This document shows positions 1-40,548 of a stretch of 40,548 nucleotides of DNA, in pieces. Source of the DNA: Treponemataceae bacterium (GTDB lineage: Bacteria > Spirochaetota > Spirochaetia > Treponematales > Treponemataceae); NCBI GenBank assembly GCA_024402495.1, contig JAKSTR010000019.1:1-40548 (forward strand), read 5' to 3'. A model generated the notes under the pieces. The model did not search any database and was not told where the DNA came from. It saw only the letters and a program-made list of their open reading frames with translations. Within the stretch, counting starts at the first letter, position 1. Each line of letters starts with the position of its first letter. The position numbers and the translations under genes were made by a program.

Positions 1-76
1 AATATTTTTAATTTTTTCTGTGCTTTACCAGTTTCTTTCGTTCTACGTTGAAAAAGTGAAAGTGTGCAAAAATGGG

Positions 77-105
77 AAAGCCCGAACTGGCGGTTCGGGC
101 TTTTT
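77..105 (+). terminator. Rho-independent terminator
   Basis: An 11-bp stem (AAAGCCCGAAC / GTTCGGGCTTT) with a 5-base loop is followed by TTTTT. It probably ends a plus-strand gene lying left of the window. The A-rich left flank means it could also stop leftward transcripts from the pspC operon, which ends at 175. Nothing else is recognisable in bases 1-174. Confidence 0.75.
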
Positions 106-174
106 GAACGGTATTTGGCATTTTCTGCCGTTTTTTATTACTTATTTCCTTGTTCAGTATGACGTTAAAACTGC

Positions 175-477
175 TTATTTTTCGTCAGTTTTTTTTGGTT
201 CTTTTGTAAAATAGCTGTCAAATTCTTCGTCGCTGCGGTCGTCTTCGTTGGCACTGCGCATATTTGCAGTAAAAGCTACGTCGTCTTCCTGAAAAGGGCG
301 TTCCGGCATGATAACAGCTGCGATGATATAGGCAAGAATTCCAGTACCTGCGCTAAAAATCGTAATAAAAACCATTATCAGACGGATAATTGTAGAATCA
401 ATTCCGAAAAAGTCTGCAATTCCGCCGCAAACGCCTAAAATTCTTCTGTCCCGTGATTTGTACAATCTTGTTGCCAT
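175..477 (-). CDS. PspC domain protein
   Basis: A 100-residue small membrane protein of the PspC family. The N-terminal PspC signature (KSRDRRILGVCGGIADFFGI) is followed by one long hydrophobic stretch at about residues 30-58, and the C-terminal 40 residues are acidic and charged, ending in lysines. PspC proteins are inner-membrane parts of phage-shock or envelope-stress responses; in Gram-positives such modules sit with HAAS/DUF4097 proteins. The start is fixed by an AGGAG Shine-Dalgarno sequence. It is the last gene of a three-gene operon with the PadR regulator and the HAAS/DUF4097-like protein, 83 bases upstream. There is no PspA or PspB gene nearby, so the exact role is inferred from context only. 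Confidence 0.85.
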   Translation of the reverse strand: MATRLYKSRDRRILGVCGGIADFFGIDSTIIRLIMVFITIFSAGTGILAYIIAAVIMPERPFQEDDVAFTANMRSANEDDRSDEEFDSYFTKEPKKTDEK

Positions 478-560
478 TTGTTTTCTCCTGTGTTTGTTTC
501 CGGCGGCGGCTTTTACGTAAAACGCGTGCCGCCCAAACCGGGTATTTTGTAAGTTATCTG

Positions 561-1493
561 CTAGTCTGCAAATTCAATGTGAACGGCACCCATGCCGCAG
601 TTAATGGAAAAATGGTTTTCCTTTTTTCTGGTACTTGCATTTTCGGCAACACCGGCTTTTTTTTCTTTATTAAAAACCACTTCTCCAAGCCCTACTTTAG
701 AATCGTAAGAATATTCTTCAGCATTGCCTGCAATTTTAATTTTAACGGAACCCATACCGCAGTCAACTTTGCAAAGCGACGTTAACTTTCCGGTAATTTC
801 AAGGTTGCCCATACCGCAGCGAATGTCACTGCGTCCGCTTTCAATTCTGTTAAGAACCATGTTGCCGGCGCCAACATCAAAACAGGCGCGGTTTGCTTCA
901 ACATTCACTTCTTTGGTCACCAAAGAACCAGCCCCGATGCGCACTTTAAGCGTATCAATTTTTGCATTAGCCGGCACTGTTACCAGAAGCCGCGGATGCC
1001 AGTTTTTGCCTGTTCCGCGTTCAAAAAACCGGGTAAGCGGCATTTTGCGCTTGTTTTCTATTAAAAGCGTGCCGTATGGCGAAACTGAACAGTTCAAATC
1101 TCCCGGTTCAAAACCGCGGCTTTCTACCTTGTAATTTTCGCCGGAAATTACAACAACTTCTGCCATTGCAATTGAAAGGTCTAAAGAACGCACTTCGCTG
1201 GTAGAAAACATGAAGCTTTGTGCCGAACTGCCTGCATAACTGCTGCCGCCAAACTGTTCGTTTTTCTGTTTTTCTTCAGTTTTTGGTCTGGCTGCGGCTG
1301 CCGGTACGCAGGCAAATTTTTCTTTAATTTCAGCGGCAAGCTTTTCCGGCGAGCCCAAATCTTCAATTACTTTTGTGTCGTCGTTGGCATCTTCAAAATA
1401 GTTGAAATAATATTCCATTGCTTCGTTCTGTTCGTCCAAAGGCAATGCCGCAATTTGTAATCTAAGCTGTTGCAAATACTCATCTCTAGTCAT
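561..1493 (-). CDS. HAAS (DUF1700)-like protein with DUF4097-type beta domain
   Basis: A 310-residue protein of unknown function. Residues 1-65 form an alpha-helical segment (MTRDEYLQQL..., LPLDEQNEAMEYYFNYFEDA) typical of HAAS/DUF1700 domains, which are usually partners of PadR regulators. A polar linker at about 66-95 leads to a beta-rich C-terminal region of DUF4097 type, with repeated glycine turns: GAGS, GAGN and three CGMG motifs at about residues 226, 245 and 300. No transmembrane helix is evident, unlike many relatives, so membrane contact may come from PspC. The start at 1493 is chosen because a GGAG sits 6 bases upstream and it overlaps the end of padR by 8 bases (translational coupling); upstream in-frame ATGs lie inside padR. 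Likely role: sensor or effector of an envelope-stress circuit; inference. Confidence 0.75.
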   Translation of the reverse strand: MTRDEYLQQLRLQIAALPLDEQNEAMEYYFNYFEDANDDTKVIEDLGSPEKLAAEIKEKFACVPAAAARPKTEEKQKNEQFGGSSYAGSSAQSFMFSTSEVRSLDLSIAMAEVVVISGENYKVESRGFEPGDLNCSVSPYGTLLIENKRKMPLTRFFERGTGKNWHPRLLVTVPANAKIDTLKVRIGAGSLVTKEVNVEANRACFDVGAGNMVLNRIESGRSDIRCGMGNLEITGKLTSLCKVDCGMGSVKIKIAGNAEEYSYDSKVGLGEVVFNKEKKAGVAENASTRKKENHFSINCGMGAVHIEFAD

Positions 1494-1809
1494 CAGTTTC
1501 TCCAAGCAAAATACTGTTAATTTTTTTGCGGTATGCAATCCATTCCCGGCGGCATTCATCAAGTTTCAATATGCCTTCCGCAGTTATTTTGTAATAACGC
1601 CGGTTACGTCCGCAAAACTCCTGGTCATAGGTTTCCAAAAGCGAATCTTTTTGCAGTCTGCGCAAAACTGGGTAAAGGGTGCTTTCAGAAACGTCTAAAA
1701 TCGAACGCACGTCCTGTGTGATTTTATAGCCATAAGTTCCTTCGCTGTCGCTGGCAACAACAGAAAGAACAATGGCATCAAGACTGGTCGAACCCGTGTT
1801 AAAGGTCAT
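1486..1809 (-). CDS. PadR-family transcriptional regulator
   Basis: A 107-residue winged-helix regulator. Family features visible are YGYKITQDVRSIL, VSESTLYPVLRRLQKDSLLE (recognition helix region) and NRRYYKITAEGILKL (wing). It is the short PadR type that lacks the long C-terminal coiled coil beyond the last helix. The start has a strong GGAGG. It is the first gene of the operon with the HAAS/DUF4097-like and PspC genes, and the promoter upstream contains an inverted repeat, so autorepression is likely. The inducing signal cannot be read from the sequence. Confidence 0.9.
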   Translation of the reverse strand: MTFNTGSTSLDAIVLSVVASDSEGTYGYKITQDVRSILDVSESTLYPVLRRLQKDSLLETYDQEFCGRNRRYYKITAEGILKLDECRREWIAYRKKINSILLGETDD

Positions 1810-1860
1810 TTAACCTCCGTTTGCTGCTTTTTTACTGGCAACATTATTGCGTTAACAACG

Positions 1861-1892
1861 ATAATATAACAAATATAATATTATTATGTCAA
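1861..1892 (-). promoter_or_regulatory. Promoter of the PadR operon with internal inverted repeat
   Basis: On the minus strand TTGACA (1887-1892) is separated by 17 bases from TTATAT (1864-1869). Within it lies an inverted repeat, ATAATAT (1861-1867) and ATATTAT (1878-1884), with a 10-base centre, placed so that a bound dimer would cover the -10 and spacer. This is the expected place for a PadR operator; binding by the adjacent PadR protein is inferred. Confidence 0.75.
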
Positions 1893-1985
1893 GCGATATT
1901 ATAAAGATTTTTTTTATTTAGCTTCAATATCGTGTTCTTTTAAATTGATAAATGAAAAACGCTTTTATAAAAATACAGCTCACTT

Positions 1986-2101
1986 TGTCATGCTGAACTT
2001 GTTAGCCTTCGATGGCTGCGCACATACTAACCTACAGTAAACAACAGTCATAAACAAAGCAGCAGCAAAAGCATGGATTCCGAAACGAGTTCGGAATGAC
2101 A
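1986..2101. repeat. MITE-like intergenic repeat, copy 1
   Basis: The element begins TGTCATGCTGAAC and ends GTTCGGAATGACA, imperfect terminal inverted repeats matching at 11 of 13 positions. Near the right end ATTCCGAA-acgag-TTCGGAAT forms a perfect hairpin. There is no coding potential. Related copies lie at 2111, 5367 and 6403. Together with the next copy it fills most of the gene-free stretch 1893-2210. Confidence 0.75.
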
Positions 2102-2110
2102 GTTTATTTT

Positions 2111-2178
2111 TTCATGCTGAATTTAGTTCAACATCCGATATGGAATTTTATACGGATTCCGAAACGAGTTTGGGATGG
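2111..2178. repeat. MITE-like intergenic repeat, decayed copy 2
   Basis: A shorter, diverged copy immediately downstream of copy 1. It starts TTCATGCTGAAT and ends GAAACGAGTTTGGGATGG, so the right arm no longer forms the perfect hairpin. Confidence 0.6.
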
Positions 2179-2210
2179 AAAAACTTTCAAACCTGATATT
2201 CGGGCTAAAT

Positions 2211-2238
2211 AAAAAAGCCAGCGGGTTTGGCTGGCTTT
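2211..2238 (-). terminator. Terminator of the PHP/coiled-coil operon
   Basis: A 9-bp stem, AAAGCCAGC / GCTGGCTTT, with a 7-base loop. Read on the minus strand the stem runs into a T tract (A-run from 2211). It lies just after the PHP gene stop at 2253. Confidence 0.8.
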
Positions 2239-2252
2239 GGGCTTTATGGCGG

Positions 2253-2966
2253 TTAAATACCCAGCAGGGTATAATTTGTGCCGGTTTTTATAGCGGCTAT
2301 ATAATCTTCTATTGTTTCCAGCGGAGCATTGAAGGCTACGCCGCCGGTTTTGTTAACGCCCATCGCGGCTGCTTGTTCCGGGCTAAACAGGTTTGCCGCA
2401 TTATGAATATCCGAACCGCTGGTCATTACCAAACCGTTTTGTTTAGCATATTCAATTGCCTCAAAGTTTTCGGTCATGCGGTTGCCTGCATTGTAAACTT
2501 CGGCACCGTGCACATCTTTCGGGTGCAGCCGCACTTCCTTTATGTAGCTGCGCCGCCTGAAAGGATGCGCCTGAATCATCAAACCGCCAACGCTGTTTAT
2601 GGCTTCAAAAAGCTGGGCGTGGTTCATTTCCATAATTTGCGGCATTTCCTTCAAATGCTTTTTGGTCAAACCGTAAAGCAAATATTCATCGCCGCCAAAA
2701 TTATATTCAATGCCAAAAAATACCTTAAAATTTGTACCTTTCGCCGCATTAAGCGCGTTTTCGTAGCCAAGACAAAAAGCGTCTATTTTTTCTTCCCAGC
2801 TTAAAAACGGGTTAACGCCGCAGTTGCCGTTAAAAAAATGGTCGGTAACAATTATGCCGGCGTAACCCGCATTTGAATACGCTTCGATATAATCCGCGGC
2901 AGGACTTACACCGCAGGCACTAACTTCGGCAGTGTGCAAGTGTGTTTCATATTTGTAAACAGCCAT
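2253..2966 (-). CDS. PHP-domain metal-dependent hydrolase
   Basis: A 237-residue protein of the PHP (polymerase and histidinol phosphatase) superfamily. Metal-binding motifs appear in family order: HLHT at residues 9-12, TDH near 41, AHPFRR mid-protein and a C-terminal SDIH. Related single-domain PHP proteins are phosphoesterases (for example histidinol phosphatase or nucleotide 3',5'-phosphatase types), but the exact substrate cannot be read from the sequence. Its ATG overlaps the stop of the upstream coiled-coil gene by one base (TAATG), so the two are translationally coupled. A clear terminator follows. Length matches compact PHP phosphatases. Confidence 0.8.
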   Translation of the reverse strand: MAVYKYETHLHTAEVSACGVSPAADYIEAYSNAGYAGIIVTDHFFNGNCGVNPFLSWEEKIDAFCLGYENALNAAKGTNFKVFFGIEYNFGGDEYLLYGLTKKHLKEMPQIMEMNHAQLFEAINSVGGLMIQAHPFRRRSYIKEVRLHPKDVHGAEVYNAGNRMTENFEAIEYAKQNGLVMTSGSDIHNAANLFSPEQAAAMGVNKTGGVAFNAPLETIEDYIAAIKTGTNYTLLGI

Positions 2967-4324
2967 TATTCTTCTGCCTTTTCATTTTCAGAATTTGCAG
3001 AAGTTTCTTCGTTTTTGTCTGCGGCAGTTTCGCTTGCGGCAACTTCTGCATCTTCTGCACTTGCAGAATTGGCAAAAGGCTTAACATTTGCAAGTTTTTC
3101 GCTGATTTTTTCTTTTATTGCGGCAGTTGCGCTTGTCTGCTTCTGGTTATCGCCAAATTCTTCGCGCAAAAGCTTGATTGTAGTGCCTTCTTCGCTTTCT
3201 ACCATGGCGCGTTTGCCCAGCAGAACTTCTTTTGCAGAATTAGCGGCGGCAATTTTTTCATCAACGGTTTTTGCTTTTTCCTGCAATGCCGCAATTTTCT
3301 GGGCAATGTCTTCGGATTCTTTCTTGAACTGGTTGATTTTGCGGTCAGCTTCTTCAATTTCGCTTGTAAGCTGCAAAATTTCATAGCGCCGGTTAATGCT
3401 TTTAAGCTTTTTGCGCTGTTCAACAATATGCGGCATTTCCGTTTCGCCAATGCCTTCGCACTGCAAAATTGTTTCACCGTCCATCGTGCAGTACAAGTTT
3501 ACGTAATTCTGCCCTACTTTCTGGCAAAGTTTTTTCTGGGCATTTTCCAGACCGGCAATTTCTTCTTTGATTTGGGCAATCCGGCGCTTGCCGTTAGAAT
3601 CGTTTACCGAAAGCGCCACCAGACTGGTGCGCAAAGCGATGCTTTCTTCGTTTGTGGCAGCAAGAGCGGCTTTTTTCTGGCTGATTTCTTCTGCAACGGA
3701 AATACCGGCGGCAAAAGCTGCAAGCAGGGTATCCGGCGCAGGCATTTGGGCAATTGCGTCTTTGCCCTGGGCAACAACTTTGCCGGCGCCGTTTTTAAAC
3801 ACGCCGGTAAGTTTTTTTTGCTGCATGGCAAGGGAATTGTTTATGGAACCAAGTTTTATCTGCAACGGAATTTTCTGCAAGATTGTTGCGCGTTCAAGTT
3901 CAAGCTTAATGTCGTCCGCTTTCTTTTTGTAGCCGTTAATTGATTCGGTCAAAGTATCGGCTTCGCCTTTTGCTTCTGCAAATTCCGGCGGAACGTAAGT
4001 GCGGCAGGCGTTGTAAAGTTCGCTGCCCAAAGTTTCCAGCCGGTTGCCGTTAATCTGTTCCAGCTCGGCAAGCTGTTTTTTCTGTTCTTCGGTGCTTTCA
4101 ACCGATTCTTTTAATTTTTGAACAATTTCTTCAATCTGTCCAATCTGGCGGTTAAGCGCCTGTTTTTGGGCGGTGTAATCGTTAAATTCTTCTACCTGAT
4201 TTGCTTCGGCGGTTGCGGCGCTTAAAAGCTGGCGCCCGATTGTACTTTCGTAATTCTGCAAATTGCCTACAACTTCTTTGTGCTGTGCGTCCAAAGCGGC
4301 GGCTGTCTTGTTTTTTACTGGCAT
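2966..4324 (-). CDS. Coiled-coil protein of unknown function
   Basis: A 452-residue protein I do not recognise. It is nearly all alpha-helical, with long Glu/Lys/Gln heptad-rich stretches in its N-terminal half and again toward the C-terminus, and a central alanine-rich hydrophobic patch (DTLLAAFAAGISVAEEI) too short and polar for a confident membrane helix. The acidic Ala/Glu C-terminal tail is low complexity. There is no signal peptide. The start at 4324 is set by AAGGAG seven bases upstream; earlier in-frame ATGs lie beyond the predicted transcription start. It is first in an operon with the PHP hydrolase. A structural or scaffolding role is only a guess. Confidence 0.7.
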   Translation of the reverse strand: MPVKNKTAAALDAQHKEVVGNLQNYESTIGRQLLSAATAEANQVEEFNDYTAQKQALNRQIGQIEEIVQKLKESVESTEEQKKQLAELEQINGNRLETLGSELYNACRTYVPPEFAEAKGEADTLTESINGYKKKADDIKLELERATILQKIPLQIKLGSINNSLAMQQKKLTGVFKNGAGKVVAQGKDAIAQMPAPDTLLAAFAAGISVAEEISQKKAALAATNEESIALRTSLVALSVNDSNGKRRIAQIKEEIAGLENAQKKLCQKVGQNYVNLYCTMDGETILQCEGIGETEMPHIVEQRKKLKSINRRYEILQLTSEIEEADRKINQFKKESEDIAQKIAALQEKAKTVDEKIAAANSAKEVLLGKRAMVESEEGTTIKLLREEFGDNQKQTSATAAIKEKISEKLANVKPFANSASAEDAEVAASETAADKNEETSANSENEKAEE

Positions 4325-4408
4325 AAAATCTCCTTGTTCTATATTTTTAGCGCTTTGCAAATGCGCGGCGCGGTATTTTTTTGAAAGGAAATAAAAAGTT
4401 TCTTCTAT

Positions 4409-4438
4409 ATTATAAACTAAAAATTGCGTATTTTTCAA
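4409..4438 (-). promoter_or_regulatory. Promoter of the coiled-coil/PHP operon
   Basis: On the minus strand TTGAAA (4433-4438), 18-base spacer, TATAAT (4409-4414). The leader is about 80 bases. It lies back-to-back with the plus-strand promoter at 4478. Confidence 0.7.
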
Positions 4439-4477
4439 TTTTTTGTTTTAGTAATTTTATTTACGGGCACGCAAAGC

Positions 4478-4506
4478 TTGAAAAAATATGCGCTTTTGCA
4501 TAAAAC
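4478..4506 (+). promoter_or_regulatory. Promoter of the 72-residue protein gene
   Basis: TTGAAA (4478-4483), 17-base spacer, TAAAAC (4501-4506), 30 bases before the ATG. Confidence 0.6.
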
Positions 4507-4536
4507 AGAAAACATAAACGAATTACGGAGTTTTTT

Positions 4537-4755
4537 ATGGACGACAACGAATATTATGCAATGATGCGCCGGCAGTACAGCCATCCGGTGCAGATAAAAA
4601 AGCCAAATGCAGCAGGCAGCACAAATACCGCACCGACAGAAAAACCGGCGCCGGCGCAAAATACGGTAAAAAGCAGTTTTTCCAGCTGGAACGCCCACCA
4701 CGGCAGGGAAGACGCCGAAATGCTGAACGAAACCAGCAGCGACGACGTTGAATAG
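4537..4755 (+). CDS. Small hydrophilic protein, unknown
   Basis: A 72-residue protein with no recognisable domain. The N-terminus is MDDNEYYAMMRRQYSH, the middle is low-complexity Pro/Ala/Thr, and the C-terminus is acidic (ETSSDDVE). It is probably largely disordered and cytoplasmic, with no signal peptide or membrane segment. A good Shine-Dalgarno (ACGGAG) and a plausible promoter support it as a real gene. It precedes the 88-residue/DUF4160 pair by 47 bases and may be co-transcribed with it. Confidence 0.6.
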   Translation: MDDNEYYAMMRRQYSHPVQIKKPNAAGSTNTAPTEKPAPAQNTVKSSFSSWNAHHGREDAEMLNETSSDDVE

Positions 4756-4802
4756 ATGAAAAACAAATCGATACATGATAAAATTGGAATCGGGGAAAAA
4801 TT

Positions 4803-5069
4803 ATGTATTCATATTTAACGCTAAATGACGGAACAGAAGTGGTTCATTCTAAAATAATTGAAAAAAACGGCATAAAAACGGTTCAGGTTCATTTTGAATG
4901 CCCTGTTGAAGGCGGTTTTAAGTCGGCTCGCTGCGAACTGCCTTCTTATTCGTGGCTTTTTAATGAAGGCTATTCTGATGAAGAAATTAAATTTTTTACA
5001 GAGTTTTTGGAGCACAATGCCCACCTGCTGTTTGAATTTGCTTCTGAAGGCGGTATGAAAATTGCCTAG
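4803..5069 (+). CDS. Small protein paired with DUF4160
   Basis: An 88-residue protein without a family I can name. It is mixed alpha/beta and acidic, beginning with a beta-rich stretch (YSYLTLNDGTEVVHSKIIE) and ending in a helix-rich region (SDEEIKFFTEFLEHNAHLLFEFA). A CGGGGA Shine-Dalgarno precedes the ATG. Its last 8 bases overlap the downstream DUF4160 gene. DUF4160 proteins are commonly encoded beside a small partner (often DUF2442) in toxin-antitoxin-like pairs. This protein sits in the partner's position but does not resemble DUF2442. Role inferred only from the overlap. Confidence 0.7.
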   Translation: MYSYLTLNDGTEVVHSKIIEKNGIKTVQVHFECPVEGGFKSARCELPSYSWLFNEGYSDEEIKFFTEFLEHNAHLLFEFASEGGMKIA

Positions 5070-5340
5070 CATTTTAAAAATCCGGGGGTATTGTATTTAC
5101 TTTTGGTCAAACGAAAATGAAGAACCCATTCATGTTCACATTGCTAAAGGTATTCCAGTTGAAAACGCAACCAAGCTATGGATAACAAAAGACGGTGGCT
5201 GTATTGAAGCCAATAACAACAGCCACATACCAGAAAAAGAATTAAAAATACTTTCAAGAATTATATCTGCAAACTTTTTTGTAATAATGTCAGCCTGGAA
5301 AAATCATTTTCCTGATTACGAAATAAAATTTTATTGCTAG
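5062..5340 (+). CDS. DUF4160 domain protein
   Basis: A 92-residue protein matching DUF4160: N-terminal MPSILKIRGYCIYFWSNE, then EPIHVHIAKG (the conserved P-x-H-x-H segment), and a C-terminal helix ending in NHFPDYEIKF. The full domain is present from the initiator, which is TTG at 5062 and overlaps the preceding gene by 8 bases. No ATG is available at the right place, and the family normally starts MP, so TTG is well supported. DUF4160 genes occur in small paired operons that have been proposed to be toxin-antitoxin-like; the function is not established. Confidence 0.8.
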   Translation: MPSILKIRGYCIYFWSNENEEPIHVHIAKGIPVENATKLWITKDGGCIEANNNSHIPEKELKILSRIISANFFVIMSAWKNHFPDYEIKFYC

Positions 5341-5366
5341 GTTAAACATTCACATATCAAAAACAC

Positions 5367-5477
5367 GGTCATGCTGAACTTTTATAAAAATAGTCGCAGT
5401 TTTTGCGTATACAAAACAATAGTTAGAGACAAATCAGGCAGCAAAAGCACAGATTCCAAAACGAGTTCGGAATGACA
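5367..5477. repeat. MITE-like intergenic repeat, copy 3
   Basis: Starts GGTCATGCTGAAC, contains the internal block AAAATAGTCGCAGTTTTTGCG (split here as AAAATAGTCGC and AGTTTTTGCG) shared with the area near 6370, and ends GTTCGGAATGACA after the hairpin region. The remaining gene-free DNA up to 5757 is A/T-rich with nothing else recognisable. Confidence 0.7.
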
Positions 5478-5757
5478 GAATGACCAAAGTTTAATCTAGA
5501 CATTTGCAATAGAATGGAAAAAGTTTGCAAATATTGCGATGTTTTGCGTAACAAAGGAAATTTTTAGTAACCATTGAATTTTTGAAGTGTTTAATAATAA
5601 ACGGTTTTTATCGATAAAACTTAGTTTTTTGCGAATTTAAACACCCAAATTGGCAAAAAGTCAAGCACTGTACAAGAAACTAAAAAATTGTTATGCTTGC
5701 CTAAGTTTTGTAAATCCATGTAAACTAAAGCGTGCCAAATGCTTTATTGTATTTGCC

Positions 5758-5791
5758 GCTAAGGAATTTTAGCCTTGCAATATTGCAGGGC
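5758..5791 (+). promoter_or_regulatory. Two hairpins in the lipoprotein leader
   Basis: Two adjacent hairpins lie just before the AGGAG of the lipoprotein gene: GCTAA / TTAGC (5758-5773) and GCCTTGCAA / TTGCAGGGC (5772-5791), sharing two bases so that they compete. They could control mRNA stability or translation. No T tract follows, so it is not a terminator. Confidence 0.4.
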
Positions 5792-5807
5792 TTTATAGGA
5801 GTTTAAA

Positions 5808-6200
5808 ATGAAATCTATTTGTAAAGTACTGGCTTTGTGCCTTTGTTTTGGTTTGGTAATTACAATGTGCGCCTGTAAAGGTGGTGGTGGCGGAAGCAGT
5901 AGCAGTTCTTCTACTGCACAATGGACAACAGGAAATACTGTAGCTAAATATTCAGCTACAGATGTTAGTGGTCAGCAAGCACACTATTTTGTTTTTCAGT
6001 CTGATGGTGTAGTTGGCTTTTACGATGCTATTAAAGATAATGTTACAGGAAGACCTGTAAAAATTGGAAGCTGGGATACAAAAACTCAGGATCCTAAATC
6101 TGGTGGTTTTGAATTTACTATTGATGGAACCAAAAAAACTGTTACATCTGGCGAATTTAAATACACATGTGAGCATGGTGAAAAGACTTACAAAAAATAA
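5808..6200 (+). CDS. Small putative lipoprotein
   Basis: A 130-residue secreted protein. A typical signal peptide (Lys near the N-terminus, hydrophobic LALCLCFGLVITM) ends at CAC, with Cys23 as the likely lipidated residue, followed by a Gly/Ser-rich tether (about residues 25-36). The mature domain (about 37-130) is rich in beta-forming residues and Gly/Lys/Thr, with paired cysteine absent except near the C-terminus. I recognise no family. The AGGAG Shine-Dalgarno and a perfect downstream terminator mark a one-gene transcript. Its codon use is more A/T-rich than that of neighbouring housekeeping genes. It is flanked by MITE-like repeats on both sides, so it may be a recent or mobile acquisition; inference. 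Confidence 0.75.
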   Translation: MKSICKVLALCLCFGLVITMCACKGGGGGSSSSSSTAQWTTGNTVAKYSATDVSGQQAHYFVFQSDGVVGFYDAIKDNVTGRPVKIGSWDTKTQDPKSGGFEFTIDGTKKTVTSGEFKYTCEHGEKTYKK

Positions 6201-6221
6201 TAATTCACTATAACCAACCAT

Positions 6222-6251
6222 AAAACACCGGTAAATTACCGGTGTTTTTTT
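6222..6251 (+). terminator. Terminator of the lipoprotein gene
   Basis: AAAACACCGG / CCGGTGTTTT with a TAAATTA loop and a T tract to 6251. Confidence 0.9.
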
Positions 6252-6402
6252 ATGCCCAAATCTAAAATTACAATTTTTCAGCCTTTAACACGCAAACATT
6301 TGCAAAACCTAACTAGCCCATCGGAATGACAGAATAAACAAACAGCAAAAGTACGTTCAACTTTTGTAAAAATAGTCGCACTTTTTGCGCAGGCAAAAAG
6401 CA

Positions 6403-6491
6403 AGTCATGCTGAATTCATTAGCCTTCAGCGGTTACGCACAGCATCTGGTTTGTTATCAAAATCGGATTCCGAAACGAGTTCGGAATGACA
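6403..6491. repeat. MITE-like intergenic repeat, copy 4
   Basis: Starts AGTCATGCTGAAT, carries GATTCCGAAACGAG and ends GTTCGGAATGACA, with the perfect 8-bp hairpin. A fragment of another copy's right end (TCGGAATGACAGAAT) is at 6321-6335, and the AATAGTCGCACTTTTTGCG block lies at about 6372-6390. The stretch 6252-6620 otherwise holds no gene. Confidence 0.7.
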
Positions 6492-6623
6492 GAATGTGCA
6501 AACATCAAAAGCACGTTCAACCTAATTACAAAAAAAAAGGCAAAAAAATGTCCAAAAACTCAATTTTTTTGCAAAATTATATCATTTTTCGCTTTTACCC
6601 TATTGACATTTTTTAATTTTTTC

Positions 6624-6653
6624 TTGACAACTCCCAAATTTCAAACTTATGAT
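6624..6653 (+). promoter_or_regulatory. Promoter of the EF-G paralogue
   Basis: TTGACA (6624-6629), 18-base spacer, TATGAT (6648-6653). The predicted leader is long (about 155 bases) and contains a hairpin AAGGCTGT / ACAGCCTT (6707-6739) that is not followed by a T tract. Confidence 0.75.
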
Positions 6654-6816
6654 GTTTTATAAAGTTTCTTATGCAGACTGAATGGCGGATTTTACAAAAA
6701 GGCACAAAGGCTGTCTGTTAAATGTGATAAAACAGCCTTCATGCATTCAGCATAAAACCGGCGTTCTGCATTACACGAAACTTTGCAAATCATTTTCAAC
6801 AAAAAAAGGGGAATAC

Positions 6817-8901
6817 ATGGATTATACAACAGCAAATGTACGCAACGTAGCCATTGCCGGACACGGACAAAGCGGAAAAACAACGCTTTTTGAACAGCTT
6901 CTTTTTGCTTCTGGCGTAATTGCCAAAACAGAACAAGCCGGCACAGGCAAAACAGTCAGCGATTATACCGCAGAAGAAATCGAACACAAAATTTCCATTT
7001 ATTCAGCCCTTGCCCACGCCCAGTGGAACGATAAAATCATCAATTTTTGGGATACGCCCGGTTCTTCGGACTTTGTAGGCGAAGTTATTTCGGCTTTCCG
7101 TTCAAGCGAAATGGCGCTTATGCTGGTAGACGGCAAAAACGGCGTGCAGATTGAAACAATTAAACTTTGGCGCGACCTTGACCGCCGCAACAAGCCGCGC
7201 ATGGTGTTCATTAACCGCACTGACGACCAGCGCACAAATGTTGAAGCCATTACAAAAGACATTCACGATAAATTTAACGTAGAAGTCTGCCCGATTACAA
7301 TTCCAATGGGCAGCGGCAGCAGTTTTAAAGGCGTAATTGATGTTTTGCGCGGCAAAGCCCTGCCGGCAAGCGGCAAAATTGAAACCGAAAGCGAAATTCC
7401 TGCCGAATATGCTGAAATTTATAAAAATGCCCGGGGCGTTTTAGCCGGTGCCGCCGCAGAAGGCGACGACGAGCTTTTGATAAAGTTTATAGACGAAGGC
7501 GAATTAACGCAGGAAGAAATTATTTCCGGCTTAAAGCTTGCATTTGAAAATAACCGTATTGTGCCGGTTTTCTGCGGCGATGTTCTGCAAAATTCCGGCA
7601 TGGCAAGCGTGCTTAATTTTATTGCAGACATTGCACCAAGTCCGGAAAGCCGCATTGAAACCGCCAAAACCGCGGACGGCACTGACGCAGTTTGCAAGAT
7701 AACGGGCGAAGGCGCATTTACCGGGCTGGTTGTAAAAACCGCAAGCGACCAGTTCAGCGGACGGCTTTCCTACATTAAAGTAATTACCGGCGCCCTTAAT
7801 GCCGAAACCGAAGTTTTTAACCTTGCCGAAGGACGAAAAGAAAAAATCGGCAAGCTTTACCGCTGCCTTGGCAAAAAACTGATTGAAGTTAAAACAATCT
7901 GCGCCGGTGACATTGGCATTGCGGCAAAACTTTCTGCAACCAAAACCAGCGATACTTTGGCGGCAAATCAGGACGCGCTGACTTTTGTAAAACTCCGCCA
8001 CCCGGAACCGGTTTTTTCTATGGCGGTAAGCGCAAAAGAAAAGAAAGACGAAGACAAAATGAGCGAACTTCTGGCAAAGTTTGCAGAAGAAGACCGTACG
8101 CTTTCTTACAAATTCAATGCCGAAACAAAGCAGAATGTTTTATCCGGCATGGGCGAGCTGCAAATAAATATTCTGCTTAACAAGGTGCAGGCACAAAGCA
8201 AAATCAGCATTATTACCGCCGTGCCGCGCATTGCCTACCGCGAAACCATTCAGCGCAAGGCGCAGGCAGAATATACACACAAAAAACAGTCGGGCGGACA
8301 CGGACAATACGGGCGCGTTGTGCTTTCTATTGAAAGTTTGCCGCGCGGAGATAATTACAAGTTTACAAACGCTGTTTTTGGCGGTGCAATTTCAAAAGGC
8401 TACATTCCGGGCATTGAAAAAGGCGTGCACGAAGCAATGGAAAACGGCGTTCTTGCCGGCTATCCGGTTGTAGACGTTGGTATTACGGTTCTTGACGGAA
8501 AGGAACATCCGGTAGATTCCAGCGAAATGGCTTTTAAAATTGCCGCCCGCAATGCCTTTAAAGACGCGATGCGCAACGCCGGTGCAATTCTGCTTGAGCC
8601 GATTATGAACCTTACGGTTCTGGTTGAATCAAAATATCTGGGCGACATTATGTCAGACCTTTCCGGCAAGCGCGGACGTATTTTGGGACAGAGCGATATT
8701 GGCGGCGGTATTGAAGAAATTCGTGCCCAGGCGCCGCAGGCGGAACTTTTGCGCTACGCGATAGATTTGCGCGCTTTAACCAGCGGCACCGGCAGCTTTG
8801 AAACCAGCTTTGACCATTACGACCCTATTTCGGGCAAACTGGCAGACGAAGTTATTAAAGCCGCCAAAGAATTTATTACCGTAAGCCAAACCGAAGATTA
8901 A
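6817..8901 (+). CDS. EF-G-like translation GTPase (EF-G paralogue)
   Basis: A 694-residue GTPase with the full EF-G domain set: G domain with P-loop AGHGQSGKTT (about 14-23), DTPG switch II motif, and NRTD as the base-recognition motif (usual form NKxD), followed by beta-barrel domain II, and C-terminal domains III-V (QYGRVVLSIE, PVVDVGITVLDGKEHPVDSSEMAF, GRGRILG-like GKRGRILGQ). It belongs to the divergent bacterial EF-G-like group rather than the housekeeping fusA, which normally lies in the str operon with rpsL/rpsG; those are absent here. Likely role: a ribosome-associated accessory factor in the cytoplasm. The start at 6817 is supported by GGGG six bases upstream; longer in-frame starts lack homology. 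It is a single-gene transcript. Confidence 0.85.
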   Translation: MDYTTANVRNVAIAGHGQSGKTTLFEQLLFASGVIAKTEQAGTGKTVSDYTAEEIEHKISIYSALAHAQWNDKIINFWDTPGSSDFVGEVISAFRSSEMALMLVDGKNGVQIETIKLWRDLDRRNKPRMVFINRTDDQRTNVEAITKDIHDKFNVEVCPITIPMGSGSSFKGVIDVLRGKALPASGKIETESEIPAEYAEIYKNARGVLAGAAAEGDDELLIKFIDEGELTQEEIISGLKLAFENNRIVPVFCGDVLQNSGMASVLNFIADIAPSPESRIETAKTADGTDAVCKITGEGAFTGLVVKTASDQFSGRLSYIKVITGALNAETEVFNLAEGRKEKIGKLYRCLGKKLIEVKTICAGDIGIAAKLSATKTSDTLAANQDALTFVKLRHPEPVFSMAVSAKEKKDEDKMSELLAKFAEEDRTLSYKFNAETKQNVLSGMGELQINILLNKVQAQSKISIITAVPRIAYRETIQRKAQAEYTHKKQSGGHGQYGRVVLSIESLPRGDNYKFTNAVFGGAISKGYIPGIEKGVHEAMENGVLAGYPVVDVGITVLDGKEHPVDSSEMAFKIAARNAFKDAMRNAGAILLEPIMNLTVLVESKYLGDIMSDLSGKRGRILGQSDIGGGIEEIRAQAPQAELLRYAIDLRALTSGTGSFETSFDHYDPISGKLADEVIKAAKEFITVSQTED

Positions 8902-8937
8902 ATATTGCGCTTTGGGTTGCTGCGGTTTTGAGAAACG

Positions 8938-9001
8938 GCGCATTTTGCGAAAATTTCCGGTTTGTTTGCAGAAGCAATTGAAAAGCCTGCGCAAAATGCG
9001 C
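8938..9001. repeat. 12-bp inverted repeat after the EF-G paralogue
   Basis: GCGCATTTTGCG (8938-8949) and its exact complement CGCAAAATGCGC (8990-9001) are separated by 40 bases, downstream of the stop codon. It could be a 3'-end stabilising structure. Confidence 0.5.
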
Positions 9002-9080
9002 GTATAAACTTTTACAGACAATATTGAAACTGCAAAAATTTTCAATATCGCATAAAGTTTTTGCCATATAAAAAAGTACA

Positions 9081-9128
9081 AGCCTTTTTAATGCGTACAG
9101 ATAGCGCCGCATTAAAAAGGCTTTTTTT
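9081..9128 (+). terminator. Terminator of the EF-G paralogue transcript
   Basis: A 15-bp perfect stem AGCCTTTTTAATGCG / CGCATTAAAAAGGCT with a 12-base loop and a T tract to 9128. It lies 180 bases after the gene. Confidence 0.85.
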
Positions 9129-9232
9129 TATCAATTCCGCATTCAGCCTGAAAATTTTCCGTAATATTTGGCGCGGCTGTTTTTTTTCAATTTTCTTCTA
9201 TTATACATGCAAATAAACATGAACCCTAAATG

Positions 9233-9377
9233 TTAGGTTTCGTTAAATAGTCCGATATTGTATTATTCATGTTAAGGAACGTTTTATAAAAAACTGACAT
9301 CCGGATATGTAATTTTTTAGCAAAACGGCAATAATGCAAAAATTGAGGGTTAGGTTAAGACTCATAAGTGCCGATAT
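9233..9377 (+). repeat. Two composite direct repeats upstream of the LysM lipoprotein
   Basis: GTTAGGTT followed after 9-10 bases by AGTCCGATAT or AGTGCCGATAT occurs twice, at 9233-9259 and 9349-9377. The left copy is also the right half of a short inverted repeat AACC-c-TAA / TTA-GGTT. They lie 60-200 bases before the promoter of the LysM lipoprotein and could be regulator sites. The stretch 9129-9411 holds nothing else recognisable. Confidence 0.45.
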
Positions 9378-9411
9378 AAAAAGCTGTAGAATAACAGACT
9401 TTTCATAAGTG

Positions 9412-9440
9412 TTGAACAATTCAATTTACTGTTATATTAT
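9412..9440 (+). promoter_or_regulatory. Promoter of the LysM lipoprotein gene
   Basis: TTGAAC (9412-9417), 17-base spacer, TATTAT (9435-9440). Confidence 0.7.
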
Positions 9441-9481
9441 GAAACGAAATTGGCAATTTTTTGCCGTAACATGGAGAAGTT

Positions 9482-11350
9482 ATGAAAAAGCTACTTTTAA
9501 AAGCAATGGCGCTCTGCCTCATTGTTTCACTTGTTTCTTGTGCTTCATCTAAAAAAGCTGCACCAAAAGAAGAACCATTAAGTGTTACAACCCAAGACAA
9601 CAAAAAAGACACTTTTCCGGCAGCAGATAGTCCAGACATTTCTTCTGGTTTTGCCGCTGACAACTTAAGTGATACTATCATCGATACTGATTTGGACAAA
9701 ATTAGTGAACCCGGCATGGTAGTAACTGAAGACACCGACGGTTTAAGTGATTCCCTTACAACCCACGATAAAACCCAGACAAATGCTCAGGGCGAAATTA
9801 AAGACGCTAACTACGTTGAAAGCAGTGATGCAGCCGAACTGGCAGCCCAGCGTGCCGCAGCAGAAAATGAAGCTGCACAGTGGAAACAGAATCATAATGC
9901 TATTTTGAGCAAAAGCATCAACAGCATCACAAAAGACGACATTGCTGCAATTCAGAAAGCAATTGATGAATACGGCAAACTGAGTCCGGCTGCAAAAAAT
10001 CTTTTGACAAGCGAATACAAAGATTTGCAGAACAAGCTTGCAAAAGCAAATGCTGACGCAAAAGCAGATGCAGACGTTGCAAAATGGAAGCAGACTCACA
10101 ATGCAATTATCAGCAAAGATGTTAATTCTATTACTGCAAACGATTTAGACGCTATTCAGAAAGCAATGAACGATTACAATTCTTTAAGCGATGCTGCAAA
10201 AGCAAAACTGGTTAAAGAATACAAAGACTTGCAGAACAAGCTTGCAAAAGCAAAAGCCGCCGCTGACAAAGCCAAGGCTGACGCAGAAGCAAAGGCTAAA
10301 GCCGATGCCGAAGCTAAAGCAAAAGCAGACGCTGCTGCAAAAGAAAAAACTGCTGCTGAAACTGCCGCCAACAAATGGAAGAAAGATAACAGCGCAATCA
10401 TCAACAAAAATATCAACGATATTACAGCAAATGATTTGAATGCTATTCAGAAAGCAATCAACGAATATAACGCTTTGAGCGATGCTGCAAAAGCTTTGGT
10501 ACAGAAAGAATACAAAGACTTGCAGAACAAGCTTGCCAAGGCAAAAGCTGATGCTGACAGCGCAAATAAATGGAAGCAGAATAACAGCGCAATCATCGGC
10601 AAAAACATCAACAGCATCACATCTGATGATTTGAATGCTATTCAGAAGGCAATCAACGAATACAATGCTTTGAGCGACGGTGCAAAAGCTTTGGTTCAGA
10701 GCGAATACAAAGATTTGCAGAACAAGCTTGCTAAAGCAAAAGCTGATGCTGACAGCGCTAATAAATGGAAGCAGAACAACAGCGCAATTATTAACAAGAG
10801 CGCAAGTTCTATTACCGCAAACGACTTGAACGCTATTCAGAAAGCAATTAACGAATACAACGCTTTGAGCGACGGTGCAAAAGCTTTGGTACAGAAAGAA
10901 TACAAAGACTTGCAGAACAAGCTTGCCCTTGCTAAAGCTGATGCAGAAAATGCTTCTAAAGATGCAGGTAATACACTTTCTTCTAGCTTAACAAGCGGAA
11001 CCGGTAAAGAAACAAGCAACCTTGCAAACGGTCACGTTGTACTTGATAACGCCCAGTACTACACAGTACGCCGCGGTGATATGCTTATCCTGATTGCACG
11101 CCGTTTCTACGGTTCAGAACGTGAAAACTACTTCCCGGTAATTATTGCTGGTACAGAAGACAAAATTGAAGATCCGGATGTTATTGAACCAGGTCAGAAG
11201 TTGACAATTCCAGATATTAAAGCTGCACTTTCAACTGAAGATTCTAAAGAATACGTACGCAAAACATTCTACGATGTTGCTGACAAATACGATCAGAAAG
11301 GCAAACCGGGAATGGCTTCTCAGTTACGCGCAATTGCAGCTTCTCTGTAA
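9482..11350 (+). CDS. Repeat-rich lipoprotein with C-terminal LysM domain
   Basis: A 622-residue envelope lipoprotein. The signal peptide ends in LVSC (lipobox, Cys20). An acidic linker leads to five homologous helical repeats that begin with W at residues 134, 202, 299, 364 and 429; each has the pattern WKQNNSAII...DLNAIQKAINEY, then ALSDxAKALVxxEYKDLQNKLAKAK. Repeats 3-5 are exactly 65 residues apart and nearly identical in DNA. An Ala/Lys-rich coiled segment follows repeat 2 (about 256-296). A LysM peptidoglycan-binding domain starts near residue 526 (YYTVRRGDMLILIARRFYG). It probably spans the periplasm from membrane to cell wall. Strong GGAG start and terminator; monocistronic. The Ala/Lys-rich part recalls treponemal TmpB, but I cannot show homology. 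Confidence 0.85.
   Translation: MKKLLLKAMALCLIVSLVSCASSKKAAPKEEPLSVTTQDNKKDTFPAADSPDISSGFAADNLSDTIIDTDLDKISEPGMVVTEDTDGLSDSLTTHDKTQTNAQGEIKDANYVESSDAAELAAQRAAAENEAAQWKQNHNAILSKSINSITKDDIAAIQKAIDEYGKLSPAAKNLLTSEYKDLQNKLAKANADAKADADVAKWKQTHNAIISKDVNSITANDLDAIQKAMNDYNSLSDAAKAKLVKEYKDLQNKLAKAKAAADKAKADAEAKAKADAEAKAKADAAAKEKTAAETAANKWKKDNSAIINKNINDITANDLNAIQKAINEYNALSDAAKALVQKEYKDLQNKLAKAKADADSANKWKQNNSAIIGKNINSITSDDLNAIQKAINEYNALSDGAKALVQSEYKDLQNKLAKAKADADSANKWKQNNSAIINKSASSITANDLNAIQKAINEYNALSDGAKALVQKEYKDLQNKLALAKADAENASKDAGNTLSSSLTSGTGKETSNLANGHVVLDNAQYYTVRRGDMLILIARRFYGSERENYFPVIIAGTEDKIEDPDVIEPGQKLTIPDIKAALSTEDSKEYVRKTFYDVADKYDQKGKPGMASQLRAIAASL
9881..10960 (+). repeat. Tandem coding repeats (five units, ~195-bp period in the last three)
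   Basis: In-gene tandem repeats encoding the W...EYKDLQNKLAKAK unit. Units start at 9881, 10085, 10376, 10571 and 10766. The last three have a constant 195-bp period and high DNA identity, making them prone to copy-number change by recombination. Confidence 0.85.
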
Positions 11351-11365
11351 TTTGTAAAGTAACTT

Positions 11366-11397
11366 AAAAAAAGGATGCTGAAAAGCATCCTTTTTTT
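11366..11397 (+). terminator. Terminator of the LysM lipoprotein gene
   Basis: AAAAAAAGGATGCT / AGCATCCTTTTTTT with a GAAA tetraloop. Confidence 0.95.
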
Positions 11398-11468
11398 ATG
11401 CCCTTTTGAGTTTTATATTGTATAATTAAACGGATTTATTTTTCATTTTTTTTATTTTGGAGGAAAAT

Positions 11469-12176
11469 ATGGGAACACCACATAACAACGCAAAACCGGG
11501 CGATATTGCACCAGCCGTTTTATTGCCGGGCGACCCTCAGCGTGCAAAACATATTGCCGAAACTTTTTTGGAAAACCCTGTATGCTACAACGAAGTACGC
11601 GGAATGTTAGGCTACACAGGTACTTACAAAGGCAAAAAAGTTTCGGTACAGGGCACCGGAATGGGACAACCTTCCCTTTCAATTTATGTAACCGAATTAT
11701 TTAAATTTTACGACGTTAAAAAAGCCATTCGCGTTGGCACTGCCGGCGGCGTAAGCGCAGATACAAAAGTAAGAGACATTATTCTTGCAAGCGCCGCCTG
11801 TACCGATTCTGCAATTAACACCCACCGTTTTAAGGGCATGCATTTTGCACCTGCTGCCGATTTTATGCTGTTAAAGAACGCATACGACGCGGCAACTACG
11901 CAAAATCTTTCCGTAAAAGTTGGTTCAGTATTATCCAGCGACCTTTTTTACGAAGAAACCGAAGCATGGAAACTTTGGGCAAGTTACGGCGTTTTAGCGC
12001 TGGAAATGGAAGCTGCGGAACTGTATACCCTTGCCGCAAAATACGGCAGACAGGCTTTGGCTGTTCTTACAATTTCTGATAACGTAGCAACACACGTAGA
12101 AACTACGCCGGAAGAACGCCAGACCACATTCAATGATATGATTAAAATTGCACTTGAAGCTGCAATTGCAGACTGA
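11469..12176 (+). CDS. deoD: Purine nucleoside phosphorylase, DeoD type
   Basis: A 235-residue hexameric-type purine nucleoside phosphorylase, which cleaves purine (deoxy)ribonucleosides with phosphate to base and (deoxy)ribose-1-phosphate in salvage. It aligns with E. coli DeoD along its length: N-terminal [11 protein letters not shown], phosphate-loop [37 protein letters not shown] (ribose-binding Glu) and TISDN with the catalytic Asp, then the signature [15 protein letters not shown]. The start at 11469 has GGAGG at ideal distance; the ATG-like codon 12 bases upstream lies before the Shine-Dalgarno. A TATAAT lies at 11421-11426 with only a weak -35. It is transcribed alone, facing a convergent nucleotidyltransferase gene. 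Confidence 0.95.
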
Positions 12177-12198
12177 GAATCAAGCAGTTTATAAAAGC

Positions 12199-12230
12199 AA
12201 AAGCCCTTTCCTCGCGGGAAGGGCTTTTTA
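12199..12230. terminator. Bidirectional terminator between deoD and the nucleotidyltransferase
   Basis: AAAGCCCTTTCC / GGGAAGGGCTTT stem with a 4-base loop, flanked by A and T tracts, in the 70-base gap between convergent genes. Confidence 0.85.
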
Positions 12231-12247
12231 TATGCGAACAAATTAAA

Positions 12248-13162
12248 TTACTGTTTTTCCCAAAGCTGTTCAGGATAATAGTTTGTTTTAATTTTATCTG
12301 CAATTGCTTCTTTTACAGAAGCACGGTCTTCCGGATATGTCATGCCGAACCATTTTTCGGTAGAAGTAAAAGCTTTTACAGTGCCCAGTTTTTTGTTAAC
12401 AATTAAACCGGCGGCAACAGGCAGCAAGCCTTCTGCTTTTTCGCTCTCAATATTATTCTTAACAAAATCATCCCAGTAAAGATGAAATCCTTCAAAAGCG
12501 TTTGGCGTAAAACCAAAAAAGTTCATCGAAACGCTTTCTTTGCCGGTAAATTCAACGTTGCCGCCTTCAAGCTGGCTGATGATTTTATCGCCTTCAAAAC
12601 CGATTTTGGTATGTTCGCACATTGAAACAAGCAAACCGTTTTCAATCTGGCACACGCCGCGGGAAACCGTACCGTTTTTGCTCATTGTATTGGCAAGCTG
12701 GTAACTGACCATCGCGTGTTCCGTGCTGGAATTGTCCAGACCGGACAAATATTTGCCGATTGTCTCAAAACCTTCGCGTCCATAATAATCGTCGGCATTG
12801 ATAACGGCAAAAGGTGTTTTTATAGCATCTTCGGCACAAAGAACTGCGTGCATTGTACCCCAGGGCTTTTTGCGTTCCGGCGACTGTTTTGCAAGCTGTT
12901 CACTTGTAAAGCATTTTTTAGGATCCTGAAAAACATATTCAGCGTCGAAATTCTTGGCAACCCGGTCAAAAAGCCGTTCTCTAAAATCTTTTTCAATATC
13001 TTTGCGAATAATATAAACAACCTTGCCAAACCCACTGCGCATTGCATCAAAAGTAGCAAAATCAAGCAAAGTTTCGTTGTGCAAACCAATAGAATCAATT
13101 TGTTTTACGCCACCGTAACGGCTGCCCATTCCGGCTGCAAGAACTAAAAGTGTTGGTTTCAT
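12248..13162 (-). CDS. Sugar-phosphate nucleotidyltransferase family protein
   Basis: A 304-residue cytoplasmic nucleotidyltransferase. The N-terminal nucleotide-binding signature is LVLAAGMGSRYGGVKQ, followed by KPWGTMHAVL (product loop) and INADDYYGREGF with the metal-binding Asp pair. The family includes glucose-1-phosphate uridylyl- and thymidylyltransferases; the substrate cannot be assigned from these motifs. The start at 13162 is preceded by AAGGGAA; an ATG 15 bases upstream is before it. It has its own promoter and stands alone. Such enzymes feed cell-surface polysaccharide synthesis, but no surface-sugar genes are nearby. Confidence 0.8.
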   Translation of the reverse strand: MKPTLLVLAAGMGSRYGGVKQIDSIGLHNETLLDFATFDAMRSGFGKVVYIIRKDIEKDFRERLFDRVAKNFDAEYVFQDPKKCFTSEQLAKQSPERKKPWGTMHAVLCAEDAIKTPFAVINADDYYGREGFETIGKYLSGLDNSSTEHAMVSYQLANTMSKNGTVSRGVCQIENGLLVSMCEHTKIGFEGDKIISQLEGGNVEFTGKESVSMNFFGFTPNAFEGFHLYWDDFVKNNIESEKAEGLLPVAAGLIVNKKLGTVKAFTSTEKWFGMTYPEDRASVKEAIADKIKTNYYPEQLWEKQ

Positions 13163-13205
13163 ATAATTTCCCTTCATATTTTTTCGTTTTAAAATGTATT
13201 AGTAG

Positions 13206-13234
13206 ATTGTAAAATGAGCGCTTTGTATTGTCAA
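13206..13234 (-). promoter_or_regulatory. Promoter of the nucleotidyltransferase gene
   Basis: Minus strand TTGACA (13229-13234), 17-base spacer, TACAAT (13206-13211). Confidence 0.8.
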
Positions 13235-13278
13235 GGTAAAAGAAAAGCTGAAAAATTGCACCAAAAAGCCGTTCGTGC

Positions 13279-13340
13279 AAAAAAAAGTCAGCTACCAAGG
13301 GGAAGCCGGAGAGAGATAGCTTCGTGCCTCAGTAACTGAC
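13279..13340 (-). ncRNA. Predicted small hairpin RNA with pyrimidine-rich loop
   Basis: A predicted transcript of about 60 bases that is one long stem-loop ending in eight U. Reading the minus strand: 14 consecutive pairs (13327-13340 with 13287-13300, including G-U pairs), an asymmetric internal loop (three bases opposite one), five more pairs (13319-13323 with 13302-13306), and a 12-base apical loop UAUCUCUCUCCG (13307-13318). The loop is complementary to GGAGAGAG-like Shine-Dalgarno sequences. The predicted transcription start from the promoter at 13347-13375 falls on the first paired base. No reading frame is present. I do not recognise an Rfam family. Alternative: an unusually elaborate terminator for the MATE gene ending at 13414. 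Confidence 0.5.
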
Positions 13341-13346
13341 ACGTCT

Positions 13347-13375
13347 ATAATGGCATAAATAGAAAAACTATTCAA
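13347..13375 (-). promoter_or_regulatory. Promoter for the predicted hairpin RNA
   Basis: Minus strand TTGAAT (13370-13375), 17-base spacer, CATTAT (13347-13352). It is positioned 7 bases before the hairpin RNA and cannot serve the MATE gene upstream. Confidence 0.5.
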
Positions 13376-13413
13376 TATGAAAATGTCAAATTTATCTAAA
13401 AATTCCAAAAAAT

Positions 13414-14769
13414 CTATTTTTCAGTGGCGGCAGGCGTTACCATTTCTTTCTTCATAAACTGAAACATAATTAAAGCCATTGTCACAGAAAAAATATCTGC
13501 GATTGCCTGACAGTAAATGATGCCGTTTAAGCCCGCAATTGCACGGGTAATAAAAAGCAGCGGCACAAAAACCAGCCCCTGCCGGCTGACAGACAGAATA
13601 AGCGACGGCAATGCCTTTCCCATTGCCTGAAAAGTATTGTTCAAAACAAACAAAATACCCAAAACCGGCATACTAAGCTGCAAGGCACGCACCATCAAAA
13701 TTGAATATTGCACGGTTTCCGGGTCGTCCATAAAAACGCCAACGATTTGCGCCGAAAAGAAAAAATACACAACCGTTAAAACCGAACCGATTACAAGGTT
13801 TCCCATGCTGGTAAAGCGCACTACTTCGTTCATGCGCCTGTAATTTTTTGCGCCAAAACTGTAGCCAACCAAAGGCTGAACGCCAAATGCAAGCCCAAGC
13901 ATAATGAAAACGATGAACATATTTGCTTTTCCGGCAATTCCCATGGAAGCAACGTAAACATCGCCGTAACCGGCAAGAAAATTGTTCATCATAATGTTAG
14001 AAAGACTCATCAAAACGTTGTTTAACGAAGCCGGCGTACCAATTGCAAATACGTTGCTAAAAATGCCGTCGCCCAAACTTACTTTTACCGGGTTAAGCGA
14101 AAGCATGGTGCGCTTGCTGGTTAAAATATAAACAACATAAAAAACGCAGGTAATAATATTGCCTATTACGGTTGCAATTGCGGCGCCTGCAACGCCAAGC
14201 TTCATTCCCAAAATCATTATCGGGTCTAAAACCATGTTTACAACCATACCGAGTGTTTGACCGAACATTGCGGTTTTTGCAGCACCTTCGCCGCGCACCA
14301 TGTTGCTGAAAGCTACGCCAAAAACAACCATCGGCGCGCCGTAAGCAATCCAGCGCAAATAATCAGAAGCGAAACCTAAAGTATTTGGACTTGCGCCGCA
14401 AAGTGTCAGCAAAGGTTCGGTAAACAGCAAAAATATTGCGCCGATTACAAGCCCTATAACAATTCCGCCGTAACAGCAAAATGCCGAAATATGGGCAACC
14501 CTTTCGTGTTTTTTTTCGCCCAGCGAGCGCGAAAGATAGGCGCTGCCGCCGATACCAAAAATGTTGCCCGCAGCCATTAAAAATAAGAAAACAGGCGTTG
14601 CAAGGCTTACGGCTGCAACCTGGTTCGGGTCGTTTGTGCGGGCAATAAAAAAAGTGTCAACCATATTGTAAAAAACGTTTACAAGCATTGTAAGAATGGT
14701 TGGCAGTGCCAGCTTAAGCACGGCTTTTGGAACCGGTGCACTTTCAAAAAGTTCTGCATTTTTAAACAT
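13414..14769 (-). CDS. MATE family multidrug/cation exporter
   Basis: A 451-residue integral membrane transporter of the MATE superfamily, with about 12 hydrophobic helices in two homologous halves. The N-terminal pattern (APVPKAVLKLALPTILTMLV...YNMVDTFFIAR) and the matching second-half motif (NMVDPIMILG-like VLDPIMILGMKLGVAGAAIATVIG) are typical of NorM/DinF-like bacterial MATE proteins, which use Na+ or H+ gradients to export drugs or metabolites. The start has CTGGAG eight bases upstream. A second MATE protein is encoded at 25466 on the other strand; the two differ clearly in sequence. Substrate unknown. Confidence 0.9.
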   Translation of the reverse strand: MFKNAELFESAPVPKAVLKLALPTILTMLVNVFYNMVDTFFIARTNDPNQVAAVSLATPVFLFLMAAGNIFGIGGSAYLSRSLGEKKHERVAHISAFCCYGGIVIGLVIGAIFLLFTEPLLTLCGASPNTLGFASDYLRWIAYGAPMVVFGVAFSNMVRGEGAAKTAMFGQTLGMVVNMVLDPIMILGMKLGVAGAAIATVIGNIITCVFYVVYILTSKRTMLSLNPVKVSLGDGIFSNVFAIGTPASLNNVLMSLSNIMMNNFLAGYGDVYVASMGIAGKANMFIVFIMLGLAFGVQPLVGYSFGAKNYRRMNEVVRFTSMGNLVIGSVLTVVYFFFSAQIVGVFMDDPETVQYSILMVRALQLSMPVLGILFVLNNTFQAMGKALPSLILSVSRQGLVFVPLLFITRAIAGLNGIIYCQAIADIFSVTMALIMFQFMKKEMVTPAATEK

Positions 14770-14793
14770 AAAATCTCCAGTTTGTAAAACAAC

Positions 14794-14822
14794 AATTTAA
14801 ACAAAATACCGCTAAAATTCAA
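14794..14822 (-). promoter_or_regulatory. Promoter of the MATE gene
   Basis: Minus strand TTGAAT (14817-14822), 17-base spacer, TAAATT (14794-14799). Confidence 0.5.
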
Positions 14823-14952
14823 CAAGCTGGAAAAAATAATGTGTTATGCAAAAACAACTTATCAGATTCAATTTTTAAATGGAAAATTTCAGAAAAAGCA
14901 GACGTTAAACCTGTGTGGCGGTGAAAAGAATTTATAAACTTATTGAATGCAT

Positions 14953-14993
14953 AAAAAAGGCGCGAAAATTGCAGAAAATTTTCACGCCTTTTT
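14953..14993 (-). terminator. Terminator of the NhaC-type antiporter gene
   Basis: Stem GGCG-c-GAAAATT / AATTTTC-a-CGCC with flanking A and T tracts, 30 bases after the antiporter stop. Confidence 0.8.
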
Positions 14994-15021
14994 CAATTTG
15001 AATTGGTATCAGCGAAACCTT

Positions 15022-16533
15022 TTATTTTTCAACTGCAATTTGCACTTTGTTTGCGTTTAATTTGCGCACAATAAACGGAATTGCAATTGTTGCCGCAACG
15101 CCCAAAACCAGCGGAACAACAGGATTTTTGATAAAGCCTGCAATTATGTAGCACACAAACGAAACTGCCGCAACGGTCAGCGAATATGGCAGCTGGCTGG
15201 AAACGTGGTTTACGTGGTTGCACTGAGAACCGGCGCTTGCCATAATCGTGGTGTCGCTGATTGGCGAACAGTGGTCGCCGCAAACCGCACCAGCCATACA
15301 GGCAGAAATTGAAATAATGCGAAGCGAATCGCCTGCGTCCGGGAAAACCGCGATGCAAATTGGAATGAGAATACCGAATGTTCCCCAGCTTGTGCCGGTT
15401 GCAAATGCCAGAAATGCCGCAATTACAAAAATCAAAGCCGGCAAAAAGTTCATAAATCCGGATGCGCCGCTTTGTACCAAATCTGCAACAAATTCTTTTG
15501 CGCCCAAAGCATCGGTCATGCTTTTCAAAGTCCATGCAAGGGTCAAAATCAAAATTGCCGGCACCATTGCCTTAAAACCTTCCGGCACACATTCCATGCA
15601 AGCCTTAAACGGCAAAGTACCGCGAATGCAGTAAATAATCAAAGTAATAATCAGCGCCATAAATGCGCCCATTGTTAAACCCACGGAAGCATCGCAGTTT
15701 GCAAAGGCTTCTATAAAATTGCCGCTGGCATCGCCGCCAAAAAATCCGCCGCTGTAAATCATTCCGATTACGCAGGAAATAATCAAAACAACGATTGGCA
15801 CAATCAAATCCACAACCGTGCCGTTGCCGGTAACGCCGCTCGCTTTGCTGTCCTGCAAATCGTCGGCTTTTTGCGCCAAAGCTTCAAATTTTGCCATTGA
15901 ACCAAAATCGCATTTAAGAATAACAATAGAAAGCATCATTACGATTGTTAAAAGCGCATAAAAGTTATACGGAATTGCCTTGATGAAAAGCGCAATTCCG
16001 TTTTCACCTTCCGTTACAAAGCCCGCAACAGCCGCCGCCCACGAAGAAATTGGTGCAATAATGCAGATTGGCGCTGCGGTAGAATCGATAAGGTATGCAA
16101 GTTTTTCTTTTGAAATGCCGTGCTTGTCGGTTACGGGTTTCATTACCGAACCGACGGTAAGGCAGTTGAAATAATCGTCAATAAAAATGAAAATGCCTAA
16201 AAAAATTGTTGCAAGCTGGGCGCCAACTTTGGTTTTGATATGTTTTTTTGCCCAGTTGCCAAACGCCGCAGAACCGCCGGCTTTGTTCATTAAGGCAACC
16301 AGAATGCCCAGAATTACCAGAAAGATTAAAATGCCCACGTTGTAGGCATCTGCAAGCTGACCGATAAAGCCGTCGACAACTACATGGTCTAAAAAGCCTG
16401 AAAAAGAAGCGCCGGCGTAAAACAAGCCGCCAAGCAAAATACCAATAAAAAGCGAAGAATAAACTTCTTTGCTGATTAATGCCAGAGCAATTGCCACAAC
16501 TGCCGGCACTAAAGACCAAAATGTTCCTGTCAT
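15022..16533 (-). CDS. NhaC-family Na+/H+ antiporter-like transporter
   Basis: A 503-residue polytopic membrane protein (about 12 hydrophobic segments) of the NhaC family of the ion-transporter superfamily. Diagnostic segments are FIDDYFNCLTVGSVMKPVTD, IDSTAAPICIIAPISSWAA and GAVCGDHCSPISDTTIMAS, the last being a strongly conserved ion-path motif. The family contains Na+/H+ antiporters and also amino-acid or carboxylate antiporters (for example malate/lactate), so ion specificity is uncertain. The start is supported by GGGG about nine bases upstream. It is a single gene between its own promoter and terminator. It probably acts in sodium or pH homeostasis at the inner membrane. Confidence 0.85.
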   Translation of the reverse strand: MTGTFWSLVPAVVAIALALISKEVYSSLFIGILLGGLFYAGASFSGFLDHVVVDGFIGQLADAYNVGILIFLVILGILVALMNKAGGSAAFGNWAKKHIKTKVGAQLATIFLGIFIFIDDYFNCLTVGSVMKPVTDKHGISKEKLAYLIDSTAAPICIIAPISSWAAAVAGFVTEGENGIALFIKAIPYNFYALLTIVMMLSIVILKCDFGSMAKFEALAQKADDLQDSKASGVTGNGTVVDLIVPIVVLIISCVIGMIYSGGFFGGDASGNFIEAFANCDASVGLTMGAFMALIITLIIYCIRGTLPFKACMECVPEGFKAMVPAILILTLAWTLKSMTDALGAKEFVADLVQSGASGFMNFLPALIFVIAAFLAFATGTSWGTFGILIPICIAVFPDAGDSLRIISISACMAGAVCGDHCSPISDTTIMASAGSQCNHVNHVSSQLPYSLTVAAVSFVCYIIAGFIKNPVVPLVLGVAATIAIPFIVRKLNANKVQIAVEK

Positions 16534-16604
16534 TTTGAAAAACCCCGCAAAAAATGTTAGTTTTTTTCTGCATTTGAGCCGGTTAAAACGCCAAACACCG
16601 AAAA

Positions 16605-16634
16605 ATTGTAAAAGCCGCCTAAAAATATTGTCAT
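16605..16634 (-). promoter_or_regulatory. Promoter of the NhaC-type gene
   Basis: Minus strand ATGACA (16629-16634), 18-base spacer, TACAAT (16605-16610), giving a leader of about 70 bases. The remaining gene-free DNA from 16635 to 16828 shows nothing recognisable. Confidence 0.55.
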
Positions 16635-16831
16635 GCCGGATTCAGCCCGGCACCTGCACAACCGCATGCAGCCCCAAAACCAGGTTCAGGGCGATACAGC
16701 TGTTTTAATATTCAAGCAGTCTTTACTATTTTCTTCCAATATAATAATTTTCGCAAGGTGGTTTCGTACAGGCAGTTCCGAAATTTACAATTTTGAAGGC
16801 AACCTGAAACTTTCTGCAATTCAATTGAAAT

Positions 16832-16875
16832 AAAAAAAGCGAACCATCGCAATTATTTTGCGACAATTCGCTTTT
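16832..16875 (-). terminator. Terminator of purU
   Basis: AAAAGCGAA / TTCGCTTTT outer stem and TCGCAA / TTGCGA inner stem with A/T tracts; on the minus strand the structure is followed by seven T. Confidence 0.85.
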
Positions 16876-16931
16876 GCATTTTTATAAACGCCCTGACGTT
16901 TTGCGCCTTTTAAAAGCCCAAAACATTATAA

Positions 16932-17780
16932 TTATTCAATTACAAAAGTGCGCGACTGATAAACGAAAATTGAATGGGCAAGATAACGGCGCACAGCTTC
17001 GTACAAAACCCGGCGTTCAACGTCTTTTCCCATGCGGATAAACTCGTCAATTGAACGTGTATCGTTTACGCGGATAACATCCTGATAAATAATCGGACCC
17101 TGATCCAGATCCTGGGTTGCAAAATGTCCGGTTGCACCAATAATCTTTACGCCCTTGTTCCATGCCTGATGGTAAGGTTTTGCACCCTGAAAAGCCGGCA
17201 AAAATCCGTGGTGAATGTTGATGCAGCGGTGGTTCCATTTTTCGCAGAAATCGGCACTCATTACCTGCATATAGCGAGCCAGAACAACCAGTTCAATATT
17301 GTACTGGGCAAGAATTTCGTTCAGGTCAGCTTCGTATTCTGCCTTGCCTTTTTTGGTATCAACCTGAAAGAAAGGAATATGGAAAGAAGTTGCAACGTGA
17401 GCCAAATCCGGGTGGTTGGAAATAATTACAGGAATTTCACAGTCAAGCTCGCCGTCGGCGTATTTAAGAAGAAGCTCGTAAAGACAGTGGCTGGTTTTAG
17501 AAACCAAAATTGCCACGCGCTTCTTTTTAGACATGTCAAATACGTTCCAGGTAAGTTTATATTGTTCTTCCAATTTGGTAAAACTTTTTTTAAAAGCTTC
17601 CAAATCGAAACTGTCGGTTGCTTCAAATTTAATCCGGCAAAAAAACATGTTTATGTCGGTTGCAGTGTGCTGGGCAAGGTTCAAAATGTTGCAGCCGTTT
17701 TGTGCCAAACAGCCGGTAACCGCGGCAATAATACTGCTTTGGTCTGCACAGGAAATTGTTAATACATAAGTCGAATTCAT
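16932..17780 (-). CDS. purU: Formyltetrahydrofolate deformylase
   Basis: A 282-residue cytoplasmic enzyme that hydrolyses 10-formyl-THF to THF and formate, balancing the one-carbon pool and supplying formate. An N-terminal ACT domain (about 1-85, STYVLTISCADQSSIIAAVTGCLAQ) precedes the formyltransferase fold with INIHHGFLPAF, GAKPYHQAW, KIIGATGHF and LDQGPII, containing the catalytic Asn, His and Asp of the family. Length equals that of E. coli PurU. No Shine-Dalgarno precedes the ATG at 17780; instead a promoter -10 box ends 8 bases upstream, so the mRNA is probably leaderless. In-frame codons further upstream lie in the terminator of the previous operon. It stands alone. Confidence 0.93.
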   Translation of the reverse strand: MNSTYVLTISCADQSSIIAAVTGCLAQNGCNILNLAQHTATDINMFFCRIKFEATDSFDLEAFKKSFTKLEEQYKLTWNVFDMSKKKRVAILVSKTSHCLYELLLKYADGELDCEIPVIISNHPDLAHVATSFHIPFFQVDTKKGKAEYEADLNEILAQYNIELVVLARYMQVMSADFCEKWNHRCINIHHGFLPAFQGAKPYHQAWNKGVKIIGATGHFATQDLDQGPIIYQDVIRVNDTRSIDEFIRMGKDVERRVLYEAVRRYLAHSIFVYQSRTFVIE

Positions 17781-17788
17781 AATGCTGC

Positions 17789-17818
17789 ATTTTACCACAA
17801 AGCAAGCGTACTGTTCAA
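17789..17818 (-). promoter_or_regulatory. Promoter of purU, leaderless geometry
   Basis: Minus strand TTGAAC (17813-17818), 18-base spacer, TAAAAT (17789-17794) preceded by TGG (extended -10). The ATG begins 8 bases after the -10 box, placing the transcription start at or next to it. Confidence 0.65.
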
Positions 17819-17835
17819 CAAATGCGCAGACCCAT

Positions 17836-17869
17836 AAAAAAAGCATCTCCAAAATATTTTTAGAGATGC
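17836..17869 (-). terminator. Terminator of the lipase/GH10/cysK/lipoprotein operon
   Basis: GCATCTC / GAGATGC stem with A/T-rich inner pairs; on the minus strand followed by a run of T (A-run 17836-17842). Confidence 0.85.
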
Positions 17870-17893
17870 CCCTGATACTGCGCCGCAAACAAA

Positions 17894-18064
17894 TTATTTA
17901 TTGCGTTTGCCGTATACTATGTTTAAGGTTTTGCTGACATTATTTGCATTGCCGGCATTAGCTGCGGCGGCGTTTTTTGCAGCAGCTGGCGTACAGCCCG
18001 GAAAAAATACCGCAAAACTGCAAACAGCCGCAAATAAGGCAATGCTTGCCAAAATCTTTTTCAT
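17894..18064 (-). CDS. 56-residue putative lipoprotein
   Basis: A short gene between cysK and the operon terminator. It encodes a signal peptide (MKKILASIALFAAVCSFAVF) ending in FPGC, with Cys24 as the likely lipidation site in the relaxed spirochaetal style, then an Ala/Asn-rich tail and a basic end (YGKRNK). An AGGAAAG lies about ten bases before the ATG. It starts 33 bases after the cysK stop, consistent with co-transcription. I know no family; a small Ala/Asn-rich lipoprotein is low complexity. A reading frame on the other strand over the same DNA has no Shine-Dalgarno and is not supported. Confidence 0.6.
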   Translation of the reverse strand: MKKILASIALFAAVCSFAVFFPGCTPAAAKNAAAANAGNANNVSKTLNIVYGKRNK

Positions 18065-18097
18065 TTTATTTACTTTCCTCTTTTTGCATTTGAACTT

Positions 18098-19039
18098 TTA
18101 AAATTCTAAATCTTCGTTAAAAAGCGGCGTACTGAAATAGCGTTCGGCGGTGTCCGGCAAAACAGTTACAACGGTTTTACCTTTACCCAGCTTTCTTGCC
18201 AGTTCCAAAGCGGCGGCAACATTTGTTCCGCTGCTGATGCCGCACATAATGCCTTCCTTGCGTGCCAAATCACGGGAAGTTTTTATGGCTTCGGCATCGG
18301 TAACAATATAAATATCGTCGTAAATATCCTGATTCAGGTTTTCCGGGATTAAACCGTCGCCGATACCCATTTGCAGATGGGTACCAACCGTACCGCCGGC
18401 AAGAATGGCGGCATTTTCCGGTTCAACAGCCCAAATTGTAATGTCAGGATTTGCTTGTTTTAGCACTTCGCCAATGCCTGTTATTGTGCCGCCAGTACCA
18501 ATGCCGCTGCAAAAACCGTCTATCGGGCAGTCTACCGCGGCTAAAATTTCTTCGGCGGTATGGTCGCGGTGCACCTGCGGATTTGCAGGGTTTTCAAACT
18601 GCTGCGGAATGAACACGTTAGGATTTTCGTGCTGCATGCAAAAAGCGGTGTTTATGCATTCTTCAATGCAGGCGCCAATATCGCCCGCATCGTGAATAAG
18701 CTTAACTTCTGCACCATAATGCTTTACAAGCTTGCGCCGTTCTTCGCTTACAGAATCGGGCATGATGATAATCGTGCGGTAACCGCGCACCGCGCCGATA
18801 AGCGCAAGCCCGATTCCCTGATTTCCGCTTGTCGGTTCAACTATAACCGTATTTTTGTTGATTAAACCTTTTTTTTCGGCATCTAAAATCATGTTGTAGG
18901 CGGTGCGTGTTTTAATAGAACCGCCTACGTTCAAGCCTTCAAACTTAACAAGTACACGTGCCATGTCAGGCGTACACAAACGCTGTAACTTAATAAGGGG
19001 CGTATTGCCCATTGCATCCAAAACTGTATCGTATATCAT
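18098..19039 (-). CDS. cysK: Cysteine synthase family PLP enzyme
   Basis: A 313-residue fold-type II PLP enzyme, closest by eye to O-acetylserine sulfhydrylase, which makes cysteine from O-acetylserine and sulfide. Seen: MGNTPLIKL at the N-terminus, PLP-lysine in GGSIKTRTA, substrate loop PTSGNQGIGLA, phosphate-binding GTGGTITG and GISSGTNVAAAL near the C-terminus. Two departures from typical CysK: the lysine motif is SIKTR instead of SVKDR, and the asparagine loop is TSGNQG instead of TSGNTG. This could mean a related beta-replacement or cysteine-lyase enzyme. Its ATG overlaps the stop of the GH10-like gene (ATGA), so it is translationally coupled to it, an unusual partnership. No cysE is nearby. 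Confidence 0.8.
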   Translation of the reverse strand: MIYDTVLDAMGNTPLIKLQRLCTPDMARVLVKFEGLNVGGSIKTRTAYNMILDAEKKGLINKNTVIVEPTSGNQGIGLALIGAVRGYRTIIIMPDSVSEERRKLVKHYGAEVKLIHDAGDIGACIEECINTAFCMQHENPNVFIPQQFENPANPQVHRDHTAEEILAAVDCPIDGFCSGIGTGGTITGIGEVLKQANPDITIWAVEPENAAILAGGTVGTHLQMGIGDGLIPENLNQDIYDDIYIVTDAEAIKTSRDLARKEGIMCGISSGTNVAAALELARKLGKGKTVVTVLPDTAERYFSTPLFNEDLEF

Positions 19040-20214
19040 TTTGCAAAATCTTCTGCTGCTTTTATAACATTATAAAAGGCTTCGTTGCAAGAATAATCAT
19101 TTTCAAAAAGCGGATTTTCGCACAAATCGACAAACTGCTGTTTGGGTTCTCTTTTAAAGCCCCGGAAAGAGATGCCGTAAATATACGGACTGTTTTGCAG
19201 GCACTTTGTCAAAAAATTGTAATAGCTTTCGCAAATTGCACGCTCATTTTCCCGTCCTTCAACGCCGTCAAAATCAAGGTTCTGCAAAAAAACCTTCAGG
19301 TCTTTTCCGGCAAGGGTTTTAATTGAAGAAAAAAACGGCTCATATTCCGGCCAGTCAACGGCGAGATGAGAAGTAACGCCAATCTGGTCAATTTTTCCGC
19401 CGGCGGCGCGTATTTTTTCTACAAGCCCTATAACTGCGTTCAGCTTTTTGGGCAAGTCCAGCGAATAATCGCAGTAGCACAGTTCAAAAAGGTCTCCGGC
19501 ATATCTGGTTGCATAAACAAACGCGTTTACCGCAAAACTTTCATCGCCGTAAAGCCGCGCCCACATACTGCTTGCGCCGCTTCGCAAAGTACCGTCGTCG
19601 CTAAAAACTTCGCTGATAACGTCAATTGAACTTACAACATTCCGCGATTTGCTCCAGCGATCCTGCCAGTTTATGACATATTCAATTATGGTGCGAATGT
19701 ACCATTCAAGCCGCGCATTCATTTCTGCCGTGCTGACCAGAGGTTTTGACGTATCGTAATCTTCGTAAAAAAAATAAGCCGGCGTAGTGTTCTGGTTAAT
19801 CAGCAGGTGCAGGCGCACGTCAATCTGGGTGTCGCGGGCATCCTGCAAAAAGCCAAAAAGCGCAGACATACTGATAATATCCGGCACTTTGTAGTTTTTG
19901 CCGTCGCTGGCGATAAAAGTTTTAAACCGAAGCGGCGTTTCGGGCAGAATGCTTTTAATGCTTACGCTGCTGCCGCTAGTAATTTCGCTGTAATGGCGGC
20001 GAAAAACCATAACGGTCTGTTTGTCGTTCAGTTCTGCCTGCGTAGCACTAAGCCCGATGCTTTGTATGTACGGCCAGTAACTTTGGTAAATTGAAGGCGT
20101 GCGTTCAGAAGCGAGCGCCAACTTACCCTTTTCAATTAAAGGTTTATTTGATTTTGCCAAAACCGGGAAAGCTAAAAGCAGCAGAAAACCGGCAGAAATT
20201 AAAAATCTTTTCAT
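19036..20214 (-). CDS. Secreted GH10-like protein lacking the nucleophile
   Basis: A 392-residue exported protein. The signal peptide (residues 1-20) ends VLAKS. The rest follows the glycoside hydrolase family 10 order: RLHLLINQNTTPAYFF (135-149, the H-x-L-x...TP-x-x-FF segment of xylanases), IDVISEVFSDDGTLR (197-211) where Glu202 matches the acid/base, a long helix region with AFVYATRY and LFELCYCDYS (matching LFYNDYN), and GGKIDQIGVTSHL (272-284). At the strand-7 nucleophile position the usual TELD reads QNLD (311-314), so the catalytic Glu is Asn312. It is probably a carbohydrate-binding or otherwise repurposed pseudoenzyme in the periplasm. A GGAAG precedes the ATG at 20214. It is followed by cysK with a 4-base overlap. 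Confidence 0.65.
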   Translation of the reverse strand: MKRFLISAGFLLLLAFPVLAKSNKPLIEKGKLALASERTPSIYQSYWPYIQSIGLSATQAELNDKQTVMVFRRHYSEITSGSSVSIKSILPETPLRFKTFIASDGKNYKVPDIISMSALFGFLQDARDTQIDVRLHLLINQNTTPAYFFYEDYDTSKPLVSTAEMNARLEWYIRTIIEYVINWQDRWSKSRNVVSSIDVISEVFSDDGTLRSGASSMWARLYGDESFAVNAFVYATRYAGDLFELCYCDYSLDLPKKLNAVIGLVEKIRAAGGKIDQIGVTSHLAVDWPEYEPFFSSIKTLAGKDLKVFLQNLDFDGVEGRENERAICESYYNFLTKCLQNSPYIYGISFRGFKREPKQQFVDLCENPLFENDYSCNEAFYNVIKAAEDFAK

Positions 20215-20225
20215 TTTTCTTCCTT

Positions 20226-20243
20226 TATATATGCACATATATA
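20226..20243. promoter_or_regulatory. 18-bp palindrome before the GH10-like gene
   Basis: TATATATG-CA-CATATATA, immediately upstream of the Shine-Dalgarno of the GH10-like gene. It could be an operator (PadR-type sites have ATGT/ACAT arms) or an A/T-rich promoter element. Confidence 0.35.
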
Positions 20244-20293
20244 CGCGAAAATTTGGTATTTTTCATCATTGCGCAAAAATACGGCAAAAGCCG

Positions 20294-21454
20294 CTAGCGT
20301 TTTTGCGTTAGAGATTCAATTATAATGTCCAGAACTTTTTTTACGTTTGCCTGAGTTTCTTTACCGGCATTTGCGTATTCGTTGGCAACGGCGGCGGCAA
20401 ATTTTATTTTGTTCGCATTCAAATCCTGCACCGTATGCAAGCCTGCGTCGTTGGCGGCATTAAAAATAATATTTACAATTTCTTCAATCTGCTCGTCGCT
20501 AAGTTCCATAAGCACATTCTGAATTGTGTTGTCCGTAACCTGGCTGAACCGCGAAACGTCGTCAATCTGAACAAAATGGCAGGGTTCAATATGCCATTTG
20601 TACGCGTCGTGCTGAAAAAACAATTCATCGTCGCTGGCAACGACAAAATAGTTTTTGGTACTGCGCAAAAGCATGCCTATAATGGAAGATTCCGGCACAA
20701 AAGTATAAGTTTTCCAGCTTATGTTCCGGGCTTTTTCTACCATGTCCGGGTTGGCGGCAAAACCGGGACCGTCAAAATTCCATACTGAAACTATGCGCTT
20801 TTCCATTTCTTCGGTTTGGTTTGCGGCGGCGTAAACGGCAAGATTGCCGCCTTTAGAGTGACCGCCGATATAAAAACTGCCTTCAAGGTTTTTCATGCAG
20901 CCTGTCAAATATTCCGCGGCTTCTATCTGCGAAGGCACCTGAACTTTTGTTGCCATATCGAAATCTTCTTTCCAGCCTATCAGGGTGCTGTCTGTGCCGC
21001 GGTAAGCGACATAATGCAAAGCTGGCGTAAGGGTAAAAACCACCGCCGAAAATTGTTTGGTACTTTCAAGTTCTATGCTGTTTACGTAATTGCTTAATTT
21101 TACATCGCCAAAGCGTCTGGTATGCGCCGCCTGTTCCAAGGTCTGCATGCAGTTCTGCCAGATACCCCAGTCTTTATCCGGGTTGCTGTAACGGTTTTCG
21201 GCGGCAAAATAGCGGTGCGCGGCTTCGTGCAGAGAAATTTCACCGTCATTCGGTATAACGCCGTCAAAATCCACATAGGAAAGCAGCGCAAAAATAACGC
21301 TGTCAAGCTCGTTCAGTGGAACTTCTTCAAAGGTCAAATCGCCGCGCCACGCAATGTATTCAAAAAGCGTGTATTTTTTATTTTGCTGGCTTTCTTTGGC
21401 AAAAACCGCCAGTGTCATTAACAAAAAGACCAGTATAGCCCATGTTTTTTTCAT
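20294..21454 (-). CDS. Secreted DUF2974 (Mbeg1-like) lipase-fold protein
   Basis: A 386-residue protein of the Mbeg1-like/DUF2974 alpha/beta-hydrolase family. The N-terminal signal peptide (MKKTWAILVFLLMTLAVFA) sends it across the membrane, whereas many relatives are cytoplasmic. The nucleophile elbow GHSKGGN is at about 192-198 in SFYIGGHSKGGNLAVYAAA, preceded by the oxyanion-side segment YVAYRGTDSTLIGWKEDF. A C-terminal helix-rich part ends in lysines. GAGGTGAAGA precedes the ATG. It is first in an operon with the GH10-like gene, cysK and a small lipoprotein. Substrate unknown; esterase activity on lipids or acylated sugars is plausible. Confidence 0.8.
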   Translation of the reverse strand: MKKTWAILVFLLMTLAVFAKESQQNKKYTLFEYIAWRGDLTFEEVPLNELDSVIFALLSYVDFDGVIPNDGEISLHEAAHRYFAAENRYSNPDKDWGIWQNCMQTLEQAAHTRRFGDVKLSNYVNSIELESTKQFSAVVFTLTPALHYVAYRGTDSTLIGWKEDFDMATKVQVPSQIEAAEYLTGCMKNLEGSFYIGGHSKGGNLAVYAAANQTEEMEKRIVSVWNFDGPGFAANPDMVEKARNISWKTYTFVPESSIIGMLLRSTKNYFVVASDDELFFQHDAYKWHIEPCHFVQIDDVSRFSQVTDNTIQNVLMELSDEQIEEIVNIIFNAANDAGLHTVQDLNANKIKFAAAVANEYANAGKETQANVKKVLDIIIESLTQKR

Positions 21455-21613
21455 TCTTCACCTCGCGTGTTAATTTTATGTTAATTATGTAAAATTTGAA
21501 AGGAGAAAAGCGCCTTTTGATTATTAAACAGGCGGAAACAATGTAAAATTACAGGAGATTTAGTAACTGACCATTAACGGTAAATAGAGGATGCGGAAAA
21601 ATGCTTGGTCTTT

Positions 21614-23188
21614 TTACAGGGTTTTCCAGCCGAGCATGCCTTTGCCTTCGCTTGAGAATACGGCACAGACTTTTATCATTTTCTTGCCGCTTACTGCAAA
21701 GCGTGCGCTGTAGTCGTTTTCATCTATCTGCTGCAAGCCCTGCTGTGCCACTTCTTCAAATCCGCGGCATTTGTCCATTTTCAGTTCTATAATAAATACG
21801 CTGTCGTCTGTGGTAAGTATTATGTCGCTGCGGCCGCAGACAGACTGAAGTTCGCTTACCACGCTAAAACCTGTCATGCGGAACATAAGGTGCGTTACGG
21901 ATTCGTAGTAGTTTTCGCACATATCTTTTTTTACGATTGTCGGCAGGTCTGCTATGGCGGCTTTTATTATGCCAAGCATACGGTCTATGTCTTTATTGCG
22001 GATTGCAGTTTTTAGATTAGATATTTCAAGTCCCATATCATCATCTGGAACTTTTACAAATTTTCTGAGCAGTACCTCCAGAAAGCCTTTTTCAACCTCC
22101 CTGTTCGGGAAGTCCAGTGTATAAAGCCTCTCTTCTTCTTCAAAATCCTTTATCGTCAAATAGCCGCTCTGATATATTACAGGGAGCATGTTCTTACTGT
22201 CAGGATCATAATTTGTAAACTGATTCTCTGTTGCCTTTCTTCCGTTTATTACGGTAGAGAGTATCATCGGCTGGTTCTGAAGTGTCTTTATAAGAAATGT
22301 AGGTGTTGCAGTCTCAAACCAGTATGAACCGAAGTCCTTAAAATAAAAGCACTTAAGAATACAGAACGGATTATATACACCCTCTACATCATGGCTGAAA
22401 TGATAGCCGTCATACATCAGGGCAAGCTTTGCCATTGTTGCTTCATAGCTAATTTTTCTTTTTTGAGAAAGGGCTTCTATTTCGGGCTTAAAATACTTTT
22501 CCAGTTCACTTTCGGCAATGCCGCAGATAGAAGAATATTCCTCGCCTAGCGATATGTCATTCAGCTGGTTCAGTCCGCTGAAAATGTTTACATGCGACAC
22601 CTTTGTAATGCCTGTAATAAACAAAAACTTGATATACTGGTCACAGTCTTTAAGAGGGCTGTAGAATGCTCGCAGAATTTGCCTGTTTTGCTCTTCAAAG
22701 TCGGTATAAAGTGCATCAAGTATCGGCTTGTCGTATTCATCTATAAGGACAACAGACTGCTTGCCTGTGATATTTTTTATATGTATCAGCAGGTTTTTAA
22801 GACGAACAGAAAAATCTTCAGACTGCTTATTGAACTGAAATTTATTTTCATAGAATTTTAAAATATCTTCTATTGTCGCGTTAAGTTTTTCTGTTGTTTC
22901 ATAACTGTTGCTGCCAAAACTAATCTTCAGCACAGGATATTCTGTCCAGTCCTGCTCCAGCTGTTCCAGTGCAAGACCTGCAAACAGTTCCTTCTTGCCT
23001 AAAAAATAGGCTTCCATTGCAGAAAGCAAAAGACTTTTACCAAACCGGCGCGGACGGCTTAAAAAATATGGCTTCCCTTCCGTTGCAAGCTTGTATACCA
23101 AGTCTGTCTTGTCTACATAAATACAGCCGCGTTTGCGTAAGTCTTCAAAATCCTGTATGCCTATCGGTAAAAGTCGCTTTCCGTTCAT
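21614..23188 (-). CDS. AAA-ATPase-like protein with C-terminal PD-(D/E)XK nuclease domain
   Basis: A 524-residue protein of the multi-copy family common in gut spirochaetes and Bacteroidetes. The N-terminus LLPIGIQDFEDLRKRGCIYVDKT is the family signature; a Walker A-like RRFGKSLLLS and Walker B-like VVLIDEYDKPIL define the AAA-ATPase_like domain (about 1-280). The C-terminus has GRSDIIL followed by VFIIELKMDK, the D...ExK core of the PD-(D/E)XK fold (PDDEXK_9). Function is unproven; mobile-element or defence roles have been suggested for relatives. The start at 23188 matches family length; in-frame codons upstream (ATG 23197 and 23212, TTG 23239) also lack a Shine-Dalgarno. An extended -10 box ends 7 bases before 23188. 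Codon use is less biased than in neighbouring genes. Confidence 0.8.
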   Translation of the reverse strand: MNGKRLLPIGIQDFEDLRKRGCIYVDKTDLVYKLATEGKPYFLSRPRRFGKSLLLSAMEAYFLGKKELFAGLALEQLEQDWTEYPVLKISFGSNSYETTEKLNATIEDILKFYENKFQFNKQSEDFSVRLKNLLIHIKNITGKQSVVLIDEYDKPILDALYTDFEEQNRQILRAFYSPLKDCDQYIKFLFITGITKVSHVNIFSGLNQLNDISLGEEYSSICGIAESELEKYFKPEIEALSQKRKISYEATMAKLALMYDGYHFSHDVEGVYNPFCILKCFYFKDFGSYWFETATPTFLIKTLQNQPMILSTVINGRKATENQFTNYDPDSKNMLPVIYQSGYLTIKDFEEEERLYTLDFPNREVEKGFLEVLLRKFVKVPDDDMGLEISNLKTAIRNKDIDRMLGIIKAAIADLPTIVKKDMCENYYESVTHLMFRMTGFSVVSELQSVCGRSDIILTTDDSVFIIELKMDKCRGFEEVAQQGLQQIDENDYSARFAVSGKKMIKVCAVFSSEGKGMLGWKTL

Positions 23189-23195
23189 ATTCTGC

Positions 23196-23204
23196 ATTAT
23201 AGCA
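23196..23204 (-). promoter_or_regulatory. Extended -10 promoter, leaderless geometry
   Basis: Minus strand TGCTATAAT (TGn plus consensus TATAAT) ending 7 bases before the ATG at 23188. The -35 region is poor, as expected for extended -10 promoters. Confidence 0.5.
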
Positions 23205-23423
23205 TATTTCATTTTTGTAGAACAGTTTATACGGAACAAAGAGTTTACAGTTCCATTGCCTTTACGATAACATAACCGGTCAATATGGTTTTAGGCGTTT
23301 TAAGCTCGCCTTCCCCATTCATCCAAAAAGTTTTAACAAGTATGCAGTACCGGCGGGCAAAAAACGTAAAAAGTACAAGCCGCCACAGACAGAGAAAAAA
23401 TAGAGAATTTTTTATCGTTTTTT

Positions 23424-23452
23424 TTGCCGTTTTTAAAATGTCGTGCTAATAT
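23424..23452 (+). promoter_or_regulatory. Promoter of the iron alcohol dehydrogenase gene
   Basis: TTGCCG (23424-23429), 17-base spacer, TAATAT (23447-23452). Confidence 0.65.
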
Positions 23453-23517
23453 AAATATATCCGGTTTGCAAATTACCAAATACAAAACGGCAAAACATTC
23501 AGTACAGGAGATTTTAT

Positions 23518-24741
23518 ATGGCACGTTTTACATTACCTCGCGACATCTATCACGGAAAAGGCGCTTTGGAAGCACTTAAAACTTTTGAAGGAAAAAAAGC
23601 CATGATTTGTGTTGGCGGCGGTTCTATGAAGAAGTTTGGCTTTTTGGACAAAGCTAAAAGTTATTTGGAAGAAGCCGGCATGGAAGTTGAGATTTTTGAA
23701 GGAATTGAACCAGACCCTTCTGTAGAAACTGTTATGAAAGGCGCTGAAGCAATGAGCAAGTTCCAGCCTGACTGGATTGTTGCCATTGGCGGCGGTTCTC
23801 CAATTGATGCTGCAAAAGCAATGTGGATTAAATACGAATATCCGAACACTACATTTGAAGATATGTGCAAAGTATTTGGACTGCCAAAACTCCGCACAAA
23901 GGCTAAATTCTGTGCAATTTCTTCAACTTCTGGTACAGCAACAGAAGTTACAGCATTTTCTATCATTACAAACTACAAAGACCGCATTAAATACCCGATT
24001 GCAGACTTTGAAATTACACCGGACGTTGCTATCGTTGACCCGGAACTTGCACATACAATGCCACAGAAACTGGTTGCCCACACCGGTATGGATGCAATTA
24101 CCCACGCAGTAGAAGCATACGTTTCTACCGCAAACTGCGATTACACCGATCCTCTGGCAATTCATGCAATTGAAATGATTCAGAATGATCTTGTTAAGTC
24201 TTACAACGGCGACATGGATGCACGCGACAGAATGCACAATGCACAGTGTCTTGCCGGTATGGCATTCAGCAATGCTTTGCTTGGTATCGTACACTCAATG
24301 GCACACAAAACCGGTGCTGCATTTGAAGATTTGGGTGCACACATCATTCACGGTGCTGCAAACGCTATGTATCTGCCAAAAGTTGTTGCTTTTAACGCCA
24401 AAGACCCTACTGCAAAAAAACGCTACGGCGTAATTGTTGACTACATGGGCATTGCAGACAAAAATGCAAGCGATGACGACAAGGTAAAAGCCTTGATTGC
24501 ATATCTTCGCAAAATGAACGACGATTTGAAGATTCCGCACTGTATTAAAAACTACGGCGCAGACAGCTATCCTTGCGAACAGGGCTTTGTTCCAGAAAAA
24601 GTATTCCTGGAACGCCTGCCGGAAATTGCTAAAAATGCCATCGGCGATGCCTGTACAGGTTCTAACCCGCGCCAGCCAAGCCAGAAAGAAATGGAAGAAC
24701 TGCTTAAGTGCTGTTACTACGACACAGACGTTAACTTCTAA
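23518..24741 (+). CDS. Iron-containing alcohol dehydrogenase
   Basis: A 407-residue cytoplasmic type III (iron-dependent) alcohol dehydrogenase, which interconverts aldehydes and alcohols with NAD(P)H. NAD-binding GGGSPIDAAK is at 91-100; iron ligands are Asp192 and His196 (GMDAITHAVEAY), His263 (HSMAH) and His278 (HIIHG). It resembles butanol/1-propanol dehydrogenases and the C-terminal half of AdhE, so a fermentative role disposing of reducing power is likely. ACAGGAG precedes the ATG. Codon choice is strongly biased and the promoter and terminator are excellent, both signs of high expression. It is monocistronic. Confidence 0.92.
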   Translation: MARFTLPRDIYHGKGALEALKTFEGKKAMICVGGGSMKKFGFLDKAKSYLEEAGMEVEIFEGIEPDPSVETVMKGAEAMSKFQPDWIVAIGGGSPIDAAKAMWIKYEYPNTTFEDMCKVFGLPKLRTKAKFCAISSTSGTATEVTAFSIITNYKDRIKYPIADFEITPDVAIVDPELAHTMPQKLVAHTGMDAITHAVEAYVSTANCDYTDPLAIHAIEMIQNDLVKSYNGDMDARDRMHNAQCLAGMAFSNALLGIVHSMAHKTGAAFEDLGAHIIHGAANAMYLPKVVAFNAKDPTAKKRYGVIVDYMGIADKNASDDDKVKALIAYLRKMNDDLKIPHCIKNYGADSYPCEQGFVPEKVFLERLPEIAKNAIGDACTGSNPRQPSQKEMEELLKCCYYDTDVNF

Positions 24742-24755
24742 TTTTCTTATAGCGT

Positions 24756-24798
24756 AAAATAAAACAGCCGCTGAAATACTCAGCGGCTGTTTTATTTT
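24756..24798 (+). terminator. Terminator of the iron alcohol dehydrogenase gene
   Basis: A perfect 18-bp stem AAAATAAAACAGCCGCTG / CAGCGGCTGTTTTATTTT with a 7-base loop. Confidence 0.95.
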
Positions 24799-24864
24799 GT
24801 CTCCGGCACCTGAGGTAAAGCAAATCCGGTAAAAACCTGCATAACGACTTCCCCAAAAGCACCA

Positions 24865-24893
24865 TTGACAATGCTGTTTTGTTTTTCTATATT
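24865..24893 (+). promoter_or_regulatory. Promoter of the 142-residue membrane protein gene
   Basis: TTGACA (24865-24870), 17-base spacer, TATATT (24888-24893). Confidence 0.75.
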
Positions 24894-24936
24894 TTAAAAA
24901 TCTTAAAAAGACGTATTTACAAAAGGAATTTACAAA

Positions 24937-25365
24937 ATGGAAAAACCTCAGCGCAGTTTTATAATGTATCTGGTTGCTGTTTATCATTTTTTTATTACTA
25001 CTTTTTCAGTTAACGTTTTAAGGCACAGTCAAAACCTTACAAGCAGTCCTGAATCTAAAATATTTGTATCGCGCATAGTTGTTATCGGTGCTGCACTTGC
25101 TATTTTATTTTTTGTTCAGCTTATAAGGTACAATAAAACTTTCGTCTATTTAACTGCATTTATTTTTGCATCAAACGCCCTGAATTTTGCTTTCGTAATC
25201 ATCAATAACAGAACGTGGATTACAAATCTTGCTTTTCCGCTTTTTCTGGATGTTTGCTGCATTGCGTTTCTGCTTAGCAAACAGACCCGGCAGAAATGCA
25301 GCCAGTTTGCACAATATTATGCAGAACAAAAAGAACGGAAAAATCTTTTAAAGCGCCTTAAATAA
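24937..25365 (+). CDS. Small four-helix membrane protein, unknown
   Basis: A 142-residue protein with four hydrophobic segments at about residues 8-26, 44-62, 69-90 and 96-112, followed by a basic, charged C-terminal tail (QKCSQFAQYYAEQKERKNLL) likely in the cytoplasm. I recognise no family. AAAGGAA lies before the ATG, and the near-consensus promoter supports a real gene. It is upstream of a MATE gene that has its own -35 box, so co-transcription is uncertain. Confidence 0.65.
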   Translation: MEKPQRSFIMYLVAVYHFFITTFSVNVLRHSQNLTSSPESKIFVSRIVVIGAALAILFFVQLIRYNKTFVYLTAFIFASNALNFAFVIINNRTWITNLAFPLFLDVCCIAFLLSKQTRQKCSQFAQYYAEQKERKNLLKRLK

Positions 25366-25431
25366 GGGAAAAACTTTTCAGGATTTTCCTGCAACATAAT
25401 GTAAAATTTTTATCCAAAATCTCCAATCTTA

Positions 25432-25460
25432 TTGACATCTCAATTTTTTCAAGCTAAAAG
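25432..25460 (+). promoter_or_regulatory. Possible promoter of the second MATE gene
   Basis: Consensus TTGACA (25432-25437), 17-base spacer, weak TAAAAG (25455-25460), ending 5 bases before the ATG. If used, the transcript would be leaderless or start inside the gene. Confidence 0.4.
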
Positions 25461-25465
25461 AAGAT

Positions 25466-26866
25466 ATGATATTTCGTTTTAAGCAGCGGTTTATAAAGCA
25501 CAGCACTAGCCGCGACATGACCGAAGGCAACCCGGTTAAACTTATTTTTTCTTTTGCAATACCAGTTTTGCTTGGCAATATCGTACAAAACTTTTACAGC
25601 ATGGCAGACAGCATTATCGTTGGGCGCATTCTGGGAACAGACGCTCTGGCTGCGGTTGGCAACACGGGACCTTTTACATTTCTGGTTCTGGGATTTGTTT
25701 TCGGCTTAACTTCCGGTTTTGCGGTTTTAACGGCGCAGGCTTACGGTTCTAAAGATGCAGTGCGCTTAAAAAACAGCGTTGCAATGAACATTATTCTTAA
25801 CCTTATTGCGGCGGTGGTTTTTACGGCTGTTGCAATAGGAACTGCAAAGCCGCTTTTGGTTTTGGTAAACACGCCTGAAAGCGTTTTGCAAAGTTCGCTT
25901 ACTTACATAACCATAATTTATGCGGGTATTGGCGCGACAATTTTGTATAACTGGGCGGCGTGTACCCTGCGTGCCGTTGGAGACAGCCGCACTCCCCTTT
26001 ATTTTTTAATTTTTTCTTCAGTTTTAAATATTGTTCTGGACATTGTTCTGATTAAATTTGCAAACTGGGGCATTGCAGGCGCAGCGGCGGCTACGGTTTT
26101 TGCACAGGCACTTGCCGGCATTTTATCGCTGGTAGTTATGTGGAAAAAATACCCCGAACTGCATGTTAAAAAACAGAATTTTGCATGGAACATTGATTTT
26201 GCAAGCCAGCATCTTAAAATCGGTGCGCCCATGGCTTTTCAGTTTTCAATTACCGCAATAGGCACAATTGTATTGCAGGGCGCGCTTAACCTTTTTGGAC
26301 CAAACCCGATGGCTGCTTACGCGGCGGCAAACAAGGTTGAACAGCTGATTGCCGTTGCAGCCGGCAGTTTTGGCGTGGTAATGGCAAACTATGCTGGACA
26401 AAATTACGGCGCCGGACGCATAGACAGAATAAAAAAAGGCACCCGCGCAGGCGCCCTTTTAACCGTTGGATTTTCCCTGCTTTCCATGGCAATAGGCTTT
26501 CTGTTCCCGGATTATTTGACCGGGCTTTTTATGGAAACCGGCAGCGCATCTTACAGCGAAATCATGAATCTCAGCCGGCAATATTTGCAGTTAACCTGCG
26601 TTTTTTACCCGGCTTTGTTTTTAATTTTTATATACCGCAATGTTTTGCAGTCTATCGGCAAAACTTTCTGGCCGTTAATGGGCGGCGTATTTGAACTTAT
26701 TACACGCACCCTTTGCGCCTTTACCCTGCCCGCAATTCTGGACTTTGCAGGAATCTGTCTTGCAGGCCCTGCGGCATGGTTCAGCGCAGCAATACCGCTT
26801 TTTATAGCCTATCAGGCAATAATACGGCGGCTTTTAACGCCTACAGAAATAGCAAACCAAAAATAG
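25466..26866 (+). CDS. MATE family exporter (second copy type)
   Basis: A 466-residue MATE transporter with about 12 membrane helices. Characteristic segments are MTEGNPVKLIFSFAIPVLLGNIVQNFYSMADSIIVGR and WGIAGAAAATVFAQ. It is of the subgroup related to Clostridium/Treponema MepA- or DinF-like proteins, distinct from the copy at 13414. The start at 25466 has only a poor AGAAG; an internal Met at 25517 begins the conserved TEGNP motif and is an alternative. Its 3' end overlaps the convergent chromate transporter gene by 26 bases, with no terminator visible. Substrate unknown. Confidence 0.85.
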   Translation: MIFRFKQRFIKHSTSRDMTEGNPVKLIFSFAIPVLLGNIVQNFYSMADSIIVGRILGTDALAAVGNTGPFTFLVLGFVFGLTSGFAVLTAQAYGSKDAVRLKNSVAMNIILNLIAAVVFTAVAIGTAKPLLVLVNTPESVLQSSLTYITIIYAGIGATILYNWAACTLRAVGDSRTPLYFLIFSSVLNIVLDIVLIKFANWGIAGAAAATVFAQALAGILSLVVMWKKYPELHVKKQNFAWNIDFASQHLKIGAPMAFQFSITAIGTIVLQGALNLFGPNPMAAYAAANKVEQLIAVAAGSFGVVMANYAGQNYGAGRIDRIKKGTRAGALLTVGFSLLSMAIGFLFPDYLTGLFMETGSASYSEIMNLSRQYLQLTCVFYPALFLIFIYRNVLQSIGKTFWPLMGGVFELITRTLCAFTLPAILDFAGICLAGPAAWFSAAIPLFIAYQAIIRRLLTPTEIANQK

Positions 26867-27404
26867 CACCAAAAAGCATTACTAAAAGCGGAGGCACTTT
26901 TTTGAATTTTATCAGAACACAAGTTGCCGCGGCATAAAAAATTATTCTTGCCGGGTTTAAGGCATCGCAAAAACTGCCGCTTGCTTTTGCCGCGTCAAGG
27001 GTAATTGCAGAAATTCTAAAGACATTCCAGAAGGCAACGGCAACAAGCCCGGCAGAAACAGGACGTATAAAGCTGAAAACGGTTTTTACCAGCGGGCTTG
27101 AACTCTGCTTTTTAAGCGCGCTTGCCAGAAGCAGAATAATTATTAAAGACGGCAATACGGTAGAAAAAGTGGTTACAATTCCGCCCCAAACGCCGTACAT
27201 TTTATATCCAACATAAGTTGCCATATTTATACCAATCGGGCCCGGCGTAGATTCGCTTACGGCAAGCATATTGTAAAATTCTTCTGCCGTAATAAAGCCG
27301 CCTTCTACCATAGGCTGGTACATTAAAGTAATTGCAACCTGTCCACCGCCAATCGTAAAAAGACCAATATAAAAATATGTTAAAGCCAGTTGAATCAAAC
27401 TCAT
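26841..27404 (-). CDS. Chromate transporter family protein, second half-size subunit
   Basis: A 187-residue membrane protein of the chromate ion transporter (CHR) family, short (single-domain) type. Seen: YFYIGLFTIGGGQVAI (the GG-containing first motif), ESTPGPIGINMATYVGYK (conserved P-G-P segment) and four to six hydrophobic helices. Short CHR proteins work as pairs encoded in tandem; here the ATG overlaps the stop of the first subunit gene (ATGA). The pair may export chromate or another oxyanion; members in anaerobes often have unknown substrates. It is convergent and overlapping with the MATE gene. Confidence 0.85.
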   Translation of the reverse strand: MSLIQLALTYFYIGLFTIGGGQVAITLMYQPMVEGGFITAEEFYNMLAVSESTPGPIGINMATYVGYKMYGVWGGIVTTFSTVLPSLIIILLLASALKKQSSSPLVKTVFSFIRPVSAGLVAVAFWNVFRISAITLDAAKASGSFCDALNPARIIFYAAATCVLIKFKKVPPLLVMLFGAIFGLLFL

Positions 27405-28039
27405 TTTTCACTCCGGTTTTGGTTTTCGCCTGCGTTTTCTTTTTTAATGCTTTCAGCTGAAGAATTTTTAGAAGCCCCGGCATTTTTGCAAAGACTAAAG
27501 CTGTACCAAAGCAGCCCCATAGCAATTGCGCCCAAAATTACCCAGGCGGTATTTACTTTTGCAATAACAATCAGCACAAAAGCCGCTGCAAACAGCAAAA
27601 ACGAAAAAACAGACTTGAAAATATTCTTTCTGAAATTCCACAAAACCTTGGTTAACAGCGCCGCAACCGCAATATTTACGCCCAAAAGCATTTTTTTTAC
27701 AAATTCAATGCTGGTAAAAGCCGTAAAAAACTTTGCAATAACCGTAATAATTATTAAAGAAGGCGCAATTACGCCCAAAGTTGCAATTATTCCGCCAAAC
27801 GTGCCCAGCCGCGTATAGCCAATAAAAGTTGCCACGTTTACCGCAATAATTCCGGGAGTTGCCTGCCCAATTGCAAAATAATCCATCAGCTGGTCTTTAG
27901 TCGCCCAGTCGCGCTTTTCAACCAGTTCGCTTTCCAAAATTGGCAGCATGGCAAGCCCGCCGCCAAAAGTAACCAGCCCAATCTTAAAAAACAAAGCAAA
28001 AAGTTCAAAAAATTGCTTGATTTTGTTATTTTCTTTCAT
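27401..28039 (-). CDS. Chromate transporter family protein, first half-size subunit
   Basis: A 212-residue partner of the preceding CHR protein. It has FALFFKIGLVTFGGGLAMLPIL and AIGQATPGIIAVNVATFIGYT, the same two motifs as its partner, with about five hydrophobic helices and a polar C-terminal tail rich in Lys/Glu/Asn. The start at 28039 (MKENNKIKQFF) has no Shine-Dalgarno; a promoter with its -10 box 6 bases upstream suggests a leaderless mRNA. A TTG further upstream lies within that promoter and is not used if so. Coupled to the second subunit by a 4-base overlap. Confidence 0.85.
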   Translation of the reverse strand: MKENNKIKQFFELFALFFKIGLVTFGGGLAMLPILESELVEKRDWATKDQLMDYFAIGQATPGIIAVNVATFIGYTRLGTFGGIIATLGVIAPSLIIITVIAKFFTAFTSIEFVKKMLLGVNIAVAALLTKVLWNFRKNIFKSVFSFLLFAAAFVLIVIAKVNTAWVILGAIAMGLLWYSFSLCKNAGASKNSSAESIKKENAGENQNRSEK

Positions 28040-28045
28040 ATAAAT

Positions 28046-28074
28046 AGTATATTTTCTACCTTGCAAAATTACAA
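28046..28074 (-). promoter_or_regulatory. Promoter of the chromate transporter pair, leaderless geometry
   Basis: Minus strand TTGTAA (28069-28074), 17-base spacer, TATACT (28046-28051), with the ATG only 6 bases downstream. Confidence 0.6.
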
Positions 28075-28163
28075 GCAAGCCCAGTTTTCAAAAAGAAAGT
28101 TTCCGCAGCCGGTTTGCCCGGCACCACTATTGACGTTTTTGGGCGTGCGTATAAAAATTGTCT

Positions 28164-29033
28164 ATGCGCTATTACCAGAAAAGCCTGAAGGCAACGGTCT
28201 TAATAGATTCGGTTGCGGCTGGCAATTTGAAAAACGAATGGGGCTTAAGCTTTTTTTTGGAATACAACGATAAAACTTTGCTGCTTGATACGGGCTGCAG
28301 CCAGAAATTTTTGCAGAATGCCCAAATTCTGGCACTTGATATGGAAAAAGTTGATGCCGGCATTTTGTCCCACGCCCACTACGACCACGCCGACGGATTA
28401 AAATATTTTTTTGCGGCAAATAAAAATGCACCGTTTTATTTAAGCCAAAACTGCGGCGAAAACTGTTACAGCAGCCGGCGTTTCAGGCAGCGATATATCG
28501 GCATAAAAAAAGGCACTTTGCAGCAGTTTGCCGGCAGGCTGCGTTTTGTTACCGCCCCAAAAGAAATTTTTCCGGGCGTCACAATTATTCCCCACGTGCC
28601 TCAAACTGAAAATGAAAAAACGGAAAAATATTTTGTAAAATCGCCGGGCAAAATGCCCAAGGGCACGCCCCTGATTCTGCAAGGCAAAAATTGCTGGGCA
28701 AAAGACGATTTCAGCCACGAACAAAGCCTTGTAATAAAAACCGGTCAGGGGCTTGTAATTTTCAGCAGCTGTTCGCACGCCGGTATTTTGCAAATTGTAA
28801 ACCGCGTGCAAGCCCACTTTGGCGGCGAACACATTTTTGCATTTGCAGGCGGCCTGCATTTGTTCCGCAAAAACGCCGCCCAAATTGAAAAAATTGCAAA
28901 ACAAATCGCCGCCCTGCCAATTGACTATTTTTATACCGGGCACTGCACTGGCGATGCCGCTTTTAACCAGCTAAAAAAAGAACTCGGGCCGCGGCTTTTC
29001 AAGCTTTATCCTGGCGAAATCATGCTGTTTTAG
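28164..29033 (+). CDS. MBL-fold metallo-hydrolase
   Basis: A 289-residue metallo-beta-lactamase-fold protein of the COG1237-like group (some members take part in pterin metabolism in archaea). The metal motif HAHYDH is in GILSHAHYDHADGL; later ligands are in FSSCSHAGIL and YTGHCTGD. No signal peptide, so cytoplasmic. Start is uncertain: ATG at 28164 or TTG at 28158, neither with a Shine-Dalgarno. A TATAAA at 28150-28155 ends 8 bases before the ATG and a TTGACG lies at 28130 with a short 14-base spacer, hinting at another leaderless transcript. Substrate unknown. It is transcribed away from the chromate transporter pair. Confidence 0.8.
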   Translation: MRYYQKSLKATVLIDSVAAGNLKNEWGLSFFLEYNDKTLLLDTGCSQKFLQNAQILALDMEKVDAGILSHAHYDHADGLKYFFAANKNAPFYLSQNCGENCYSSRRFRQRYIGIKKGTLQQFAGRLRFVTAPKEIFPGVTIIPHVPQTENEKTEKYFVKSPGKMPKGTPLILQGKNCWAKDDFSHEQSLVIKTGQGLVIFSSCSHAGILQIVNRVQAHFGGEHIFAFAGGLHLFRKNAAQIEKIAKQIAALPIDYFYTGHCTGDAAFNQLKKELGPRLFKLYPGEIMLF

Positions 29034-29145
29034 TAATTTTCGGCTTCAACAAAATTGAAAGAATACAGATAAAGGCGTTTGCAGTTCGTTTATGAAAAAA
29101 ATGCGCTTTGCATATAAAACTCGCGGGCGCAAAAACCGAACAGAC

Positions 29146-29266
29146 AAAAAAAGAGAGGCACAGAAGAAATGGGTGAAAACTTCTGCACCTCTCAAATCAA
29201 GGAATAAGTAATAAAAAAACAAGGAGTCTCAAACAAGCGAACCTAAACTAGGCTCACCTACTTGAT
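29146..29266 (-). ncRNA. Predicted small RNA with anti-Shine-Dalgarno motifs
   Basis: A predicted transcript of about 120 bases with its own promoter and terminator and no reading frame. 5' end: a 9-bp hairpin GUGAGCCUA / UAGGUUCGC with a GUU loop (29239-29259). Middle: an unpaired U/A-rich region containing ACUCCUUG and UUCCUUGA, each complementary to a Shine-Dalgarno. 3' end: stem GAGAGG..CAGAAG / CTTCTG..CCTCTC (29153-29193) followed by seven U. An alternative earlier stop is possible at the seven-U tract at 29211-29217. Downstream on this strand there is no gene to lead (the MBL gene is on the other strand), so it is not a leader. Not a family I recognise. Confidence 0.5.
29244..29260 (-). 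promoter_or_regulatory. DtxR-like box at the small-RNA start
   Basis: Minus strand TAGGTGAGCCTAGTTTA matches 13 of 17 positions of the classical DtxR/IdeR core TAGGTTAGCCTAACCTA. It lies at about +6 to +22 of the predicted small RNA, where a bound repressor would block transcription. The sequence also forms the RNA hairpin stem, so the match could be coincidental. Confidence 0.35.
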
Positions 29267-29272
29267 AATTAA

Positions 29273-29301
29273 AATATATGGCAAAAACTCCAAAATGTCA
29301 A
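29273..29301 (-). promoter_or_regulatory. Promoter of the predicted small RNA
   Basis: Minus strand TTGACA (29296-29301), 17-base spacer, TATATT (29273-29278). A/T-rich DNA with a 22-bp palindrome of A7-TATTAATA-T7 lies upstream at 29322-29343 and may act as an UP element. Confidence 0.7.
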
Positions 29302-29321
29302 ATGTTTTTTGCAAATTTAGC

Positions 29322-29343
29322 AAAAAAATATTAATATTTTTTT
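29322..29343. repeat. 22-bp A/T palindrome
   Basis: Seven A, TATTAATA, seven T: a perfect palindrome upstream of the small-RNA promoter. The rest of 29344-29538 shows no gene. Confidence 0.5.
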
Positions 29344-29538
29344 CAGTTTTGTCAGGCTAAAAGCCCTGTTTTTTGCGCATATTGAAAGTATATACTATCA
29401 ATAAACCATCAAAACCGGCAAATTTTGCAAATCTCCAAAACTTCTTTCTATGTATAAGCCAGTTAAGCCTGAAAATGCGCATCAAAAGCCTGCTTTTTTT
29501 CGTTTTCCGTTCAGCATTTTTGCAGCCGCCGGTAAAAG

Positions 29539-29850
29539 TCAGCTCATTTCTTCAATCATGTGAATTATTGAATTGCGCTGCTTTTCTGGAAGAGAATCAA
29601 GCTGCCTAAGCGTATTGTAATATTTTCTGCCAAGATTCTGCGGCGACTTAGAATCTGAAGTTTCTTTTGAATCGCCTGTAAGATATTCTACAGATACATT
29701 TAATGCTCTTGCTATTTTTAAAGCCGTTTCTACAGAAGGAAAACTGCCAAGTTTAATGCCTCTTCCGATACACGAAGCATCAAATCCGCATTTTTCTGCA
29801 AGCGCCTTATTTGATAAACCTCTGTAAGCTACACAAAGTCTGGAACAGAA
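29539..29850 (-). pseudogene. XRE-family regulator, 5'-truncated
   Basis: On the minus strand an open frame reads FCSRLCVAYRGLSNKALAEK, then CGFDASCIGRGIKLGSFPSV and ETALKIARALNVSVEYLTGD, an XRE/Cro-type helix-turn-helix domain, followed by a polar tail ending SIIHMIEEMS and a TGA stop at 29539. About 104 codons remain. No ATG, GTG or TTG is available before the HTH; the frame continues upstream without similarity, into the reverse of another gene's 3' end. It has therefore lost its start and promoter, most simply by a deletion joining two genes. Not expected to be functional. Confidence 0.7.
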
Positions 29851-29916
29851 ATAACAATTACTGGCGGTAAACTGTATGGACAGGATGCCACAGGATTGAA
29901 ACTTACAAAGAAATAA
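29842..29916 (+). pseudogene. C-terminal fragment of an unidentified gene
   Basis: A plus-strand frame reads GTEITITGGKLYGQDATGLK and LTKK before a TAA at 29914, directly followed by a perfect terminator, so it looks like a gene's 3' end. Its upstream part stops at a TAA at about 29831 within the XRE remnant. The body of the gene is missing. The family cannot be identified from 24 residues. Confidence 0.45.
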
Positions 29917-29920
29917 GCAA

Positions 29921-29959
29921 AAAAAATCATCATATCTGTTCCGTATATGATGATTTTTT
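29921..29959. terminator. Bidirectional terminator
   Basis: A perfect 15-bp stem AAAAAATCATCATAT / ATATGATGATTTTTT with a 9-base loop. It serves the plus-strand gene remnant and, from the other side, the HAD gene ending at 30027. Confidence 0.9.
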
Positions 29960-30026
29960 ATTTTAATCGCCCCAATGCCGGGTTAAAAAATACAAAAATT
30001 GCTTCAAAAGCCTTATTATTTTTGGC

Positions 30027-30707
30027 TTATTCAAAATCCACAATATCAATTAAACTGCTGATTTTGCTAATTCTAAAGTCTGCACTTTCATTTATGCGCT
30101 TTGCCGCATTTTCATCTTTCTGGTCAAACCATTCTGCAAAAACCGTTTGCATACCCGCCTGTTTTGCACCAAACAATTCGTTACTGCCGCCGTCACCCAC
30201 AAACAAACTTTGCTGCGATTTTGCGCCAGTCAGTTCCATTGCGTATCTGTAAATTGCCGGGTCTGGCTTTAGCATACCCGCATTGCACGAAAATACCGCT
30301 TCGTCAAATAACGGACAAAGGGGCGAATCGTGCCAAAACATGCAGTCAATAAAATCGGCGTTACTTATAAGGCACAATTTGCAGCCTTTTTGGCGCAAAG
30401 CCCCCAATACCGCCAAAATCTCTGCATCAATGGAACAAAGGGCATTTTTCATCCGCTGCTGGCGGCGATGTAAAATCTGCGCTTTTGCATCGTTTTCAAT
30501 TTTTTTCGGTATGGCGGCTACGATTTTTTCAATAATTTCAGCCGGTTCAGTAATTCTGCCCAGCGCCCGCACTTTATAAAGCTCCGCATCTTCCGCATAT
30601 TTTTCCCATTCTAGGCGGCTTAAGCCTGCGGCATGGTATTCGGTTTGCTTCTGGTAACGCGGCACAACCAAGGTAAAAAACAAATCGAAAAATACAGTTT
30701 TTATCAT
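30027..30707 (-). CDS. HAD-superfamily hydrolase
   Basis: A 226-residue HAD hydrolase of subfamily IA. Motif I is FFDLFFTL with the nucleophile Asp8; the second Asp of the phosphatase form DxD is replaced by Phe, as in haloacid-dehalogenase-like and several other IA members, so acid/base chemistry may differ from that of typical phosphatases. Motif II LISNAD, motif III Lys in GMLKPDPAIY, and motif IV FVGDGGSNELFGAKQAG follow, with a helical cap between I and II. Its ATG overlaps the GNAT stop by 4 bases. It is the last gene of the His-rich/XRE/GNAT/HAD operon. Substrate unknown. Confidence 0.85.
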   Translation of the reverse strand: MIKTVFFDLFFTLVVPRYQKQTEYHAAGLSRLEWEKYAEDAELYKVRALGRITEPAEIIEKIVAAIPKKIENDAKAQILHRRQQRMKNALCSIDAEILAVLGALRQKGCKLCLISNADFIDCMFWHDSPLCPLFDEAVFSCNAGMLKPDPAIYRYAMELTGAKSQQSLFVGDGGSNELFGAKQAGMQTVFAEWFDQKDENAAKRINESADFRISKISSLIDIVDFE

Positions 30708-31219
30708 AAATCTACCAAATAAACGTCGGCTATTCCGCCTTCAAATTGAAAGCTGCGCACCTTTTTGCCGCCATTTTTAACAATTGTTCGTATCGAAGGC
30801 GCGTTATTTTCTTCAACTGAAAGCTGAAGCTGGCTTAAACCGGCGTTTTTTGCCACGGCGAGCAGCATTTTTAGCATTTGGGTTGCATAACCGCGGTTGC
30901 GGCAGCTGGGGCGCACGCTGTAGCCGCAGTGACCAAAATCTTTCAAAAAGCCTTTCAGCTGGTGCCTGAAATCTATAATGCCCACAATTTCGCCGGTTTT
31001 ACTTTCTACCGCAAAAAAAGTGTCGGTTATAACCCAATTCGGGTCAACGGTTTGGGCGCTGGCATTGGCGTTAACCCGCGCAAGCCATTCTTCATAATTT
31101 TCAATCTGGTCAAACAGCTCGCTGCCGTTAATTACTTTTTCGCCGCTGGCAAAATGCTCGTTCCGGTATTCAATCGCCCGGTTTTTGTGCTCAACTGAAG
31201 GCACTTCAAGTTTTATCAT
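30704..31219 (-). CDS. GNAT-family N-acetyltransferase
   Basis: A 171-residue acetyltransferase. The acetyl-CoA-binding motif A is GHCGYSVRPSCRNRGYATQM (the R/Q-x-x-G-x-G/A signature as RNRGYA), followed by LQLSVEENNAPSIRTIVKNG, typical of the RimJ/RimL-like and small-molecule GNATs. The start at 31219 has GGAG seven bases upstream. It sits between an XRE regulator (30-base gap) and a HAD hydrolase (4-base overlap). The acetyl acceptor is unknown. Confidence 0.85.
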   Translation of the reverse strand: MIKLEVPSVEHKNRAIEYRNEHFASGEKVINGSELFDQIENYEEWLARVNANASAQTVDPNWVITDTFFAVESKTGEIVGIIDFRHQLKGFLKDFGHCGYSVRPSCRNRGYATQMLKMLLAVAKNAGLSQLQLSVEENNAPSIRTIVKNGGKKVRSFQFEGGIADVYLVDL

Positions 31220-31248
31220 AATTTCTCCGCTTTTCTGAATGTGCAATT

Positions 31249-31542
31249 TTAAGCGCTTTGTTTTTCTTCAATGTCAAAATCAACGCTTACTTCAACCATG
31301 TCGGTTACCAGAATTTCGTTAATTGAAACGCCGAAAATTTTTGAAAGAACAATCAGATTATCCACGGTTGGCAGATTTATGCCCCGCGTCCAGTTATAAA
31401 TTGTTTGAATGTAAGGAAAATTCATTACGGTTTGCAGCTGCCGGGCAGAAATATTTACCTGCTGCATAAGGAATTTTATTTTTGCGCCTGTTTCGCAAAG
31501 ATTAACCACAGGTTTAAGAAAGGTTTTATTACAGTTTTTCAC
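31249..31542 (-). CDS. XRE-family helix-turn-helix regulator
   Basis: A 97-residue DNA-binding protein. The HTH is at about residues 18-75: KIKFLMQQVNISARQLQTVM, then IQTIYNWTRGINLPTVDNLI and VLSKIFGVSINEIL, a Cro/C1-type fold, with an acidic C-terminal tail (VEVSVDFDIEEK). I choose the GTG at 31542 because a GGAG lies exactly six bases upstream; the ATG twelve bases earlier (31554) has no Shine-Dalgarno and would itself contain that GGAG. It follows the histidine-rich protein gene by about 57 bases and precedes the GNAT gene. It may control its own operon. Confidence 0.8.
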   Translation of the reverse strand: MKNCNKTFLKPVVNLCETGAKIKFLMQQVNISARQLQTVMNFPYIQTIYNWTRGINLPTVDNLIVLSKIFGVSINEILVTDMVEVSVDFDIEEKQSA

Positions 31543-31599
31543 GTTAAACTCCATAAATTTTCGGGTTTCAGCCCGCGGAGCCAACATTTCAAATCAGTT

Positions 31600-31740
31600 T
31601 TACAGCTCCGGCACAAAATCTATTCTGCAATTTGCAGAAATCCAGCTTTTAAATCCATGAATAGCATGATGGTCTAAATGATGGGCGTGGTGATGATGTT
31701 TGTGGCAATGCTGTTCATGCATGACGCTGAATTTTTTCAC
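31600..31740 (-). CDS. 46-residue histidine-rich protein
   Basis: A very short gene starting with GTG at 31740, with AAGGAG seven bases upstream and a plausible promoter. The product has 12 His in its first 28 residues (MHEQHCHKHHHHAHHLDHH follows the N-terminal KKFSV), plus Cys12 and Cys38, and a C-terminal ISANCRIDFVPEL. No signal peptide. Clusters like this bind Ni, Zn, Co or Cu in other proteins, so metal storage, buffering or sensing is a reasonable guess. It is first in an operon with an XRE regulator, a GNAT and a HAD hydrolase. I know no matching family; some small His-rich peptides are also leader-like. Confidence 0.6.
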   Translation of the reverse strand: MKKFSVMHEQHCHKHHHHAHHLDHHAIHGFKSWISANCRIDFVPEL

Positions 31741-31781
31741 GTGTTTTCTCCTTAAAAAAGTTTCCGGTCTTGTACCGCTGG

Positions 31782-31809
31782 GTTATATTTTTAATATATC
31801 ACTTTACAA
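31782..31809 (-). promoter_or_regulatory. Promoter of the His-rich/XRE/GNAT/HAD operon
   Basis: Minus strand TTGTAA (31804-31809), 16-base spacer, TATAAC (31782-31787). Confidence 0.5.
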
Positions 31810-31898
31810 AAATAATTGCATTAAAGCCGCGCTTTAATTTTTTACAGAAAAGCTATTCTGTATTTTGTGATTAATACTTGTAAGCCGTATTCAGGCAT

Positions 31899-31930
31899 AA
31901 AAAAAGCGAGTATCAGTTGATACTCGCTTT
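31899..31930 (-). terminator. Terminator of tRNA-Asn
   Basis: AAAGCGAGTATCA / TGATACTCGCTTT, 13-bp perfect stem, followed on the minus strand by a T tract. Only two bases separate it from the tRNA. Confidence 0.9.
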
Positions 31931-31932
31931 AG

Positions 31933-32005
31933 CTCCCCCGCGCAGGCTTGAACTGCGGACCCACAGATTAACAGTCTGTTGCTCTGCCAGCTGAGCTACA
32001 GGGGA
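31933..32005 (-). tRNA. tRNA-Asn (GTT)
   Basis: A 73-base tRNA: acceptor TCCCCTG / CGGGGGA, D arm GCTC..GAGC, anticodon arm ACAGA-CTGTTAA-TCTGT with anticodon GTT, T arm CGCAG-TTCAAGC-CTGCG, discriminator G. The 3' CCA is not encoded (next bases are CT). It is a single tRNA gene; the leader carries a hairpin TTCAGC / GCTGAA (about 32015-32031) before the mature 5' end. Confidence 0.97.
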
Positions 32006-32041
32006 ATGTTTTGTTTCAGCTCATCGCTGAACTATGTTTAT

Positions 32042-32070
32042 ATATTATAAATTTGCTTAAAAAGTGTCAA
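32042..32070 (-). promoter_or_regulatory. Promoter of tRNA-Asn
   Basis: Minus strand TTGACA (32065-32070), 17-base spacer, TAATAT (32042-32047). Bases 32071-32298 contain no gene or other feature I recognise. Confidence 0.8.
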
Positions 32071-32298
32071 TAAGTATAAAGCAGAATTTTCAAAAAAAAG
32101 TGTATTTTTTTATGATTTTTTTAATAATTTGTATTTTTGCCGCTTTTTCAATACGGCAAGACCCTGCCCTGCCAAGCCGCCAAACAAAAACCTTATAAAT
32201 TTTTATAAAAACAGCGTTGTCTCAAAAGCTCAGCGCCGGATTTTTACCAAAAAACACCGCCTTTTACAGTTTCAAATTGCGTAAACCGCGGCAATAAC

Positions 32299-32339
32299 AA
32301 AAAAAATAGCGAAACCTTTTTACAGTTTCGCTATTTTTT
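32299..32339 (-). terminator. Terminator of the hypothetical gene at 32346
   Basis: AAAAAATAGCGAAAC / GTTTCGCTATTTTTT, 15-bp stem with a 9-base loop. Confidence 0.9.
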
Positions 32340-32345
32340 GCAAAA

Positions 32346-32948
32346 TTATTCGTCCAAATCTTCAATTTCTGCCATTTGCTTTATGCGGCTTCTAATTTCA
32401 GCTATTGCGCCGTCGTACTGTTCGCGCAAATTAGAAAGATTCCGTTCCAAATGCTGGCAAAAATCCGGATCCTGACTTGGCAGCAGCTGCATGTGCTGCC
32501 CGGTGCGCTGGGCAATTTCAGCTTCTTTCTGGCGTAATTTTGGCGCAAACTGCTGTTCAAGTGCCTGCTCCAGCTGGCGCTGAGATGCCAAATACTGGGC
32601 AAAAACCTGCCCGACCGTTGCAAAAAGCTGTTCAAAGCCTTTGTGCGGCAGCAATGTCTCAAAACCTTCGGTTAATTTTGGCAATATTTCCAAATCCGCT
32701 TCTTCAAGCGGCAGTTGAATGCGTGTCATCAAAAGCAAAACCGCGGCTTTTAATACAGAATCTTTTTCGTCGCGGTTAAAATCGCCCAAAGATTTTTTCA
32801 GCGCAGCTTTATCGCCATTTTCCATAAAATCGCTGGCAATTTTTTTGCCCGCATTTGCCAGTTTGCGCTCTTCGCCGGCGCGTGCATCGCTTTTTATATC
32901 GGCGGTTCGTTCCAATGCAATTTCTAATGCAGATTTAATTTGTCCCAT
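32346..32948 (-). CDS. Hypothetical helical protein
   Basis: A 200-residue cytoplasmic protein of a family I cannot name. It is predicted all-helical: an N-terminal basic part (ALERTADIKSDARAGEERKL), a central region with LLLMTRIQLPLEEADLEILP and a C-terminal Gln/Glu/Arg-rich coiled coil (RQLEQALEQQFAPKLRQKEA). No membrane segment. The ATG at 32948 has no Shine-Dalgarno, but a promoter has its -10 box 6 bases upstream, so it is probably leaderless. The promoter overlaps the 3' end of the 5-formyl-THF cyclo-ligase gene, 38 bases upstream. Confidence 0.7.
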   Translation of the reverse strand: MGQIKSALEIALERTADIKSDARAGEERKLANAGKKIASDFMENGDKAALKKSLGDFNRDEKDSVLKAAVLLLMTRIQLPLEEADLEILPKLTEGFETLLPHKGFEQLFATVGQVFAQYLASQRQLEQALEQQFAPKLRQKEAEIAQRTGQHMQLLPSQDPDFCQHLERNLSNLREQYDGAIAEIRSRIKQMAEIEDLDE

Positions 32949-32954
32949 AAAACA

Positions 32955-32983
32955 AGAATACGCGGTTTTTGCGCAAAAATCAA
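32955..32983 (-). promoter_or_regulatory. Promoter of the hypothetical gene, leaderless geometry
   Basis: Minus strand TTGATT (32978-32983), 17-base spacer, TATTCT (32955-32960), ATG 6 bases downstream. Confidence 0.55.
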
Positions 32984-32986
32984 TTT

Positions 32987-33655
32987 TCAGCAGGCAAAAA
33001 ACTTGTTTTCGCACAAAATATAATTCATTTTTGCGTCAAAACTCTGGCACGGCACATTTTTTTCAATTTGAATTGAATAGCAAAGACCAACCAGCGGCAT
33101 TTGCAAAAGCCCTTTTTCAGCCTGAAAAGCAAAAAGTTCGTCAATAAAACGGTCATAAAAGCCCTTTCCCTTGCCCAGCCGCCTGCCGTTAGGGTCAAAA
33201 GCCAGCCCCGGAACAATAAAAACGCAATCCTGACCAAAATCTGCAAAACCGCATTTCTGCAAATCGTTCCGCGGCTCCAGAATATCAAAAGCGCCCAAAA
33301 CCAGCTGTTCCGTTAAAGGCGTTTCGGCGCGCAAAAAGAAAAAATCCATTTTTTCGCCGCGGCATTTGGGCACGGCAACTTTTTTTCCGTCCTTTAAGGC
33401 GGCTTCTATAAAATGAAATGTAGAAATTTCAGGATTTTTTGAAACAAAAAGTAAAATCGTGCGGCAATTTTTATATAATTCTGTTGTAGAAAAAATATTA
33501 AAAGCTTTTTCGCCGCAGTTTTGGGCGGTCTCTGTACTTAAAAAATGCTTTATCTGCGCTTTTACACGGGCGCGGCAGGCCTTTTTTTGTTCAATTATAT
33601 TTGCGGCATTTTCAGTTTTGCTTGCCGCGGCGTCTGTTTTTTCAGTTTGGTTCAT
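32987..33655 (-). CDS. 5-formyltetrahydrofolate cyclo-ligase
   Basis: A 222-residue member of the 5-FTHF cyclo-ligase (MTHFS) family, which converts 5-formyl-THF to 5,10-methenyl-THF with ATP, recycling a dead-end folate. Motifs: KKACRARVKAQI at the N-terminus, and the ATP/substrate-binding VPGLAFDPNGRRLGKGKGFYDRF near the middle to C-terminal third, in two blocks separated by GRR. An N-terminal extension of about 20 polar residues precedes the family start. No Shine-Dalgarno; TATAAT ends 6 bases before the ATG, suggesting a leaderless transcript. Functionally related to purU at 16932, but not linked to it. Confidence 0.88.
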   Translation of the reverse strand: MNQTEKTDAAASKTENAANIIEQKKACRARVKAQIKHFLSTETAQNCGEKAFNIFSTTELYKNCRTILLFVSKNPEISTFHFIEAALKDGKKVAVPKCRGEKMDFFFLRAETPLTEQLVLGAFDILEPRNDLQKCGFADFGQDCVFIVPGLAFDPNGRRLGKGKGFYDRFIDELFAFQAEKGLLQMPLVGLCYSIQIEKNVPCQSFDAKMNYILCENKFFAC

Positions 33656-33661
33656 AATTCA

Positions 33662-33667
33662 ATTATA
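33662..33667 (-). promoter_or_regulatory. Consensus -10 box of the cyclo-ligase gene, leaderless geometry
   Basis: TATAAT on the minus strand, 6 bases before the ATG at 33655. The -35 is weak (TTTGTC at 16 bases). Confidence 0.5.
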
Positions 33668-33686
33668 GCCAATTTGTGCCAAAGAC

Positions 33687-33740
33687 AAAAAGCCGGCAAA
33701 TTGAATGAATTGTAAAGCGCATTCAAAATACCGGCTTTTT
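33687..33740. terminator. Terminator of the trp operon
   Basis: AAAAAGCCGG / CCGGCTTTTT outer stem and TTGAATG / CATTCAA inner stem, lying 32 bases after the trpA stop. A/T tracts on both sides. Confidence 0.85.
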
Positions 33741-33771
33741 TATAATTTCAAAAAAACGTGAAAAATCTGTT

Positions 33772-34533
33772 TTATGCGTTTGCGTTTACAAATTCTTCAG
33801 CTTTTGCTTTTACGGCTTTGTACAAGGCAGCCTTGTCGCCTTTGTTTGCGTCAATAAGGCGCACAAAAACCGAACCTGCAACCACGCCATGAACAACCGG
33901 CGCAAGAATTTTTGCCTGTTCGCCTTTGCTTAAACCGAAGCCGCCGTAAATTTTTGCGCCGCCAGCGGCAACTTTTTTCAAAAATTCAGTAGTTTCGGTA
34001 CTGATTGAAGTATCGCTGCCGGTAATGCCCGCGCGCAAAGCCGCATAAATGTATTCAAATCCGGCGCCGGTCAGTTTTTTAAGGCGTTCGTCGCTCATGC
34101 TTGGGGCGGCAACAGGAATGTTTATCATGCCGTTTGCCTTGCAGGCGGCGGTAAGACCTTCGTCGCAGTCAAAAGGCAAATCCGGAATGATTAAGCCCTT
34201 TACGCCGACGGCGGCAGCCATTTTGCAGAAATTTTCTACGCCCGGCGTATAAACCAGCGAACCGTAGCTCATTATATAAATTGTTACTTCTGGAAAAGCC
34301 TTGTGAACTTTTGCGATAAAATCCAAGCCGTTTCTGGTGGTGTAACTGCGTTCCAAAACCGTTGTACACGCACTTTGTATCGCCGGGCCGTCTGCGCTTG
34401 GGTCGCTGAAAGGCAGCTGAATTTCCAGAACTTCCGCACCGGCTTCTACCAAAGCTTTTGCCGCTTCAAATGCAAGGTCGTCTGTAGGAAACCCTGCAAC
34501 AAGGTGGCTCATTAAATTAATTTTTCCGCTCAT
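33772..34533 (-). CDS. trpA: Tryptophan synthase alpha chain
   Basis: A 253-residue TIM-barrel protein that cleaves indole-3-glycerol phosphate to indole and glyceraldehyde-3-phosphate and passes indole to TrpB. Catalytic residues by alignment with the enteric enzyme: Glu37 (in LEIQLPFSDP) and Asp48 (PSADGPAIQ). Phosphate-site segments YAALRAGITG and IYGGFGLSKGEQ are present. It lacks the first dozen residues of enteric TrpA. The ATG overlaps the trpB stop by 4 bases (ATGA), giving coupled synthesis of the two subunits. Last gene of the operon. Confidence 0.95.
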   Translation of the reverse strand: MSGKINLMSHLVAGFPTDDLAFEAAKALVEAGAEVLEIQLPFSDPSADGPAIQSACTTVLERSYTTRNGLDFIAKVHKAFPEVTIYIMSYGSLVYTPGVENFCKMAAAVGVKGLIIPDLPFDCDEGLTAACKANGMINIPVAAPSMSDERLKKLTGAGFEYIYAALRAGITGSDTSISTETTEFLKKVAAGGAKIYGGFGLSKGEQAKILAPVVHGVVAGSVFVRLIDANKGDKAALYKAVKAKAEEFVNANA

Positions 34534-35804
34534 TTTGATTTCTCCATCAGTTTTGCATTGTGAATGTCTTTCTGTTCGGCAAGGCGTTCAAGTTCGCTTT
34601 CAAGGAAGATTTTCCATTCGTCCGGTCTGAATACAGGACAGGTAATAAAAATATCTTTGTCGCCGCGACCACTCATGTTTACAATAATTGCCTTGTCTTT
34701 TGGCATTTTTGGGGCAAGCTTAATTGCCGCAGCACCGGCGTGGGCGCTTTCCAATGCAAAAAGAACACCTTCGTTTTTGGCAAAAAACTTAACGGCTTCC
34801 AAAGCTTCGCTGTCAAGGGCGCTTAAAAATTCTACCCTGCCGGTTTTGCCAAGTTCTGCAAGCTGCGGGCCAATACCCATATAGTCAAGCCCGGCGCTAA
34901 TTGAACGCGTCGGCAGACTCTGTCCGTCGTTGTCCAGCAGAAAGCGGCTTTTGTAACCCTGAACAATGCCTTCGCGGCTGGCATTGCCGGTCATGCGGCT
35001 GGCATTTTCGCCAACATTGGGGCCAATTCCGCCTGCTTCTACGCCAATAAGGCGCGGTTCTTTCTGGTCGATAAACGGTGCAAAAAAACCGATTGAATTG
35101 CTTCCGCCGCCGACGCAGGCAATCATTGCGCCAATTTCAATATTGCGTTCTGCACACTGGCGCTTTACTTCGTTTCCTATTACAGACTGGAATGTGCGTA
35201 CAATATCCGGGAACGGAGCCGGTCCCAAAGCACTGCCCAAAACGTAGTGCGTATTGCCAAAATTTGCTGCCCAGTCGCGCATGGCTTCGTTTACGGCATC
35301 TTTTAATGTACGGCTGCCGCTGGTTACAGCCTGAACTTTTGCGCCGTACATTTCCATTGCGGCAACATTAGGCTGCTGGCGGCGCACGTCAACTTCGCCC
35401 ATATAAACGGTACAGTCCAGACCAAGCTTTGCACATGCCGCAGCGGTTGCAACACCGTGCTGCCCGGCGCCGGTTTCGGCAATAATGCGGGTTTTGCCCA
35501 TGCGTTTTGCCAGCAGGCACTGACCGATTGCATTGTTGATTTTATGGGCGCCTGTATTGGCAAGCCCTTCAAGCTTTATGTAAATTGGCGCACCGCCCAA
35601 AATTTCAGTAGCAGTTTTTGCATACAAAAGCGGTGTTTCTCTTCCGATATAATCGCGCTGAATTTCGTTAAGTTCTTTCAAAAAACTTTCGTCGTTCATC
35701 GCTTCCTTAAAAGAAACTTCCAGTTCGTCCAACGCGCTGCGCAAAACTTCTGCAACGTATTTTCCGCCGTATTCGCCAAAAAAACCTTTATCCGATTCTG
35801 TCAT
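34530..35804 (-). CDS. trpB: Tryptophan synthase beta chain
   Basis: A 424-residue PLP enzyme condensing indole with serine to tryptophan, in complex with TrpA. PLP lysine is Lys88 in NTGAHKINN; AETGAGQHG carries the catalytic glutamate; GGGSNSIG binds PLP phosphate; GRGDKD lies near the C-terminus. The stretch before the PLP lysine reads KLEGLANTGAHK instead of the common KREDLNHTGAHK, a modest divergence. It is of the TrpB1 type (not TrpB2), as expected beside trpA. AGAGGA precedes the ATG, 8 bases after the trpCF stop. The C-terminal tail beyond FLESELERL is about 20 residues longer than in many TrpB. Confidence 0.95.
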   Translation of the reverse strand: MTESDKGFFGEYGGKYVAEVLRSALDELEVSFKEAMNDESFLKELNEIQRDYIGRETPLLYAKTATEILGGAPIYIKLEGLANTGAHKINNAIGQCLLAKRMGKTRIIAETGAGQHGVATAAACAKLGLDCTVYMGEVDVRRQQPNVAAMEMYGAKVQAVTSGSRTLKDAVNEAMRDWAANFGNTHYVLGSALGPAPFPDIVRTFQSVIGNEVKRQCAERNIEIGAMIACVGGGSNSIGFFAPFIDQKEPRLIGVEAGGIGPNVGENASRMTGNASREGIVQGYKSRFLLDNDGQSLPTRSISAGLDYMGIGPQLAELGKTGRVEFLSALDSEALEAVKFFAKNEGVLFALESAHAGAAAIKLAPKMPKDKAIIVNMSGRGDKDIFITCPVFRPDEWKIFLESELERLAEQKDIHNAKLMEKSK

Positions 35805-35812
35805 TTTGTCCT

Positions 35813-37360
35813 CTACAAATTATTAAAAAAGTTGTCAATTTTTGCCGCGTCTTTTTTGCCGGGCATACTTTCCACGCCGCTTGCCAAATCCATACGTTCC
35901 GGCGCAAAAGTTTTACATAATTCTTGCACATTTTGGGCACTAATTCCACCGGCAAGCCACAAAACGCCATTTTTATTGAATTTCTGAAGCATTTCGCAGG
36001 AAATTGTTTTGCCCGTACCGCCCGGCACGCTTGCATCAAAAGCATCTACCAGAATACGCGGCTCGCCGCTGTGGCGCAAACGGTCGTATTCGGCAAAGGC
36101 TTCTTCGCTTTTTGCCTGATCTGCACTTAACGCGCAATAATGGGCAAACCGGGAAAGTTCCGTATAAGTAAAATCGCCTGCGCAGTTGTGCAGCTGAATT
36201 ACATCAACAATTTTTTCATCAAGCAAACTGAACGCCTGACGGGCTTCGTCGCTGTCTTTTTCGGTAATAACCGCAACCAGTTCCGGCATTTTTACCAAAT
36301 CGCTGTTTTTAAGGCTTTCAACAATCTGCTTTACGTCGCTGTAATTGGTGCAGCGCTTGCTTTTGGCGCAAAAAATAAAGCCCAAAGCATCTGCCCCGGA
36401 TTTTGCAGACAGAACTGCGTCGGTTGCGGTGGTTAAGCCGCAGATTTTTACAAAAGGCTTGCCGCTTTTCTGCAAAAGCCTTGCAGTATAATTGCGCCAG
36501 TAATTTGCAGCGGGCGTAACACCTTTTCTGCTTGCGTTCATAAAGGCGACAACATATTCCGCGGCTTTTTGCGGTGAACGCGCGGCAGCTTCGCCCAGAA
36601 GCATACCGTTAAAGCCCAGGCTTGCGGCAAAATCCGCAGCTTCGCCTGTACGCACGCCGCTTTCAAAAATAAGCGGTACGTTTTGCAGCTGCGGATATTT
36701 GCACAAAGTTCCGCTGCGCATTTGCAGAAGCATTTTTAAAGGCTGAAGGAAGTCAATTTTGAAGGTTGCAAGGTCGCGGGCATTGCTGCCTGCAACTATG
36801 GTTTCTGCAAATTCTTCTGCAAGAACGGCAAGTTTTTCAAAATCGTCGTCGGTGCGGATTTCTACAAGGGCGCGGATACCCAGTTTTTTGCAAACGCCCA
36901 GCATTGAGCGCATTTTTTCCAGCGGAAGAATGCGGGCAATTAAAAGCACCGCATCCGCGCCGCACAGATACGCAGTTTCAATTTCTTCTTCTTCAAGCAG
37001 AAAATCTTTGCGCAAAAGTGCAATATCTGGCACGGCGGCGGCAACATTCTGCAAATCTTCCAGCGAACCTTTGAAATAATTTTCTTCGGTTAATATTGAA
37101 ATTGCAGCTGCACCGGCGTTTTTATAAACTTTTGCCTGTTCTACGGCATTCAAATCCGGCGCAATCATTCCCTTGGAAGGGCTTGCGCGCTTAATTTCAA
37201 GAATTACGCCGTTTTGGGGCAAAAAAGGCACAACGGGCTTGGTGCGCTTTGCAGGCACCTTATGCCCAAAACTGAAGCCTTTTGCCGCCAAATCTTTTTT
37301 GCGCAATTCTACAATCTGTTCAAGAATGCTGGGCAAACCAGCTTTTTCATTATTCTGCAT
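35813..37360 (-). CDS. trpCF: Fused indole-3-glycerol-phosphate synthase / phosphoribosylanthranilate isomerase
   Basis: A 515-residue bifunctional enzyme catalysing two successive steps. IGPS domain (about 1-280): EIKRASPSKG (55-64), LRKDF (116-120), GADAVLLIA (134-142), and a variant GSNARDL where GINNRDL is usual; it ends LLGEAAARS. PRAI domain (about 300-515): VKICGLT (304-310), SVPGGTGKTI and LAGGI, and a C-terminal DLASGVES-type motif followed by PGKKD. The domain order matches the enteric TrpC(F) protein, with a longer linker. The ATG at 37360 overlaps the trpGD stop by 11 bases; in-frame codons further upstream lie inside trpGD. Confidence 0.93.
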   Translation of the reverse strand: MQNNEKAGLPSILEQIVELRKKDLAAKGFSFGHKVPAKRTKPVVPFLPQNGVILEIKRASPSKGMIAPDLNAVEQAKVYKNAGAAAISILTEENYFKGSLEDLQNVAAAVPDIALLRKDFLLEEEEIETAYLCGADAVLLIARILPLEKMRSMLGVCKKLGIRALVEIRTDDDFEKLAVLAEEFAETIVAGSNARDLATFKIDFLQPLKMLLQMRSGTLCKYPQLQNVPLIFESGVRTGEAADFAASLGFNGMLLGEAAARSPQKAAEYVVAFMNASRKGVTPAANYWRNYTARLLQKSGKPFVKICGLTTATDAVLSAKSGADALGFIFCAKSKRCTNYSDVKQIVESLKNSDLVKMPELVAVITEKDSDEARQAFSLLDEKIVDVIQLHNCAGDFTYTELSRFAHYCALSADQAKSEEAFAEYDRLRHSGEPRILVDAFDASVPGGTGKTISCEMLQKFNKNGVLWLAGGISAQNVQELCKTFAPERMDLASGVESMPGKKDAAKIDNFFNNL

Positions 37361-38948
37361 TTGAAGCTGCCTTAACTTCTTCCAGTTTTTTAAGAACTGC
37401 GCCGCTTTCAAGTGCATTTTTAGCAAGTTCAAAACCTTCTTTAATAGAAGGAACTACTTTGCTAACGTAAAGCACTGCACCGGCGTTAAGGCAAACTGCC
37501 ATTTTAATTGTATTGCGTCCTTTGTTGTTCATTACGTCAATGGCAAGCTGGGCATTTTCCATGCCGGTGCCGCCTGCAAGTTCTTCTACATCGCAGCCGC
37601 AAACGCCGAATTCTTCAGGGTCAATTACAAAGCGGCTTTCGCTGCCGTCTTCGTCAATCAAAAATGCGTTGGTCTTTGCGCAAGGTGAAATTTCATCAAA
37701 TCCGTCCTGGCTTGCAATTACCATTACGCGTTTTGCGCCCAATGCTTTAGATGCTTTTGCAATAGGTTCAAGCAGTTCCTGCGAATATACGCCGAGCATC
37801 TGGTACTGGGCGCCTGCCGGATTTGTTAACGGACCAAGGCAGTTCATAATGGTTTTAATGCCAAGTGCAGCACGAACAGGTGCAGCAAAACGCATTGCGC
37901 TGTGGTAAATCGGTGCCATCAAAAAGCAGAAATTTGTTTTTGCAAGAACTTCGGCGGTTTTTGCAGGCGCGGTATTGATGTTGATTCCCAAGGCACTGTA
38001 AAAATCGGCGGCACCGCTTTTGCTGGAAACAGCCTTGTTGCCGTGTTTTGCCATTTTTGCACCGCAGCTTGCAGCAACCAGTGCCGAAAGTGAACTGATA
38101 TTGAAACTTCCTTTACCGTCGCCGCCGGTACCGACAATTTCTGCCAGACCGGTATTATCTGCCGGGAACGGTGTCTTTTTGCTGCACAATACGCGGGCAC
38201 ATCCTGCAAGTTCGCTTGCAGCCGGGCCTTTTGCAGCCAGCGCGGTTAAAATTGCGGCTGTCTGGCGTTCGTCCAAACCGCCTTCGGTCAAGTTTTCCAT
38301 AAATAATGCGGCGGTTTCTTCATCCAAATCGTTGCCGGCGATAACTGTATTCAATATCTGGGCAACCGGCAGGTTTTCGCGGCGGAAATTGAAGAATGCC
38401 TTGAACAATTCTTCGCCGGATTTTGATGCGATTGATTCCGGGTGAAACTGAACGCCTTCAATTGCATAGTGTTTATGGCGGACACCCATAATATCGCCGT
38501 CGGCGGCACGGGCTGTTACTTCAAGTTCTGCCGGCAAGCTGGCTTCTTCAATTACAAGGCTGTGATAGCGAGTAAAAAGCATATTCTTGCCAATGAAACG
38601 GTAAACGCCTTTTCCGTCAAGGCTAATCTGTTCGGCTTTGCCGTGGCAAACGTTTTTAGCGTGAACAATTTTTCCGCCGAAAGCCTGTCCGATTGCCTGA
38701 TGTCCAAGACAGACGCCCAGAATAGGCATTTTGCCTGCAAAATATTTAATGGCTTCAAGGCTTACGCCGGCTTCGCTAGGGTTGCCAGGACCGGGACCGA
38801 TTACCAGATAGTCGGCGTTAAGGTTTATCAAATCCTGCAAAGTACAGTTTCTGCTTCCCAAAACGCGCACTTCCTGACCGGAAACGCGCTGCATCATCTG
38901 TACGATGTTGTATGTAAACGAATCATAGTTATCAATCATTGCAATCAT
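37350..38948 (-). CDS. trpGD: Fused anthranilate synthase component II / anthranilate phosphoribosyltransferase
   Basis: A 532-residue bifunctional protein. TrpG amidotransferase (about 1-190): DNYDSFTYN, GPGPGNP, nucleophile Cys80 in GVCLGHQA, His169 and Glu171 in GVQFHPES. TrpD phosphoribosyltransferase (about 195-532): glycine loop VGTGGDGKGSFNIS, KHGNKAVSSKSGAAD and NCLGPLTNPA. TrpG supplies ammonia to TrpE; TrpD adds the phosphoribosyl group to anthranilate. The fusion is the same as in E. coli trpGD. AAGGAG precedes the ATG, 51 bases after the trpE stop. Confidence 0.95.
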   Translation of the reverse strand: MIAMIDNYDSFTYNIVQMMQRVSGQEVRVLGSRNCTLQDLINLNADYLVIGPGPGNPSEAGVSLEAIKYFAGKMPILGVCLGHQAIGQAFGGKIVHAKNVCHGKAEQISLDGKGVYRFIGKNMLFTRYHSLVIEEASLPAELEVTARAADGDIMGVRHKHYAIEGVQFHPESIASKSGEELFKAFFNFRRENLPVAQILNTVIAGNDLDEETAALFMENLTEGGLDERQTAAILTALAAKGPAASELAGCARVLCSKKTPFPADNTGLAEIVGTGGDGKGSFNISSLSALVAASCGAKMAKHGNKAVSSKSGAADFYSALGININTAPAKTAEVLAKTNFCFLMAPIYHSAMRFAAPVRAALGIKTIMNCLGPLTNPAGAQYQMLGVYSQELLEPIAKASKALGAKRVMVIASQDGFDEISPCAKTNAFLIDEDGSESRFVIDPEEFGVCGCDVEELAGGTGMENAQLAIDVMNNKGRNTIKMAVCLNAGAVLYVSKVVPSIKEGFELAKNALESGAVLKKLEEVKAASNAE

Positions 38949-38999
38949 TTTATTTTCTCCTTTGTCGGGTTTACCGATTCAATTTATAAAGTTTTCAAA

Positions 39000-40454
39000 T
39001 TACATCAGGCTGTTTTTACCGGTAAATACTTTTACCAGAGCGCCCATCTTTTCGTTTGTTTCTTCCAGTTCGCGTTCCGGGTTAGAATCCGAAACGATGC
39101 CGCCGCCTGCCTGCAAAGCCCAGATACCGTCCTTTTTTAAGGCACAGCGGAGTGCAATGCAAAAGTCAAAGTCGCTGTTGTGCTTTATGTAGCCAACTGC
39201 ACCGGCATAAAAGCGGCGCTTAACTTTTTCAAGGCTGGAAACAATTTCAATTGCCTTGATTTTTGGCGCACCGCTGACTGTACCGGCAGGAAAAGCCGAA
39301 CGCAGGACATCGAGCGGCTTTGTTTTTTCTGCAATCGTGCCTTCAACGTCGCTTACGATATGCATGACGTGGCTGAAGCGTTCAATTGTCATCAGCTGCG
39401 GCGCAGTAACCGAACCGGTCTGGCATACGCGGCCCAAATCGTTGCGGGCAAGGTCTACAAGCATGATATGTTCGGCGCGTTCCTTTTCATCTGCAAGAAG
39501 TTCGCTTTCAAGGGCAAGGTCTTCGTCACGGTCTTTGCCGCGGCGGCGCGTACCAGCAATCGGGTGAATCTGGGCAGTTTTGTTGCTCAGACGTACCAGA
39601 CTTTCCGGCGAAGCACCGACCAGCTGAAAATTATCAAAATCAAGATAGAACAGATAAGGCGAAGGGTTTTCGCTGCGAAGCCGGCGGTAAAGCGAAAGTG
39701 CCGTCATTTTTGATTCAATTAAAACTCGGCGGCTTGGTACTGCCTGCAAAAGGTTGCCTTCTACAATTTCGTATTTAATGCGGTTTACTGCGCTTATGTA
39801 ATCAACTGCCGACTGCACCATATTTGTAACGATGCGGCAAGGTTCAAGCTCCGGTTCCGGTTCAAGGTAGCTGAAGTCCATATTGGTGATTTTTTTCTGC
39901 AAATCGTCCATTGCGGCTTCAAGGTTAATTGTATGTTCGTTGTAGTTTAAGGCGAAAAGGTGAAGCTGCTGGGTTACGTGGTCAAAAATTACGTAAAGGT
40001 GACCAACGATGAACATTGCTTCCGGCACGTCAAGCGGATCTTCCTGTTCCGCAAGCTGAATCATGTCACAGCGTGCGCAGAATTCGTAACCGAGATAGCC
40101 GATTCCGGCTGCAGGCAGCGGAATTTCGCCGAATTCCAGCGAGTTCTGGCTTGCGATGTATTCCAGAACATCCAGAATGTCTTTTTCAAAAGTAACGCCG
40201 TTGCGGTATGGCACGGTGCGCACGTTGTTCTTGAACGCAGCTTTTTTGCGTTTTCCTTCTATTATGAATGCAGGGCCTTCGTCATCCTGCACTACCCTGA
40301 AAGCCTGATCTACCAGAATTACGGAATAGCGGCCGCGGCCATTGTCGTTTGTGGCGCTTTCCAGCACGGCACGCGCACCAAGTTTTTTTGCAAGTGAATA
40401 GGGGGTATAACGGTCGCACGGCAGCATGGAATGAAGTGCGTCAGTTCGTTTCAT
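39000..40454 (-). CDS. trpE: Anthranilate synthase component I
   Basis: A 484-residue chorismate-utilising enzyme making anthranilate with TrpG-derived ammonia, the committed and feedback-controlled step. The N-terminal LES motif (AVLESATN) is part of the tryptophan-binding allosteric site, so feedback inhibition is likely kept. Catalytic-domain motifs: SPSPYLFYLDF-like NPSPYLFYLDF, VGASPESLVRL, HPIAGTRRRG, DEKERAEHIMLVDLARNDLG, and AGTVSGAPKIKA near the C-terminus. First gene of the trp operon; AGGAG precedes the ATG. Confidence 0.96.
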   Translation of the reverse strand: MKRTDALHSMLPCDRYTPYSLAKKLGARAVLESATNDNGRGRYSVILVDQAFRVVQDDEGPAFIIEGKRKKAAFKNNVRTVPYRNGVTFEKDILDVLEYIASQNSLEFGEIPLPAAGIGYLGYEFCARCDMIQLAEQEDPLDVPEAMFIVGHLYVIFDHVTQQLHLFALNYNEHTINLEAAMDDLQKKITNMDFSYLEPEPELEPCRIVTNMVQSAVDYISAVNRIKYEIVEGNLLQAVPSRRVLIESKMTALSLYRRLRSENPSPYLFYLDFDNFQLVGASPESLVRLSNKTAQIHPIAGTRRRGKDRDEDLALESELLADEKERAEHIMLVDLARNDLGRVCQTGSVTAPQLMTIERFSHVMHIVSDVEGTIAEKTKPLDVLRSAFPAGTVSGAPKIKAIEIVSSLEKVKRRFYAGAVGYIKHNSDFDFCIALRCALKKDGIWALQAGGGIVSDSNPERELEETNEKMGALVKVFTGKNSLM

Positions 40455-40477
40455 AAAAACTCCTTTGTTTATATTGA

Positions 40478-40505
40478 ACTATATCGAACGTGTATGTTTT
40501 TTCAA
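40478..40505 (-). promoter_or_regulatory. Promoter of the trp operon
   Basis: Minus strand TTGAAA (40500-40505), 16-base spacer, TATAGT (40478-40483), only about 24 bases from the trpE ATG. The leader is too short for a leader peptide and attenuator or a T-box. A short direct repeat ATAT(T/C)GAAC occurs twice over the -10 region (40471-40489) and could be an operator. Confidence 0.65.
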
Positions 40506-40548
40506 ATAGTAACGCTTCTGTTGATAGATACAAATATATAACCACCCG

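Follow-up and report, generated by a model that had tools for sequence, protein, structure and literature searches.

A conserved hairpin with an invariant pyrimidine-rich loop, very probably a small regulatory RNA, in one genus of Treponemataceae

The locus and its hairpin

The window analysed here, a stretch of 40,548 nucleotides from a Treponemataceae bacterium (GenBank assembly GCA_024402495.1, contig JAKSTR010000019.1, positions 1 to 40,548), carries a hairpin-forming element between a MATE transporter gene and a sugar-1-phosphate nucleotidyltransferase-like gene, both of which lie on the minus strand (14769-13414 and 13177-12248, respectively; Table 1). The original prediction, made from the letters of the sequence, had named the upstream gene as a MATE transporter, and for the window this is right. 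The nucleotidyltransferase-like protein (12248-13168, minus strand) has no Pfam match at E 1e-3, has relatives at 41-79% identity in Spirochaetota, Bacteroidota and Clostridia, and apparently represents a conserved family that Pfam does not cover; the closest of its relatives that bear a name are recorded as Treponema or Spirochaetaceae, and the four rows that served as outgroup carry the label Treponemataceae. Elsewhere in the window (9482-11350, plus strand) is a gene for a 622-amino-acid lipoprotein-like protein with several near-identical repeats of about 60 residues (WKQNNSAII...YKDLQNKLAKA), the C-terminal part of which we take to be LysM-like.

Read on the minus strand, the element is a hairpin of 62 bases that opens with GTCAG, closes with CTGAC and runs directly into eight T. 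Its stem consists of 14 pairs, a small internal loop and 5 further pairs (6 with the closing U.G), and presents a loop of 12 bases, TATCTCTCTCCG. The predicted architecture of a 14-bp plus 5-bp stem, a 12-base loop and eight U is thus borne out on this strand, with a minimum free energy of -27.5 kcal/mol against a mean of -12.0 for shuffled sequences (z -6.61; 0 of 200 shuffles as good). The range given originally, 13279-13375, runs from the last T through the first base of a proposed -35 box. On the plus strand the fold of the window copy is far poorer (z -2.15), and the same bias is seen in all five copies described below, with z of -4.6 to -6.6 in the minus sense and -0.8 to -2.7 on the opposite strand, because the G.U pairs of the stem become A.C mismatches there. 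The strand of the RNA is therefore fixed by strand-biased folding in five copies. A plus-strand RNA, whose loop CGGAGAGAGAUA would expose a GGA motif, was considered and rejected, as its fold is near background and the U-tract and promoter-like box lie on the other strand.

Table 1. Coordinates of the features at the hairpin locus in the window
Feature	Position	Strand	Evidence or remark
Sugar-1-phosphate nucleotidyltransferase-like gene, conserved downstream neighbour	12248..13177	-	Start 13177 (13162 if orthologues are followed); lies after the element in 5/5
Separate promoter-like site of the nucleotidyltransferase gene, TTGACA-17-TACAAT	13206..13234	-	11/12 in the window
Predicted hairpin RNA of about 62 nt, complete from the start of the stem through the final U	13279..13340	-	Fold z -6.61; homologues of the hairpin in 4 further genomes
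U8 tract, forming together with the stem a 3' end like that of an intrinsic terminator	13279..13286	-	Sequence; weak or interrupted in 3/4 relatives
Stem 3' arm	13287..13306	-	Fold; includes pairs with two-sided changes
Invariant pyrimidine-rich 12-base loop UAUCUCUCUCCG	13307..13318	-	Identical in 5/5 copies; 16/16 with two closing pairs (13305-13320)
Stem 5' arm	13319..13340	-	Fold; includes pairs with two-sided changes
Promoter-like boxes TTGAAT-17-CATTAT for the hairpin RNA	13347..13375	-	Same layout in 5/5 copies; by letters no better than shuffles
MATE transporter gene, upstream in the window only	13414..14769	-	MatE PF01554, E 5.8e-56

Loop conservation, stem covariation and distribution

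The loop together with its two closing pairs forms a 16-base core, GCTATCTCTCTCCGGC. When this core was scanned with up to two mismatches across 8 genomes of the genus, it was found identical and in single copy in five, namely the window genome and the relatives G001, G002, G003 and G006, and each of the five exact copies sits within a long hairpin; the sole further match was a two-mismatch site in a coding-like stretch of G002. Around the core (85 bases before and 60 after) the window copy shares only 46-51% of its aligned flanking bases with the other four, against 16/16 for the core itself. The flanks of the four relatives are 78-96% identical to one another, and since four of the five copies are so closely related the comparison rests on about two independent lineages.

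Within the stem, 5 of the 18 pairs show changes on both sides, and standard pairs occupy 91% of the pair cells compared with 33-47% when the partner is slid. The covariation score of 0.361 (0.238 +/- 0.032 for shuffled alignments) was reached by none of 500 shuffles; the alignment behind these values was fitted to the hairpin structure and hence favours it, and an unfitted MAFFT alignment yields the same score. Covarying pairs and an invariant loop, for which the original prediction had suggested looking, are both present. What is found is the pattern by which trans-acting sRNAs with a C/U-rich loop are recognised, that is, an exposed pyrimidine-rich loop that is kept while the stem varies in a compensatory way, and on comparative grounds selection appears to have maintained the loop and let the stem drift, with the stem as holder and the loop as message.

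We also asked by eye whether the hairpin encodes a short peptide containing YLSPA. One frame is open through the loop, and each of the five copies has an ATG or GTG ahead of it. However, the third positions of TAT CTC TCT CCG are all invariant, the frames stop at different places, and the start codon falls within the stem and has no spaced ribosome-binding site, so that a coding function is extremely improbable.

An exact 14-mer from inside the core, CTATCTCTCTCCGG, occurs in 5 of 274 genomes of the family, the same five as above (reversed control, 2 matches); a phylum-wide sample of 392 genomes yields it in 2, both of the same genus (reversed control, 3). A covariance model of the element gave 5 strong matches in the 274 family genomes (E 3e-13 or better), again in the same five, and 3 weak matches at chance level (E 8.6e-4 to 0.013), GGCTATCTCGCC, GGCTATCTTTCTCCC and GCTATTTATCTCCGGC, none of which has the exact core and the last of which reads as a terminator on the opposite strand. 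In this family search, as in any of more than 40 genomes, at most 20 candidates per genome were scored under strict filters and diverged forms may be missed; in the three other genomes of the genus, G004, G005 and G007, all candidates were scored and there was no match up to E 5. A loose scan for the core with 3 mismatches is uninformative, matching 263 of the 274 family genomes. Viral contigs contain 3 exact 16-mers and 66 exact 14-mers, of which 56, including all three 16-mers, fall within open stretches of at least 150 codons; one viral match, in which the loop is closed by a long predicted stem, lies inside an open stretch of 173 codons and is taken as chance. A search of plasmids gave no match to the element, and of 80 nucleotidyltransferase loci of more distant relatives, the 25 inspected, all from spirochaetes, showed no such hairpin. 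Among the genomes searched, the hairpin is, by sequence, restricted to one genus.

Promoter-like boxes, 3' ends and neighbouring genes

If the hairpin is an RNA gene of its own, it should have a start and an end. In the window a TTGAAT box (13375-13370) is followed by a 17-base spacer and by CATTAT (13352-13347), which ends 6 bases before the first paired base, and in all five copies the best sigma-70-like pair is likewise TTGA[AT]T followed by 17 bases and a -10-like box ending 5-6 bases before the stem. The window boxes match 8 of 12 hexamer letters, below the 9-of-12 threshold of our scan, and are equalled by 275 of 500 shuffles; across the five copies, 272-336 of 500 shuffles per region do as well. 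Thus, of the predicted promoter with its start at the first paired base, the location and layout recur in all five copies, the letters stand at chance level, and only the common position speaks for a hairpin promoter. At the 3' end, the U8 of the window and the U8 following a G in G003 make good terminators, and the tails of three relatives are poor (GUUUUCC in G006 and G002, GUUGUCC in G001). From these sequences the window copy is likely to be transcribed autonomously; for the three relatives this is less certain.

The element stands upstream of the nucleotidyltransferase gene in all five genomes, with 139-187 bases from the core to the ATG. In the relatives it is preceded by deoD in the same direction, as read directly at two of the four loci, and the other two share the same sequence as that found after deoD. 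In the window deoD is on the other side of the nucleotidyltransferase gene and in opposite orientation, and MATE is upstream of the element. At 11457-13177 the nucleotidyltransferase gene is accordingly convergent with deoD, and in G002 and G006 it is downstream of and codirectional with it; on our reading, the hairpin stayed with the nucleotidyltransferase gene through a local inversion or relocation. The MATE orthologues of G001, G002, G003 and G006 are on other contigs, and the core is absent from the retrieved loci of all four. The element therefore goes with the nucleotidyltransferase gene and not with MATE.

These observations bear on whether the hairpin does no more than end the message of the preceding gene, MATE in the window and deoD in the relatives, as an intrinsic terminator of unusual length. 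The window copy does have a hairpin followed by U8, and wherever the sequence before the element was read, a gene in the same orientation ends there. However, terminator loops need no conservation and this one is invariant through a change of upstream gene, the U-tracts are poor in three of the five copies, and the four MATE orthologues lack the element. A terminator of MATE would travel with that gene and have a loop free to vary, and we have rejected this narrower version; in its general form the terminator explanation is quite unlikely. Like ordinary intrinsic terminators the hairpin has a GC-containing stem and then a U-tract, and it differs from them in its longer stem, its 12-base invariant loop and the promoter-like box at the stem base. 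The original prediction of a free-standing element, which was to be given up if the hairpin occurred only downstream of MATE orthologues with no promoter conservation of its own, or if its loop was not conserved, is supported by the invariant loop, the covarying stem and a promoter-like box whose position is shared by all five copies. To judge from sequence comparison, the hairpin is very probably a real small regulatory RNA, undescribed so far, rather than an ordinary gene-end signal.

The constant neighbour raises another alternative, namely that the hairpin is a cis-acting leader, placed by read-through at the 5' end of the nucleotidyltransferase message. This would fit its position, always beside that gene even where the orientation relative to deoD differs, and the weak terminator tails in three genomes. 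Yet a near-consensus TTGACA-17/18-TACAAT lies between the element and the gene in all five genomes, so that the gene appears to have its own promoter, and strong U-tracts end the window and G003 copies. Pairing of the loop to the start region of the nucleotidyltransferase gene is also unremarkable, and the gene exists without the element in G005, where deoD adjoins it with no hairpin between (contig G005:C95, positions 1-2590 of the retrieved locus). We consider a leader function unlikely. The nucleotidyltransferase tree places G005 between the window and the other four genomes, with support of 82/83 and 91/91, a position which favours loss of the element in G005, transfer of the element into one lineage being a possible alternative; a 26-base match to the promoter region in G005 falls in a coding region. 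G004 and G007, on deeper branches of this tree, have a different upstream region and no element.

Possible action of the loop and relation to known small RNAs

Our best reading, to which we assign a probability of about one half, is that the hairpin is a lineage-restricted, independent and very small single-hairpin non-coding RNA gene that acts in trans through its loop, most likely on ribosome-binding sites of the GGAGA type. The transcript would start at or beside the first stem base and fold into one long hairpin displaying the invariant loop CUAUCUCUCUCCGG, and termination would be provided by its own stem and U-tract, in the window and G003 at least. The loop would then act in trans. Its most likely partners are purine-rich ribosome-binding regions, GGAGA(GA), with which it would pair and so lower the translation of a set of messages. 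We infer that the element is transcribed, where its RNA begins and ends, that it acts in trans, that it pairs with ribosome-binding sites, and in which direction it regulates.

The UCUCC of the loop is complementary to GGAGA-type ribosome-binding sites before several window genes, for example MATE (CUGGAGAUUUU), and when 30 window ORFs were ranked by loop pairing the MATE site was among the best relative to shuffled loops; that of the nucleotidyltransferase gene was not. The longer word GGAGAGAG, at 2-9 bases before an ATG, has no site in the window genome and 2, 2, 1 and 4 sites in G003, G006, G002 and G001, one site in the relatives being the element itself read on the other strand. GGAGAGA at 3-9 bases before an ATG occurs 5 times in the window genome (2 for the reversed control) and 76 times in the five genomes (32 for the control), an excess that is as expected for any Shine-Dalgarno-like word. 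Among 30 inspected GGAGAGA loci no gene was matched in both the window genome and a relative, and the five genomes contain no near-full complement of the loop beyond the element itself and one two-mismatch site in a coding-like stretch of G002. One lead as a target, based on predicted duplexes, is a secreted-protein gene that has GGAGAGAGA in G006 (-16.6 kcal/mol), with a 60%-identical homologue in G003 that has GGAGAGA (-12.5 kcal/mol); a similar leader stands before a truncated start at a G001 contig end. Separately, genes for small secreted or membrane proteins at four loci carry the leader AAGGAGAGAGACAAAAATG, and at two of these, both G001 contig ends, a nearly identical leader stands before the starts of different proteins, suggesting duplication or recombination of the leader.

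A point against the pairing reading is that invariance of all 12 loop bases exceeds the need of a 5-7 base seed. This brings in a serious rival, in which the conserved loop binds protein instead of mRNA and the hairpin serves as decoy or cofactor to a protein that binds pyrimidines, whether Rho, ribosomal protein S1 or one of the cold-shock or KH-domain proteins. YC-rich loops are well suited to proteins of this sort, the loop bases are fixed together with both closing pairs, beyond what a short pairing seed would call for, and no conserved complementary target was found in the genomes searched. Decoy RNAs usually carry many sites, though, and here there is a single copy per genome with a single loop. 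We regard protein binding as possible, if clearly the less probable course. More speculatively, and held only tentatively, the element may be a minimal regulator that combines its functional loop and its terminator in one hairpin of about 60 nt made from its own start, either a broad antagonist of ribosome-binding sites or a decoy for a pyrimidine-binding protein, in a lineage that may lack a classical Hfq and with the exact 12-base loop as the whole message.

Returning to the small-RNA reading, a compact RNA whose single loop is fixed while its stem changes freely offers a clean test object for loop function, and it comes from a phylum for which one review lists only 6 distinct annotated sRNAs compared with 345 for Proteobacteria (PMC9029176). 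According to another paper, the supposed Hfq of Borrelia is not an RNA-binding protein and Leptospira has a real Hfq (PMC11607428). We found no report of the hairpin RNA in open-licence PMC papers. With Rfam 15, only a tRNA elsewhere in the window reaches its gathering threshold, and the loci around the elements of the four relatives gave no match up to E 1. The best scorer was NmsRb of Neisseria (RF02877; 19.9 bits against a gathering score of 52, E 0.48), also a pyrimidine-rich small RNA, but the invariant loop lies outside the printed match and the hairpin is not a member of that family.

The original prediction likened the element to C-rich-loop small RNAs of other bacteria, which is apt as a functional comparison and gives no family assignment. 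The intergenic sRNA RepG of Helicobacter pylori pairs through the C/U-rich loop of its terminator hairpin with G-rich mRNA leaders, and its second stem-loop alone is sufficient for regulation (PMC8295292), a precedent for regulation by a single hairpin. The likeness lies in this regulatory site; RepG differs in having an extra upstream stem-loop and homopolymeric G-repeat targets, and Rfam found no sequence relation. The C-rich-region sRNAs of Firmicutes (IsrR, FsrA and RsaE type) provide a second comparison, with single-stranded C-rich motifs, located partly in hairpin loops in the case of IsrR, that target Shine-Dalgarno sequences in AT-rich genomes (PMC9410917). IsrR has multiple motifs, multiple hairpins and a terminator apart from them, whereas the element described here has one hairpin with an alternating UC loop, and its targets are only candidates. 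By analogy, we therefore file the hairpin functionally among the small RNAs that act through a pyrimidine-rich loop, and not by sequence with the RepG or IsrR families.
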